The position numbers and the translations under genes were made by a program. 53,262 nt of DNA from an uncultured Bacteroidia bacterium (GTDB taxonomy: Bacteria > Bacteroidota > Bacteroidia > Bacteroidales > F082). The DNA lies in contig CADBZW010000029.1 of NCBI GenBank assembly GCA_902799345.1, positions 1 through 53,262 of the forward strand, written 5' to 3'. Positions 1 to 53,262 of the stretch are shown here, one piece after another. Under the pieces are notes generated by a model. It was not told where the DNA came from and did no database searches. It saw nothing but the letters and a program-made list of their open reading frames with translations. Position 1 is the first letter of the stretch. Every line of letters starts with the position of its first letter.

Positions 1-1044
1 GACTCGCTGCGTACGGATAGGCGGATAGAGGACCATTCGTTTGCGATTCTGGCGAATACGTTCAAGGAGCGTACGGGGCAGGACTGGGATAAGAAGTATC
101 TGCTGTCGTTCGGCTTGGTGACAGACGACGGCTATTTGACGAATGCGGGTGCGCTGTTTGCGGACGATTGCTGGCTGAGTCAGTCGCGGTTGTATTGCAC
201 GCGATGGAATGGTCTGGAGAAGGACGATGCCATCAACGATGCAGAGTTCAAAGGGAATATACTGCTGCTGCTCCGAGAGGCGATGGCTTTCGTGAAGGCG
301 AGCACCCGGAAGGGATGGGAGAAGCTGCCCGACGGAAGGAAGAACAAGCCGGAGTATGCAGAGAGAGCTGTTCTGGAAGCGTGTGTGAACCATTTTATTC
401 ATCGTGATTATACGGTGTTGGGCGGGGAGGTACATTTGGATATCTATGATGACAGGATTGCGGTGACGTCTCCAGGAGGGATGTACAGCGGACAGCAGGT
501 GCAGGATGTTCCGATTGAGGAAATTTCTTCGAATAGGCGAAATCCAGTGCTGGCTGATGTGATGGCTCAGTTGGATTATATGGAGAAACGGGGTAGTGGA
601 CTGAAACGTATCTGTAATGAGACGATGGCACTGGACGGATATAGGGATGAATTGAAGCCGTTATTCAAGTCGTCTCCTAGCCAATTTATTACTGTGATTT
701 ATTCTGTGGATTATAAAGATACAGGTAAAGATACAGGTAAAGATACAGGTAAAGATGCAGGTAAAGATACAGGTAAAGATACAGGTAAAGATGTGATGGC
801 AATAAGTAAGCCTGACATTTATGTACTCAAACTATTAAAGGAGGTGGGAAGCAAGACTTTAACAGTAAAGGATATGATGGAAAAGTTAGACCTAAAAGGA
901 CCTGATAATTTCCGAAAAAAATATTTGAATCCTGCTATTAAAGGTGGTTATATTGCACTACTTTACCCTGATAAACCGAGGAAGAAAGGACAGGCGTATT
1001 ATCTGACGGAATTGGGGAAGGCTTTGTTGGAAAGAACACAGTGA
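1..1044 (+). CDS. ATP-binding regulator, COG2865/RecG-like (5' truncated)
   Basis: The frame is open from base 1, so the N-terminus, where an AlbA_2/Schlafen-type domain is expected, lies outside the window; 347 residues are visible. The middle carries the family's HATPase_c_4-like signature (residues NPVLADVMAQLDYMEKRGSG, near 180-200). The C-terminus (after about residue 265) looks like a winged helix. Between them, bases 715-792 are six and a half copies of a 12-base unit encoding a D-T-G-K linker, with one copy reading D-A-G-K. Such tandem linkers recur in this family. These proteins are usually described as predicted transcriptional regulators; the ligand and target here are unknown. Family assignment is fairly firm, role uncertain. 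Confidence 0.75.
   Translation, partial: DSLRTDRRIEDHSFAILANTFKERTGQDWDKKYLLSFGLVTDDGYLTNAGALFADDCWLSQSRLYCTRWNGLEKDDAINDAEFKGNILLLLREAMAFVKASTRKGWEKLPDGRKNKPEYAERAVLEACVNHFIHRDYTVLGGEVHLDIYDDRIAVTSPGGMYSGQQVQDVPIEEISSNRRNPVLADVMAQLDYMEKRGSGLKRICNETMALDGYRDELKPLFKSSPSQFITVIYSVDYKDTGKDTGKDTGKDAGKDTGKDTGKDVMAISKPDIYVLKLLKEVGSKTLTVKDMMEKLDLKGPDNFRKKYLNPAIKGGYIALLYPDKPRKKGQAYYLTELGKALLERTQ
715..792 (+). repeat. 12-bp tandem repeat, 6.5 copies, in coding sequence
   Basis: Unit AAAGATACAGGT repeated head to tail; the fourth copy has G for A (AAAGATGCAGGT). Because the unit is 12 bases, copy-number changes keep the frame and only lengthen or shorten a charged linker between the ATPase-like part and the winged helix. 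Confidence 0.95.
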
Positions 1045-1212
1045 AGTTTGAACACGGGTAATTAATGGATAATTTTGTGGTCAATTAACGGTAATTAATG
1101 TTGAAAATTGAACACGGTTGTTTTTTTGAACACGGATTTGCACGGAAGAGAGTTGGAAATTAATAATTGACAATTGATAATTGTGGATTTAAGTGTGGGG
1201 AAGTTGGTTTTT

Positions 1213-1285
1213 TTTAAGGAAGCAAATCTTGCGTAAATCTAATTGAAATGGTCTGCGGCCTGTCCTTATCGGACGGCCTTTTTAG
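1213..1285 (+). terminator. Left copy of ~70-bp repeat containing a terminator hairpin
   Basis: Hairpin GGCCTGTCC-TTATC-GGACGGCC followed by TTTTT. The sequence from TTTAAGG onward, including CAAATC, TAAATCTAA and GTCCTTATCGGACGGCC, aligns over about 70 bases with 5580-5653. It probably terminates the upstream ATP-binding gene; the shared flank suggests common descent of the two copies. Confidence 0.7.
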
Positions 1286-1333
1286 TTGAGAGTGTAGAGT
1301 TTAGAGTTTTTAATTAGGAAGTAGAGTGATGTA

Positions 1334-1366
1334 GCGGATTCGACTTCGGCCGGGTCCGCTTTTTTA
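1334..1366 (+). terminator. Hairpin followed by T-run
   Basis: GCGGA...TCCGC stem with a short loop, followed by TTTTTT. Placed between the left repeat and the promoter of the next gene; it looks like a second intrinsic terminator. Confidence 0.55.
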
Positions 1367-1551
1367 TGCCTTGCCGTTTTTCAAAAGTACCCTACCTTTC
1401 AACTCCGTGAGACCCATATCTTAACTTCGCGAGACCCACCCTCCAAAAAGTTGAGATATGGGTCTTAACTTTTTGTCGGGTATCCTTCTCCCGTTTCATC
1501 GTCGTTTTTTTCCGCTTCAGTTTGAGTTGTTGTCTTTGTTTGGTTGGGGCC

Positions 1552-1582
1552 TTGATTATGTCGTGGGAAAGTCATACATTTG
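1552..1582 (+). promoter_or_regulatory. Bacteroidota-type promoter of the 1610 cassette
   Basis: A perfect -7 box TACATTTG (1575-1582) with TTG at 1552-1554, 20 bases upstream. The expected transcript start near 1589 gives a ~20-base leader to the ATG at 1610 and argues against an upstream TTG start at 1580, which lies inside the -7 box. Confidence 0.75.
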
Positions 1583-1609
1583 CAAGGCAACCTTAAAAAA
1601 TTAAACACC

Positions 1610-2758
1610 ATGAAAAACAACCCTTACCACATCGAAGACCAGCTCAAGTTCCTGCATTCCAATCTCGAACAAGGAGCTGCATTGTTCACTACGGAGGAAG
1701 GTCGTAAGGCCTACTTCAAAAGCCTCTTGATCGAGATACAAACTGTCATCCAAACGGTCAAGGAAGGCATTGCCCTTATCCAACGGAACACCAACTTGTT
1801 CCCTAACAAACCGCTCTTCAAGACCGATTTCGTCCAGCTCGACGACGACATCCAATCGGCATGGGAAAACATGCAAGAGAAACATGAGCTGGGCAAAAGC
1901 CTTGCCAAACTCGACAAGGCCATCCAAGAACTCCGCGAGCAACTCCAAATCGCACACAGCTGCCTCAACAACCCCGAAGCCTGCAAAATGATTGATTTTT
2001 TCCATGTGCTTTGGAACAAGTTCGAGCAAAAGATTTGGCCCACCAAAGCCCAAGAGCTTCAAACCAAAGTGCTCGCCGGTCTCTCACACAACACCGCCAC
2101 GCGCCGCCGACAACTTCTCAATAAGATGAAGTTTGCCTTGGACCAACTCAACGCCCACCCCATCGCCGTCATGACCCTGATAGAGATGGAAGGCAATTTC
2201 ATGGACGAGATCAGCCACGACGGACGCTTGGTCGCCGACGCCCTTGCGCCGACCATTTTCAACAACCGGGAATGCCTCGGCAGCAACAAATGCATCTATG
2301 ACTTCTTCTCCTCTTTTATGACTTATCAAGTGCTGAAGGCTGAATGCGATAAAACCGGCCCGGCACGAACGACAGAGTCGCAAAACGACATGGAGACTTG
2401 GTTTCTCGAAATTGGTAACAAACTGCTTTGTGAAGTCAAAACCGATTACCAACAACGCTTTCCACAACTCTGCAAAGACCTTTGCCGACAACATGACCTG
2501 ATGGAAGCCTTCAAGCATGGGACGCTCAAAAGCCCATTCAACCTCAAGCTGGCCTACAACCTCATAGGCGTGATGAAACGCAAGGGCTTGTTCCGCGATA
2601 CGTCGTTCATCGCCCTCAGCGGACTCGTGTCGAAACCGAGGCAAGACCAATACATCAAAGCCGGTTATTACGACGAGGAGAAGGACTCTGAATTGAACCC
2701 AAAGCTTTACCAAGAAGCCTGTAATATCATTGATGCTTGGATGAAAAAAGGCAGATAA
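1610..2758 (+). CDS. Hypothetical protein, first gene of phage-like cassette
   Basis: I do not recognise this 382-residue protein. It has no signal peptide or membrane segment and reads as a largely helical cytoplasmic protein, with a heptad-like stretch around residues 60-120 rich in K, E, L and Q. The ATG at 1610 is chosen because the -7 box ends 27 bases upstream. The gene ends in a strong hairpin terminator, and a 238-base gap separates it from the OB-like gene, so it may be its own transcription unit. It shares orientation with the following phage-like genes and sits within the same pair of flanking repeats. A regulatory or DNA-linked role is possible but unsupported. Confidence 0.6.
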   Translation: MKNNPYHIEDQLKFLHSNLEQGAALFTTEEGRKAYFKSLLIEIQTVIQTVKEGIALIQRNTNLFPNKPLFKTDFVQLDDDIQSAWENMQEKHELGKSLAKLDKAIQELREQLQIAHSCLNNPEACKMIDFFHVLWNKFEQKIWPTKAQELQTKVLAGLSHNTATRRRQLLNKMKFALDQLNAHPIAVMTLIEMEGNFMDEISHDGRLVADALAPTIFNNRECLGSNKCIYDFFSSFMTYQVLKAECDKTGPARTTESQNDMETWFLEIGNKLLCEVKTDYQQRFPQLCKDLCRQHDLMEAFKHGTLKSPFNLKLAYNLIGVMKRKGLFRDTSFIALSGLVSKPRQDQYIKAGYYDEEKDSELNPKLYQEACNIIDAWMKKGR

Positions 2759-2787
2759 GAGCCTGATGAAGGGTTGAGGCTCGTTGC

Positions 2788-2833
2788 AAATGGATGATAA
2801 TGCCTGTCGGTGATTATCATCCATTTCTTTTTT
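2788..2833 (+). terminator. Intrinsic terminator after the 1610 gene
   Basis: Perfect 14-bp stem (AAATGGATGATAAT at 2788-2801 with its complement at 2813-2826), 11-base loop, then CTTTTTTTG. Confidence 0.85.
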
Positions 2834-2891
2834 GTATTGGTTGTCAGTGTTTTATTGTTTTGATGTCATCAAACGAGGTTTCGTCATTTTC

Positions 2892-2908
2892 AGCATGAAT
2901 ATCATGCT
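2892..2908. promoter_or_regulatory. Short palindrome upstream of OB-like gene
   Basis: AGCATGA-ATA-TCATGCT, 7-bp perfect arms, about 90 bases before the 2997 start. Possible operator; no clear -7 box is seen nearby. Confidence 0.3.
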
Positions 2909-2996
2909 TTCCTTTGCATCGTCAAAACCGAGGTCCGGCCGACTTGCCAACCAAGGAGCGACGTTCTGGGTCTAACATTTCAAAACTATCTATCCA

Positions 2997-3290
2997 ATGA
3001 AACACATTATTAAAGGTGTCATCAAAGACACCACCCAAGTGCAACAGTTCAAAAAGAAGAATGGCGAAACCAACGTGAAGTGTGTCCTTCACATCGTGGC
3101 CCCTGGCGACGATCCCCATCCCGAAGAGTTGGCGGTGACCGTTTGCGGCAACCTTACTCTCTATGCCAAAGTGGTGGGACAACCCGTAGAAGTGGAGTAT
3201 GTCGTGCGTGTGTTCCCTTTCGAGAAGAACGGCATGACAATGTACGGCAACGACATCTATGCCACCGACATCAAAGCCTGGCAGCCATGA
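2997..3290 (+). CDS. Small OB-fold-like protein (DUF3127/SSB-like)
   Basis: A 97-residue protein whose alternating beta pattern and ending (GNDIYATDIKAW) resemble the DUF3127 single-strand-binding-like family of Bacteroidota, in which an N-terminal 'G.I.....t...kk.G' strand is followed by a strand on metabolic-looking residues and a final 'D..AW' strand. No signal peptide. Its stop overlaps the next start in an ATGA arrangement (3287-3290), so translation is probably coupled. A nucleic-acid-binding role is inferred from fold resemblance only. Confidence 0.5.
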   Translation: MKHIIKGVIKDTTQVQQFKKKNGETNVKCVLHIVAPGDDPHPEELAVTVCGNLTLYAKVVGQPVEVEYVVRVFPFEKNGMTMYGNDIYATDIKAWQP

Positions 3291-3838
3291 GAAAGCAAAA
3301 GCCCAACCTGTTTTTGCGACGGATATGGTACTACCATGACTGTACCATAGGTCGTCTCACCGACAATGCGGGGCAGTTGCTCAGCATGACTTTGGAACCT
3401 CGTTGGCATGAAACGGGAAGTTGCCATGTGAGAGGCTGCTGCATCGATCATGGCACATACAAGACGGCGTTTGGCTACGATGCATCGTTGAGGTACTCTT
3501 GCTGGAAGCTGACGGGGCACAACCTTCCCGGCCGTGTACGACTCTGCTTCTTGGCCAAGAGTGGCTCGGTGGCGGCACACACTAGGGGCGACATCCTGTT
3601 GGGTTATCTCGGCCCCGAAGGCGAAGAAGAACAGCCTTTCGAAGGTCGACTCTATCGTCCCGTGGAGGCCTACGAACGACTCCGCGACTACTATGCCAGC
3701 CTGCGCGCCAACCACGGCGACTTTATGCTGCGAGTGGAGCCCACCAAGGGCCCAGTGACGCTCCTTCCCGCAGTGGAAGTCCCGCCCATCCCTACCGACT
3801 TGGTTCGTCTGGAGGATTACATCCTGCATACGCTATAA
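3287..3838 (+). CDS. DUF5675 family protein
   Basis: 183 residues from the ATG at 3287, which overlaps the preceding stop by 4 bases. The sequence shows the DUF5675 pattern: 'CTIGRLTDNAGQLLSMTLEP', then a 'C-I-D-H-G-T-Y' turn (family form CIPxGtY), 'LPGRVRLCF' and a later 'GDILLGYLG' motif (family form GcIlvG). The family is common in phages and Bacteroidales accessory regions; a catalytic role is suspected for the conserved His/Cys-type positions but is not established. The histidine usually seen in the IHxGN motif appears changed here (FLAKSG), so activity is doubtful. Confident on family, not on function. Confidence 0.7.
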   Translation: MRKQKPNLFLRRIWYYHDCTIGRLTDNAGQLLSMTLEPRWHETGSCHVRGCCIDHGTYKTAFGYDASLRYSCWKLTGHNLPGRVRLCFLAKSGSVAAHTRGDILLGYLGPEGEEEQPFEGRLYRPVEAYERLRDYYASLRANHGDFMLRVEPTKGPVTLLPAVEVPPIPTDLVRLEDYILHTL

Positions 3839-3874
3839 GTACTGGGTAAACAAACACTTTAAAACATTAAAACA

Positions 3875-4477
3875 ATGAGTAAAATTCTCATCAAGGCTCA
3901 ACAGCAGCCTGTCTACAACTTGAATGGTACTGGAACTACAAGCATGGCATACGTGCTGCGCCCTGTGCGTTACACCACCATGAACGCCGATGACATCGTC
4001 AACTACTGCGTGGCCAACTCGGTAGTGCCCAAGGCCTATCTGAGCGCTGCGATGATTGCCTTTGCGCAATGCATCGAGAACTTTTTGCTCAATGGCCACT
4101 CGGTGGAGTTTCCTAACTTGGGCATCTTCTCTCTCACCTCGAGCGGCATCTCTGAAGCCGACATCAACAAGGTGGGTGTGGAGCAGGTTCATAAGCTCAA
4201 CGTGCGCTTTCTGCCTTGCTCGCAACTCAAGGCCGAGGTGGAAGCTGTCACCCTTGAGTTTGACGGCATCTACGACATTGCTGGTGAAGTCGTCGTGGGC
4301 GACCGCGGCGACGGTACCCCAAAGTCGTACAAGTATTACAAGAAGGTGCGTCGTGGACAAATGGGAGTTTCTGGTTCTTCGACGGAGCCGGGCCCTTCGA
4401 CAGGCTCAGTTCCTTCGACAAGCTCAGGAGCCTTCCGCTCCGGACTGGTGGAAACTGATTCGGAGGACGAGGCATGA
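3875..4477 (+). CDS. HU-like DNA-binding protein with repeat-derived tail
   Basis: A 200-residue protein. Residues ~1-125 match the Bacteroidales long HU-related family: an N-terminal 'Y.lRP' strand, helices with 'Y.SAAMIAFAQCIENFLLNGHSVEFPNLGIFSL' character, then a beta arm. The C-terminal ~35 residues are low complexity (G, S, T, P) and are encoded by two copies of a CCTTCGACAGGCTCAG-type repeat (4394-4409, 4412-4427). These HU-like genes often precede an amidase gene in Bacteroidales. The stop overlaps the holin-like start (ATGA, 4474-4477), implying coupled translation of the module. DNA binding is inferred from the family. Confidence 0.8.
   Translation: MSKILIKAQQQPVYNLNGTGTTSMAYVLRPVRYTTMNADDIVNYCVANSVVPKAYLSAAMIAFAQCIENFLLNGHSVEFPNLGIFSLTSSGISEADINKVGVEQVHKLNVRFLPCSQLKAEVEAVTLEFDGIYDIAGEVVVGDRGDGTPKSYKYYKKVRRGQMGVSGSSTEPGPSTGSVPSTSSGAFRSGLVETDSEDEA
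4394..4427 (+). repeat. Two CCTTCGACAGGCTCAG-type units in the HU-like gene
   Basis: CCTTCGACAGGCTCAG (4394-4409) and CCTTCGACAAGCTCAG (4412-4427), two bases apart, read as P-S-T-G-S and P-S-T-S-S-G. The identical 16-mer recurs inside the alpha-2-macroglobulin gene at 44921-44936. Confidence 0.9.
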
Positions 4478-4731
4478 AAACGCTGAGTCTTGAAAAGAAG
4501 GAGGCCATCCAGTATGCCACAGCCGTGGGCATGCTGGTGGCCGGCCTGGCCCTCACGGTGGCTGGGTTTGTCGTCGAACCTTTGGGCGTGATCTCCGACA
4601 GTGTCTTGTATGTCCTGGCCCAATGTCTCATCTACGCCGGCAGCATCTTCGGCATCGGGCTTTATGTGAACACAAAGATCGATGTGTTGAAGCGGCAAAT
4701 CCAGAAAGGAGCGTCAGATGCGCAGGATTGA
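4474..4731 (+). CDS. Holin-like two-TM protein
   Basis: 85 residues with two hydrophobic segments (about 14-34 and 43-63) separated by a short acidic/polar turn, and a charged C-terminus (K and Q rich, ending SDAQD). Size, topology and position directly before an amidase without signal peptide are those of a class II-type holin. It overlaps the HU-like gene by 4 bases and the amidase by 14 bases. Holins share little sequence, so the call is from architecture and context only; a simple membrane protein of the HU/amidase module is the alternative. Confidence 0.55.
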   Translation: MKTLSLEKKEAIQYATAVGMLVAGLALTVAGFVVEPLGVISDSVLYVLAQCLIYAGSIFGIGLYVNTKIDVLKRQIQKGASDAQD

Positions 4732-5125
4732 TGAGATCATCGTACACTGCACCGCCACGCCACAGGGTATGGCGGTGTCGGTGTCCGACATCGACCGCTG
4801 GCATCGCCAACGCGGCTTTGCCGGCATAGGTTACCACTTTGTGGTGTACTTGGACGGGACGGTACACACGGGTCGACCCATCGACCGAGCCGGTGCTCAC
4901 TGCAAGGGCCACAACGCCCATAGCATTGGTGTCTGCTATGTCGGTGGCCTTGATGTTCAAGGCTGTCCCATGGACACGCGCACACCCGAGCAGAAGATTG
5001 CCCTTCATGCGCTGATGGTGGCGCTCAAAACACAATATCCCAATGCAAAGATATATGGACACAGACATTTCGCCAACAAGGCCTGTCCCTGCTTCGACGC
5101 AGAAAAGGAATATGTTGAACTTTGA
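4718..5125 (+). CDS. N-acetylmuramoyl-L-alanine amidase (Amidase_2, endolysin-like)
   Basis: 135 residues, a single amidase_2 domain. Zinc-site motifs are visible: IIVHCTATPQG near the N-terminus (first His), GIGYHFVVYLDGTV in the middle, and GHRHFANKACPCFD near the end (second His and Cys). It should cleave the MurNAc-L-Ala bond of peptidoglycan. There is no signal peptide, so export would depend on a holin-type pore, consistent with the preceding gene. It overlaps both neighbours (14 bases each side). The enzyme family is clear; whether it serves phage-style lysis or a domesticated function is open. Confidence 0.9.
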   Translation: MRRIDEIIVHCTATPQGMAVSVSDIDRWHRQRGFAGIGYHFVVYLDGTVHTGRPIDRAGAHCKGHNAHSIGVCYVGGLDVQGCPMDTRTPEQKIALHALMVALKTQYPNAKIYGHRHFANKACPCFDAEKEYVEL

Positions 5126-5546
5126 GTTGATGATGATCATCCTGGTTCTTGTTTCGGCTTGCCACGGCAAACGCAAAGCCGTCGAAACCATCTCCATGTC
5201 GCAGCACCAGCGGCAAGAGGTGTTGTATCACGACACGCTCTGGCAGCAACTTAGGATCAGCCTTGACGGTATTACGATGGAATGGCGTGTTGACAGCTCC
5301 ATGGGAAAGCAAGGCACCTTGATGCGGATGCAGGCAGAACATGCGGAACTTAGAGCGCAAAGCCAGGCGCATACCGAACTGAAGGCAGAAGCACACCATG
5401 CCGACACGATGGCGGTACATCAGGAGACGGTCGAGGTTAAATCTAGGGATTCTGCGTCGGCAAGAGCGTGGTGTGTATGGGGATGGGTCGTGTTGCTTTT
5501 GGTGGCGATAGCAGTGGCGGCGTATCTTTGGTGGCGTAAGCGTTAA
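5112..5546 (+). CDS. Candidate unimolecular spanin (lipobox + C-terminal TM)
   Basis: 144 residues from ATG 5112, which lies 14 bases inside the amidase gene. The N-terminus is hydrophobic and ends in a lipobox L-V-S-A-C (Cys17). The middle is hydrophilic and helical, rich in Q, E, H, M and A (about 40-110). The C-terminus is a TM segment (about 120-140, rich in W, V, L, A) followed by WWRKR. An outer-membrane lipoprotein signal plus a C-terminal inner-membrane anchor is the defining architecture of phage u-spanins, which disrupt the outer membrane. Caveats: the n-region has no Lys/Arg with this start, and an earlier in-frame ATG (5043) would add K and R. No sequence homologue is claimed. Confidence 0.5.
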   Translation: MLNFELMMIILVLVSACHGKRKAVETISMSQHQRQEVLYHDTLWQQLRISLDGITMEWRVDSSMGKQGTLMRMQAEHAELRAQSQAHTELKAEAHHADTMAVHQETVEVKSRDSASARAWCVWGWVVLLLVAIAVAAYLWWRKR

Positions 5547-5579
5547 TAAAATGAAGCGCAGACTATGTTGGGGAGGTAA

Positions 5580-5657
5580 TTTAAGAAACAAATCATACAT
5601 AAATCTAAAGTAAATAATTAGCGGCTGGTCCTTATCGGACGGCCGCTTTTTTTGTGG
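5580..5657 (+). terminator. Right copy of ~70-bp repeat with terminator hairpin
   Basis: GCGGCTGGTCC-TTATC-GGACGGCCGC followed by TTTTTTTT ends the lysis-like module. The whole stretch from TTTAAG to the hairpin aligns with 1213-1285, sharing CAAATC, TAAATCTAA and GTCCTTATCGGACGGCC. Confidence 0.8.
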
Positions 5658-5670
5658 TTTTGACAGCCCT

Positions 5671-5835
5671 AGCAGGCATAGATCCCAAGCTACCGCACAT
5701 GCCGGCATAGGGATGACATGCCTGCTGGGGCTTCCCTAGCGTATATGAGATCGCGGGTCTTCGCCCGCGATGACGACCAGGGGGGATGTGGACATAGATG
5801 CCCTCCCTACGGTCGGCATGACATGCCTGCTAAAC
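5671..5835. repeat. Intergenic palindromic repeats (three units)
   Basis: 5671-5726 is a 56-bp unit with AGCAGGCAT / ATGCCTGCT ends and an inner ATAGATCCC / GGGATGACAT core. 5749-5777 is a GAGATCGCGGGTC / GCCCGCGATGAC palindrome. 5790-5832 is a shortened core unit ending in ATGACATGCCTGCT. The gap 5547-5889 holds no gene besides these and the terminator. Confidence 0.85.
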
Positions 5836-5889
5836 GAGTGGAATAAATAAAAAAAACTAAAAAGTTTTAATCATATTGAAAACTTTTTG

Positions 5890-5897
5890 TATTTTTG
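5890..5897 (+). promoter_or_regulatory. -7 box of the DUF4143 ATPase gene
   Basis: TATTTTTG, 15 bases before the ATG at 5913. No good TTG -33 element is seen at the usual distance. Confidence 0.6.
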
Positions 5898-5912
5898 CAA
5901 AAAATTCTATTT

Positions 5913-7112
5913 ATGGAGATAATTGAAAGAAAAGAATATGTGAATCAGATTATTGGCCAGTTAGGGAATGGAGAGGCCGTTGTACTAACGGGTCACAGAA
6001 GAGCCGGCAAAAGCTGCATTCTTGAATCTGTCGCTAAAAATCTATCATCAAAAGGTAATGTGATTTATTTAGACATGGAAAACCCCGACCATGCCGACAT
6101 CACCTCGTTTCGTGAATTACATGAGTACATAAAAAAAGCAAGCCAACCAGACACTCATAATTATGTGCTCATCGATGAGGTACAGGAGATAGAACAATTC
6201 GAGAAAGCTTTGCGTTTCTTTGTGAAGCAAGCCGAATACGATGTGGTCGTCACAGGGAGCAACGCCTCCATGCTCTCAAGCGACATCGCCTCCTCCTTTG
6301 CGGGACGGTATAGCCGTGTTCATATCGGCAGCTTAGATTATGAGGAGTTCCTGGTGTTCTATGCACTGGATGACAACGACGCTGCATTTGCGCAGTATCT
6401 GAGATGGGGTGGACTGCCCTTTTTGCATCGCATCGCCATGTCGGATGTCCGCACACGAACGGATTACATCGGAAGCATCTACGACACCATCTTCGTTAAG
6501 GATATTGTGCGTCGGCGTAACATCCGCAATGTGACTTTCTTGGACAACCTGGCGCGTTTTGTGGCCGACAATAGTGGAAAAGTCTTTTCTGCCAACAGTA
6601 TTGCCAAATACATGAAAGGTAAGGAATCTTCGGTGTCAGCTAACACGGTAGCGGAATACATGGAAGCATGGTGCGACACCTATATGATTGACAAGGTGAA
6701 ACGCTACGACATCAAGGGTAAGCAAGTCTTCGAGCAACAGGAAAAGTATTATTTTGAAGACCTAGGTATCCGTAACTATTTATGCAACGACAAACGCAAT
6801 ACCGATATAGAAAAAATCCTTGAAGGCGCAGTCTATTTGAAGCTGAAACGCTGTGGCTTTGATGTCTATGTGGGACAGCTTAACGGCAAGGAGATTGATT
6901 TTGTGGCGAAGCGCGACAACGATGTGAGGTATGTCCAGGTTTCTGTTGATGTGACAGCACCCGAAACTTATGAGCGAGAGTTCGGCAATCTGAAAATGAT
7001 CAAGGACAACTATCCGAAATATGTCATTACTATGGACCCCAATGTAAGTCTGATTCATGATTCTGGCATCATCGCCAAACCCGCAAGGGAATTCCTGCTG
7101 GAGAAGCTTTAA
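5913..7112 (+). CDS. ATP-binding protein, AAA_14/DUF4143 family
   Basis: 399 residues. Walker A GHRRAGKS near residue 27 and Walker B YVLIDEVQE near 84 mark the AAA-type core. An FVVTGSNASML-like sensor segment follows, and the C-terminal third (with YYFEDLGIRNYL and later EIDFVAKR) matches DUF4143, a nuclease-like fold common in these COG1373 proteins. Start chosen at ATG 5913 because the -7 box occupies 5890-5897. These genes are scattered, often horizontally moved, single-gene units in Bacteroidales. Cellular role unknown. It lies between two blocks of palindromic repeats with its own promoter. Confidence 0.85.
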   Translation: MEIIERKEYVNQIIGQLGNGEAVVLTGHRRAGKSCILESVAKNLSSKGNVIYLDMENPDHADITSFRELHEYIKKASQPDTHNYVLIDEVQEIEQFEKALRFFVKQAEYDVVVTGSNASMLSSDIASSFAGRYSRVHIGSLDYEEFLVFYALDDNDAAFAQYLRWGGLPFLHRIAMSDVRTRTDYIGSIYDTIFVKDIVRRRNIRNVTFLDNLARFVADNSGKVFSANSIAKYMKGKESSVSANTVAEYMEAWCDTYMIDKVKRYDIKGKQVFEQQEKYYFEDLGIRNYLCNDKRNTDIEKILEGAVYLKLKRCGFDVYVGQLNGKEIDFVAKRDNDVRYVQVSVDVTAPETYEREFGNLKMIKDNYPKYVITMDPNVSLIHDSGIIAKPAREFLLEKL

Positions 7113-7117
7113 GCCGC

Positions 7118-7200
7118 AGCCATAGATGCCCTCCCTGCGGTCGGCATGACATGTCTGCTAATTATCAACTATCAATTCTCAATTGTCAATTCTCAATTAA
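7118..7200. repeat. Core palindromic unit and AATTGTCAATT-type repeat
   Basis: 7118-7161 is a shortened ATAGATGCCC...GGCATGACATG unit nearly identical to 5790-5832. 7161-7199 is a run of AATTATCAACT/ATCAATTCTC/AATTGTCAATT. The TTG in this run (7183-7185) sits 23 bases before the -7 box of the aminotransferase gene. Confidence 0.8.
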
Positions 7201-7208
7201 AAAAGCCC

Positions 7209-7216
7209 TATCTTTG
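7209..7216 (+). promoter_or_regulatory. -7 box of aminotransferase-gmd unit
   Basis: TATCTTTG, 20 bases before ATG 7237; a TTG upstream is provided by the AATTGTCAATT repeat. Confidence 0.65.
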
Positions 7217-7236
7217 CCCCCGTAAAAACCAACACC

Positions 7237-8619
7237 ATGCCAAAAAATCGTATCTACCTCTGCCTCGCCCACATGAGTGATGCAGGACTTGAACAGAAAT
7301 ACATCCAGGAAGCTTTCGACACCAATTGGGTGGTGCCGCTGGGGCCTAACGTGAACGGGTTCGAGAAGGACTTGGAGGCATTCGTAAATGAGATTGCGGG
7401 TCACCTCATTCCGCGAATGCGGAACCGCAATGACGCCTCGCTTGACAAGCGTGTCGTGGCCTTGTCTGCTGGCACCGCCGCCGTGCATCTCGCGCTGATC
7501 GCCTGTGGCGTGGGTCCCGGCGACGAGGTCATCGTCCAGTCGTTCACCTTCTGCGCCTCCTCGCACCCGATTACCTATCTCGGTGCGACACCCGTCTTCG
7601 TCGACAGCGAGAAAGATTCGTGGAACATCGACCCCGAGCTGATGGAAGCGGCCATCAAGGACCGTATCGCCAAGACGGGCAAGAAGCCCAAGGCCATCGT
7701 GCCCGTGGCGCTCTATGGCATGCCCTACGACATCGACCGCATCATGGAGATTGCCAACAAATACGACATCCCCGTCGTCGAAGATGCCGCCGAAGGCTTC
7801 GGCAGCCGCTGGAAGGGACAGGTGCTGGGCACCTTCGGTGAATACGGCGTGCTGTCGTTCAACGGCAACAAGATGATCACCACCTCGGGCGGCGGCGCCC
7901 TCATCTGCCCCAACCCAGAGGCATGGCAGAAGATCATGTGGCTGGCCACACAAGCCCGTGAGGCTTATCCCTATTACCAACACGAGGCCATCGGTTATAA
8001 CTACCGCATGTCGAACATCTGCGCTGGCATCGGCCGCGGACAGATGACTATCGTCAACGACCATATCAACCACCACAAGCACGTGCAGAAGATGTATGAG
8101 GAGCTGCTGGCTGGTGTGCCGGGCATACATGTCCACTCGCAGCCTTGTTCCCTTTACGACCGTCATGCCGGACTTGATCCGGCATCTCATGAGATTGCGG
8201 GTCAAGCCCGCAATGACGCTATGCAAGGGGAGAAGTATGACAGTAACTATTGGTTATGCACCATCACCATCGACCCAAGTGTCCGCATCAAGGGACAGGA
8301 AAATGCCTATAAGACCGTCGTTCAAGGTGCTGTGGGCGGTGCGGCAGGCGTGGTTCATGCTTCGGAAAGCGCGCATACCGACTGCGAGCCTAACGCCAAC
8401 GTGGAGGCCTTGCGTGTCATCCTCGACCAAGCGGGTGTGGAAGCTCGTCCATTGTGGAAGCCCATGCATAAACAACCCGTGTATAAGGACGCTCCTGCAT
8501 ACGTCAACGGCGTCAGCGAAAGCCTCTTCAAGGTGGGCATGTGCCTGCCGAGCGGACCGTATGTCTCTGACGACGATGTCCACTACATCGTCGACTGCAT
8601 CAAGGAGTCAATACTTTAA
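7237..8619 (+). CDS. DegT/DnrJ/EryC1-type PLP aminotransferase with two repeat-encoded insertions
   Basis: 460 residues; sugar aminotransferase of the DegT family, acting on a nucleotide-linked 4-keto sugar for surface polysaccharide. Visible: [23 protein letters not shown] (cofactor phosphate region), [10 protein letters not shown] (the Asp pairing with the PLP ring N), and [13 protein letters not shown] with the likely PLP lysine at about 212. Two segments look foreign: residues ~52-67 and ~307-330, encoded by palindromes at 7390-7434 and 8161-8217. Removing them restores the usual spacing, such as [15 protein letters not shown]. It lies directly before gmd and fcl; a GDP-sugar substrate is possible but not shown. 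Confidence 0.85.
7390..7434 (+). repeat. GCGGGTC palindromic element inside aminotransferase (copy 1)
   Basis: Begins GAGATTGCGGGTCA and ends CCGCAATGACG, the same ends as the copies at 8191-8217 and 12909-12935, with a divergent centre containing CCGCGAATGCGG. It reads in frame as [16 protein letters not shown]. Confidence 0.75.
8161..8217 (+). repeat. Composite GCGGGTC palindromic element inside aminotransferase (copy 2)
   Basis: A double hairpin: CGTCATGCCGGAC...GTCCGGCAT-like left part (ATGCCGGACTTGATCCGGCAT), then GAGATTGCGGGTCAA and GCCCGCAATGACG. It reads as [19 protein letters not shown]. The same composite form is intergenic at 12853-12937. Confidence 0.9.
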
Positions 8620-8656
8620 TAATTCTCAATTCTCAATTCTCAATTGTCAATTCAAT
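8617..8656. repeat. AATTCTCAATT/AATTGTCAATT run before gmd
   Basis: Fills the gap between the aminotransferase and gmd and abuts the gmd start codon. Same repeat type as 1157-1181 and 7161-7199. Confidence 0.8.
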
Positions 8657-9736
8657 ATGAAGACCGCATTACTCACTGGCATCACTGGCCAAGACGGCTC
8701 CTTCCTTGCCGAGTTCCTCTTGGAGAAAGGCTACGAGGTGCACGGCATCATCCGTCGCTCCTCGTCGTTCAACACCGGCCGCATCGAACACCTCTACCTC
8801 GACGAATGGGTGCGCGACATGAAAAACAAACGCCTGCTCACCCTGCATTATGGCGACATGACCGACTCGTCGTCGCTCGTGCGTATCATCCAAAAAGTGC
8901 AGCCCGACGAAATCTATAACCTGGCCGCTCAGAGCCATGTCAAGGTGTCGTTCGACTGTCCGGAATACACTGCCGAAGCCGATGCGGTAGGCACGCTGCG
9001 CCTCCTCGAGGCCGTACGTATCCTTGGCTTGGAGAAGAAATGCAAGATTTACCAAGCCTCCACCTCTGAGCTGTTCGGCAAGGTGCAAGAGGTGCCGCAG
9101 AAGGAGACGACGCCTTTCTATCCCCGCTCGCCCTACGGCGTGGCCAAGCAGTATGGCTTTTGGATCGTAAAGAACTACCGCGAGAGCTATGGCATGTTCG
9201 CCGTCAATGGCATCCTCTTCAACCACGAGAGCGAACGACGGGGCGAGACCTTTGTCACGCGTAAGATCACGCTGGCCGCCGCCCGCATCAAGCAAGGCTA
9301 CCAGGACAAGCTCTATCTTGGCAACCTCAACGCCCTCCGCGACTGGGGCTATGCCAAGGACTACGTGGAGTGCATGTGGCTCATCCTCCAACAGGAGCAG
9401 CCCGAGGACTTCGTCATCGCCACGGGCGAGTACCATACCGTGCGTGAGTTCTGCACTTTAGCTTTCAAGCATACAGGCATCGACTTGCGTTGGGAAGGCG
9501 AGGGCGTCGACGAGAAGGGCATCGACACCGCCACGGGTAAGGTGTTGGTTGAAGTCGACCCGCGCTTCTTCCGTCCTGCCGAGGTGGAACAGCTCCTCGG
9601 CGACCCCACCAAGGCTAAGACGCTCCTCGGCTGGAATCCCCGCAAGACCAGCTTCGAGGATTTGGTCAAAATCATGGTCGACCACGATATGAGGTTCGTG
9701 AAGAAACTTTATCTGAAGGCTCATTTAGAAGATTGA
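8657..9736 (+). CDS. gmd: GDP-mannose 4,6-dehydratase
   Basis: 359 residues from ATG 8657. Extended SDR enzyme converting GDP-D-mannose to GDP-4-keto-6-deoxy-D-mannose, the first step to GDP-L-fucose. Seen: nucleotide-binding GITGQDGSF at the N-terminus, [14 protein letters not shown], the [12 protein letters not shown] stretch, [11 protein letters not shown] and the catalytic [10 protein letters not shown] (YxxxK), and [16 protein letters not shown], all typical of Gmd. Length matches the family. A longer open frame runs upstream through the repeat and the aminotransferase gene, but the family start is at 8657. fcl follows at 10430 after one unrelated gene. Confidence 0.97.
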
Positions 9737-9815
9737 TGGGATACTCCTTCGGAGTAGAAATCTTTCAAAAATGTAATAAAAATCGTTCAAAAATCTGCGT
9801 TTGCTAGTCTAGGGG

Positions 9816-10238
9816 ATGGACCTTCTAAAAGAACATAATAAAAAGTATCAGTTCTTTGTGGATATTACAGGGATAGCTATGAAGGTATATAACAAATACC
9901 ATTATGGCTTGCTCGAGTCCGCTTATGAAGCTGCAATGAGATATTTGTTGGAGCAAGACGGGCATAAAGTTGAGAGGCAGGTGTTTTTGCCTATCTATTG
10001 GGATGATGTTCAACTCGACCAAACGTATCGGATGGATCTAATAATAGATGACGATATAATAGTTGAATTGAAATCCATTAAGTTCGTTGGAGACGAACAC
10101 AGAAAACAATTACAGAACTATTTGAATATTACGCATGTTAAGTATGGAATGCTGATCAATTTTTCACCTGATAGAATCTATAGCGAGTGGTATGAACGGG
10201 ATACAGACGGCACCATAGAGAGGATCAAACTCTTTTAA
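9816..10238 (+). CDS. GxxExxY family protein
   Basis: 140 residues with the name-giving motif G-L-L-E-S-A-Y near residue 31 and the later I-V-E-L-K-S segment and Q-L-Q-N-Y-L helix shared with PD-(D/E)XK-like folds. Function of the family is unknown; a nuclease-like or sequence-handling role is suspected from the fold. It is more AT-rich than its neighbours gmd and fcl and splits a pair that is normally adjacent. The flanks carry short repeats (TACTCCTTCGGAGTA before; duplicated TTTTTGATAGATTT and TTTCTTACGAAGTAATACCATAA after). This suggests a recent arrival. Confidence 0.85.
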   Translation: MDLLKEHNKKYQFFVDITGIAMKVYNKYHYGLLESAYEAAMRYLLEQDGHKVERQVFLPIYWDDVQLDQTYRMDLIIDDDIIVELKSIKFVGDEHRKQLQNYLNITHVKYGMLINFSPDRIYSEWYERDTDGTIERIKLF

Positions 10239-10255
10239 AAACTTAGGGAAGAACG

Positions 10256-10429
10256 CGCAGATTTTTGACAGATTTTAAGAAGAAAGATTTTTGATAGATT
10301 TAACTGCGTTGAATACTGCGTATTTCTTACGAAGTAATACCATAATAAGAGAGATGGAAGTAAAAAGAGATTTTTGACAGATTTTAAAAAGTATTTTTGA
10401 TAGATTTCTTACGAAGTAATACCATAAGA
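10256..10429. repeat. Duplicated AT-rich segments before fcl
   Basis: AGATTTTTGACAGATTTTAA occurs near 10258 and again near 10370, each followed by TTTTTGATAGATTT and TTTCTTACGAAGTAATACCATAA. The second copy abuts the fcl start. No gene or clear promoter is seen. Confidence 0.8.
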
Positions 10430-11371
10430 ATGAACAAAGACAGTAAAATATACGTCGCCGGGCACCGTGGCATGGTGGGCTCGGCCATTGTCAGAGAGCT
10501 GCAAAGGCAAGGCTACAACAATATCATCACCCGAACTCATAAAGAGCTTGATCTCACTAGGCAGGATGCCGTGGAGAAGTTTTTCGCTGAGGAGAAGCCC
10601 GAATATGTCTTCTTGGCGGCAGCGAAAGTCGGTGGCATCATCGCCAACCAAAACGCCTTGGCCGACTTCATGTACGACAACATGATCCTTGAAATGAACG
10701 TCATCCATGCCGCATGGCGTAACGGCTGCAAGAAGCTGGAATTCCTCGGCTCGTCGTGCATCTATCCTCGCATGGCTCCACAACCCATGACGGAGAGCTG
10801 CCTGCTGACGGGCGAGTTGGAGAAGACCAACGAGGCCTACGCCTTGGCCAAGATCAGCGGCCTGAAATACTGCGAGTTCCTCAACCGGCAGTATGGCACC
10901 GACTACATCAGCGTGATGCCCACCAACCTCTATGGCCCCAACGACAACTACCACCCCGAGCACAGCCATGTGCTGCCCGCCCTCATCCGTCGTTTCCACG
11001 AGGCCAAGGTCAACGGGCTGAAGGAGGTGACCTGCTGGGGCGACGGCAGTCCGCTGCGTGAGTTCCTCTATGTGGACGACCTCGCCAACCTCTGTGTCTT
11101 CCTGATGAATAACTACAGCGGCAACGAGACTGTCAATGCGGGAACGGGCAAGGAGTTGACCATCAAGGCGTTGACGGAACTGGTAGCCAAGGTGGTGGGT
11201 TACACGGGCGAGATCAAATGGGACACCACCCGTCCCAACGGCACGCCGCGCAAGCTGCTCGACGTAAGCAAGGCGACGGCCCTCGGCTGGACCTACAAGA
11301 CCGAGCTGGAGGACGGCATCAGGCTCGCTTATGACGACTTCCTGCATAACCCCATGAGGGCTGAGAGGTAA
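10430..11371 (+). CDS. fcl: GDP-L-fucose synthase
   Basis: 313 residues from ATG 10430. It epimerises and reduces the Gmd product to GDP-L-fucose with NADPH. Seen: N-terminal [37 protein letters not shown] (catalytic Ser/Cys region), YALAKISG (YxxxK), [31 protein letters not shown] and [17 protein letters not shown], all hallmarks of the family. An upstream in-frame start at 10397 would begin in the duplicated repeats and is rejected. Together with gmd it supplies fucose donors for surface glycans or protein O-glycosylation. Confidence 0.97.
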
Positions 11372-11712
11372 GAGTCAGCCGCCCAGGTCGAAGCCCAGCC
11401 TCCCATGTCATTCCTGCAGAGGCATGCGGGTGAGAGGGAATCTATGGGGGGCGGGACAAAGAAGCCAAAACTCCCACAAGACGGCTTCAACAGCTATAGA
11501 TCCCATGCCTTTGCCCACCAGCCTCCGCAGGGATGACATATCTGTTGAAGCCTGAATAATCTGGCGCAGGGATGACATGCTTTCTGAAGCCTGAAAACGC
11601 TAGCCTCCCATGTCATTCCAATTAGCTGTCCATGTCATTCCTGCAGAGGCAAGTGGGTTGGAGGGAATCTATGGGCAGCGGGATAAGAAGTAATAAATTG
11701 AAGTAATAATGT
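11372..11712. repeat. Intergenic block of palindromic core repeats
   Basis: No gene. Contains ATAGATCCC...GGGATGACAT units in both orientations: about 11399-11455 (reverse), 11485-11550 (forward, with CTTCAACAG / CTGTTGAAG ends) and 11574-11680 (partial forward, then reverse). Related blocks flank the next gene. Confidence 0.8.
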
Positions 11713-11994
11713 ATGAAAACCTATTGGGTATATATGATGCAAAGTGCCAACGGGCGGGCTTTATACACTGGTGTTACAAATGACCTTGATAGGCGTGTTA
11801 GAGAGCATAAAGAAGGTAGTGGGTCTGTTTTCACGGCTAAGTATAAGTGTCATAAACTGGTGTACTTTGAAGAGTTTGGTTTGATAGACCAGGCGATAGT
11901 TAGGGAAAAAGAGATAAAAAGCTTATCGAGAGCGGAGAAAGATAGACTAATAGATACTATCAATCCTGATAGAAAAGATTTATTTGAGCAGTAA
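11713..11994 (+). CDS. GIY-YIG nuclease family protein (UPF0213/YhbQ-like)
   Basis: 93 residues, a stand-alone GIY-YIG domain: YWVYMMQSA (first Y of the motif), LYTGVTNDLDRRVREHK (Y-x-G with the conserved Arg) and later AIVREKEIKSL with the Glu. The length is that of single-domain family members common in Bacteroidota. These are often found as isolated, mobile genes; the cellular substrate is not known. Both flanks are palindromic repeats. It is more AT-rich than the fcl and DUF937 genes, consistent with a separate origin. Confidence 0.9.
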   Translation: MKTYWVYMMQSANGRALYTGVTNDLDRRVREHKEGSGSVFTAKYKCHKLVYFEEFGLIDQAIVREKEIKSLSRAEKDRLIDTINPDRKDLFEQ

Positions 11995-12002
11995 AAAGTA
12001 TA

Positions 12003-12190
12003 GCCTCCTATGTCATTCCTGCATGGGAAAGTGTGTGGGCATGGAATCTATAGGAGGCGGGATAAGAAGAAAAACCTCATTTGACGGCAATTGAAGCCAT
12101 AGATCCCATGCCACCGCACAGGTCGGCGTAGGGATGACATGACTTCAAGAGCCTGCTACTGCCTATTGTAGTGATGACATGGCTGCTAAA
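12003..12190. repeat. Palindromic core repeats before DUF937 gene
   Basis: A reverse unit at about 12009-12060 and a forward 58-bp unit at 12091-12148 with TTGAAGCCAT / ATGACTTCAA ends and ATAGATCCC / GGGATGACAT core. The remainder to 12285 carries the promoter of the next gene. Confidence 0.8.
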
Positions 12191-12237
12191 CGGACAAAAA
12201 AAGATAAAACCATAAGCCATTATTCCAGATACTTTCC

Positions 12238-12245
12238 TACCTTTG
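12238..12245 (+). promoter_or_regulatory. -7 box of DUF937 gene
   Basis: TACCTTTG, 40 bases before ATG 12286. Confidence 0.65.
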
Positions 12246-12285
12246 CAGTCAACAAACATAGCAATCAACTTAATAACAAAAAACC

Positions 12286-12813
12286 ATGGACTTAAGTAAC
12301 ATCCTCGGCGCTCTGACCGGCAACGATGCCGTCGGCGCCATCGCTGACAACCTCAAAATCGACTCCAAACAAGTGTCTTCCGTCATCACCAGCGCCCTGC
12401 CTACGTTGCTCGGTGCGATGCAGAAGAACGCCTCGACCCCTGGCGGTGCCGAAGCCTTGGCCAAGGCCCTCGGCGACCACGCCGGTAACGCTGGCAACAT
12501 CATCAACAACCTGAAAGTCACCGACCTGACCGATGGTGGCAAGATCCTGGGCCACATCTTCGGCGGTAACCTCGGCAATGTGTTGGGTGGCATCTCGAAG
12601 CAAACGGGTGTGGCAACCAATTCGGTGGGTAACATCCTCGCTGCCATCGCCCCCAGCCTGCTCGCCCTTCTCGGCAAGCAGAACGGCAACTCGGGTGCAG
12701 CGGGCCTGGGTGGCTTGCTGGGTGCCCTCCTCGGCGGTGGCCAGGCCGGCAACACCAAGACGGGTGGTCTCGGCAGCATCCTGGGTGGTCTGGGAAAGAT
12801 CTTCGGGAAATAA
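12286..12813 (+). CDS. DUF937 domain protein
   Basis: 175 residues. Helical N-terminal part with the DUF937 pattern (AIADNLKIDSKQVSSVITSALPTLLGAM), repeated once (NVLGGISKQTGVATNSVGNILAAIAPSLLALLG), then a Gly-rich tail (GLGGLLGALLGGG...LGSILGGLGKIFGK). No signal peptide. Family function is unknown. It has its own promoter and is bordered by palindromic repeats on both sides, so it appears monocistronic. Confidence 0.85.
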   Translation: MDLSNILGALTGNDAVGAIADNLKIDSKQVSSVITSALPTLLGAMQKNASTPGGAEALAKALGDHAGNAGNIINNLKVTDLTDGGKILGHIFGGNLGNVLGGISKQTGVATNSVGNILAAIAPSLLALLGKQNGNSGAAGLGGLLGALLGGGQAGNTKTGGLGSILGGLGKIFGK

Positions 12814-12827
12814 AGGCCTAGCCTCCC

Positions 12828-12990
12828 ATGTCATGCCAACCTCTTCCTTAGCCGTCATGGCGGACAAGGATCCGCCATCTCCTATGCAGTAGGGGGGACT
12901 GTCGCATAGGAGATCGCGGGTCAAGCCCGCGATGACAACCAAAGGAGCGGACGACCGGGGGGTAGGGATGACATGCTTTCTGAAGCCTGC
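12828..12990. repeat. Composite GCGGGTC element and core repeat
   Basis: 12853-12937 holds GTCATGGCGGACAAGGATCC / GCCATCTCCTATGC, then GCATAGGAGATCGCGGGTCA / GCCCGCGATGAC, a nested double hairpin of ~85 bp. It matches the composite in the aminotransferase gene. Partial ATGACATGC units lie on both sides (about 12828 and 12962). Confidence 0.85.
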
Positions 12991-13024
12991 TTGAACTGAC
13001 ATTTTTATACGCTAATCATAATCA

Positions 13025-14656
13025 ATGAACAACAGCTTCACCATCGGTGGTCAGATCGTCGACCTGGTCAACACAAGGATCTTCTCCGGCGTGGTCGTCG
13101 TGAAGGACGGCAAAATCAGCAAGATCGTGGAACAATCCGTTGACAACACCCGTTACATCATGCCGGGTTTTGTCGACGCCCACGTCCATATCGAGAGCTC
13201 CATGCTGGTGCCTTCAGAGTTTGCCCGTCTGGCGACCTGCCACGGCACGGTGGCCACGGTCAGCGACCCGCACGAAATCGCCAACGTGCTTGGAAAAGAA
13301 GGCATTAGGTTTATGATCGAAAACGGCAAGAAAGTGCCGTTCAAGTTCTTCTTCGGTGCGCCGAGCTGTGTGCCTTCCACCGCTTTCGAGACCTCGGGCT
13401 GTGTGCTCGACGCCCACGACGTGGAGGAGCTGATGGCGTCCGACGACATCTATTACCTCTCCGAGGTGATGAACTACCCCGGCGTCATCAACGACGACCC
13501 CGAGCTGATGCGTAAGATCGAAGCCGCCAAGAGGTATGGTAAGCCCATCGATGGGCATGCCCCTGAGGTGACGGGCTCCCTGCTGCGGAAATATGCGGGG
13601 GCAGGCATCACCACCGACCACGAGTGCTTCCAGTTGGCGGGGGCCTTGGAGAAGATACAACTCGGCATGAAGATCCTCATCAGAGAGGGCAGCGCAGCCC
13701 GTAACTTCGACGCGCTGATACCACTGATGGCCTCCCATCCCGACAAACTGATGTTTTGTTCCGACGACAAGCACCCCGACGAGTTGGACGACGGCCATAT
13801 CGACGTGCTGGTGCGGCGCGCCATCGCTTTGGGCTACGACGTGATGGACGTGCTGAAAGCCGCCTCCTTCAACGCCGTTAAGCATTATAACCTCCCTGTG
13901 GGCCTGCTACAACCCGGCGACGATGCCGATTTCATCGTGGTGGACGATTTGCACAATCCTGTTGCCAGACAGACTTATGTCAGAGGTGTGTTGGTGGCCG
14001 AAAACGGCGTGTCGAACATCCATTACAAGGAGACCTACACCCCGAATAAGTTCCATGCCGAGTTCATTCATGCCGACCAGCTCTTCGTCCCCGACACGGG
14101 CAAGCGCATCAAGGTGATACGCTGCCTCGACGGACAGTTGATCACCAAGAGCTTCGTCGCCCGTCCCAAGGTGGAGAACGGTGGCCTCGTCAGCGACGTG
14201 GAGGAGGACATCCTCAAGTTGGTGGTCGTCAACCGTTACCAACCCACCCAGCCGGCCGTGGCCTTCATCAAGGGCTTTGGGCTGAAGCGCGGGGCTCTGG
14301 CGTCGAGTGTGGCGCACGACAGCCACAACATCGTGGCGGTGGGTGTCACCGACAAGGACATCCTCCATGCCGTCAACCTGCTCATTGAACATCGGGGTGG
14401 CGTGACGGCTTATTGCAGCACGGAGATGGTGGCGGTGCCGCTGCCCGTGGCGGGGCTGATGAGCAACGAAGACGGCTACGAGGTGGCGCAGGCCTACCAA
14501 AACGCCGACGCACTCGCTAAACGCCTGGGGTCGACGCTGTATGCACCGTTTATGACCTTGGCGTTCATGGCGTTGCTGGTCATCCCCGAGCTGAAGATCA
14601 GCGACCGGGGGCTGTTCGACGTCAAGAAGTTTGAGGTTACTTCTGTATATGAATGA
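13025..14656 (+). CDS. ade: Adenine deaminase
   Basis: 543 residues, amidohydrolase superfamily; converts adenine to hypoxanthine plus ammonia in purine salvage. Seen: GFVDAHVHIESSM (metal-binding HxH), TVATVSDPHEIANVLG, DGHAPEVTG (metal His), TTDHECF, and SDDKHPDEL (metal Asp region), followed by the C-terminal adenine deaminase domain with KGFGLKRGALASSVAHDSHNI. Length and order match the bacterial Ade family. It is convergent with rodA and shares a bidirectional terminator with it. Confidence 0.96.
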   Translation: MNNSFTIGGQIVDLVNTRIFSGVVVVKDGKISKIVEQSVDNTRYIMPGFVDAHVHIESSMLVPSEFARLATCHGTVATVSDPHEIANVLGKEGIRFMIENGKKVPFKFFFGAPSCVPSTAFETSGCVLDAHDVEELMASDDIYYLSEVMNYPGVINDDPELMRKIEAAKRYGKPIDGHAPEVTGSLLRKYAGAGITTDHECFQLAGALEKIQLGMKILIREGSAARNFDALIPLMASHPDKLMFCSDDKHPDELDDGHIDVLVRRAIALGYDVMDVLKAASFNAVKHYNLPVGLLQPGDDADFIVVDDLHNPVARQTYVRGVLVAENGVSNIHYKETYTPNKFHAEFIHADQLFVPDTGKRIKVIRCLDGQLITKSFVARPKVENGGLVSDVEEDILKLVVVNRYQPTQPAVAFIKGFGLKRGALASSVAHDSHNIVAVGVTDKDILHAVNLLIEHRGGVTAYCSTEMVAVPLPVAGLMSNEDGYEVAQAYQNADALAKRLGSTLYAPFMTLAFMALLVIPELKISDRGLFDVKKFEVTSVYE

Positions 14657-14684
14657 TTTTTTGCCAACGGCAAAAAATCATTCA
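14650..14684. terminator. Bidirectional terminator between ade and rodA
   Basis: Perfect 16-bp arms (TGAATGATTTTTTGCC and its complement) with a 3-base AAC loop. It contains the stop codons of both genes; the T6 and A6 runs are inside the stem, so it can act in both directions. Confidence 0.85.
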
Positions 14685-15953
14685 TAATACATTCAGCCTG
14701 TTGGCATCCTGCTTCACGAAGATCGCCAGCATCATGGTGAATGCCAGCATACTCGACCCGCCATAGCTCAGGAAGGGCAGGGGGATGCCGATGACGGGCA
14801 CCAAGCCTATCGTCATGCCGATATTGATGGCCACGTGGACAAACAAGATGCCCGCGATGGCATAGCCATACACGCGGCTGAACGTAGATCGTTGTCGCTC
14901 GGCGAGGACGATGATGCGCACCAAGAGCGCAATATAAAGCAACACCACGACTGACGTTCCCAGGAATCCGCCTTCCTCGCCTATGGTGCAGAAGATGAAG
15001 TCGGTATGCTGCTCAGGGACGAAGTCGTATTTGGTCTGTGTGCCTTGGAGGAAGCCTTTGCCGGCAAAGCCGCCCGAGCCGATGGCGATTTTCGATTGGT
15101 GGACGTTGTAGCCCACGCCCTTGGGGTCGTCAAGCTGTCCGAGCAGCACCAGGATACGGTCCTTTTGGTGCTCTTGCAGCACCTTGTTGAAGGCGTAGTC
15201 GACGGAGAACACGAACATGAAGGCGATGGCGAACACACCCAGCATCTTGACGATGCCTTTCTTACGGGTGATGAGGTAATAGGTCAGCGTGAGGACGAGC
15301 AGGCTGCCCAAGATGATATACATTACCTTTTGAGACCACACCAAGGTGAAGACGAACAAGAGGATGGCTGCAACGCCTGCCACCATCACCCATCCGGCAC
15401 CCGGGAAGCCCTCGCGGTAGAGCACGAAGATGAACGACACGAAGACGATGGCCGAGCCAGTGTCGTTTTGCAGCAGCACCAAGGCCATGGGGATGAGGAT
15501 GAGGGCCGCGGTGACGATCTGGTCCTTACGTTTTTGCAGGTCGACGTCCAGGCGGTCGAGGTATCCCGCCACCGCCAAGGCCGTGGCCATCTTGGCAAAC
15601 TCCGAGGGTTGGAACTTGATACCGCCACCTAAGTCAATCCACGCCGTGGCGCCTTTGGTGGCCTTGCCGTAGACCAACACCATGAACAGCGTGGCCAGCA
15701 CTGCGATATAGATCCATAGCGAGAACACATTGAAGAATTTGGCATCAATGAGGAGGACGACGAAGCCTATCAGCAGGGCACCGCCAATCCAAAGCAGCTG
15801 TTTGCCATACACCTGCGTCAGGTCGAAGATGCTGGGATGCGCTTCGTTGTAACGGGCCGAGAAGATGCTGAACCATCCTATCATGACCAAGGCCAGATAG
15901 ATGAGCACCGTCACCCAGTCGATTTTTCCTATGATGCTGTTTCTTTCGTTCAT
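14682..15953 (-). CDS. rodA: Rod shape-determining SEDS glycosyltransferase
   Basis: 423 residues with about ten membrane segments. SEDS-family peptidoglycan polymerase that works with PBP2 in cell elongation. Seen: TDFIFCTIGEEGGFLGT and GIPLPFLSYGGSSM near the C-terminus, both signature SEDS loops, plus the WIDLGGGIKFQPSEFAK loop with the functionally important acidic residue. Its ATG overlaps the mrdA stop by 4 bases, so the pair is cotranslated. mreBCD, often upstream, is not in the window. Confidence 0.95.
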   Translation of the reverse strand: MNERNSIIGKIDWVTVLIYLALVMIGWFSIFSARYNEAHPSIFDLTQVYGKQLLWIGGALLIGFVVLLIDAKFFNVFSLWIYIAVLATLFMVLVYGKATKGATAWIDLGGGIKFQPSEFAKMATALAVAGYLDRLDVDLQKRKDQIVTAALILIPMALVLLQNDTGSAIVFVSFIFVLYREGFPGAGWVMVAGVAAILLFVFTLVWSQKVMYIILGSLLVLTLTYYLITRKKGIVKMLGVFAIAFMFVFSVDYAFNKVLQEHQKDRILVLLGQLDDPKGVGYNVHQSKIAIGSGGFAGKGFLQGTQTKYDFVPEQHTDFIFCTIGEEGGFLGTSVVVLLYIALLVRIIVLAERQRSTFSRVYGYAIAGILFVHVAINIGMTIGLVPVIGIPLPFLSYGGSSMLAFTMMLAIFVKQDANRLNVL

Positions 15954-17815
15954 CGTTCGTTCTTATATGAGATTCTGCCTTCCATCATGCGTTTCTCCAG
16001 GTCCTCGCGTTTGGTGTAGCCTCGGATGTATTTCTCTATCATCAAGCTGGCAATGGGGGCTGCCCAGGTGGCGCCGTAGCCGCCGTTCTCGATGATGACG
16101 GCGAGGGCGATGGTGGGCTTGTCGGCGGGGGCGAAGGCGATGAAGTTGGAGTGGTAGTTGCCGTGCGGGTTTTGTGCCGTGCCGGTCTTGCCGCACTGCG
16201 GGATGTCGGCCATCTCGTAGCGTCGTGCCGTGCCTGCCGGACCGCTAAACACGGTGCGCAGCCCTTGTTTCATGACCCTGACATAGTTGGGGTTGATGCC
16301 TGGGTCCACCTTAGTGGACATCACCTCGGGGATGGGCGTGCCGTCGCCGAAGCACTTGATGAGGTGCGGGGGGTAGTAGAAGCCCTCGTTGGCGATGAAG
16401 GCGGCGATGTTGGCTAACTGAAGGGGTGTCACCAGCACCTCGCCCTGTCCGATGCCCAAGGAGCGGATGGTCACCGAGTTCCATTGTCCGTTGTACATGC
16501 GGTCGTAGTACTCGCGTGAAGGGATGTTGCCCGGGCGTTCGTAGGGGATGTCGGTGTTGAACTTATGTCCGAGGCCCAGCTTGTAGGTCATGTCTTTCCA
16601 ATACTGGTAGCCGTTCTTGATGTTGCCGAACTTCGGGTTGTTGAGGGTGGCCTTGAACGACTCGTAGAAGTAGGGGTTGCACGAGTTCATGATGGCGTTG
16701 GCGAAGTCGGGGCTGGGACCATGGTGGTGGGTGCATTTGATGGGCAACGAGCCGGGACCGCTGCAGTGGAAGCAGGTGGCGGGGGTGATGCTGCCGCTCT
16801 GCATGGCGATGAGGCCCACGACGGTCTTGAAGGTGGAGCCGGGGGGATAGGTGCCGCTGATGGCGCGGTTGATGAGCGGCTTCATGGGGTCGTCCTGCAG
16901 CTCTTGGTAGTGCTTGCCACGCTCGCGGCCCACGAGGAGGTTGGGGTCGTAGGTGGGGCTGGTGACGAAGGCGAGGATCTGTCCCGTGGCGGGCTCCACG
17001 GCCACGATGGAGCCTATCTTGCCCACCATGAGCTGCTCGCCGTAGGCTTGCAGGTCGGCGTCGAGGCCGAGGTAGAGGTCCTTGCCGGCCACCGGCTCTT
17101 GGTCGAGCTCGCCATCGCGGAAGCTGCCCATGACGCGGTTGTGCACGTCCACCATCATCACCTTCAGGCCTTTCTCGCCACGCAGCTCCTTCTCGTACGA
17201 CTTCTCGATGCCCGACTTGCCGATGTAGTCGCCTTGCTTGTAGTAGTTCTCCTCTTTGTCTTTTTCCAACTCGGCCGGGCTGATCTCGCCGATGTCGCCC
17301 AAGGTGTGGGCGGCGATGGCGTTGGGGTAGTGGCGCACCGTACGTGTTTGGAAATAAAAGCCAGGATAACGATACAGCACCTCGGCGATATGGGCATAGT
17401 TCTCCTTCGACACCTGCGTCATGAAGGGTGAGGGCTTGAGGTACGACTCTTTCTTGGCTTTGTTCATCCGTTCGATGAACGAGGTCTTGTCGATGTCGAG
17501 CAGACCGCAGAAGCCGAGCGTGTCGAAGGGATAGGAGGGGTCGAGTGTGTCCTTGATGATGGTTTGCTTGGGGATGACCATGAGGTCGTAGACGGCTTCG
17601 TTGAACACCAGCAGCTGGCCGTTACGGTCGAACACCTTGCCTCGGGCGGGGTATTGCGTGACGAAGCGGAGGGCGTTGTTGTCTGCCATGGTCTTGTACT
17701 TGTCGTCGATGACTTGGAGCAAAAACAACTTCAGGACATAGACAATCCCCACGGCGATGAAGATGCCCATGATCAGTAACTTTCTGGAAGACAAGTTGTT
17801 GTTTTTTGTTCTCAT
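15950..17815 (-). CDS. mrdA: Penicillin-binding protein 2
   Basis: 621 residues from ATG 17815. N-terminal TM anchor (LLIMGIFIAVGIVYVLKLFLL), pedestal domain, then transpeptidase domain with the three active-site motifs: GSTFK (nucleophile Ser), SCN within MNSCNPYFY, and KTG within CGKTGTAQNPHG. It crosslinks peptidoglycan during elongation. An upstream ATG at 17929 gives a 38-residue extension that reads through the promoter region and is rejected. The first ATG after the -7 box at 17833-17840 is used. Operon with rodA. Confidence 0.95.
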   Translation of the reverse strand: MRTKNNNLSSRKLLIMGIFIAVGIVYVLKLFLLQVIDDKYKTMADNNALRFVTQYPARGKVFDRNGQLLVFNEAVYDLMVIPKQTIIKDTLDPSYPFDTLGFCGLLDIDKTSFIERMNKAKKESYLKPSPFMTQVSKENYAHIAEVLYRYPGFYFQTRTVRHYPNAIAAHTLGDIGEISPAELEKDKEENYYKQGDYIGKSGIEKSYEKELRGEKGLKVMMVDVHNRVMGSFRDGELDQEPVAGKDLYLGLDADLQAYGEQLMVGKIGSIVAVEPATGQILAFVTSPTYDPNLLVGRERGKHYQELQDDPMKPLINRAISGTYPPGSTFKTVVGLIAMQSGSITPATCFHCSGPGSLPIKCTHHHGPSPDFANAIMNSCNPYFYESFKATLNNPKFGNIKNGYQYWKDMTYKLGLGHKFNTDIPYERPGNIPSREYYDRMYNGQWNSVTIRSLGIGQGEVLVTPLQLANIAAFIANEGFYYPPHLIKCFGDGTPIPEVMSTKVDPGINPNYVRVMKQGLRTVFSGPAGTARRYEMADIPQCGKTGTAQNPHGNYHSNFIAFAPADKPTIALAVIIENGGYGATWAAPIASLMIEKYIRGYTKREDLEKRMMEGRISYKNER

Positions 17816-17832
17816 GGTAGAATCGTGAATAG

Positions 17833-17840
17833 CAAAATTA
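17833..17840 (-). promoter_or_regulatory. -7 box of mrdA-rodA
   Basis: TAATTTTG on the minus strand, 17 bases before the mrdA start, divergent from the +-strand promoter at 17945-17952. Confidence 0.6.
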
Positions 17841-17944
17841 TAAGTTTTTCTTGATTGTAAAAGGGGGCAGACAAGAAAAATTTCACGTTTTTTCTCTTTT
17901 CTCTGAAAATCCGTGCAATAATCTGCCAATTATGCGATTTTTCG

Positions 17945-17952
17945 TATATTTG
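17945..17952 (+). promoter_or_regulatory. -7 box of the GldH-like/export operon
   Basis: TATATTTG, 22 bases before ATG 17975. Likely drives 17975-22318. Confidence 0.65.
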
Positions 17953-17974
17953 CACGATTTTTTTAGGCCTAAAA

Positions 17975-18433
17975 ATGAAAAAACTATTTTGGTTAGGATG
18001 CATGGTATTGTGTCTTTTCGGCTGCGCACGGCAGGAAAAGAACACCGCCTTGTTGCATCGCGAATTTTACGAGACGCTTTGGGAACGCTTTGACTATGTG
18101 AAGGATAACATAGAAGTGAAGGAGGAGACGAGCTACGACCTGAGCTTGAAAATCGCTTTCACCGATGCCTATCCTTACAACGACATCTCTATGGTGTTCA
18201 CGGTGTTCAGCAGCGACGGCAACCCCTATCGCGCCAGGGCTTACAAGTTCAACCTGAAGGACGCAGAGGGGAAATGGAACGTGGAAAGCGTCGACGGATG
18301 CCACACCTACGTGCTGCCCATCAACAAGGACTTGCGCATTGTGGATGCAGGCACCTACACCTTCCAAATCGAGAACCGTATGCCCATCACGCCCTTGGTT
18401 GGGGTGAAGGAGCTGACGTTGATGCGTAACTAA
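17975..18433 (+). CDS. GldH-like lipoprotein
   Basis: 152 residues with a lipoprotein signal ending in a lipobox (L-F-G-C, Cys17). The mature part has the beta-rich layout of GldH: a Y-D-L-S-L-K-I strand, an A-Y-P-Y-N-D-I-S-M segment (family 'YPy.Nl'), a G-K-W turn and a final G-T-Y-T-F-Q-I-E-N-R-M followed by a V-G-V-K-E-L strand. GldH is a lipoprotein of Bacteroidota linked to gliding and T9SS-related functions, also kept in non-gliding gut species. It starts the operon leading to capsule export genes 12 bases downstream. Remote similarity only, so the name is tentative. Confidence 0.5.
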   Translation: MKKLFWLGCMVLCLFGCARQEKNTALLHREFYETLWERFDYVKDNIEVKEETSYDLSLKIAFTDAYPYNDISMVFTVFSSDGNPYRARAYKFNLKDAEGKWNVESVDGCHTYVLPINKDLRIVDAGTYTFQIENRMPITPLVGVKELTLMRN

Positions 18434-18445
18434 AAAACGACAAAA

Positions 18446-19252
18446 ATGATGAAAACCATGAATAAAATCACGAAACTGGGACTTGCCGCAGTGGTGCTGG
18501 CAGTGCTTTTCGCTTCTTGTGTGCCCCAAAAGAAAATGCTGTATCTGAAGGAGGCACAGATGCTGAGCGAGAACCAATCCATCAACTATGTCAACGAACG
18601 CTCTGTCGATTACAAGCTGCAGCCGGGCGACAATCTGTACATTCGCTTTGTCAATATCGTTGACCAAGGCGGCACTTCTTCGTTGAACGGTGAGTTTACA
18701 AGGACCTCTTCCTCTGATGCATCTATTTATCTCCAATCCTACACCATCGATGAAGAAGGTTTCATAGAACTGCCGTTGATAGGAAAGATAGTGGTGCGTA
18801 ACCTTACGGTCGATGAGGCTAAAGCGCTGTTGCAAACCGAGCTTGACAAGTATATCAACCAAACCACCATCATCGTGAAGATGTCGAACTTCAATTTGAC
18901 GATTTTGGGTGAGGTGACCCATCCAGGCATGTTCAAGGTGTACCAGTCGCAAATCAACTTGTTTGAGGCTGTGGCCTTGGCGGGTAACATGACTAACTTT
19001 GCCAAGAACAGTGCGGTGAAAATCATCCGTCAAACCGACAACGGCTCAGAAATCGTCACCGTCGACATGGGTTCGGCTGACATCCTTTCATCGCCCTACT
19101 ATTATCTGAAACCCAACGACATCGTATATGTGGAGCCGATGAAGATTAAGCAATGGGGCTTCACCGCCTTCCCCTACGCCACGGTGTTCTCCATCATCTC
19201 GTTGGTCGTCACGGTATATGCTTTGTTTAGAAAAAATGGTAGTAGTAACTAA
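18446..19252 (+). CDS. Polysaccharide export lipoprotein (Wza-like)
   Basis: 268 residues. Lipoprotein signal with lipobox L-F-A-S-C. Then a poly-export domain (YKLQPGDNLYIRFVNI...EEGFIELPLIGKIVVRNLTVDEAKALLQTEL), an SLBB domain (LTILGEVTHPGMFKVYQSQINLFEAVALAG), and a C-terminal TM segment near 245-262. It should form the outer-membrane capsule export channel with the Wzc-like protein next door. The short form with one SLBB domain is typical of Bacteroidales. Confidence 0.92.
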   Translation: MMKTMNKITKLGLAAVVLAVLFASCVPQKKMLYLKEAQMLSENQSINYVNERSVDYKLQPGDNLYIRFVNIVDQGGTSSLNGEFTRTSSSDASIYLQSYTIDEEGFIELPLIGKIVVRNLTVDEAKALLQTELDKYINQTTIIVKMSNFNLTILGEVTHPGMFKVYQSQINLFEAVALAGNMTNFAKNSAVKIIRQTDNGSEIVTVDMGSADILSSPYYYLKPNDIVYVEPMKIKQWGFTAFPYATVFSIISLVVTVYALFRKNGSSN

Positions 19253-19279
19253 TGGTAACAACATATTTTAGAAATCATT

Positions 19280-21781
19280 ATGCAGAACGAAACAACATAC
19301 AAACCTCGGCAAAACAACAATGAGGAACAAACCGTCGATATCAAGCAATTGATTTTCCTTTTCTTGAACCACTGGTATTTGTTCTTGATAGGTGCTGTGG
19401 TGGCTTTGGTAGCAGGTTTTCTCATCAATAGGTACAAACCCAATGTCTATCAAACGACGGGTACGGTTCTCATCAAAGATGCGCATTCTTCTTATGATGC
19501 CACCGCCATTATGACCAATGGAAGTTTTAGCGGGTATCAGAACGTGGATAACGAGATGGCCATCTTGAGGTCGTACACGCTTAAGGATCGTGCGGTGAGG
19601 AAGATGAATATTGAGGTTACCTATATGGAAAAAGGACGTGTTGCCACAAGTGAGTTGTATAAAGCGTCTCCTTTTACGGTGGAATTTGACCGTGCCGTTC
19701 CACAAGCGGTGGGTTTGGAGTATAGCATTGTTAGCCTTGGCGAGGACACGATTGTTTTGCACGCGACATCCGAAGGGTATAACAAATATGATTTCATTTT
19801 GAGTCAGATTGTTCAAAGTTCTTCTGGGGCGAAAGTGGATGTGACGACTAAATGTAAGCAGGGCGAGATGGTAGACAATGGATACAACCGTTTTCGCATC
19901 GTGTTGAACGACAATTACAGACCAGGAATTGACGACAATAGGAAGTTATCTTTTTGGCTTAATAGTTATGCCAGTTTGGTAAGACAAAACGGATCATTCT
20001 CGGTGAGTACCACAAGCAAACAATCCTCAGTAATCGCAGTGACATCAAGTGGCTATAATGCAAAGAAGATTGTGGATTTCACCAATACCTTGATGAATGA
20101 ATATGTGTCACGAGGTCTGGAGAAGAAGAATGTGGTTTCGGAAAACACCATCGAATTTATTGATAATGAGTTGGAAGGTATCCAAGAGTCGTTGAGCAGC
20201 GCCGAAAGCGACTTGAAGGATTTCCGCGAGCAAAACGACGTGATGAACCTGGATGTGCAAGCCAATCAAGTGTATAACAACCTGCGTGCCTTGGAGAAGG
20301 AAAGAGCCGAGATGGGTGTTAACGTGAAAATCTATAAGCGTCTGCAGGATTATATCAAGGTGCAGATTAATGACCCAGAGAACTTGGCCATTCCCAGCAC
20401 GATGGGTATCAATGACCCTTTGCTGAACCAACTTGCTCGTGATCTTGTTACCTTGGCGCAAACCAAGGCCACTAAGTTGCTTACCCAAACTGAGCAGCAC
20501 CCCGAAATCATCAAACTCAACGAGCAGATTGTCACCACGAAGAGAGCCTTGTTGGAAAATGTCAACAACATCGTCGACAATGCCCAGATGAGCCTCAACG
20601 AAATCGACCGTCGCATCGCCGTGCTTGAAGGTGAGTCGCGCCGCTTGCCCGACAAGCAGCAGCAACTCATCAACTACCAACGTAACTTCAAGTTCAACGA
20701 AGATACTTATAAGTACCTGATGCAACGTCGTGCCGAGGCACAGATTCTGAAGGCCTCCAACACGCCCGACAATGAGATTCTTGATATCGCTCGTATAGAA
20801 ACGACGCGTAAGATTTCGCCTCGTACTGCGATGAACTACCTTATCGCCTTGATCATCGGCTTGCTCATCCCTGCCTTGTATCTCTTCCTCAAGAACTACT
20901 TCAACGTGGCCATCACCGACCGTAAGGACGTGGAGAAGCTGACACGCTTCCCCATCGTGGGTCAGGTGGCCCAGACCAGCGACACCAACCCCTTGGTGGT
21001 CATCAACTCACCCAAGTCGCCCATCGCCGAGTCGTTCCGCTCCATCCGTACCAACATCGAGTTCCTTACACAGGGCAAGTCGAAGAGCACCATCCTCGTC
21101 ACGGGCGACATGCAGAGCATCGGTAAGACCTTCAATAGTATCAACATCGCCTCCATCTATGCCTTCTATGGCAAGAAGACGGTGCTGCTGGGCTTCGATA
21201 TGCGTAAACCCAAGCTCTTCCAAGAGTTTGGCTTGAACAACAACGTAGGTATCAGCTCCTTCCTCTCCAACAAGGAGCCTTTCGAAAACATCATCCAAAC
21301 CGCGCCCCAGGTGCCGAACCTCGACATCATCACCAGCGGTCCCATCCCGCCCAACCCCGCCGAGTTGATTGCCTCGGAGAAGTGCGATGAGTTCTTCAAG
21401 CTGCTGAAGGAGAAATATGACTACATCATCATCGACACACCGCCTTTGGGCCTCGTCACCGACGCCTTCCTGCTGATGCGCTTCGCCGATGTCAAGCTGT
21501 TTATCGTCCGCCAGGGTGTGACCAACAAGAACATCTTCGGCAGTATCATCAAGGACTTGGAAGATCGTGGCATCGACGCCTCCATCGTCATCAACGGCAT
21601 CCAGACCAACAAGGGCTACTACGGCAAGCGCTATGGCAGCTATCGATACGGCTACGGCTATGCCTATGGCTATGGCTATGGCAGATTTGGCAGCCAACAC
21701 TCGGGCTACTACGGCAACGACTATTACGGCGAGGACCACTCCTCTTCCGATAAGAAAAAGCACAGAAGCAAGAAATCATAA
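19280..21781 (+). CDS. Wzc-like chain-length determinant / BY-kinase
   Basis: 833 residues. N-terminal Wzz domain with TM1 (~31-51), a long periplasmic coiled-coil region (about 280-480), TM2 near 520, then a cytoplasmic P-loop kinase domain. The Walker A region reads TGDMQSIGKT; the residue before GKT is Ile where Glu is common. Walker A' reads VLLGFDMRKPKL, and IIIDTPPLG is the Walker B/DxP motif. The C-terminus is a tyrosine cluster (about 14 Tyr between 775 and 820), the autophosphorylation tail. It controls polymer length and export together with the Wza-like protein. Confidence 0.92.
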   Translation: MQNETTYKPRQNNNEEQTVDIKQLIFLFLNHWYLFLIGAVVALVAGFLINRYKPNVYQTTGTVLIKDAHSSYDATAIMTNGSFSGYQNVDNEMAILRSYTLKDRAVRKMNIEVTYMEKGRVATSELYKASPFTVEFDRAVPQAVGLEYSIVSLGEDTIVLHATSEGYNKYDFILSQIVQSSSGAKVDVTTKCKQGEMVDNGYNRFRIVLNDNYRPGIDDNRKLSFWLNSYASLVRQNGSFSVSTTSKQSSVIAVTSSGYNAKKIVDFTNTLMNEYVSRGLEKKNVVSENTIEFIDNELEGIQESLSSAESDLKDFREQNDVMNLDVQANQVYNNLRALEKERAEMGVNVKIYKRLQDYIKVQINDPENLAIPSTMGINDPLLNQLARDLVTLAQTKATKLLTQTEQHPEIIKLNEQIVTTKRALLENVNNIVDNAQMSLNEIDRRIAVLEGESRRLPDKQQQLINYQRNFKFNEDTYKYLMQRRAEAQILKASNTPDNEILDIARIETTRKISPRTAMNYLIALIIGLLIPALYLFLKNYFNVAITDRKDVEKLTRFPIVGQVAQTSDTNPLVVINSPKSPIAESFRSIRTNIEFLTQGKSKSTILVTGDMQSIGKTFNSINIASIYAFYGKKTVLLGFDMRKPKLFQEFGLNNNVGISSFLSNKEPFENIIQTAPQVPNLDIITSGPIPPNPAELIASEKCDEFFKLLKEKYDYIIIDTPPLGLVTDAFLLMRFADVKLFIVRQGVTNKNIFGSIIKDLEDRGIDASIVINGIQTNKGYYGKRYGSYRYGYGYAYGYGYGRFGSQHSGYYGNDYYGEDHSSSDKKKHRSKKS

Positions 21782-21784
21782 AGG

Positions 21785-22318
21785 ATGAACCCACTCGAAC
21801 TTCGTGAACGACAATGGCATGCCTTGTATGTCAGGTCAAGGTCGGAGAAAAAGGTGTTGTCGCAACTCGAGGAGATGGGCATAGAGGCCTACCTGCCCCT
21901 GGTGACCAAGGTGAAACAATGGAGCGACCGCCGCAAGAAGATAGAGGAGCCTCTGTTCAAGTCGTATGTCTTCGTGCGTTCCAACGCCAAGGAATACCTC
22001 CCCATTCTTAACGTCTATGGCGTGATGCGCTTTGTGACCTTCGAACACGAAGCCGTGGTGGTGCCCGACAACCAGATTGTGGCCATCAAAAGATTCGTGG
22101 ACGACTATGAGCACGGCGAAGAGTTCAAGATGCAGAACAACGAGGAGCTGAAGGAAGGACAGATGGTCAGGATCATCAACGGCCCGATGAAAGGCCTGCA
22201 AGGAAGGCTCGAAACGATATATAACAAACGGCATCTCATCGTCTACATCGAAGTGGTGGGGCAATACATCCCCGTCCATCTCTCAAGGGCGAAGGTGGAG
22301 CCCGTCATCGAAAGTTAA
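21785..22318 (+). CDS. UpxY/NusG-like transcription antiterminator
   Basis: 177 residues: NusG N-terminal domain (WHALYVRSRSEKKVLSQLEEMGIEAYLP...KSYVFVR) and a C-terminal KOW domain (EGQMVRIINGPMKGLQG). UpxY proteins load on RNA polymerase in the leader of capsule operons and allow transcription of the long operon. Here it starts 4 bases after the Wzc-like stop and is followed by no glycosyltransferase, unlike the usual first-gene position. It may act on a polysaccharide locus elsewhere. Confidence 0.9.
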   Translation: MNPLELRERQWHALYVRSRSEKKVLSQLEEMGIEAYLPLVTKVKQWSDRRKKIEEPLFKSYVFVRSNAKEYLPILNVYGVMRFVTFEHEAVVVPDNQIVAIKRFVDDYEHGEEFKMQNNEELKEGQMVRIINGPMKGLQGRLETIYNKRHLIVYIEVVGQYIPVHLSRAKVEPVIES

Positions 22319-22349
22319 GCCTATTGCGCCCACATTCAATGATTTTTCG

Positions 22350-22357
22350 TATTTTTG
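22350..22357 (+). promoter_or_regulatory. -7 box of coiled-coil membrane protein gene
   Basis: TATTTTTG, 21 bases before ATG 22379; it rules out an upstream TTG start at 22355. Confidence 0.65.
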
Positions 22358-22378
22358 CAAAATAAAAACCCTAACGAT

Positions 22379-23293
22379 ATGGATTCAGAGAATAAGAAAA
22401 AATCGAAACAACCGTATTGGCTCTATGCCATCCTCGGTGTTTTGGCGATAGCCTTGATCGTGCTGTTGGTATGCAACAGCTCAATGAAAAGCGACCTGAA
22501 GACGCTTGAGGCAGAAAAAGAAATGCAACGTGCCGACTTCCAAGCCGAAGTGGACAGCCTGTTAAAGGTGCACAACGACTTGAAAGAGAGCTATGGCGAG
22601 TTGAGCCTCGAGCTGGCCGAGAAAGACAGCATCATCCAAGCCGACGCCGTCGAGATCAAGAAACTCCTTGACTCGCAGTGGGATTACTACCGCATCAAGA
22701 AGAAAGTGGAGTCGCTGCAGCTTATCTCGCAGAAGTATGTGCGTCAGATGGACTCGTTGTACACCGTCAACCGTGAGTTGGTGGCCGAGAACGAACGCAT
22801 CCGTGAGGAGTACCTCGCCGAACGCCGCGAAAACACCAACCTCAACCGCCAGAAGGAAGAGCTGACCAGCATGGTCAACCAGGCAGCTACGATGAAGCTG
22901 TTCAACTACACGGCCCAAGCCGTGCGCTTCAGGGGCGGCAGCAAGGAAAGCACCACCGACCGCGCCGACCGTGCCGAGCGCATCAGGATTGACTTCACCG
23001 TGGCAGCCAACGACTTGATACAGTCGGGCTCGAAGGTGTTCTATGTGCGTATTGCCGACCCAACGAAGGCCATCATCTGCAAAGGCACAGGCGACGAATA
23101 CGCCTTCCAGTCGAATGGCGAGACCTTGCAGTTCACCGAGAAGATCAGGGTCAACTACGAGGGTAAGGAGACGCCGGTCAGGGCGTATTATGCCAAGCCC
23201 TCCGACCGTGAGTTCCGCCCCGGCACCTACTTCATCGACATCTACGAACAAGGAGGCAAGCTCATCGGACAGACCTCTGTTGACTTGAGGTAG
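22379..23293 (+). CDS. Membrane-anchored coiled-coil protein, Bacteroidales hypothetical
   Basis: 304 residues. A single N-terminal TM (about 14-36) after a Lys-rich start, a long coiled coil (about 38-170, with heptad Leu and E/K pattern), then a C-terminal beta-rich domain ending in 'YFIDIYEQGGKLIGQTSVDLR'. Probably a periplasmic protein anchored in the inner membrane. I do not recognise a named family. It uses TAG as stop, showing TAG is an ordinary stop in this genome. Confidence 0.7.
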   Translation: MDSENKKKSKQPYWLYAILGVLAIALIVLLVCNSSMKSDLKTLEAEKEMQRADFQAEVDSLLKVHNDLKESYGELSLELAEKDSIIQADAVEIKKLLDSQWDYYRIKKKVESLQLISQKYVRQMDSLYTVNRELVAENERIREEYLAERRENTNLNRQKEELTSMVNQAATMKLFNYTAQAVRFRGGSKESTTDRADRAERIRIDFTVAANDLIQSGSKVFYVRIADPTKAIICKGTGDEYAFQSNGETLQFTEKIRVNYEGKETPVRAYYAKPSDREFRPGTYFIDIYEQGGKLIGQTSVDLR

Positions 23294-23302
23294 GATCTTT
23301 TA

Positions 23303-23377
23303 CGTGATTGCGAGCGCAGCGAAGCAATCTAGAGTAGAGACTTTCCCCTAGATTGCTTCGCTGCGCTCGCAATGACG
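23303..23377. repeat. GATTGCGAGCGCAGCGAAGC palindromic repeat, likely bidirectional terminator
   Basis: CGT-GATTGCGAGCGCAGCGAAGCAATC-TAG at 23303-23332 with its near-perfect complement at 23348-23377. Sits between convergent genes (coiled-coil protein and recO). The sequence is a repeat type widespread in bacterial genomes rather than a plain terminator. Confidence 0.85.
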
Positions 23378-23383
23378 ATAGGG

Positions 23384-24109
23384 TTATTCCAACACCGCCT
23401 TCAGCACCTCATGTGAGTGGAAGTCCTTCATCACCGGTGCATGAAGCCTCATAAAGACCATCAAGCCGTCGAGCAACTCGCGCCGCTGACTCAAGCGGAG
23501 CGGCCGACGGCTTGCTTCGTCAATGCCCACATTGAGCAAGTCCGACAGCGCGGTAGCCGTCTCGGCATCGAAATAATAGGGATGCAACGGATAATCGTGG
23601 GCAAAGGCCCCTTCCATCATGTCGAAGCACCAGCCCGGCTGATGGTTGGCTTTTGGGTAAAAGCCGAGGTGTCGGGTGAGCTCCAAAGTGAAAAACAAAG
23701 GGAAGATGGCATAGTCCTGTTCCACCAGGTCGAGCCACTGCAAGGAGCTGACGATGAAGTCGTACAGGGCTTCGTTCTGTTCCTGCTCCGTGATGGTCTT
23801 CGACAGCATCTCGCTGACGTACATCATGATGGCGCTCTTGTTCATCACCATGGGCAGGCTGTGGTACACCATGGCCAGCTGTGCGTCTTTGAGGTAGCCG
23901 AGGGTGTGACTTTTCGGGTTGCCCACCTCGACATATTGGATGACGTTGAGGTTTTGGAACAAGGCGGCACGGTTCTTGGCGCCTCGGTTGAAGGCCCCTT
24001 TCAGCATATAGGACTTCAAGCCCTGCGTTCGGGTGAACACCTTCACGATGAGGCTGGTGTCGCCGTAGCGCACCGACTGCAGGACGATGCCTTCGGTTTT
24101 GTCGTCCAT
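23384..24109 (-). CDS. recO: DNA repair protein RecO
   Basis: 241 residues from ATG 24109. N-terminal OB fold (TEGIVLQSVRYGDTSLIVKVFTRTQGLKSYMLKGA) and helical C-terminal region typical of RecO, which loads RecA with RecR/RecF on SSB-coated DNA. The start is set by the family N-terminus and by the TGATG overlap with the porZ stop. The Cys4 zinc site of some RecO proteins is not evident. Last gene of the ileS-dksA-lspA-porZ-recO string. Confidence 0.9.
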   Translation of the reverse strand: MDDKTEGIVLQSVRYGDTSLIVKVFTRTQGLKSYMLKGAFNRGAKNRAALFQNLNVIQYVEVGNPKSHTLGYLKDAQLAMVYHSLPMVMNKSAIMMYVSEMLSKTITEQEQNEALYDFIVSSLQWLDLVEQDYAIFPLFFTLELTRHLGFYPKANHQPGWCFDMMEGAFAHDYPLHPYYFDAETATALSDLLNVGIDEASRRPLRLSQRRELLDGLMVFMRLHAPVMKDFHSHEVLKAVLE

Positions 24110-26430
24110 CAATTTTGGATGAGGATCTTGGTGGCACACTTGTTTTTGCCGTCTTTGGTGCTGACGAAGATGAGGTACACGCCGGGTGTCACCTTCTCGC
24201 CGTTGATGGTGGTGCAGTCCCACACAGCCTGACCGCCTTCCGACATCAGCTGGGTGACGAAGGCGCCGTCGACGGTGGTGATTCTGACCAAGGAATTGGC
24301 CACCAAGCCTTTGATGCCGACAAATCCATTGAAGCCGGGTCTGACGGGGTTGGGGTAAGCCACCACGTCGCTGACTTCAGGCTCGGGCGTCGCCGACTCA
24401 CCACGATAGGAGATGACACCATTGCTGGTGCCGAAAAACACCTCGCCGCTCTTGTCGATGGCCATGGTGGTGACGGCGTTGTCTAATATTGGGCTGTTGT
24501 CGGTATTGAAGTAATGGAGCTCCTTGGGAGTGCTCTCGAACGACATCAGGTAAACACCCGATTCAAGGCCAAACCACATCTGGTTGGCACCGGTGGTAGC
24601 CATGGAAAGCACGTTGGAGTTGGCAAACAAGTAGTCGTATTGTTGTGTGCCGTCGTTGCGGGGCACGCGGATCTGCACGGCGTCGTAGTTGCCGCCGTTG
24701 AAGATGGCTCTGGTGTTTTCGAACTTGCAGGGGCCGTTGTTGGTGCCTGCCCACACGGCGCCTTCGTGGTCGACCACCAAGCAGTTGACGGAACCGGCCA
24801 GGTTACCGTAGTATTGGGCGGAGGTGAGGTTGACGGCACGGTCGTCGGCGGTGATGTCGAGCGTCCCGTTGTCGTTGAAGACGATGACTTCGCCGCCACG
24901 ACGGATAATCCACTTGTAGTCGTTATCGTCGATAATCATGGTGCCGATGTCGATGCCGCTGAGGCTGCCGCCGAGGTTATAGGAATGCCATGTGCCGTTG
25001 CGTTCCATCACCGAGAGGAGCTTGGTGGCACCCGTGTTGGCCACCCAGAGGTTGCCCTTGCTGTCGAAGGCCAAGCCGCTGATGTTGGTGAGGCTTGGGT
25101 CTTGTAACCAAGGCTCTAGTGTGCTGTTATCGGCGTTGTACACCTCCACGAGTTCGTTGCCGTTGAACTTGAGGATGCCCTTGCCCCAGGTGCCGACGTA
25201 GGTGATTGAGGGGTTGTTGGGGTCGGTGACAGTGCAGACGAAGTCGGAATATTCGTCGAAGTTGGCCAGGGTAGTGTTGTTGAGGATGGTCCAGAAGCCG
25301 TCGAAGCGAGCCACGCCTTCTCTCATGTAGCGTTTGCCCCAGTTGGCGGCATGGCCTCCCGTGGCAATCCATACTTGGTCGCCGCTGGCCTGAAGTTCAA
25401 ATACGTTCTTTGAAAAAGGCCCATTGGGTTTCACGTCGCTGTTATCCCAGCCGTTGGTGGTCTTGATGAGGCCACGGAACGTGTCGCCAATCCAATAGTG
25501 ACCACTGTTGTCGCGAGCAGTAGAATGCGGTTGGATGCCACCACCGGGGTTGTATATGTTGAGTACCTCGTTCAGACTCTGGTCGAAGACCTTCACATTG
25601 TAAAGATTGGTGATGATCAACTGGTCGTCGTAGGCGCGCAGCTCTTGTTTTTGCTCGACATCTTGCTTGTTGAAATAGCCCCAGCTGCTGCCGTTGTTGA
25701 CGAAAAGGGTGTCTTTTTGATAACCCCCATCGTAGTTCAGGAATAACTTGCCGTTGAAGACCTCCATCTCGGTGTAGGGCAGATGGGGATAAATCAAGCT
25801 GGTGTCGAAGTGCCACGCCGAATAGTTGGCCAAGTTGGGTGAACTTTGTGTGGCATAATATACGCCGTCGTCGGTGCAGGCATAGATGCGGCCATGGTAG
25901 ATGGCGACGTCGGTGACGTTCACCGCATCACCTTGGTTGCCTATATAATAGGTGTCTTTCACCTCTTCCTTCTTCAGGTCGAAGACCACGATGCCAAAGC
26001 CGCAGGCCACGTAGGCCAGGTCGCCATCGAAATACACGTGGTTGATGCTCTTGTTGCCCACGATGTTTTTGTCCTTGATGTCGCTCATGTTGGTGACGTT
26101 GCCTTCGGCATCGATGAGGTCGACGTTGGCGTTGGTGTAGGCCACAAACAGCTTGCGTTGGCTCTCGTTGTAGCGCATGGTGCTGATGCCGATGTCCGAC
26201 AAACCGTTGATTTTGTTGAGGATGTTGATGGAGTTATCCTGAGTGTCGTAGTAGAACAACTCAAACTCCGTGGCGGCATAGATCTTGCTTCCTATAGGCT
26301 CCACGGCAATCACCTTCTGGTAGGGGAGATGGGTGCGCCATTGGCCGATGGAGACGCCGCCTTGTGCCATGGCCAACGACGTGACGAGCCAAGCGGCTAT
26401 GAGGAGGGTAAAGCATTTCAGTCTGTTCAT
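24109..26430 (-). CDS. porZ: Type IX secretion protein PorZ
   Basis: 773 residues. Signal peptide (to MAQG, ~24), two consecutive beta-propeller-like blocks (blades with 'YVACGFGIVVFDLKKEEV', 'IYACTDDGVYYA', 'GNLWVANTGATKLLSV', 'AVWAGTNNGPCKFE'), and a T9SS C-terminal domain ending in GVYLIFVSTKDGKNKCATKILI. Length and layout match PorZ, a surface component of the T9SS attachment complex that delivers A-LPS to the sortase PorU in Porphyromonas. It overlaps recO by one base (TGATG) and lies 42 bases after lspA. Confidence 0.85.
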   Translation of the reverse strand: MNRLKCFTLLIAAWLVTSLAMAQGGVSIGQWRTHLPYQKVIAVEPIGSKIYAATEFELFYYDTQDNSINILNKINGLSDIGISTMRYNESQRKLFVAYTNANVDLIDAEGNVTNMSDIKDKNIVGNKSINHVYFDGDLAYVACGFGIVVFDLKKEEVKDTYYIGNQGDAVNVTDVAIYHGRIYACTDDGVYYATQSSPNLANYSAWHFDTSLIYPHLPYTEMEVFNGKLFLNYDGGYQKDTLFVNNGSSWGYFNKQDVEQKQELRAYDDQLIITNLYNVKVFDQSLNEVLNIYNPGGGIQPHSTARDNSGHYWIGDTFRGLIKTTNGWDNSDVKPNGPFSKNVFELQASGDQVWIATGGHAANWGKRYMREGVARFDGFWTILNNTTLANFDEYSDFVCTVTDPNNPSITYVGTWGKGILKFNGNELVEVYNADNSTLEPWLQDPSLTNISGLAFDSKGNLWVANTGATKLLSVMERNGTWHSYNLGGSLSGIDIGTMIIDDNDYKWIIRRGGEVIVFNDNGTLDITADDRAVNLTSAQYYGNLAGSVNCLVVDHEGAVWAGTNNGPCKFENTRAIFNGGNYDAVQIRVPRNDGTQQYDYLFANSNVLSMATTGANQMWFGLESGVYLMSFESTPKELHYFNTDNSPILDNAVTTMAIDKSGEVFFGTSNGVISYRGESATPEPEVSDVVAYPNPVRPGFNGFVGIKGLVANSLVRITTVDGAFVTQLMSEGGQAVWDCTTINGEKVTPGVYLIFVSTKDGKNKCATKILIQN

Positions 26431-26472
26431 GACGGTTCGATTTATGAGGTGATAACGAGGAAGACGGGTTTT

Positions 26473-27114
26473 TTATTTTATGCTCTTCAACCATTTCCAC
26501 TGGAAGAGGAGCATATAAAACACGCCAATGGTGATGGCGGCATCGGCGAAGTTGAAGATGGGCCGGAAGAAGATGAAGCGGTTGTCGGGGCCGAAGAAGA
26601 AGTTGGGCAGCCAGGAGGCGTTTTCGCGGGCCACGTCGATGATGGGGAAGTAGAGCATGTCGACCACGCGCCCATGCAGCCATCCGGCATAGCCGCCGCC
26701 GTCGGGGAAGAGGGTGGCGACTTGTGTGTAGGTGCTCTCGCTGAAGATGCGGCCGTAGAACACGCTGTCGATGATGTTGCCCATGGCGCCCGCGGTGATG
26801 AGGGCGATGCCGAACAGCACGCCGAATTTGGTGTCTTTCTTCGAGAGGCGGACCAACACCCAGAAGAGGGCAACGATGGCCACGATCCTAAAGAGACTCA
26901 ACGCCAGTTTCAGGACGCCGCCACTCCCCAGCCATCCGAAGGCCATGCCGTTGTTCTCGATGAACAACAACTTGAACCAGTTCCCGATGACGGGGATCTC
27001 CTGCCCCAGGGACATATTCGTCTTGACCCAAATCTTGAGGATTTGGTCGAGCACTAAAACAATGAAAATCACCAAAAACGACCACCACAGGCCGTGGTTG
27101 CCTTGCTTTTTCAC
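26473..27114 (-). CDS. lspA: Lipoprotein signal peptidase II
   Basis: 213 residues with four TM segments. Catalytic Asp pair visible in GNIIDSVFYGR and NFADAAITIGV; the substrate-site ENNGMAFGW (family 'NxGaaFg') is also present. It cleaves lipoprotein signal peptides before the lipid-modified Cys. The insert around YTQVATLFPDGGGYAGWLHGRVVDML is longer than in E. coli LspA, as usual in Bacteroidota. Start overlaps the stop of the dksA-like gene (ATGA). Confidence 0.96.
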   Translation of the reverse strand: MKKQGNHGLWWSFLVIFIVLVLDQILKIWVKTNMSLGQEIPVIGNWFKLLFIENNGMAFGWLGSGGVLKLALSLFRIVAIVALFWVLVRLSKKDTKFGVLFGIALITAGAMGNIIDSVFYGRIFSESTYTQVATLFPDGGGYAGWLHGRVVDMLYFPIIDVARENASWLPNFFFGPDNRFIFFRPIFNFADAAITIGVFYMLLFQWKWLKSIK

Positions 27115-27500
27115 TTTTTCTTCAGTTTGGCGTCAAGGCAGCGGGTGGTGATAGGCACGCAACGCAGTCTCTCCTTGGGGATGAGACGACCGGTCTCACA
27201 GCAGATGCCGTAGGTCTTGTTCTCGATGCGCATCAGGGCGAGCTCCAGGTTATGGATGTACTTCTCCTGACGGGACACGAGTTTGGCGTTTTCTTCTTTC
27301 TGCGCCACGGCATAGCCGTCTTCCAGCACCTTGAAGGTGGGGGCGGTGTCGTCGGTGCTATGTTCACCACCTGAGAGGTTGGCTTGCAAGGTCTCCAGGT
27401 TGGTCTTTGCCTGTTCGAGCTTCTCCAGAATCAAGGCCTTGAATTCCTCGAGGTCTTCATCTGAATAGCGCACTTGGGGTTCTTTCTTGTTAGTGTCCAT
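27111..27500 (-). CDS. DksA/TraR-type zinc-finger regulator
   Basis: 129 residues from ATG 27500. Coiled-coil hairpin (about 15-85) followed by the C4-type finger region with YGICCETGRLIPKERLRCVPITTRCLDAK. Family members bind the RNA polymerase secondary channel. In Bacteroidota the finger is often degenerate; here Cys residues are at usable spacing, though one pair is adjacent (CC). The N-terminal acidic residues at the coiled-coil tip (DDTAP) are present. It precedes lspA with a 4-base overlap, an order often seen in Bacteroidales. Confidence 0.88.
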   Translation of the reverse strand: MDTNKKEPQVRYSDEDLEEFKALILEKLEQAKTNLETLQANLSGGEHSTDDTAPTFKVLEDGYAVAQKEENAKLVSRQEKYIHNLELALMRIENKTYGICCETGRLIPKERLRCVPITTRCLDAKLKKK

Positions 27501-27529
27501 GGTAGTGTAGTTGTTCTGTTGTTCAGTGG

Positions 27530-27636
27530 CTGCTGGCTGCTGGCTACTGGCTACTGGCAGTTCCATGTAAAAGGAGGGTTTTCCCTTCTGTTGAGATTGC
27601 CAGAGGCCAAAAGCCAGAAGCCAGAGGCCAAATGCA
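27530..27636. repeat. Short GGCTACTGGCT / GCCAGAAGCCAGAGGCC repeats
   Basis: Between ileS and the dksA-like gene: CTGGCTGCTGGCTACTGGCT (about 27532-27555) and, in opposite sense, AGGCCAAAAGCCAGAAGCC with AGAGGCCAAA (about 27602-27633). Simple-sequence repeats able to pair with each other; they make the ORF upstream of ATG 27500 an unlikely extension. Confidence 0.65.
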
Positions 27637-28230
27637 TTATTTCTTTTGAATCTTCAATTTCACATTAACGCCTTCCACCAATTCCTCGGCCTCCACGCCG
27701 TCCAGGGCGTCGACCTCGGTGATGGTGGCCAGGGTCTCGTTGCAGATGTAGTCACCGTATTGCTTCACGGCAGCGTCGATCTTGTCGTTCTTCTCGATGA
27801 GCAGCTCGATGCGGTCGGTGACCTCGAAGCCTCCCGTCTTACGGAGGTTCTGCACACGGTTGACGATCTCGCGGGCGAGGCCTTCCTGCATCAGCTCATC
27901 GGTGATGGTCATATCCAAAGCCACGGTGAGGTCGTCTTGTGAAGTGACGGCCCAGCCGGGGATGTCTTGTGTCGAAATCAAGGCGTCTTCGAGGGTGAGC
28001 TCGACGTCGACGCCGTCCACGTTGAGGTGGGCGCCGTTGTTCTTCTCGAAGGCATGGATCTCGTCCTGGCTCATGTTGGTGAAGTAGGCCTGGATTTGCT
28101 TCATCTGCTTGCCGTACTTCTTGCCCAAGGTCTTGAAGTTGGGCTTCACGTTCTTCACCAGGATGTTGTTGTCGGGCGAGAGGAACTCGATCTCCTTGAT
28201 GTTGACCTCGCTCTTGATGAGGTGCGACAC
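27637..28230 (-). CDS. ileS: Isoleucyl-tRNA synthetase, C-terminal fragment (after frameshift)
   Basis: Continuation of ileS in another frame. The frame reads V-E-N-L-E-K-V-S-H-L-I-K-S-E-V-N-I-K-E-I-E-F-L, the conserved C-terminal anticodon-binding region, and runs 197 residues from the first ATG to the normal end. Relative to the N-terminal frame the shift lies near 28240, right after VRQPL. The usual ~20-residue linker between VRQPL and the ENLI segment seems missing, so a deletion not divisible by three is likelier than a single-base slip. Either a real lesion, an assembly error, or expression as two pieces. Confidence 0.75.
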   Translation of the reverse strand: MSHLIKSEVNIKEIEFLSPDNNILVKNVKPNFKTLGKKYGKQMKQIQAYFTNMSQDEIHAFEKNNGAHLNVDGVDVELTLEDALISTQDIPGWAVTSQDDLTVALDMTITDELMQEGLAREIVNRVQNLRKTGGFEVTDRIELLIEKNDKIDAAVKQYGDYICNETLATITEVDALDGVEAEELVEGVNVKLKIQKK

Positions 28231-30959
28231 CTTCTCGAGATTTTCGACAGGGGCTGACGCACGCGGATGTTGGCTTTCTTACGCAGCGAGAGCACCAGCG
28301 AGGAGACCAGCTGTGCCATCTCCATGCGTTCCTCCAGGGCCTTGTCGATATAGGTCTTGTTGGCCTCTGGGAAGTCGGTCAGGTGCACCGACTCGGCCTT
28401 GTTGCGTCCCGTGACGTTGTTGAGGTCGCGATAGAGTTGTTCGCTGAAGAACGGCGCGATGGGCGAAGCCAAACGTGCCACGGTCTCAAGGCAGGTGTAA
28501 AGGGTTTGGTAGGCCGATAGCTTGTCTTGGTTGTCTTCGCTCTTCCAGAAACGGCGGCGCGATAGGCGCACGTACCAGTTGCTGAGGTGGGCATCGACGA
28601 ACTCGCTGATGGCACGACCCGCACGAGTAGGCTCATAGCTGCAATAGGCGTTGTCGACTTCGAGGATGAGGGAGTTCAACTCCGAAAGAATCCAACGGTC
28701 GATTTCGGGGCGGTCTTTGATGTCGATGTCGGCTTGGCTATAGTCGAACTTGTCGATGTTGGCGTACAAGGCGAAGAAGGCGTAGGTGTTGTAGAGGGTG
28801 CCGAAGAACTTACGGCGCACCTCGTCTACGCCAGCCTCGTCGAACTTCAGGTTGTCCCAAGGCTGCGAGTTGGTAATCATATACCAACGCACGGCATCGG
28901 CGCCGTATTTCTCGAGGGCACCGAACGGGTCGACGGCATTGCCCAAGCGTTTCGACATCTTGTTGCCGTTCTTGTCGAGCACCAAGCCGTTGGAGATGAC
29001 GTTCTTATAGGCCACACTGTCGAAGCACATCGTGGCGATGGCATGCAGGGTGAAGAACCAGCCACGGGTTTGGTCGACGCCCTCGGCGATGAAGTCGGCC
29101 GGGAAGGGCAGCGTCCGTCCTTCTGTCTTAAGTCCTCCGTCCTTCGTCTTCTCTCCCATGTAGTGATATTGAGCGTATGGCATGGCGCCGCTGTCGAACC
29201 ACACGTCGATGAGGTCGGGTTCACGGAACATCTTCTTGCCTGTGGGCGAGACCAGCACCACGCCGTCGATATACGGGCGGTGGAGGTCGAACTTGGTATA
29301 GTCTTCAGAGGCATACGGATTCTCGGTCATGAATCCTGCCTTGATGGATTTCTCGATTTCGTTGCGCAACTCTTCCACGCTGCCGATGCAGATTTCTTCC
29401 TTGCCGTCCTCGGTGCGCCAGATGGGCAGTGGCGTGCCCCAGTAGCGCGAGCGCGACAGGTTCCAGTCGACAAGGTTCTCCAACCAGTTGCCGAAACGGC
29501 CGCTACCAGTGGCCTCGGGCTTCCAGTTGATGGTCTTGTTGAGCTCGATCATGCGGTCTTTGAGGGCCGTGGTCTTGATGAACCAGCTGTCGAGAGGATA
29601 GTAGAGCACGGGTTTGTCGGTGCGCCAGCAGTGCGGGTAGTTGTGCGTATGTTTCTCGCTCTTGAAGAGCTTGCCTTGTTCCTTGAGGAGCATCACGATG
29701 TCGACGTCCAACGACTTGTCCTTTTCGGTCTTGGTGGGGTCGTAGGCGTTCTTCACGAACTGGCCGGCGTAGGGGCGGTAGGCCTCCACGTCCATGCAGT
29801 TCTTGACGAATTCAGGGTCGAGGTCTTCGATGCGGAAGAACTTACCCGTGCGGTCGACCATGGGTTGCGGCTTGCCGTCCTTGTCGATCATCTGGAGGGG
29901 CGGGATGCCGGCGGCGGCGGCCACGCGCTTGTCGTCGGCGCCGAAGGTGGGGGCGATGTGGACGATGCCCGTACCGTCTTCAGTGGTCACATAGTCGCCA
30001 GGGATGATGCGGAACGCGCCTTCGCCCGGGTTGACCCACGGGATCAGCTGCTCGTATTCGATGCCGACGAGGTCCTTGCCTTTGCATTCAGCAACGACTT
30101 CGGGGGCTTCCTTGAACATCGTCTCCACCAAGGCTTTGGCCATGATGATTTGGCAAGGTTCCTCGGTATAGGGATGCACGGTCTTCAGCAACACATAGTC
30201 GATGTTGGGGCCAACGCAGAGAGCGGTGTTGCTCGGCAAAGTCCAAGGAGTTGTCGTCCACGCGATAGCGTAGGTAGGGCTGTCACATTGTGGCAGCCGT
30301 ACATTATTTTTCAATTTGAACAATGCCACGCAAGTCAAATCCTTCACGTCGCGGTAGCAGCCGGGCATGTTCAGTTCGTGGGAGCTGAGGCCGGTGCCGG
30401 CAGCGGGCGAGTAGGGCTGGATGGTGTAGCCTTTATAGAGCAAGCCTTTGTTATACAAGTCTTTCAGCAGGAACCACAAGGTCTCGATGTAGTCGTTGGT
30501 GAAGGTGATGTAGGGGTCGTCGAGGTTGACCCAATAGCCCATCTTGCGGGTGAGGTCGTCCCACATGTCCTTGTATTTCATCACCTCCTCGCGGCAGGCG
30601 CGGTTGTAGTCGTCCACCGAGATCTTTTTTCCGATGTCTTCCTTGGTGATGCCGAGTTTCTTCTCCACGCCGAGTTCGACGGGCAGGCCGTGGGTGTCCC
30701 ATCCGGCCTTGCGGACGACGTGTTTGCCTTTCAGGGTTTGGTAGCGGCACACCACGTCCTTGATCGAACGGGCCATCACATGGTGGATGCCTGGGGTGCC
30801 GTTGGCGCTCGGCGGACCTTCGAAGAACACGAAGGCGTTGTCCTTGTCGCGGTTGTCGAGGCTCTTCTGGAAGGTGTCGTTCTCTTCCCAAAAACGGCGG
30901 ATTTCATTGGCTGTCTCAGTGAGATTCAGCTGTTTATATTCCTTGTAGTTGCTTTTCAT
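28155..30959 (-). CDS. ileS: Isoleucyl-tRNA synthetase, N-terminal/catalytic part (frameshifted)
   Basis: Class I synthetase charging tRNA-Ile. Seen: the HIGH-type motif in PPSANGTPGIHHVMAR, AGWDTHGLPVE, the editing domain start AWTTTPWTLPSNTA, GVDQTRGWFFTLHAIA, and NKMSKRLGN (KMSKS type). The real frame ends near VRQPL (~28242); the last ~28 residues (Arg/Ser-rich) are out of frame. Two segments derive from repeats: NVRLPQCDSPT before AWTTTPW is half of the 73-bp palindrome (30274-30302), and KTKDGGLKTEGR (about 29112-29152) is encoded by imperfect CGTCCTTCxGTCTT units. The full product should be ~1110 residues. Confidence 0.93.
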   Translation of the reverse strand: MKSNYKEYKQLNLTETANEIRRFWEENDTFQKSLDNRDKDNAFVFFEGPPSANGTPGIHHVMARSIKDVVCRYQTLKGKHVVRKAGWDTHGLPVELGVEKKLGITKEDIGKKISVDDYNRACREEVMKYKDMWDDLTRKMGYWVNLDDPYITFTNDYIETLWFLLKDLYNKGLLYKGYTIQPYSPAAGTGLSSHELNMPGCYRDVKDLTCVALFKLKNNVRLPQCDSPTYAIAWTTTPWTLPSNTALCVGPNIDYVLLKTVHPYTEEPCQIIMAKALVETMFKEAPEVVAECKGKDLVGIEYEQLIPWVNPGEGAFRIIPGDYVTTEDGTGIVHIAPTFGADDKRVAAAAGIPPLQMIDKDGKPQPMVDRTGKFFRIEDLDPEFVKNCMDVEAYRPYAGQFVKNAYDPTKTEKDKSLDVDIVMLLKEQGKLFKSEKHTHNYPHCWRTDKPVLYYPLDSWFIKTTALKDRMIELNKTINWKPEATGSGRFGNWLENLVDWNLSRSRYWGTPLPIWRTEDGKEEICIGSVEELRNEIEKSIKAGFMTENPYASEDYTKFDLHRPYIDGVVLVSPTGKKMFREPDLIDVWFDSGAMPYAQYHYMGEKTKDGGLKTEGRTLPFPADFIAEGVDQTRGWFFTLHAIATMCFDSVAYKNVISNGLVLDKNGNKMSKRLGNAVDPFGALEKYGADAVRWYMITNSQPWDNLKFDEAGVDEVRRKFFGTLYNTYAFFALYANIDKFDYSQADIDIKDRPEIDRWILSELNSLILEVDNAYCSYEPTRAGRAISEFVDAHLSNWYVRLSRRRFWKSEDNQDKLSAYQTLYTCLETVARLASPIAPFFSEQLYRDLNNVTGRNKAESVHLTDFPEANKTYIDKALEERMEMAQLVSSLVLSLRKKANIRVRQPLSKISRRCRTSSRARSTSRRSSSSRPTTTSW
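30274..30302 (-). repeat. Half copy of 73-bp palindromic element inside ileS
   Basis: GTAGGGCTGTCACA-TT-GTGGCAGCCG matches the left half of the elements at 31424-31496 and 40128-40200 except at the two central bases. It reads R-L-P-Q-C-D-S-P-T on the ileS strand. Confidence 0.85.
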
Positions 30960-30984
30960 AAAAACGTATTTCTATTTTAGAGTG

Positions 30985-30992
30985 CAAAAATA
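30985..30992 (-). promoter_or_regulatory. -7 box of ileS operon
   Basis: TATTTTTG on the minus strand, 25 bases before the ileS ATG at 30959. Confidence 0.65.
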
Positions 30993-31026
30993 CGAAATCT
31001 TAATGAAAGGGTGCAAAAAAAGTGAA

Positions 31027-31056
31027 AAAAGGCTGGCGACAGACATCGCCAGCCTT
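31027..31056 (-). terminator. Terminator after the small membrane protein gene
   Basis: AAAGGCTGGCGA and its complement with a 6-base loop, followed on the minus strand by a TTTTTTC run. It separates the 31092 gene from ileS. Confidence 0.8.
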
Positions 31057-31091
31057 TCACAAAAGACTATGAAAAGAAAACATTTATTGCG

Positions 31092-31376
31092 TCATTTTTC
31101 CTTGGGTTTCTTCCCCAAGAGATACGCCGTTCCAAGGCCGAGCAATATGGCGATGCCACTGCCCAACGGGGCGGGCTGGTTGGTTTCTTGGCCATGCTGC
31201 GGTAGCAGTGGCATGGCCACGCCGCTCGCGTTGTCGCCTTCCGTCTTGGCACCGAAATAGCTATAGCCCGAGGAGCCGTTCTGGGCGTTGTAGCCACGGT
31301 GGAACAGGCCGCCGTCGGCGAAGGTGGTGAGGCTCAGACCGAGAATGATTGCTGTGGTTGCTATCAGTTTTTTCAT
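31092..31376 (-). CDS. Small secreted protein with C-terminal membrane anchor
   Basis: 94 residues. Signal peptide (MKKLIATTAIILGLSLTTFA, cleavage near 20-21), a short Gly/Ser/Asn-rich middle, then a tripartite tail: Q-P-A-P-L-G-S-G, a hydrophobic stretch (IAILLGLGTAYLLG) and basic KKPKEK. The tail recalls sorting signals (a short motif, TM, basic end) but no matching transpeptidase is in the window. It lies next to the giant T9SS gene, separated by one palindromic element. Function unknown; such small proteins recur in Bacteroidales. Confidence 0.65.
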   Translation of the reverse strand: MKKLIATTAIILGLSLTTFADGGLFHRGYNAQNGSSGYSYFGAKTEGDNASGVAMPLLPQHGQETNQPAPLGSGIAILLGLGTAYLLGKKPKEK

Positions 31377-31423
31377 TGTATTTGGGTTTTGTTGTTGACT
31401 GTTTAATTGTTGAATTGTTGGCT

Positions 31424-31496
31424 TGTAGGGCTGTCACACCGTGGCAGCCGCATGTTGGGTTGCCCATTGCGGCTGCCGTAATACGACAGCCCTACA
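31424..31496. repeat. 73-bp palindromic element, intergenic copy
   Basis: Ends TGTAGGGCTGT / ACAGCCCTACA, with inner GTGGCAGCCGC / GCGGCTGCC arms and a short centre. Exactly as long as the copy inside the polyprenyl synthetase gene (40128-40200). It lies between the giant T9SS gene and the small membrane protein gene. Confidence 0.95.
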
Positions 31497-31506
31497 AGCC
31501 TCATTG

Positions 31507-34500
31507 TCATCTCACCACCACCTTCTGCACCTTCACATTGTCGCCATTCACGAGGCGGAGCATGTAGACGCCAGCAGGTTGGTTGATGCGGATTTCGGCG
31601 TTGCCGTCGATTTGCTCGCTGCTGAGCACGCGGCCCATCACGTCGACCACTTGCAGCGTGGCGCGACCTTGGTTGCTGACGACCCATTCGCTGCCGTTGA
31701 AGAAAGCGAAACTGGGTTCGCAAGCGTCCCCGCTTGCAGCGTCGGCACCAAACACCAAGCGGAAGCGCGAGGCATAGTCGGTGGTTTTGGCGGTGAAGGT
31801 GTACGAAGCCGTCATTGCGGGCGAAGACCCGCAATCTCCTACGGCTTCATGGTTAGAGGCAAGCAAATCCACATCCGCGCCCGTCATGTTGTCGATAAGG
31901 TGCAGGTAGTCCATCTCCACGTTCTCCACGTCGAAGCTGAGCGTGTAGGTGCCGTCCTTCTCTGCCTTGAAGTTGAGCGGCATTTCGCCTTGGGCGGCAC
32001 TGCGCACCACGGCAAACTCCTTGTCGCCTTGCGGGATGCTCAACTTGGTGCTGTTGGCGTTGAGCTGGAACTTGGCGAGCGTGTTGCCTTCGCCGAAGCG
32101 CACCGTGGCACGGTCGATGAGCATGCCTTCGTTGTTGCTGGCATTGACGTTGATACCGCTTTCCCTGGGTTGTTCACGCGTGAAACTCACCTTAGTGACG
32201 TTTTGTGCCACTTGCACGAAAATGCCCTCGCAAGGATGGATGGGTTGGCTGGCTGAGGCTTCCATCAATTCGGTGCCTTGCGGGTTCATGCGGTAATAGG
32301 CTTGGTTGATATAGGCATCGTAGGTCCAAGGATTGCCAACGAGGTTGAAGCCCTTGAATGAAGCACTTTCATCATAATGCACATTATAACCACCACTGAA
32401 ACTCTGATTCAAATATCCTTCAATTTCCACAGTAGTACCATTCTTGCTGGCATAGAGCACGCCCTGACCGCGATTCCACCGTGGATTGGCTCCGTCTATT
32501 TTGAAGTTTCTCCATTCATCATTCTCGCTTTGGTCGAATGAATAAAGGTCATAATCGCCATTGTCGACAAGGTGATGGATTTTTCTGTTCTCGGCATAGA
32601 CATTGTCATGGGGTATTGGGCATGAAAGCAAATACCAGTTCCCTGTACCTTCACCATAGCCGACAATGTTTTTGCGCATAGTGCCATTAATAGGATGATT
32701 ATTATTATAAATCACTTGGGCACCATCGTCAATGATAAACAGTTTTACTCCATTGGCTCCATTATTAATTCGTTTGTCACCCATATCCAGCACTGCGCCA
32801 GCGGCCACAAGCGTTGGTCCGCCTATACGGAGACCTTCTTCACCGCCGCCATACGTTTGTTCGCCGACGAACACCATGGTGTAAAGTTCCTCCTCGCCTG
32901 CCTTCCGGAACAAAGGCCAATACCAAATGTCGTTACTATTGAGCATGGTGGCACTCGTCTCATAAACGCCATAATCCACATAGTCTCCGCAACGGTTTTC
33001 CCTGCCTCTCGACCAGCCGACAAACGAATAGCCTTCGGGCGCAGCCATCGTCATATCATACAAGGGGCCGGAATGTGCGTATGTGCCTTCAAGGACGTTT
33101 GACTGGAGGTAGGAACCTGCATAGGAATAGTAACGAAGCTGGTACATTCTGGTGTAATACACCTCTACATGCACGTTTTCGTTGGGCATGGTGAAATCGA
33201 CATAGCTTGTGTTGTCAGAATTGTCGTCACCTGTTGCCGAAAGATAATGCCTCTGGTTTTGGTCGTCAATGGTAAAGACACCTACGCCTGAATATTGGTA
33301 GAAGATTTCGTTGTTCGCTCCCGTCGTCAAAGTAGTCGGGAATCTCATTTCAATTTGGGTGCTATGCATATAAGCACCGCTATATTGGCTCATTGTAGTC
33401 AGCGTAACGACCGGCAAATATTGCTCGTCTGGGTTCGTCTCATTTTGGATGACAGGGCCGTAAATCACGTTGTGCGGGCGATAGACGGTGATGTCGTTGG
33501 CCGAGCGAGGCAGAAGTCTGACGGTCTGCGAACCATCGGTGTTTTTCACGAAAAGGCCAGTTACGTCAACATCATTGGCCGGTGCCACATCCGTATCGAA
33601 ACAAGGGTCAACCACTGTTTCGTTTGCATTATATTGAGAAATGGTGAAAACGCCATTGGCATCCACATCATTAACATAGGCACCTGCCACCTTGACGACC
33701 ATGTTTTCCTTGCAGCTCCAAATCCAAGTGTGGCTATCATCGTCGGCCATGTTCATGTTCTCGTTCAACTCGGCGAGGGTCTTTTCCAAAGGCGCAATCG
33801 TGTTGCCTTGGCTCATCACCTGAAGCAACGCAACATTGCGCATCGTCAGCTGTTCTTTCCCATCGACGGTTTCAACATACGGTATGCCTCTCACGATGAT
33901 TTCGTCGCCCACGGCGAGTTGCATGAAGTCGTCCACATTCACGAAGTTGCTGCGAAGCAACATCATGCCGTTAGCATTGTCCTGCAAATAAATGGCATTG
34001 GCATCCTCGGTCCTGAAACTGACCACGCCCTTGGCGTTAGTAGGATCTTGTGTCTGCCCGTATTTGGCACTATTGCGAACGGAGGCTATGGTTCCCCATT
34101 GGTATTCATACGTCTTCTTGAAGAACTTGGTGTCGTACTGGCCCGATATGTGGTTTGCATCGTAGACAATCCAATGTTCTTTGCCATAGGTATTGTCAAC
34201 GGCCAAATAATAGCCATTGCGATAGAGATAATGTTGGGCTTCACTATTGGGTCGGGTAGCCAATACGAAATCACGGTTTTCAGTGCCCGAACCAATAGTC
34301 ACGCCTTCCGAAGCCGAATGTTTCAGATATTCGTTCCTGCCAACAGGCTTGAAATAGTACTTGCCTTGGTGGCGGTTGAGCGTCCATCTATAGTTGCTGG
34401 GCACTTCACCGTATGTTCCGTTATTGATGGATTTGATGCGGCAAACCCCTACGCCTTGATTCGCGTCATACAATTCAGTCGTCGCTCCGGCAACGGCTTG

Positions 34501-37170
34501 TTCCCAACCGACCGTACTCATGGCATTTTCCATGGAATAGTATTGGTAGCCTGCCATGCCGACAATGACAAACTCATCGCCAGGAAGGATGTCCTCCAAG
34601 TCGGTCTCATACCATTTTTCAGTCACATAGCTCGGCGCTCCCACATAATCAACCGTGACGCCTTGGCAATAAAGCGCTCCAGCCGTTGTGGTGATGCGGA
34701 TCTTCAGCACTTCCCCCGATTCGATGACATGATTGGCAGCGTTTCCGTTCATCTGGATGTCAATGTCGTGATAGCACTCTTCGCTATAGGTTTTGTTGGG
34801 CCACGACGACCCGAAAGCACCATTGCTGATGTGGGCCAAATCATGGTAAATTGCGTTCAAATCTCCCACATAGACCTGCACTGTGCCCCAAGCTTCTGCA
34901 CCCGGCTTCATATCCAACTTGATACCCTTAATGGTGTGGTCGACATAGCCTCTCAGTTGAAGCTCGAGATAATAGCGTTCGGATTCGTGATAGGGGATCA
35001 CATTATGGTCGAAAGACCCTGTTTGGTTTGAAACAACCGTAAGGCTGCTTCCCTCGGGCGGACAGGTGTAGACTTGTGTAGCGCCAGTTGCGTCGAAACT
35101 ATACACGTCGCGCGTGGTGGAGATGAGCGTTTCGGGGTCTTGGTGGATGGTCAGGTAGTCGCCATCAAGCCAATTCTCGGATGCTCCCATGACGTTGTCG
35201 TTGGCATCGTAGGCCCAAACGGAAAGGCATACGGTACGCCCGACGGCCAAAGAATTGCCTTGGCAGTTGTAATGGATCTCGTAGCCATCGTTAGTTTCCA
35301 CGAAATCGAGTGTAAGCCAGTTGGACTTGAGTTCGCAACCGCCTTCAGGGGTTTTCACCTTCCAATGGTGGACGCCCGACAAGTTGCTGCAAACCAACGG
35401 GATGGTGCCGCTTTGGGCTCCAGAGGCAAGCTCCAATTGATTGTTTTCGCCAAAGCTGATAGAGGCCCTGCCCAACTGGGTGATTTCGATAGGATCAGAA
35501 TAAACGTTATCGCCTTCATCTGTTACCCCTTCGATTCGTACATAAGTCGTGCGATTCTCCGAACTTGTATTGATTGTCTCATAATGGGTTAACAAATTGT
35601 ATCCATTGTTTCCATTCGAAGTCGTGGTTATGTTCAGCCACCGTTCAGTTTCCTCGGTTTGGCAAGTTGCGTCCGTATATTGTTTGACAGTGATGCCGTC
35701 TTGTGGGGTGAAGTTGTAGCACGTCGCGCCCGTCATGCGGAAACCGTTTGCCACCGACTGGGAAAGGGTAATATAATAATCACCCACCACGATGCAAGGT
35801 TCGGTCGTCAACATGAAATGAGGTTGTATCTTGATGTTGTAGGCAGGCATGATGAAGCGGTTGTTGTTGATTTCCACTGAGTTGTCGGCCACCCATTCGC
35901 CATCTTCTTCCTTGAACACGTCCCAAACGCCTGTGCCGACATAGCCAGAGTTGAGTTGCGTCGCCAGAGTGACCTCAGTGCCTGCGGTGTGGTCATAGCC
36001 TTGATAGCACACGGCATAACCTCCGGTTTCTTCCATGATGGTAATGTGATAAGTCGGATCCGTCACCGTTCCCGTCAGGTTGATGACCACATCAGTAGCG
36101 CGTTCGGCGCCTAACGTGAGGATGCCGGTGTAGGTGGTGTCTCGTTCCAAGCTGGGCTTCAGGCGCACGCCCAAGGTGAAGCCGAAATAACTGGCGTCCG
36201 TGCTTTGAACGCCAACGTATTGCCCGTTCCAAGTGATGGCATCCGGGTCGGTGACTTGGCAAAGCTCGAAGTCGGTTGAGTTCACTTCAGCCCAAATGGC
36301 AGAATTATTGCCAGGATTTTGGACGCCAAACCACATGAAATTTCCTTCGGGGTCTGGGTCGCCGTAGCCGTAGGAGAGCGTCATCGGGGTGGTCCCCACC
36401 ATGATGGTAGGCGTAGGCAGCGCGTTGTCAAGCACAAACGATGCTTCAATCAGCAGGTCGTAGGCAGGCATTAGAAATTCATATTGATGGTCTGCAAACG
36501 GAACATCGCTGAAATCATCAATTGTGATGCTTTCGGTCACATTTTCGTTGGTATTCTTGTTGTATAAAGTGAATCCATCAAAGCGATAACCTGAGGTTGG
36601 ATTTACATCCATAGAAACCACACCCCCTGCCACGACATCACGTGAAGGGTAAACGGCCACCCAACCGTGAGGATTGAGGCCATAGTCAAACTCGATGTTG
36701 TAGGTCGGGGCCGTCACCGTTCCCGAAAGCGTGATGGAGGCCGAAACAGGGCTTCCATTTACCGTCGTGGTGAGATTAACAACATCCTCGTGTTCGGTGT
36801 CTTGCTCATAACCAGGTCTCAAGCGCACACTGAATCCGAATCCGAACCAATACGGATCGGTAGTGGTGGCCGTGAATTGGGTAAGGTTGATCCACTCGCT
36901 TTGGCTTGATTCCGTGACCCACAGCTCGAAGTGGCTGTTTGTGCCTTGGCCCAAGCGGACAGTCACGTCGTTGCCTACGCCAAGGTTGGCGCAACTGACA
37001 TAGACATATTGTCCCTCAGGGGCATCATTGCCAACGCCATAGCTAAAACTCAAACTAGGCTCCGATAGGTTAGAAAATGTAATCGACTGTCCCCAGGCCT
37101 TCCCCATCGGGCCGACCAAGCCGCCGAGCAGCACCAAGGCTGCCAGCAGAAACGTAAACTTTTTCTTCAT
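31507..37170 (-). CDS. Giant T9SS-sorted surface protein
   Basis: 1887 residues from ATG 37170. Signal peptide to ~27 (ending AWGQ). Two ~230-residue N-terminal repeats each pair an Ig-like beta domain (SLSFSYGVGNDAPEG..., TLSYGYGDPDPEG...) with a repeat ending MPAYDLLIEASF / MPAYNIKIQPHF. Further BACON/Ig-like parts follow. The end (VVDVMGRVLSSEQIDGNAEI to KVQKVVVR) is a type A T9SS sorting domain, so it should be exported and anchored or released. A palindrome at 31813-31840 encodes an extra segment (VGDCGSSPAMTA) inside the region before the tail. Adhesin or matrix role is a guess. Confidence 0.85.
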   Translation of the reverse strand: MKKKFTFLLAALVLLGGLVGPMGKAWGQSITFSNLSEPSLSFSYGVGNDAPEGQYVYVSCANLGVGNDVTVRLGQGTNSHFELWVTESSQSEWINLTQFTATTTDPYWFGFGFSVRLRPGYEQDTEHEDVVNLTTTVNGSPVSASITLSGTVTAPTYNIEFDYGLNPHGWVAVYPSRDVVAGGVVSMDVNPTSGYRFDGFTLYNKNTNENVTESITIDDFSDVPFADHQYEFLMPAYDLLIEASFVLDNALPTPTIMVGTTPMTLSYGYGDPDPEGNFMWFGVQNPGNNSAIWAEVNSTDFELCQVTDPDAITWNGQYVGVQSTDASYFGFTLGVRLKPSLERDTTYTGILTLGAERATDVVINLTGTVTDPTYHITIMEETGGYAVCYQGYDHTAGTEVTLATQLNSGYVGTGVWDVFKEEDGEWVADNSVEINNNRFIMPAYNIKIQPHFMLTTEPCIVVGDYYITLSQSVANGFRMTGATCYNFTPQDGITVKQYTDATCQTEETERWLNITTTSNGNNGYNLLTHYETINTSSENRTTYVRIEGVTDEGDNVYSDPIEITQLGRASISFGENNQLELASGAQSGTIPLVCSNLSGVHHWKVKTPEGGCELKSNWLTLDFVETNDGYEIHYNCQGNSLAVGRTVCLSVWAYDANDNVMGASENWLDGDYLTIHQDPETLISTTRDVYSFDATGATQVYTCPPEGSSLTVVSNQTGSFDHNVIPYHESERYYLELQLRGYVDHTIKGIKLDMKPGAEAWGTVQVYVGDLNAIYHDLAHISNGAFGSSWPNKTYSEECYHDIDIQMNGNAANHVIESGEVLKIRITTTAGALYCQGVTVDYVGAPSYVTEKWYETDLEDILPGDEFVIVGMAGYQYYSMENAMSTVGWEQAVAGATTELYDANQGVGVCRIKSINNGTYGEVPSNYRWTLNRHQGKYYFKPVGRNEYLKHSASEGVTIGSGTENRDFVLATRPNSEAQHYLYRNGYYLAVDNTYGKEHWIVYDANHISGQYDTKFFKKTYEYQWGTIASVRNSAKYGQTQDPTNAKGVVSFRTEDANAIYLQDNANGMMLLRSNFVNVDDFMQLAVGDEIIVRGIPYVETVDGKEQLTMRNVALLQVMSQGNTIAPLEKTLAELNENMNMADDDSHTWIWSCKENMVVKVAGAYVNDVDANGVFTISQYNANETVVDPCFDTDVAPANDVDVTGLFVKNTDGSQTVRLLPRSANDITVYRPHNVIYGPVIQNETNPDEQYLPVVTLTTMSQYSGAYMHSTQIEMRFPTTLTTGANNEIFYQYSGVGVFTIDDQNQRHYLSATGDDNSDNTSYVDFTMPNENVHVEVYYTRMYQLRYYSYAGSYLQSNVLEGTYAHSGPLYDMTMAAPEGYSFVGWSRGRENRCGDYVDYGVYETSATMLNSNDIWYWPLFRKAGEEELYTMVFVGEQTYGGGEEGLRIGGPTLVAAGAVLDMGDKRINNGANGVKLFIIDDGAQVIYNNNHPINGTMRKNIVGYGEGTGNWYLLSCPIPHDNVYAENRKIHHLVDNGDYDLYSFDQSENDEWRNFKIDGANPRWNRGQGVLYASKNGTTVEIEGYLNQSFSGGYNVHYDESASFKGFNLVGNPWTYDAYINQAYYRMNPQGTELMEASASQPIHPCEGIFVQVAQNVTKVSFTREQPRESGINVNASNNEGMLIDRATVRFGEGNTLAKFQLNANSTKLSIPQGDKEFAVVRSAAQGEMPLNFKAEKDGTYTLSFDVENVEMDYLHLIDNMTGADVDLLASNHEAVGDCGSSPAMTASYTFTAKTTDYASRFRLVFGADAASGDACEPSFAFFNGSEWVVSNQGRATLQVVDVMGRVLSSEQIDGNAEIRINQPAGVYMLRLVNGDNVKVQKVVVR
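31813..31840 (-). repeat. GCGGGTC palindromic element inside giant T9SS gene
   Basis: GTCATTGCGGGC-GAAG-ACCCGCAATCTC on the plus strand, the reverse complement of the element in the aminotransferase gene and at 12909-12935. It reads G-D-C-G-S-S-P-A-M-T. Confidence 0.9.
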
Positions 37171-37248
37171 AGTGTTATGTGTTTTGATTGTTGTTTGATG
37201 CAATGCTATTATTCCACTTGCAAAAATCAAAACAAAAATCCGACTACC

Positions 37249-37268
37249 ATTCCGTATTAATACGGAAT
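37249..37268. promoter_or_regulatory. 20-bp perfect palindrome, candidate operator
   Basis: ATTCCGTATTAATACGGAAT, perfect 10-bp arms without loop, 79 bases upstream of the giant T9SS gene start and 33 bases downstream of the response regulator gene. No T-run follows on either strand, so an operator is likelier than a terminator; the adjacent LuxR-type regulator is the obvious candidate to bind it. The intervening GATTTTTG on the minus strand is a near-match to the -7 box. Confidence 0.55.
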
Positions 37269-37300
37269 TTGAAGGGCTTCAGCTTTAAGAATGAAGATTT

Positions 37301-37918
37301 TCACTCCGTCAGCCCATGGCGGAAGGCGTAGTTGATGAGTTCGGAGGTGGATTTCAGGCCGAGCTTGAGGAAAATGCGTTCCTTGTGGGTCTCCACGGTG
37401 CGCTTGCTGATGTGGAGCTTGTTGCCTATCTCGCTGGCGGTCAACCCCTTGGCACAGAGCCTAATCACTTCGATTTCGCGTTCGGATAGCTCTTCGGTGT
37501 CGTTATCCTCGTTGGGCTTCGACGAATGGCCAAAGAGGGCTTCGATGCGTTGCTTTAGTTCATCGGGCTTCATGGTCTTGCTGATGAAGCCGTCGATGTG
37601 CTGCTCGGCCATTTGCAGCACGGCAGGGTGCACCACCTCGCCCGAGAGCAACAGCACCTTCAGCCCAGGGCAATAGGTGTCGACGGCGTGCATCACGTCC
37701 TTGGCGGTGCCGTCGGTGAGGAAGAAGTCGAGCATCATCAGGTCGATGTCGTGGCTGTGGGCCTTGAGGTAGTCGACGGTCTGCTGCACGCTTTCCGTCT
37801 CGGCCACCACCTCGCAGTCGACCTCGGAATAGCGCAACGACATCTTCAGCCCGACGCGGTAGATGGGATGGTCGTCGACAAGCAAGACCCTGATGGTATG
37901 TCCGTTGTTCGTCATCAT
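37301..37918 (-). CDS. NarL/LuxR-type response regulator
   Basis: 205 residues. Receiver domain with DDHP near the N-terminus, phospho-acceptor Asp in MMLDFFLTDG and the conserved Lys in GFISKTMKP, then a LuxR-type HTH (LSEREIEVIRLCAKGLTASEIGNKLHISKRTVETHKERIFLKLGL). Starts with MM at 37918; the second ATG is three bases later. Its start overlaps the kinase stop (ATGA), so the pair is one unit. Likely targets include the downstream giant T9SS gene, which has a palindrome upstream. Confidence 0.92.
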   Translation of the reverse strand: MMTNNGHTIRVLLVDDHPIYRVGLKMSLRYSEVDCEVVAETESVQQTVDYLKAHSHDIDLMMLDFFLTDGTAKDVMHAVDTYCPGLKVLLLSGEVVHPAVLQMAEQHIDGFISKTMKPDELKQRIEALFGHSSKPNEDNDTEELSEREIEVIRLCAKGLTASEIGNKLHISKRTVETHKERIFLKLGLKSTSELINYAFRHGLTE

Positions 37919-39114
37919 TGCGCTTTCTTTATCGTGAAACTTACAGAGGTGCCTTGCCCTTCCTGGCTCTCGATGGTGATTTTGCCTCCGTTGCGGCTGA
38001 GCAGTTGCTGGCTCACGAAGAGGCCGATGCCTGTGCCCACCTCGCCTTCGGTGCCTTGCGAGTAGGGTGCGAAGCCCTTGAGCAAGAGCGTCATGCGCTC
38101 CTTGGCGATGCCCCTGCCATGGTCGGTCACGGTCAGTCGGTAGCAATGTGCTTCTTCGGTGGCCGTGATGCTCACCACGCCTTGGGGATAAGAGAACTTC
38201 ACCGCGTTGGAGAGCAGGTTTTGCAGCACCGTGCGCACGGCTTTTTCATCGTCAAAGGCCATCCATTCGGCCGGCACTTCGTTAGCGATGGACAGGCCTT
38301 TCATGCGGGCTTGCAGCGACAGCTCCTGCATCACCTCGTCAACTACAGTGCTGATACCGAAGGGCGTATGGTCGCTGCTGAGGCCGCCCATCTCGTTGCG
38401 CACCCAATAGATGATGTTTTGCAGCTTGTCCTTGAGGTCGTCGGTCGACATTTTCAAAGCCTCGATGTTCTCCTTGATTTCCTCCTTGGGCATGGCATCG
38501 AAATGCTGGCAGGTCATGTCGAGCAGTTGGGCCTGCGACACGACGGGCGTCTTGATGTCGTGGGCGACGACGAACAGCATCTGGTCCTTCATTTCATTGC
38601 GGCGTTTGCGCAGGAAAGCCACCCGAAGCCCGACGATGAGCAGCACAAGCAGCAGCAAGGCTACCGCCACCGATAGCGACAAGAGCCGGCGGCCTTGTCG
38701 GTTTTTCTCCTGTTGCAAGGCTAATTCATATTCTGTCTCCTCCATCTTGTATTTCACCTCGAAGTCGCGAATGAGGGCTTGTTGCTCCTTATTATAAATT
38801 GAGTCCTTAAGGGCGGCACTTTGGGTGAAGTAGGCCAAAGCGCGTTTGGGCTGGCTGTCTTTGGTGCACTCGTAGGCACCGCTAAGGGCTTCCATCTCAA
38901 ACTCGCCGAAGTGGTTCTCTTGGGCCAACGAAAGTGCATTAAGATACTCTTTTTCAGCGTTTTCGTTCTTGCCAAGTTTTAGCTTTATGTCGCCTTTCAG
39001 CAGGTGGATGGCGGTGAGCATGTAGGGGTCGTTGAGGGTGGTGGCCAACTGCAACGCGGCATCCAAGTTATGGTTGGCATCGTCGGTGCGGCCTGTCTCG
39101 AAATAGGCTTTCGC
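37915..39114 (-). CDS. Sensor histidine kinase, C-terminal part after in-frame TAG
   Basis: The same reading frame continues past the TAG at 39115-39117 with no frame change: A-K-A-Y-F-E-T-G-R-T, the end of a TPR helix. Then come more TPR, a TM segment (SVAVALLLLVLLIVGLRVAF), the HisKA box (VVAHDIKTPVVSQAQLL, phospho-His), N box NLLSNAVKFSYPQG, G1 DHGRGIA and G2 GTGIGLFVSQQLL. All catalytic motifs are intact. The first start codon after the TAG in this frame is at about 39066, so a shorter kinase lacking signal peptide and most TPRs could be made by re-initiation. Partner is the overlapping response regulator. Confidence 0.85.
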   Translation of the reverse strand, partial: AKAYFETGRTDDANHNLDAALQLATTLNDPYMLTAIHLLKGDIKLKLGKNENAEKEYLNALSLAQENHFGEFEMEALSGAYECTKDSQPKRALAYFTQSAALKDSIYNKEQQALIRDFEVKYKMEETEYELALQQEKNRQGRRLLSLSVAVALLLLVLLIVGLRVAFLRKRRNEMKDQMLFVVAHDIKTPVVSQAQLLDMTCQHFDAMPKEEIKENIEALKMSTDDLKDKLQNIIYWVRNEMGGLSSDHTPFGISTVVDEVMQELSLQARMKGLSIANEVPAEWMAFDDEKAVRTVLQNLLSNAVKFSYPQGVVSITATEEAHCYRLTVTDHGRGIAKERMTLLLKGFAPYSQGTEGEVGTGIGLFVSQQLLSRNGGKITIESQEGQGTSVSFTIKKAQ

Positions 39115-39759
39115 CTAACCCGTCAGCCGACCGACAATTTTGTTGGGTTCGGCGCCATAGCGTTCCGAATAGTCGAGCGACTGCTCCAAAAAGCGGATGG
39201 CATCGTCTATCTTTTCCTGTGGGTTTGGGTCGCCGTTGTCAGCTTGCGCCAAACGCACCTCGGCGAGGTTTTGGTAATAGGTGGCCAAGTCGAGGCAGCG
39301 CAGCGAGTCCTGGTTGTATTGCGGCAAAAAGCCCGGGTCGTCGTCATTGACCGAGGCGATGCAGCGGTTCCACATCTCTTCAGCCTGGTCGTATTCCCCC
39401 ATTTCGAGGTACATCACAGCCATGTTGTTGAGAATGTAGCGCTTGTTGACCTTGGCCATCGGGCCGCCTATTTGGTCCATCGTTTCGCTGCAAAGGTTGT
39501 AGTTGCGGATGGCCTCCTCGTATTGCCCCATGCGTTGGTAGGCATTGCCCAAGGTCATGTAGCAGCCTGCTATGTCCATGAGGTCGTTGCGGCTGCGGTA
39601 GAACTCAACGGCAGCCTCGGCAAAACCTACCGTCTTGTCGAAGTCGTCCTCTTCCAGATAACGTATGAGTTCCGCCTTGACGGAATCGGGGTCGGCGTGG
39701 TCGTCGATCACGAATCCGTTGGCGACGAAACAAAGCACAAATAGAATGGCAAGCAACAT
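39115..39759 (-). pseudogene. TPR sensor kinase, N-terminal part ending in premature TAG
   Basis: 214 residues from ATG 39759: signal peptide (MLLAILFVLCFVANG) and several TPR units (MTLGNAYQRMGQYEEAIRNY; MAVMYLEMGEYDQAEEMW), ending at L-T-G-TAG. The next codons continue the TPR in the same frame, so a CAG-to-TAG change would explain it. Other genes here end in TAG (22379-23293; the polyprenyl synthetase), so genome-wide TAG recoding is unlikely. Entire gene would be 37915-39759, about 614 residues, a hybrid-free TPR-HisKA kinase. Either a real nonsense mutation or a base-call error. Confidence 0.75.
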
Positions 39760-39784
39760 TTTTGCGTCTTTTTGAAACAGCGTG

Positions 39785-39792
39785 CAAATATA
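39785..39792 (-). promoter_or_regulatory. -7 box of the kinase-regulator operon
   Basis: TATATTTG on the minus strand, 25 bases before ATG 39759. It fixes that start rather than the upstream one inside the polyprenyl gene. Confidence 0.65.
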
Positions 39793-39821
39793 AGTTTTTT
39801 TCGGGAAATGCAGTAAAGGCA

Positions 39822-40649
39822 CTATGCTGTCCGTTCGGCGCAGAAAACGGTCAGGTCGCGCAGTGTTGCAAGCGTTTCCGTAGGAGGGAAGACTTCCAAT
39901 GCCTTCAAAGATTGTTTAAGGTATTGTGGCAATAGGGCTTGCGCCATTTCTGTGTTCTCGCCATCGAGCAGGTCGTCGCGCAGCTGGAAAAGGATGCCGA
40001 AATTAAGGCCGAAGTCCGAAATTTGTTGGATTTGTTCTTGTGTGGCCCCCACCGATAGGGCGCCTGCCGCGCAGCACGATTGCATGAGCATGGCGGTTTT
40101 GCGGGTGATGATGTCCAAATATTGGTCTGTAGGGCTGTCACATCGTGGCAGCCGCTGTTGTGTTGCATCACAGCGGCTGTCGTGGTACGACAGCCCTACA
40201 GAACCTTGCATTAATTCCCCTTCGCTCATGGCGGCGGTGGTGCGCAGCATCTCGTTGAGGATGGCGGTGTCGTTGGCAAGGAGCAGCATGGCCTTGGCCA
40301 AGAGGTAGTCGCCGGCCAGCACCGCCGACAGGTTGCCGAACCGCGCCTTCACCGAGGCGTGGCCGCGCCGGCGGTCGTCGTCGTCCACCACGTCGTCGTG
40401 GATGAGTGTGGCCGTGTGCACCATCTCTGCGAAGGTGGCGGCACGCAGCGTCAGTTCGTTGACCTCGCCAAACATCTTCGCGCCAAGCAGCACCAAGATG
40501 GGCCGCAGGCGCTTGCCCTTGGTTTCGAGCGCATAGCGCATGATGCTGTCCATCGGCTCGGTATCGGCCTTCAACGTCTGTGCGAAGAAGGCTTCGAACT
40601 GTGTCAACTCTGCACGAATGGGCTCGATGATATGTTCCAATTTTTTCAC
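39822..40649 (-). CDS. Polyprenyl diphosphate synthase with repeat-encoded insertion
   Basis: 275 residues, trans-isoprenyl diphosphate synthase making the C40-type chain for quinone or carrier lipids. Seen: GKRLRP, first Asp-rich motif LIHDDVVDDDDRRRG, and second motif LRDDLLD. Between SEGEL (family 'SEGEL.Q') and DIITRKTA, about 24 residues (GLSYHDSRCDATQQRLPRCDSPTDQY-like) are extra and encoded by the 73-bp palindrome at 40128-40200. The insertion falls in a loop between helices, away from the two Asp motifs. The GTG start at 40649 is only 5 bases from the -7 box; TTG at 40640 is an alternative. Confidence 0.9.
   Translation of the reverse strand: MKKLEHIIEPIRAELTQFEAFFAQTLKADTEPMDSIMRYALETKGKRLRPILVLLGAKMFGEVNELTLRAATFAEMVHTATLIHDDVVDDDDRRRGHASVKARFGNLSAVLAGDYLLAKAMLLLANDTAILNEMLRTTAAMSEGELMQGSVGLSYHDSRCDATQQRLPRCDSPTDQYLDIITRKTAMLMQSCCAAGALSVGATQEQIQQISDFGLNFGILFQLRDDLLDGENTEMAQALLPQYLKQSLKALEVFPPTETLATLRDLTVFCAERTA
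40128..40200 (-). repeat. 73-bp palindromic element inserted in polyprenyl synthetase gene
   Basis: Same ends (TGTAGGGCTGT / ACAGCCCTACA) and inner arms as 31424-31496, same length, different central bases. 73 bp plus flanking bases leave the frame open; it reads on the gene strand as a segment containing D-S-R-C-D and R-C-D-S-P-T. Confidence 0.95.
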
Positions 40650-40653
40650 GCGG

Positions 40654-40661
40654 CAAAGGTA
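40654..40661 (-). promoter_or_regulatory. -7 box of polyprenyl synthetase gene
   Basis: TACCTTTG on the minus strand, only 4 bases before the GTG start at 40649, versus 14-27 for other genes here. Either the transcript is leaderless or translation starts at TTG 40640. Confidence 0.55.
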
Positions 40662-40708
40662 GGAATTATCACAAAACTAGCAAAACGTATAAAACTTTAT
40701 TTGGTTGG

Positions 40709-40761
40709 TGCGGCCTACCCAACCGGGTGGCCGCAGGAAAGCAGGCCGGTTGGCTGCTTTC
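40709..40761. repeat. Two adjacent hairpins
   Basis: TGCGGCC...GGCCGCA (40709-40735, enclosing CCCAACCGGG) followed at once by GGAAAGCA...TGCTTTCC (40736-40761). No T-run follows. Located 98 bases before the alpha-2-macroglobulin gene; possibly another repeat family. Confidence 0.6.
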
Positions 40762-40825
40762 CAACTGCTATCTTGGGTTTTGTCTTGTTTTGTGGGTTTT
40801 GTGATAAAAATAGCACGATATTTGC

Positions 40826-40833
40826 TATTTTTG
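40826..40833 (+). promoter_or_regulatory. -7 box of alpha-2-macroglobulin gene
   Basis: TATTTTTG, 25 bases before ATG 40859. Confidence 0.65.
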
Positions 40834-40858
40834 CGTTATTATTCAAAACGCTTGAATC

Positions 40859-43800
40859 ATGAAACACCTCGGAATCATCATCGCCATCACCGCTTTAGTG
40901 GCCGTTGGCGCTTTGGCTTTTGCCATGCCTAGCAAGGCCCCTGACAACCCCGACAACCCCAAAACCCCGAAAAACAGTTATGAGACTATGTGGAAAAAAG
41001 TAAAGGAAAACCTCGAAAAGAATCTGCCGGAATCGGCGGAGAAAGAGCTTGTTGCCATCGAAGAGCAAGCCTCGAAGGACAAAAACCAAACCCAGTTGCT
41101 GAAAACTTGGCTCTATCGGCAAAAGATTTATCAGTTTACCGTGGAAGAAGACCCCGAGCAGGCCTTCATCCAGTACATCGAAGAGAAGGTCGGGCAGTTG
41201 GACGAGGTGCATAATGCCTTGCTGCACGAGGAAATCGCTCGCGCCTACGCCGGGTATCTGGACAATAACGAGTGGCGCATCAGCGAGAACCTGCCCATCG
41301 ACGGCGACCTCTCGAAGGTGGAGATGAAATACTGGGACAAGGAGAGTTTCAAAACGCGCATCAACCAGCACTATGAGGAGGCACTGAAGCCCGTCGAAGC
41401 ACTGAAAAAGGCCAAGACCGAGGATTTCATGGTGCTGTATGAAAATATGAACAACAATGAGAATTACATTGAATACGAAGCCTCGCTGTTCGAGTTCATG
41501 TTTCACCGCGTGGCCAATTATTACCAAGGCGAGGCCAATGCCGACGATGTGGAAGGCGAGACCGACGCCTGGTGGCTGCCTGCCAACGACTTCGTGAAGG
41601 CCGACTTGGGCGCTGCCGACAACCCGCTCGCGAAGTGCCTGAAAATATATCAAGACCTCATCGCCTACAACATCAAGGAGAAGAACGAGGACGTGCTGAT
41701 TTACAACGACTTCAAGCGTTTTGGCTTCGTCAACTCGATTTTGGGCAAAGACGAGAAATACCAAACCGCGATGGAGGACCTGAAGGCGCAGCACAAGGAC
41801 AACCCGCTCTCCGCAGAAATCACCTCGCTGATTGCGCGAAATCTGATAAACCAATACGAGAGCAACAGCAGCGATAGCGCCTATTTCGACCATTATAAGA
41901 AAGCCAAGGCGATGTGCGAAGCAGCCATCGCCAAATTCCCGAAATCGAAGGGTGCCAAGAACTGCCAAAGCCTCATCAAACGCATCGAGGAACCGCAAAT
42001 CGACATCAGCTTGAACTCGGTGCAGCTGCCCAATGAGGCCATTCCCGCTGTGTTGGAATACCGCAACGTGACTGCACCTTATTATAGAATCGTGAAAGTC
42101 AGCGAGAAGGAGCTAAAACGCCTTCGCGACATGCGCGACAAGGAAGAACTGCTCAAGGAGTTGAACAAAATGCCCGCCGTGGCGGAAAAAGATCTGACCT
42201 TGCCCGCCGAAACCGACTACCGCGAGCACTCCACCTTGATAGCCCTGCCTACTTTGGACAAGGGAATTTACTACCTTGTGGCCAGTACCGAAAAAGGCAC
42301 GAAAGACAAGGATAAGACCCTGACGCTCACCTTCCAAGTGTCAAGTCTCGGCTACATCACCGACCAGATTGAGGATAAGATGACGGTCACCGTCGTCGAC
42401 CGCAAAACGGGGAAAACTGTGGAAGGCGTCACCGTGGAAGTGTGGCGCAGCGAATGGGACTACAAAGCCCGCGAGTACAAGACCATCATCATCGAAACGC
42501 CCAAGACCGACCGCAACGGCATCGTGAAACTGTCGAAAAAGAGCGACAACTCGTTCTATATCAATCTGCGCAAGGGCGACGACAACTTGCTGTCGGACAA
42601 CAGCTACTACCTCAACGCGCGTTACAAGAACGATGATGAGCGTTACGAGACCAAGCTCTTCACCGACCGCGCCATCTATCGCCCAGGGCAGACCGTTTAT
42701 TTCCAAGGCATTGTGACACGCCGTCAGGGCGAAAATTTGAGCCTCGTGAATGGTTATTCTGAAAACATTTCCTTCCGCGATGCCAACTGGCAGGAAATCA
42801 GCTCGGCCAAGTTCACCACTGACGAATACGGGTCGTTCAGCGGCTCGTTCGTCATTCCCACCGACCGACTGAATGGCGTGTTCCGCCTTAATGCGAACCG
42901 CGGCAACACCACTATCCGCGTGGAGGAATACAAACGCCCGACCTTCGAGGTCAACTTTGAGCGCCCGAAAGAGCAATACAAACTCAACCAAGAGGTTACG
43001 GTGCGCGGCGACGTGAAAGCCTATGCAGGTTTCGGTTTGGATGATGTGGAATATTCGTATCGCGTTGTCCGCAAGACCTCGTTCCCGTGGCGTTGCTGGT
43101 GGTGGTGGTACCCGACCGTCGAGGACGAGCAAATCACCTTCGGCAAGGGTCGCACCGACGAAAGCGGCAAGTTCGCCGTCACCTTCAACCTGAAGCCCTC
43201 GTTGAGCATCGCGCCCGAAAAGCAACCGATGTTCACCTACGAAATCGAAGTGACCGCTACGAGCAAGCAAGGCGAGACCCACGCCGACACCTACAGTATC
43301 CGCGCTGGTTACAACGAAATCGCCATCAGCACGGATTTGCCTTCCGAGGTCGAGAAATCCGAGATGGGCAAGTACCAAATCACGGTGAGCAACCTCAGCT
43401 GGCAGCCCGCCAAGAGCCGCGTTTCGAGAAAGATTTACCGCGTTGAGAATAGCAAGAAAATCAACTATTTTAAGACAATGGGACGTAGGGAAACGCTTGA
43501 CAGGCAGTTGCTGAGCGATGAGGATTTGGCAAGATTGTTCCCAGAATACAGTTTCTACGACAAGCAAAACAAGACGCTGGTCGATGATGCCACAATTAGC
43601 GTCGACGACAAAGCCAAGTTCTACGAAGGCAAGGCCCTCGAACCCGGAAAATACATCGTGGAACTCAAGAGTCTCGACGACCCGTTGGCGATGACTTCGC
43701 AACAGTTCACCGTGTTTGAAAACGGCTCCAAGCAGATGCCTTTCACCACGATGGAATGGAATCATTTGGACAAATCGACAGCCCATCCTGGCGACGAAAT

Positions 43801-46800
43801 CCAACTTAGCCTCGGCACTTCGGCCAATGCGGTAGAGGTTTGGGTGCAGCTGCTGCACGGCGATGAGGTCCGCTTGGATAAGAAAATCACCCTCAGCGAC
43901 GAGGTGCAGAACTTGTCATATAAGGTGACCGAAAACGACCGTGGCGGCCTTGCGTGGCGTTATGCCTTCGTGAAGGAAAACAGCCTCAATACCAGCCGCA
44001 TGAGCGTTTCCGTTCCCTTCGACAATTACAATTTGGACGTGAAATTGGCCACTATGCGCGACAAACTCAGTCCCGGTGCCGAGGAGACTTGGGAGGTAAC
44101 CGTCCGCGACTACAAGGACAAGCCTTTGGAAGCCGCCTTGCTCGCGGGAATGTATGATGCCTCGCTCGATGAGTTTGAGCGCAACTATTGGTGGTTCAAC
44201 ATGTCGCCTTCGGGCGTTTACGGCAGCAGTTTTGGCACGGATGGCCACAGCTTTACCTCGTCGCGCACGGCCATAGGCTACCTCTATTTCGCAGAACTCT
44301 TCAACTTTAGCCTGCCTTCCGATGCGCCGTTCTTTGATTTCGGGTATGGCTATGGTGGACGCCGCTACAGAAAAGGAGGTCGCGTGTATGAAGATGTTTA
44401 TATGTGTGTGGAGGAGAGTGCTCCTATGATGTCGGGAGCCGTGTTACAAAAGAACAGCGTTTCAGCCGATGGTGCCGTGGAGGTTGAAGAAGAATCTGAG
44501 ATATTCCAAACAGAACAACCTAAAGCGGGAGTAGCCCTCGAACAACAAGACAAGTCAGAAGCCGAGCCCGCCCTCCGCGAGAACTTTAATGAAACGGCCT
44601 TCTTCTTCCCGCAACTGCGCACCAACCAAGACGGCAGTGCGACCTTCAGCTTCACCATGCCCGATGCCCTCACGCGCTGGCGCCTGATGCTGTTGGCCTA
44701 CACCAAGGATCGCAAGACGGGCAGCAAGGACTACACCTTCACCTCCTCCAAACCCGTGATGATCATGGCCGACATGCCGCGCTATATGTACGACAACGAC
44801 GAGCTGTGGTTCGTGGCCAACGTCATCAACACGGGCGACGAACCCGTTGCGCCCAAGGCGAAACTCGAAATCTTTGATGCGGGCACGATGGAGCCTGTGG
44901 ATTTGATAATCAATGACGGCCCTTCGACAGGCTCAGGGACCTGTACCATCCCGATGGAGACCATCCAACCTGGTCGCAGCAAGGAAGTGCGCTGGAAGGT
45001 GAAGGGACAATATGATTTGAGCCTTTTGGCTTTCCGCTTCACGGCCTACGCAGGACAGTTCAGCGATGCCGAGCAGCACCTCCTGCCCGTGTTGAGTAGC
45101 GAGATCTTCATGACGCAGACCCTGCCCATCACCGTGAAGGCCGAGACCGAGAAGACCTTCGACTTCGAGGCCATCGCCAACCCCGACAGCCACGAGCGCG
45201 ACTACAGCCTAACGCTCAACTTCAGCACCAACCCCGTGTGGTACGCCGTGCAGGCCCTGCCTTACCTGGCCAATGTCAGCACCGACCGCGCCGAGACCGC
45301 CTTCTACGTGTTCTATGCCAACACGCTCTCGTCCTACATCGCCGACCACATCCCGAACCTCTTGAACTACATCAAGAAGTGGCAGATCGAGACGCCCGAT
45401 GCCCTGCTCTCGCAACTCGAAAAAGACCAAGACCTGAAGGCCATCATGCTGCAAGAAACGCCCTGGGTGCTCGAAGCCAAGAGCGAGACCGAGCAGCGCA
45501 GCCGCATCGCCACACTCTTCGAGGTGAACACCATCCGCAACCAGCAGACCAACGCCTTGAGACTCATCAAGGACAAACAGAAATACAACGGCGGCTGGCC
45601 TTGGATGGATGGCATGCCCGAGAGTCCGTACATCAGCACCTATATCTTGAGCGGCTTCGGCAAGTTGCAGAAGATGGGCGCTTGGGAGTCGCTGAGCAAG
45701 GCCGACCAAAACACAGCACAAAGCATCTGCGACAAGGCCGTGCGTTACTTAGAATACGAGGTGGCCGAGACCTACCGCTATATGAAAGCCCACAGCAAAG
45801 GCAAGGACTGGCCCATCGGCAGCGGCACCTTGAACGAACTCTATGCATTGAGTTTCTTTGAGGTGCAAAACTCCGACCGCGACTTCGCCAAGGCCAAGGA
45901 CTACTACCTCAAGAGCCTCGACAAGGAGTGGACGTCGTTCAACTTCAACCAACGCTCGAAGGGTGCCTTGGTGCTCTACCGCAACGGCAACGAGAAGACC
46001 GCCAAGTTGATGATCCAGTCGTTTAAGGAATGTGCCCAGAAGAACGAACAAATCGGCATGTACTGGCCGAAGAAATACTTCTCGTTTGAGTCGCACATCG
46101 CCACCCACGCCAACATCATGGCGGCCTTTGCCGAGATAGACCAGAACCAAGAGATGATCGACCAGCTGCGCGTGTGGCTGCTCACCCAAAAGCAGACCAC
46201 GATGTGGGAAAACTCCGCCTCCACCGCCGATGCCATATATGCCCTGCTGATGCGCGGCAGCGACTGGTTCGAAGAAGGCAAGGAAGTCACCCTGCGCTTC
46301 GGCAACACGCCCATCAGCACCGAGGGCGGCGTGGCCGGCACGGGCTTCATCCAACGCCGCTGGAACGCCAACGAGGTGACCACGGACATGCGTCAGCTCA
46401 CCGTCAACAACCCCACCAACCACCTTGTGTGGGGCGGCCTGTTCCGCCAGTATTTCGTCCCGATCGACGAGGTGAAGAGCGACGAGTCGGGCTTCACCAT
46501 CAAGCGCGAGCTGTTTGTGGAGACGGTGACCGACAAGGGCAAGGTCTTGGTGCCTGCGGAGAAGCGTACGCTGAAGGTCGGCGACAAACTCACCGTGAAG
46601 ATCACCTTCACCAGCCAGCAAGACATGAGTTTCGTCTTCGTCAAGGACCTCCGCGCCGCCGGTTTCGAGCCGATAGAGCAGATTTCGCGCTACGAGTACA
46701 ACGATCGCATGAGCTACTACCAGAGCAACACCGACACCGACATGGAGTTCTTCATCGAGTTCCTGCCCAAGGGCACGCATCAGCTGGAGTACAGCATGTT

Positions 46801-46909
46801 CGTCACCAAGGAAGGCTACCTCAACAACGGCTATGCCTTGATCCAATGCCAGTATGCGCCGGAGTTCAGTGCTTATTCGGATGGGATGAAGGTGAAAGTG
46901 GGTGAATAA
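40859..46909 (+). CDS. Bacterial alpha-2-macroglobulin family protein
   Basis: 2016 residues. Signal peptide (LGIIIAITALVAVGALAFA). A helical N-terminal region, then MG-type beta domains with the MG2 mark DRAIYRPGQTVYFQGIVTR (~600), the A2M core FFPQLRTNQDGSATFSFTMPDALTRWRLMLLAYTKDRKTG (~1245), and a helical TED-like region (~1450-1800). I find no CxEQ thioester, so covalent trapping of proteases is unlikely; Bacteroidales homologues often lack it. A CCTTCGACAGGCTCAG unit (44921-44936) adds D-G-P-S-T-G-S-G-T-C within an MG domain. Likely a periplasmic or surface protease inhibitor/colonisation factor. Shares its 3' terminator with the convergent nuclease gene. Confidence 0.9.
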   Translation: MKHLGIIIAITALVAVGALAFAMPSKAPDNPDNPKTPKNSYETMWKKVKENLEKNLPESAEKELVAIEEQASKDKNQTQLLKTWLYRQKIYQFTVEEDPEQAFIQYIEEKVGQLDEVHNALLHEEIARAYAGYLDNNEWRISENLPIDGDLSKVEMKYWDKESFKTRINQHYEEALKPVEALKKAKTEDFMVLYENMNNNENYIEYEASLFEFMFHRVANYYQGEANADDVEGETDAWWLPANDFVKADLGAADNPLAKCLKIYQDLIAYNIKEKNEDVLIYNDFKRFGFVNSILGKDEKYQTAMEDLKAQHKDNPLSAEITSLIARNLINQYESNSSDSAYFDHYKKAKAMCEAAIAKFPKSKGAKNCQSLIKRIEEPQIDISLNSVQLPNEAIPAVLEYRNVTAPYYRIVKVSEKELKRLRDMRDKEELLKELNKMPAVAEKDLTLPAETDYREHSTLIALPTLDKGIYYLVASTEKGTKDKDKTLTLTFQVSSLGYITDQIEDKMTVTVVDRKTGKTVEGVTVEVWRSEWDYKAREYKTIIIETPKTDRNGIVKLSKKSDNSFYINLRKGDDNLLSDNSYYLNARYKNDDERYETKLFTDRAIYRPGQTVYFQGIVTRRQGENLSLVNGYSENISFRDANWQEISSAKFTTDEYGSFSGSFVIPTDRLNGVFRLNANRGNTTIRVEEYKRPTFEVNFERPKEQYKLNQEVTVRGDVKAYAGFGLDDVEYSYRVVRKTSFPWRCWWWWYPTVEDEQITFGKGRTDESGKFAVTFNLKPSLSIAPEKQPMFTYEIEVTATSKQGETHADTYSIRAGYNEIAISTDLPSEVEKSEMGKYQITVSNLSWQPAKSRVSRKIYRVENSKKINYFKTMGRRETLDRQLLSDEDLARLFPEYSFYDKQNKTLVDDATISVDDKAKFYEGKALEPGKYIVELKSLDDPLAMTSQQFTVFENGSKQMPFTTMEWNHLDKSTAHPGDEIQLSLGTSANAVEVWVQLLHGDEVRLDKKITLSDEVQNLSYKVTENDRGGLAWRYAFVKENSLNTSRMSVSVPFDNYNLDVKLATMRDKLSPGAEETWEVTVRDYKDKPLEAALLAGMYDASLDEFERNYWWFNMSPSGVYGSSFGTDGHSFTSSRTAIGYLYFAELFNFSLPSDAPFFDFGYGYGGRRYRKGGRVYEDVYMCVEESAPMMSGAVLQKNSVSADGAVEVEEESEIFQTEQPKAGVALEQQDKSEAEPALRENFNETAFFFPQLRTNQDGSATFSFTMPDALTRWRLMLLAYTKDRKTGSKDYTFTSSKPVMIMADMPRYMYDNDELWFVANVINTGDEPVAPKAKLEIFDAGTMEPVDLIINDGPSTGSGTCTIPMETIQPGRSKEVRWKVKGQYDLSLLAFRFTAYAGQFSDAEQHLLPVLSSEIFMTQTLPITVKAETEKTFDFEAIANPDSHERDYSLTLNFSTNPVWYAVQALPYLANVSTDRAETAFYVFYANTLSSYIADHIPNLLNYIKKWQIETPDALLSQLEKDQDLKAIMLQETPWVLEAKSETEQRSRIATLFEVNTIRNQQTNALRLIKDKQKYNGGWPWMDGMPESPYISTYILSGFGKLQKMGAWESLSKADQNTAQSICDKAVRYLEYEVAETYRYMKAHSKGKDWPIGSGTLNELYALSFFEVQNSDRDFAKAKDYYLKSLDKEWTSFNFNQRSKGALVLYRNGNEKTAKLMIQSFKECAQKNEQIGMYWPKKYFSFESHIATHANIMAAFAEIDQNQEMIDQLRVWLLTQKQTTMWENSASTADAIYALLMRGSDWFEEGKEVTLRFGNTPISTEGGVAGTGFIQRRWNANEVTTDMRQLTVNNPTNHLVWGGLFRQYFVPIDEVKSDESGFTIKRELFVETVTDKGKVLVPAEKRTLKVGDKLTVKITFTSQQDMSFVFVKDLRAAGFEPIEQISRYEYNDRMSYYQSNTDTDMEFFIEFLPKGTHQLEYSMFVTKEGYLNNGYALIQCQYAPEFSAYSDGMKVKVGE
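44921..44936 (+). repeat. CCTTCGACAGGCTCAG unit in alpha-2-macroglobulin gene
   Basis: Identical 16-mer to 4394-4409 in the HU-like gene and read in the same frame (P-S-T-G-S). It introduces a short Gly/Ser/Thr loop. Confidence 0.9.
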
Positions 46910-46955
46910 AAATCAGTAGGGGCAGACCCGCGGGTTTGCCCCTACTGATTTTTAT
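46906..46955. terminator. 50-bp palindromic bidirectional terminator
   Basis: Perfect 19-bp arms (ATAAAAATCAGTAGGGGCA and its complement) around GACCCGCGGGTT, itself containing ACCCGCGGGT. It includes the stop codons of both convergent genes. The GTAGGGGCAGACCCGCGGGT core resembles a repeat type seen in many genomes, recruited here as terminator. Confidence 0.9.
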
Positions 46956-48262
46956 TTCACCACCACCTTTATCGTCTGCCCCCAGCCCTTCTGATGCCTG
47001 ATGCGCAGCAGATAAAACCCTTCTGGGACATCCTGCAGGTCCATCTCAACCTGTTGCGCCCCATTCACGAAATGCTCGGAATGTCGTTTCAGCAGCTGTC
47101 CTTGCAGTGAAAACAACTCAAACTGCACGACGCCTGCCGATGGGTTGAAGAAGCTTACTTTGGCAACGCCCGAGGCGGGATTGGGCGAGATGGAGGCTTC
47201 CATGGAGGGCATCTCCGACTCATCCACACCCACTGAGACATCCGTGAAGATTTTCATCGTCACAGGGAGGTGGTCGGAACAGCCGTATAAGGCATTTGCC
47301 ACTTCGACGGGTACGGAAGTGTTGGTGCCTTGGTTGACGCTTTTGTTGAAATGCTTTCCGTCGTTGCCAACGGCTTTGAAGGAATTGCGCACATAACGCA
47401 TGTGGTCGTAGCTGTAGGCGATTTCGTATGACATCATGATGAAGTCGAAACGGTCGTCAAGGCCGCCGGACGAGAAGCATTCTTCGTTGTCTCTGTGTGT
47501 GGCTTGCGTGTGATATGGGGCAAATTGGCTGTTGTAGTTCCACTCGCCCACGCCCCCCACTTCGTATAAGGGGTCTTTGAAAAGGGCGTCAGGGTCGGTG
47601 TAGGTCTGGGTGAGTATCTTGTAACCGTTCTCACTGGCACCATACAGATTGAAATCACCCATAATCAGCACGTTGTCTTTTGCATAGTGCTGGCTGACGT
47701 AGTACATGGTGGTCTGCAGTTGTTCAAAGCGCCTGTTTCTGTCGCTTGCCGTGTTTCCAGCCTTGAGATGGGCCACGATGCAAATCAGCGAGACGGTGTC
47801 GCCAGCGGCCAAACTGGGCGTTTTCAGATAAAGCTCGTAGATGTCAGTGTCTCTTGGGTTGGTGCGCAATGCCACGTGCTTCCTCAAACCTAGCTTTCTG
47901 GAGTCGTAGAAGATGTGGTTGATGATATTGCTGCCGGCATAGTTGAGGATGTTGTCGGTTTGCCAATAGTTGACATTGCCCATGTTGAGGTTGTGGCGGA
48001 CAAAATCATCCAGTAGCTGTTGCGGGGCGCCAAATTCGCATACGGTGAAGATGTCGGGTTTCACATAGTCTAAGATGGTGCGGATATATTCGTCTTTTTG
48101 CTGGGTGTTGTTGTTGGTTTCATAGCAATCAGCATAGCCGCTCTGGTAGTTGCCGTAATACAAAAGGTTGTATTGCATCACCGTGAGGGTGTCCTGGGCT
48201 TTCATAAAGACGGGTGCCAACAACAATGCAAGAAAAAAAACGGTTTTGTGTGTCATCATCAA
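46952..48262 (-). CDS. Secreted endonuclease/exonuclease/phosphatase-fold protein with T9SS tail
   Basis: 436 residues. Signal peptide ending FMKAQ (~22). EEP (DNase I-like) fold marks: VMQYNLLYYG (metal-binding Asn), FTVCEFG (metal Glu), IVAHLKAG (catalytic His), LIMGDFNLYG (D-x-N) and GCSDHLPVTM (final DH pair). The C-terminal ~85 residues are a T9SS sorting domain (SISPNPASGVAKVSF ... GFYLLRIRH...VVK). Probably an extracellular nuclease or phosphoesterase. Three consecutive ATGs start it; MMMTHK begins at 48262. Promoter -7 box at 48276-48283. Confidence 0.9.
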   Translation of the reverse strand: MMMTHKTVFFLALLLAPVFMKAQDTLTVMQYNLLYYGNYQSGYADCYETNNNTQQKDEYIRTILDYVKPDIFTVCEFGAPQQLLDDFVRHNLNMGNVNYWQTDNILNYAGSNIINHIFYDSRKLGLRKHVALRTNPRDTDIYELYLKTPSLAAGDTVSLICIVAHLKAGNTASDRNRRFEQLQTTMYYVSQHYAKDNVLIMGDFNLYGASENGYKILTQTYTDPDALFKDPLYEVGGVGEWNYNSQFAPYHTQATHRDNEECFSSGGLDDRFDFIMMSYEIAYSYDHMRYVRNSFKAVGNDGKHFNKSVNQGTNTSVPVEVANALYGCSDHLPVTMKIFTDVSVGVDESEMPSMEASISPNPASGVAKVSFFNPSAGVVQFELFSLQGQLLKRHSEHFVNGAQQVEMDLQDVPEGFYLLRIRHQKGWGQTIKVVVK

Positions 48263-48275
48263 TCAAATTATGCAG

Positions 48276-48283
48276 CAAAATTA
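48276..48283 (-). promoter_or_regulatory. -7 box of T9SS nuclease gene
   Basis: TAATTTTG on the minus strand, 13 bases before ATG 48262, divergent from 48314-48321. Confidence 0.6.
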
Positions 48284-48289
48284 GAAAAT

Positions 48290-48321
48290 TTGGCGCGATA
48301 TTTGAATTAATCCTATTTTTG
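48290..48321 (+). promoter_or_regulatory. Promoter of lipoprotein pair
   Basis: TATTTTTG at 48314-48321 with TTG at 48290-48292 (21-base spacing), 14 bases before ATG 48336. Confidence 0.65.
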
Positions 48322-48335
48322 CAACGATTTTAGTT

Positions 48336-48818
48336 ATGGAAAAACAAATCAAGATAGCATTATTGGCCCTGGCCGCTCTCGTTTTGCTGACGATGAGCGC
48401 CTGCCATAAAGAGAAAAAGTATGCCGATTGTCCCCTCATAGGTCACTGGGGCTGTGAGGAGTATGTCAGTTGCCGCATCGATAGCACGGGCTACGAGAAG
48501 TGGGACACCTTAAATTATGAGGTGGGCGAGGGGCATGGCTATGAGGTGTTTTTCTATGACGACGGCACGGGCAAACTACATCTCAACGACAGCCCAGCCT
48601 TGATCAAGAGATTCAATTGCCAATACGATTATGATTCTGTAAGTCATGTACTTACCATCTACAATACCTCGTGGATTATCTCCCAATTCACCGATGCGAC
48701 GAGCGCCGATATGGCCATTGAGGAGGTGACAGCCAACACGATCAAGGCTTCGTGGACCAATTATTTCTCGGAGCCGATACCCTTTTTTGAACGATTTTTC
48801 CTAAAACGAATTGATTAA
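48336..48818 (+). CDS. Lipoprotein, lipocalin-like fold suspected
   Basis: 160 residues. Lipoprotein signal with lipobox M-S-A-C (Cys23). The mature part starts C-P-L-I-G-H-W-G-C-E-E-Y, the start pattern of small Bacteroidales lipocalin-like lipoproteins ('L.G.W....'), followed by beta strands and ending in an acidic/aromatic tail. It is followed after 16 bases by a paralogue-like lipoprotein with the same 'G-T-W-G-A' start. Function not known. Confidence 0.7.
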   Translation: MEKQIKIALLALAALVLLTMSACHKEKKYADCPLIGHWGCEEYVSCRIDSTGYEKWDTLNYEVGEGHGYEVFFYDDGTGKLHLNDSPALIKRFNCQYDYDSVSHVLTIYNTSWIISQFTDATSADMAIEEVTANTIKASWTNYFSEPIPFFERFFLKRID

Positions 48819-48834
48819 CAATAAAATAGAAAAT

Positions 48835-49419
48835 ATGAAAAAACTGACATTAATTGCGGCAGTGGCATTTGCAGCCTTGTTGTTCACCTCGTGTGGAAAA
48901 CACGATTACAATGAATTTGTAGGCACCTGGGGCGCTGAAAAGGTTGAGTATTACAACATCGACTATGCAGGCAACCCGATTGCGGCCTCTATGCAGACTT
49001 ATACCTATGACCCTGAAGACGTAGACAATAGCATCAGGTTGACGTTTAGGACCGACGGGACCGGCGAGATGCGTGATAGTGCCATCGACACCTTGTACGC
49101 CAACTATGACGCTGAACATGAGATTTACTTGGACACAATCCCATGTAGCGACACGGTGTTGATTTATCCTTTCACCTGCTCTTTCGATAAGATTAGCCAA
49201 TGTATGTATATGAACATGGAGGGTGAGGCGCGTCCCTACAGAATTGAGATTGTTGATATGGACAATAACTCTTTTGTCTATGAGAATCAATACGGAAACG
49301 ACTACGTGGAAAAGAGTTATATGAAACGCATCAGCGGCAAGGTCACCAATACGGCCAAGTCCAGCAAGCCGGTGCGTCACCCGCATAACAAGCCGGGGTC
49401 GCTGTTCGGTAGCAGATAA
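48835..49419 (+). CDS. Lipoprotein, second of pair
   Basis: 194 residues from ATG 48835. Lipobox L-F-T-S-C (Cys19). F-V-G-T-W-G-A-E at the mature N-terminus and a beta-rich body ('IRLTFRTDGTGEMRDS', 'IEIVDMDNNSFVYEN') suggest the same lipocalin-like fold as its neighbour. The C-terminus carries a basic tail (KPVRHPHNKPGSLFGSR). An earlier in-frame start at 48811 lies in the linker and is rejected. Ends at a terminator built from a core palindromic repeat. Confidence 0.7.
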   Translation: MKKLTLIAAVAFAALLFTSCGKHDYNEFVGTWGAEKVEYYNIDYAGNPIAASMQTYTYDPEDVDNSIRLTFRTDGTGEMRDSAIDTLYANYDAEHEIYLDTIPCSDTVLIYPFTCSFDKISQCMYMNMEGEARPYRIEIVDMDNNSFVYENQYGNDYVEKSYMKRISGKVTNTAKSSKPVRHPHNKPGSLFGSR

Positions 49420-49434
49420 GATACCATTGGGTAT

Positions 49435-49487
49435 AAAAAAAGCCTTGCATAGATTCCCGAGGGAATGACATGCAAGGCTTTTTTTTT
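49435..49487 (+). terminator. Terminator containing core palindromic repeat
   Basis: AAAAAAAGCCTTGCAT / ATGCAAGGCTTTTTTTT stem around ATAGATTCCC-GAG-GGAATGACAT, the core of the intergenic repeat family at 5671-12148. It ends the lipoprotein pair and faces the stop of the convergent methyltransferase. Confidence 0.85.
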
Positions 49488-50691
49488 ATTCTACTACCAA
49501 CATCAAACCTTTTAGGTATGCTCCTTCGGGGTGGAAGATGTTGATGGGATGGTCGGCGGGTTGCGACAGCTGGTCGACGATGCGTACGTTGCGTTTGGCT
49601 TCTATCGCCGCCGCGGTGACGATGCCTTGGAAGGTGGCCTTGTCGACGGCCTGCGAGCAGCTGAAGGTGAACAGCAGTCCGCCCTTGGCGATGCGCTTGA
49701 TGGCCTCTGCATTAAGGAACTTGTAACCGCCTAAGCCACGATGCCTGTCCTGATGCCGCTTGGCGAACGCCGGCGGGTCGAGGATGATGAGGTCGAAAGC
49801 GCCTTCGCGCATCTCGGTGATGTATTCCTTCATGTCGGCCACATGGCAGGCGTTGTCCTCTTTCGAGTAACCGTTTAGTTCGAGGTTGGCTTCGGCCATG
49901 GCAGTGGCTTTCTTGGAGGCGTCGACGGTGATGGCCCTCTTGGCTCCGCCCTTTAAGGCTGTGACGGAGAAGCCGCCAGTGTAGCCGAAGGCGTTGAGCA
50001 CGGTCTTGCCTTGGGCAAAACGGCGCACCAGATCTCGGTTCTCGCGTTGGTCGAGGAAGAAGCCCGTCTTCTGGCCTTCTTCCCAGTTGGGCAGAAAACG
50101 GCTGTCGTTTTCCAGTATCACCTCGTCGAGACGCTCGCCGAAGAGGTAGCCGTCTTCCACGATGGCGTCTTCCTTGCCCATGCGTTGCATGGCGTCGGCG
50201 CTTTTGTTGTAGATGGCTTGCAAGCCGAGGTCGGGAATGAGTTTGAGGGCGCGGACGATTTCTTTCAGATGAAGTGCCATGCCTTCGGTTTGGGCTTGCA
50301 CCACGGCGGTGTGGCCGTAGACGTCGACGATGAGGCCTGCCAGCCCGTCGCCCTCGGAGTGGACGAGGCGGAAGCAGTTGGTGTGCTCGTTGTGGGTCAA
50401 GCCCATGATTTTACGCACTTCGTATGCATGGTTGAGGCGGTCGAGGAAGAACCATTCGTCGATTCTTCTGTTGTCGAAGCTCAGAATCTTCACGGCGATG
50501 CTGTCCGACTCGCAGAAGCCGGTTCCGAGAATGTTGCCGTCGTAGTCGGTGACGGTGACCGTGTCGCCCGCCTGCAGGCCCTTGGCGGCATCGTGGATGG
50601 CACCCGAAAACACCCAAGGATGGAAGCGGCGTAGGGCGTCTTCCTTACCGGGGTTGAGGCGTATGACGGGATAAAATGGGTTTTGTGGCAT
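49486..50691 (-). CDS. rlmI: Class I SAM-dependent rRNA methyltransferase, RlmI family
   Basis: 401 residues. N-terminal PUA domain (AGDTVTVTDYDGNILGTGFC), the EEHRE-type middle, then a Rossmann methyltransferase domain with NAFGYTGGFSVTALKGGAKRAITVDASKKA (SAM motif I), DLIILDPPAFAK (motif IV DPPxF) and FSCSQAVDK. RlmI makes m5C1962 in 23S rRNA of E. coli. Length and motif order match. Promoter -7 box TATCTTTG at 50713-50720. Confidence 0.9.
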   Translation of the reverse strand: MPQNPFYPVIRLNPGKEDALRRFHPWVFSGAIHDAAKGLQAGDTVTVTDYDGNILGTGFCESDSIAVKILSFDNRRIDEWFFLDRLNHAYEVRKIMGLTHNEHTNCFRLVHSEGDGLAGLIVDVYGHTAVVQAQTEGMALHLKEIVRALKLIPDLGLQAIYNKSADAMQRMGKEDAIVEDGYLFGERLDEVILENDSRFLPNWEEGQKTGFFLDQRENRDLVRRFAQGKTVLNAFGYTGGFSVTALKGGAKRAITVDASKKATAMAEANLELNGYSKEDNACHVADMKEYITEMREGAFDLIILDPPAFAKRHQDRHRGLGGYKFLNAEAIKRIAKGGLLFTFSCSQAVDKATFQGIVTAAAIEAKRNVRIVDQLSQPADHPINIFHPEGAYLKGLMLVVE

Positions 50692-50712
50692 AGGTTACAA
50701 TCTATTTTGGCG

Positions 50713-50720
50713 CAAAGATA
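50713..50720 (-). promoter_or_regulatory. -7 box of rlmI
   Basis: TATCTTTG on the minus strand, 21 bases before ATG 50691; the divergent -7 box is at 50756-50763. Confidence 0.65.
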
Positions 50721-50755
50721 GGAAAATAATGAAATGACCGTTCGGAGAATTGTTG

Positions 50756-50763
50756 TAGTTTTG
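50756..50763 (+). promoter_or_regulatory. -7 box of M15 peptidase gene
   Basis: TAGTTTTG, 27 bases before ATG 50791. Confidence 0.6.
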
Positions 50764-50790
50764 CAGCCCGTTCCTTTGAACCTTGGATTG

Positions 50791-51570
50791 ATGAAAAACG
50801 CTTTCTGCTATATGGTGCTGTTGGTGCTCGTCATGAGTGTGATGGTGTCGTGTGAGGAAAAGGCGACCTACACCATGGCAGAGGCGGTGGAACCCCAGTC
50901 GCAGCCAGCCACCGACACTATTGAAGAGCAGCAGGAAGACACGCTTTCGCCAATGTATGCCTTCTCCTATGACGGCATCGATGCTGACACCTTAATGCAT
51001 AGGGACTATGTCTTCGTGTCGCGGCCCATTCCCGAGGCGGTGAAAGCCCGCATGCAAGGCAAGTCGATGCCCGACGACGCCACCATCGGCTATGACGCGT
51101 TGCGTTATCTCACGCTTTACCACTATGATTACGAGGGCAACATCCGACAGGGCGAAATGGTGTGCAACCAAGCCATCGCCCACGACCTGCTGTGCATCTT
51201 CAAGACGTTGTTTGCGGAGGCTTATCCCATCCATAGCATCCGCTTGGTTGACGACTTCGATGCCGATGACGAGGCTTCGATGCAGGCCAACAATACCTCG
51301 TGTTTCAATTATCGTACCATGGTGGGCACAAAGATGATTTCGAAACACGCCATGGGCATGGCGGTGGATGTCAACCCCTTGCAGAACCCTTGCATCAAGC
51401 ATGGCCGCGTGCATCCTGAGACGGCGAAGGACTATGTTGACCGGACGCAGGACTTCCCTCACAAGATTGACAAGGACGATTTTTGCAAGAAGGTTTTCTC
51501 CTCACATGGTTTCTCATGGGGTGGCAACTGGGGTGGAAGCAAGGATTACCAGCATTTTGAGAAGAGGTAA
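50791..51570 (+). CDS. M15 family D-Ala-D-Ala carboxypeptidase-like lipoprotein
   Basis: 259 residues from ATG 50791. Lipobox M-V-S-C. The M15 (VanY-like) zinc site is visible: SKHAMGMAVDVNPL (SxHxxGxAxDxN, with His and Asp ligands) and GGSKDYQHFEKR (final DxQHFE with catalytic Glu and His). Expected to trim peptidoglycan stem peptides from the outer-membrane face. The earlier in-frame start at 50734 overlaps the promoter and is rejected. Confidence 0.9.
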   Translation: MKNAFCYMVLLVLVMSVMVSCEEKATYTMAEAVEPQSQPATDTIEEQQEDTLSPMYAFSYDGIDADTLMHRDYVFVSRPIPEAVKARMQGKSMPDDATIGYDALRYLTLYHYDYEGNIRQGEMVCNQAIAHDLLCIFKTLFAEAYPIHSIRLVDDFDADDEASMQANNTSCFNYRTMVGTKMISKHAMGMAVDVNPLQNPCIKHGRVHPETAKDYVDRTQDFPHKIDKDDFCKKVFSSHGFSWGGNWGGSKDYQHFEKR

Positions 51571-51578
51571 GATAACGC

Positions 51579-51613
51579 AAAGAGGGCGACCTATTGGGCC
51601 GCCCTCTTTTGGT
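51579..51613 (+). terminator. Terminator of M15 peptidase gene
   Basis: AAAGAGGGCG / CGCCCTCTTT stem with a short loop, followed by TTTTGG. Confidence 0.8.
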
Positions 51614-51621
51614 TTAATGCT

Positions 51622-51646
51622 GTAGAGACGTGCACACCGTCTCTAC
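51622..51646. repeat. GTAGAGACG palindrome between convergent genes
   Basis: GTAGAGACG-TGCACAC-CGTCTCTAC. The same type of repeat (GTAGAGACG...CGTCTCTAC) is common in many bacterial genomes; here it lies just before the mutase stop codon. Confidence 0.8.
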
Positions 51647-51651
51647 CATTT

Positions 51652-53262
51652 TTATGCCTGTTTGCGGGCTGCAATCAGCAGATCCAGCATCTTGATGGCC
51701 GAATCGCTGATGACCGTGCCGGGACCGAAGATGGCCACGGCGCCGGCGTCGTAGAGGAACTGGTAGTCCTGTGCGGGAATCACGCCACCCACGGTGACCA
51801 TGATGTCGGGGCGACCGAGCTTCTCAAGCTCTTCGATCACCTGCGGCACAAGGGTCTTGTGACCGGCAGCCAACGAACTCACGCCCAAGATGTGGACGTC
51901 GTTCTCGACGGCTTGCTTGGCAGCCTCGGCGGGCGTCTGGAACAAGGGACCCATGTCGACGTCGAAGCCGATGTCGGCATAACCCGTAGCCACCACCTTG
52001 GCGCCACGGTCGTGACCGTCCTGACCCATCTTGGCAATCATGATACGCGGACGGCGGCCTTCCAGCTTGGCAAACTCGTCGGCCTTGCGGCAGGCTTCCT
52101 CAAATCTTGCATCGTTTTTCGTTTCCATAGAATACACTCCTGAGATTGAACGGATTACTGCTTTGTAACGGCCAGCGACCTTCTCGCAAGCCATGGAGAT
52201 TTCGCCCAACGAGGCGCGGCACTTGGCAGCCTCGATGGCCAGGGCCAGCAGGTTGCCTTCGTGGGTCTCGGCACACTTGGTGATGGCGTCGAGGCAACGT
52301 TGCACGTCGGCCTCGTTGCGGTTGGCGCGAAGCTCCTTCAAGCGTTTGATTTGCGACTCACGCACAGCGGTGTTGTCGACTTCCAAGGTCTCAATAGGAT
52401 CCTCGTGGTCGAGGCGGTACTTGTTGATACCGACAATGGTCTCACGACCCGAGTCGATTTTGGCCTGCTTGCGGGCAGCGGCTTCTTCGATACGCATCTT
52501 GGGCAGACCCGTCTCGATGGCCTTGGCCATGCCACCCATGGCTTCCACCTCTTGGATGTGGTCCCAAGCACGATGGGCAATCTCGTTGGTGAGGCTCTCC
52601 ACATAGTAGGAACCAGCCCACGGGTCGACCACACGGCAGATGTTGGTCTCTTCCTGAATGTAGATCTGGGTGTTACGAGCGATACGGGCGCTGAAGTCGG
52701 TGGGCAGGGCGATGGCTTCGTCGAGGGCGTTGGTGTGCAGCGACTGGGTGTGGCCCAAAGCGGCCCCCATAGCCTCGATGCAGGTACGGGCCACGTTGTT
52801 GAACGGGTCTTGCTCGGTGAGCGACCAGCCCGAGGTCTGCGTGTGCGTACGCAGAGCCAATGACTTGGGATTCTTCGGGTTGAAGGTGCGTACAATCTTG
52901 GCCCACAGCATACGGGCGGCACGCATCTTGGCAATCTCCATGAAGTGGTTCATGCCCGAGCACCAGAAGAAGGACAGACGTGGCGCAAAGGCGTCGATGT
53001 CCAAGCCTGCCTTGACACCCGTGCGGAGGTAGTCCCAACCGTCGGCCAAGGTGTAGGCCATCTCGATGTCGGAGGTGGCACCGGCTTCCTGCATGTGGTA
53101 GCCCGAGATGGAAATCGAGTTGAACTTCGGCATGTTCTGCGAGGTGAACTCGAAGATGTCGGCGATGATGCGCATCGAGAACTCAGGCGGATAGATATAG
53201 GTGTTACGCACCATGAACTCCTTCAGGATGTCGTTCTGGATGGTGCCTTGCAACTCTTCGTA
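51652..53262 (-). CDS. Methylmalonyl-CoA mutase large subunit (5' truncated)
   Basis: About 536 residues are visible; the frame stays open to the window end (preceding codons Y-E-E-L-Q-G), so the true start and roughly 180 residues lie outside. Seen: substrate-barrel segments [44 protein letters not shown], and [10 protein letters not shown], then the C-terminal B12 domain with [11 protein letters not shown] (D-x-H-x-x-G cobalt-binding His), [11 protein letters not shown] and GGVIPAQD. It interconverts succinyl-CoA and methylmalonyl-CoA, a step of propionate production. The small subunit and epimerase are not in the window. Confidence 0.95.

Follow-up and report, generated by a model that had tools for sequence, protein, structure and literature searches.

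A REPIN in frame in a polyprenyl diphosphate synthase gene of an uncultured Bacteroidales bacterium, and the varied filling of the same loop in its relatives

How a long palindrome came to lie in frame inside the gene of a housekeeping enzyme, and what occupies the same place in related species, is the question raised by a polyprenyl diphosphate synthase gene on a contig of an uncultured Bacteroidia bacterium (the window, that is, the whole stretch of 53,262 nt that was analysed). A sequence-only reading had described a 73-nt palindrome at 40128-40200 and a copy of the same length at 31424-31496, both of which were borne out, with matching ends and inner arms; a third copy in the window, the single unit at 30274-30302 in the isoleucyl-tRNA synthetase (IleRS) gene, had been overlooked.

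The hairpin element, its repeat family and the RAYT gene

Each arm of the palindrome is composed of a GTAG foot adjoining an imperfect hairpin, GGCTGTCAC/GTGGCAGCC or the variant GGCTGTCGT/ACGGCAGCC (Table 1). Folded as single-stranded DNA, the segment reached -26.4 kcal/mol, against a mean of -12 for 200 dinucleotide shuffles, none of which was as good (z = -6.8). Since 73 nt is not divisible by 3, the reading frame is held only jointly with the adjacent bases.

Table 1. Coordinates of the element, its copies and the genes concerned (window positions unless a contig is named)
Feature	Position	Strand	Basis
REPIN: two inverted GTAG-tagged REP hairpins and a short centre, inside the polyprenyl synthase gene	40128..40200	.	
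REP unit, type GTAGGGCTGTCACANNGTGGCAGCC, 0 mismatches	40129..40153	+	pattern scan
REP unit, type GTAGGGCTGTCGTANNACGGCAGCC, 1 mismatch	40175..40199	-	pattern scan
Second full REPIN, 73 nt, 10 nt past the stop end of ORF 31507-37230	31424..31496	.	
Polyprenyl diphosphate synthase, 275 aa, carrying the insert; loop residues 149-176	39822..40649	-	Pfam + model
Single REP in frame in IleRS, peptide VRLPQCDSPT	30274..30302	.	
IleRS ORF holding the single REP	28155..30959	-	
RAYT-like (Y1 HuH) transposase gene, REP array at 3' end, REP pair in frame inside	G000:C2:26680-27372		

In the bacterium's own genome (G000; 3.13 Mb, 51 contigs), 49 exact REP units and 83 in total at up to 3 mismatches were counted, and the reversed control pattern gave 0. 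Together with one unit from a separate search they merge into 44 sites across the genome, which confirms the dispersed repeat family that had been proposed; the family, left unnamed at the time, is that of the REPIN/RAYT systems. Inverted doublets 55-80 nt long were found at 16 sites, at one of which the units face outwards; their arms are similar and their centres mostly different, save for two on contig C19 that have one centre in common. At 9 of the 44 sites the REP is spanned by an ORF that has at least 100 aa in all and 30 aa to either side of it, the other 35 being taken as a group; on this count the REP is high-copy, dispersed and mostly extragenic. The flanks of 30 REP units, read by eye, revealed no obvious target-site duplication of the kind that marks a classic MITE.

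The genome also harbors a RAYT-like gene with the same REPs inside it and beside it, the latter on the 3' side only. It matched the NCBIfam model REP_Tyr_transpos at E = 3.8e-12 (46 bits, below the 80-bit cut-off) and, weakly, the TnpArep structure 4er8 in the PDB (E = 0.0048). The motifs NHIH, WQ and YIQHNP are present, the last appearing as YIQNNP or YVQNNP in some orthologues, and the ATG of the orthologues is out of frame in this copy. Four orthologues, L145-L148, which are 87-90% identical, retain REPs in the same inner loop, where others have a different sequence. With its GTAG foot, the copy number of its family, the inverted doublets and the cognate RAYT, the segment is, as an element, a REPIN in every respect tested; the cutting and movement of the REP by this RAYT are putative.

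Searching by PF01797 alone, to which the cognate RAYT scores 16.9 bits against a cut-off of 23 bits, had led to three Y1 genes, but this REP was absent from the stretches examined, and this route was given up. A Y1 transposase gene, L031 1216-2350 on G000:C20, lies amid many CCCCGTAGGGG repeats, often about 50 nt apart, which are a different GTAG-containing repeat. In other RAYT-like genes of the genus (L160, L161, L163, L164), the peptide DVPWRVST was seen in the same inner loop and, in L160 and L163, also near the start of the open frame, perhaps representing REPs of their own in frame.

At 7 of the 44 sites in G000 the REP falls in frame within an ORF that matches a known family. The polyprenyl synthase and IleRS are two of these; the others are RAYT, DUF2851, rhamnulose-1-phosphate aldolase (RhaD), peptidase U32 and an outer-membrane efflux protein. 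Two further spanning ORFs (C7:39471; C44) match no family and were left out of the gene count. Relatives with other or shorter loops were seen for RAYT, DUF2851, IleRS and the synthase. By-eye reading of 30 fetched IleRS loci found a REP in nine, a four-residue GMDN stub in two and other fillings in the rest, and that of 30 DUF2851 loci found REP peptides in 7, a PPxPLKR repeat in 4, another extension in 1 and a short loop in 18. The suggestion that the palindrome itself keeps frames open found no support: the 16 full copies average 2.25 open frames (shuffles 2.70) and the 23 single copies 3.70 (shuffles 4.31), and the idea of a special frame-keeping palindrome was rejected.

Other irregularities of the window were recorded as well. 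The IleRS open frame is 938 residues long with a tail unlike that of relatives, and the next ORF overlaps it (27637-28230 vs 28155-30959, minus strand); many relatives have 1106-1156 residues and two have 946 and 984 (lengths with contig ends unchecked), and the odd tail is either a sequencing error or a real break. Two more long inverted repeats, of other sequence and 88-89% complementary, lie at 23303-23377 and 46898-46963, and a tandem 12-nt repeat, GGTAAAGATACA, occupies 702-797 in ORF 115-1044.

The synthase loop and its fillings among orthologues

The synthase ORF is intact and reads SEGELMQ-GSVGLSYHDSRCDATQQRLPRCDSPTDQ-YLDIITRKTA, in agreement with the earlier statement that the gene stays open across the segment with extra residues between SEGEL and DIITRKTA. 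It matches Pfam polyprenyl_synt at E = 1.6e-48, and its nearest solved relative is 3rmg by sequence and, by fold, polyprenyl synthases such as 3oyr. Structure modelling, which the sequence-only reading had proposed, gave a pLDDT of 92.4 overall, falling to about 50 for residues 151-170; the helices on either side, 128-150 and 173-199, are confidently modelled, and the insert coincides with the low-confidence, probably disordered stretch between them. The predicted peptides VGLSYHDSR and CDSPTDQYLDIITR are candidates for a translated insert.

For the orthologues, 60 of the genus's 99 genomes supplied the best 30 loci and a scan across GTDB species supplied 49 more (out of 80), giving 79 sequences, 52 of them distinct; when all 99 genomes were searched later, 63 gave a match at 1e-55, the extra matches lying outside this set. 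Judged by eye from the peptide, the loop holds a REPIN in 10 + 5 genes (two right-arm frames), a KLRD palindrome in 8 (one only half), an EGMSF repeat in 2, a GATGC palindrome in 3, a short ADCVPQ palindrome in 4, tandem-like or other fillings in 9, and short or other sequence in 11. The alignment with relatives lacking the segment, also proposed earlier, thereby brought to light 6-residue loops without a palindrome in L056, L057, L082, L084, L092, L093 and L098; no clean empty site for the REPIN was found among the synthase orthologues, the shortest loops (18 nt) being 66 nt shorter. One in-frame stop occurs in L049 (read as X), and none was reported or seen in 51 of the 52 orthologues within the stretch used. 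In a palindrome scan of 51 orthologues (L072 was omitted, and was added by hand to the class and tree set), the loop surpassed every same-length window of its own gene, stepped by 9 nt, in 27.

A gene tree was built with the loop left out, and 20 of its 49 inner branches are unresolved. Placing the classes on it takes 21 changes, the minimum possible being 7; shuffled class labels need 34.8 on average, and 0 of 200 shuffles needed as few as 21. The classes are therefore clustered, yet far from one origin each, and the sequences compared indicate partial agreement of the filling with the gene tree. Unrelated loops were found in 6 of 13 pairs with at least 89% core identity; in one of these both loops are 6-residue stubs, of different sequence. 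The clearest sister pair is L051, with a 132-nt KLRD loop, and L083, with a 42-nt palindrome, whose flanking DNA is 95% and 97% identical on the two sides. Across 903 pairs, the identity of the loop correlates with that of the core at 0.29, against 0.60-0.83 for windows of the core, which are themselves part of it; the nine T-class genes were left out here and in the flanking-codon comparison described below.

The other fillings differ in their distribution. KLRD-type sequence was present in all 13 genomes searched, with 51-92 matches each, often of one arm only and with both strands counted. EGMSF-type sequence was found in 7 of 7 genomes, with 2-17 matches, only two of which are full-length, both at the synthase locus; several copies of a repeat CATGTCATTCCTGCAGAGGC...GGAATCTATGGG, resembling this filling of the relatives' loop, were noticed in the window at 11396-12837. 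The GATGC-type palindrome of L083 is not dispersed, as its sole exact match in 99 genomes is its own locus and its matches at 3 mismatches are about as few as those of the reversed control. Compared with L076 (40-nt GATGC-type palindromes), it has four stem pairs changed on both sides with pairing kept, and single-side changes only in the outermost pair and next to the apex. Correction from arm to arm during replication would give paired changes, and the double changes fit either this process or structural selection.

Conversely, some distant genes have REPIN cassettes that are nearly identical, silent sites included. The REPIN loops of L034 and L068 are 99% identical and their cores 81%, with third codon positions alike at 27 of 28 sites in the loop versus 164 of 245 in the core. 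Six R1 genes whose loops measure 84 nt (L040, L041 and L097, with 87-nt loops, were left out) form 15 pairs, in which third-position identity is 0.86-0.96 in the loop and 0.53-0.67 in the core. In 16 of 18 R1/R2 REPIN pairs, a comparison that left out L035 and L037 as well, no equal-length core window reaches the value of the loop; the two exceptions have 20 and 13 such windows out of 193. The excess is less marked among KLRD genes, and several ADCVPQ pairs give no clear picture.

The centre of this REPIN cassette occurs in 7 of 99 congeneric genomes, once per genome, always at the synthase locus and nowhere else in them, which indicates that the present copy is no recent arrival from a local pool and that its source was not other copies in those genomes. 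Codons flanking the loop were compared in 72 same-class and 472 different-class pairs with core third-position identity of 0.50-0.70, and the difference, 0.008, was reached by 366 of 1000 permutations; the flanks are equally alike in both groups, so no transferred tract was seen. Homologous-recombination tracts around the cassette were accordingly rejected, the raised identity of neighbouring codons being equal in same- and different-class pairs.

Proposed origin and turnover of the loop fillings

Very probably, a REPIN of the RAYT-tied family landed in the synthase loop with the frame kept, and such loops serve as landing pads in this genus. This reading builds on the REP family and its copy number, on a RAYT gene that carries these REPs both within it and alongside, on a frame that stays open and on a filling that departs in part from the gene tree. 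Weighing against it are the failure to find a clean empty site or a target duplication, the confinement of the cassette centre to one locus, the undispersed palindrome of L083, and the RAYT's score below the cut-off, its REPs on one side only and the out-of-frame ATG. The most likely course is a selfish REP insertion, followed by turnover: a REPIN would land in the probably disordered loop between two helices, only insertions that keep frame and fold would survive, the insert would then be translated as about 24 tolerated residues, and repeats of several families would enter the loop, shrink or decay, and be replaced. Past movement driven by the RAYT, translation, tolerance by the protein and selection for frame would all have their part in it.

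An inherited origin accounts for some of the same facts. A single old REPIN insertion may have been kept by constraint, other fillings arising through loss and re-insertion with no exchange between species, as is suggested by the cassette centre being confined to one locus, by classes clustered on the tree beyond chance despite its unresolved branches, and by flanks without a transferred tract. This is possible but doubtful, because third positions are far more alike in the R1 loops than in the cores, nearly all R1/R2 pairs lack a core window that equals the loop, and silent sites are beyond the reach of protein-level constraint. With comparable reserve it may be proposed that the palindromic fillings are locus-specific alleles which pass between species and swap nearly precisely through palindrome- or RAYT-driven exchange, perhaps selected for variety. 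The boundaries of a swap would then lie at the element, with no flank carried along, and the loop of a housekeeping enzyme would evolve by swaps of mobile hairpins instead of point mutation. The loops of IleRS, DUF2851 and RAYT may behave as cassette sites in the same way.

That the hairpin itself is useful in the gene as an RNA or DNA structure, for instance a pause or stability element, with unrelated palindromes arising by convergence, would agree with the several unrelated palindromic fillings at one spot and with the doubly changed, still pairing stems of L083 and L076. It is improbable, since seven orthologues lack a palindrome and have loops of only 6 residues, nine genes that form a clade are filled otherwise, for the most part with tandem-like sequence (class by eye), the IleRS loop varies among relatives between the REP, other repeats and a 4-residue stub, and arm-to-arm correction would also yield paired changes. 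Less probable still is an assembly artefact, in which metagenome bins would have had sequence of different species stitched together at palindromic repeats. Repeats are places where assemblers fail, and the 49 named-relative loci all come from records titled uncultured or MAG; yet the same insert is present in two assemblies, G000 and G055, 98% identical in the gene core, the loops of L051 and L083 differ between closely matching flanks, a stop was seen only in L049 within the stretch used, and three other genes vary in the same manner.

If selfish insertion with turnover is the right account, selfish repeats write protein sequence in conserved genes of an uncultured gut lineage, including that of a tRNA synthetase, an enzyme normally essential. 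Sister genes that are nearly identical yet differ in their loops allow direct tests of how inserts arise, decay and are exchanged, and are relevant to the spread of REPs, a question still open.

Comparison with known systems

The palindromic elements of Rickettsia are tolerated in frame in many proteins, and the parallel with them drawn by the sequence-only reading is fair as an analogy. The two have in common in-frame palindromes in several proteins (7 of 44 sites here) and copies outside genes; the present host differs, the nearest named record for the synthase being the Bacteroidia MAG RUG11511 (99% identical over the protein), and a RAYT gene is present. The likeness is one of behaviour, and the present element is not classed with them.

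REPINs were described in Pseudomonas as extragenic, dispersed inverted REP doublets of about 70-110 nt that form long hairpins and are tied to RAYTs (Bertels and Rainey 2011, PMC3116915). The present element is likewise an inverted, dispersed doublet with a long hairpin and a RAYT gene in the genome, and differs in also lying in frame in genes and in belonging to an uncultured Bacteroidales lineage. Frame-preserving REPs inside RAYT genes of subclass 2.4, abundant in Bacteroidetes, were reported by Quentin et al. (2018, PMC6006769). The G000 RAYT has the features of this subclass, namely NH[IFV]H, WQ and YIxNNP-like motifs and REPs within the gene, a likeness drawn from these features. Their report concerns REPs within RAYT genes; in the present genome the REP also occurs in six other family-matched ORFs, and differing fillings of orthologous loops are a feature of the present case. 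The earlier statement that nothing like this had been described for Bacteroidota therefore stands in part, and gives way for RAYT genes with in-frame REPs.

In other phyla, dimers of GTAG and CGTC REPs code for 20-30 residues in unrelated genes, and the recB genes of two Xanthomonas species carry REPs that differ from each other at roughly one position (Di Nocera et al. 2013, PMC3733652), which is a partial precedent for varied fillings at one site. In the relevant part of that paper, which also mentions the Rickettsia elements, GTAG REPs are not listed for Bacteroidetes and genus-wide turnover of one loop is not described. Turnover of unrelated fillings in one loop across sister species was likewise not found in the open-licence literature searched. 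In-frame REPs are thus already published, including those in Bacteroidetes RAYT genes, and the element is of a known kind; what looks new is the site, a single loop in which palindromes of several unrelated kinds, tandem-like repeats or a stub of 6 residues may be found.
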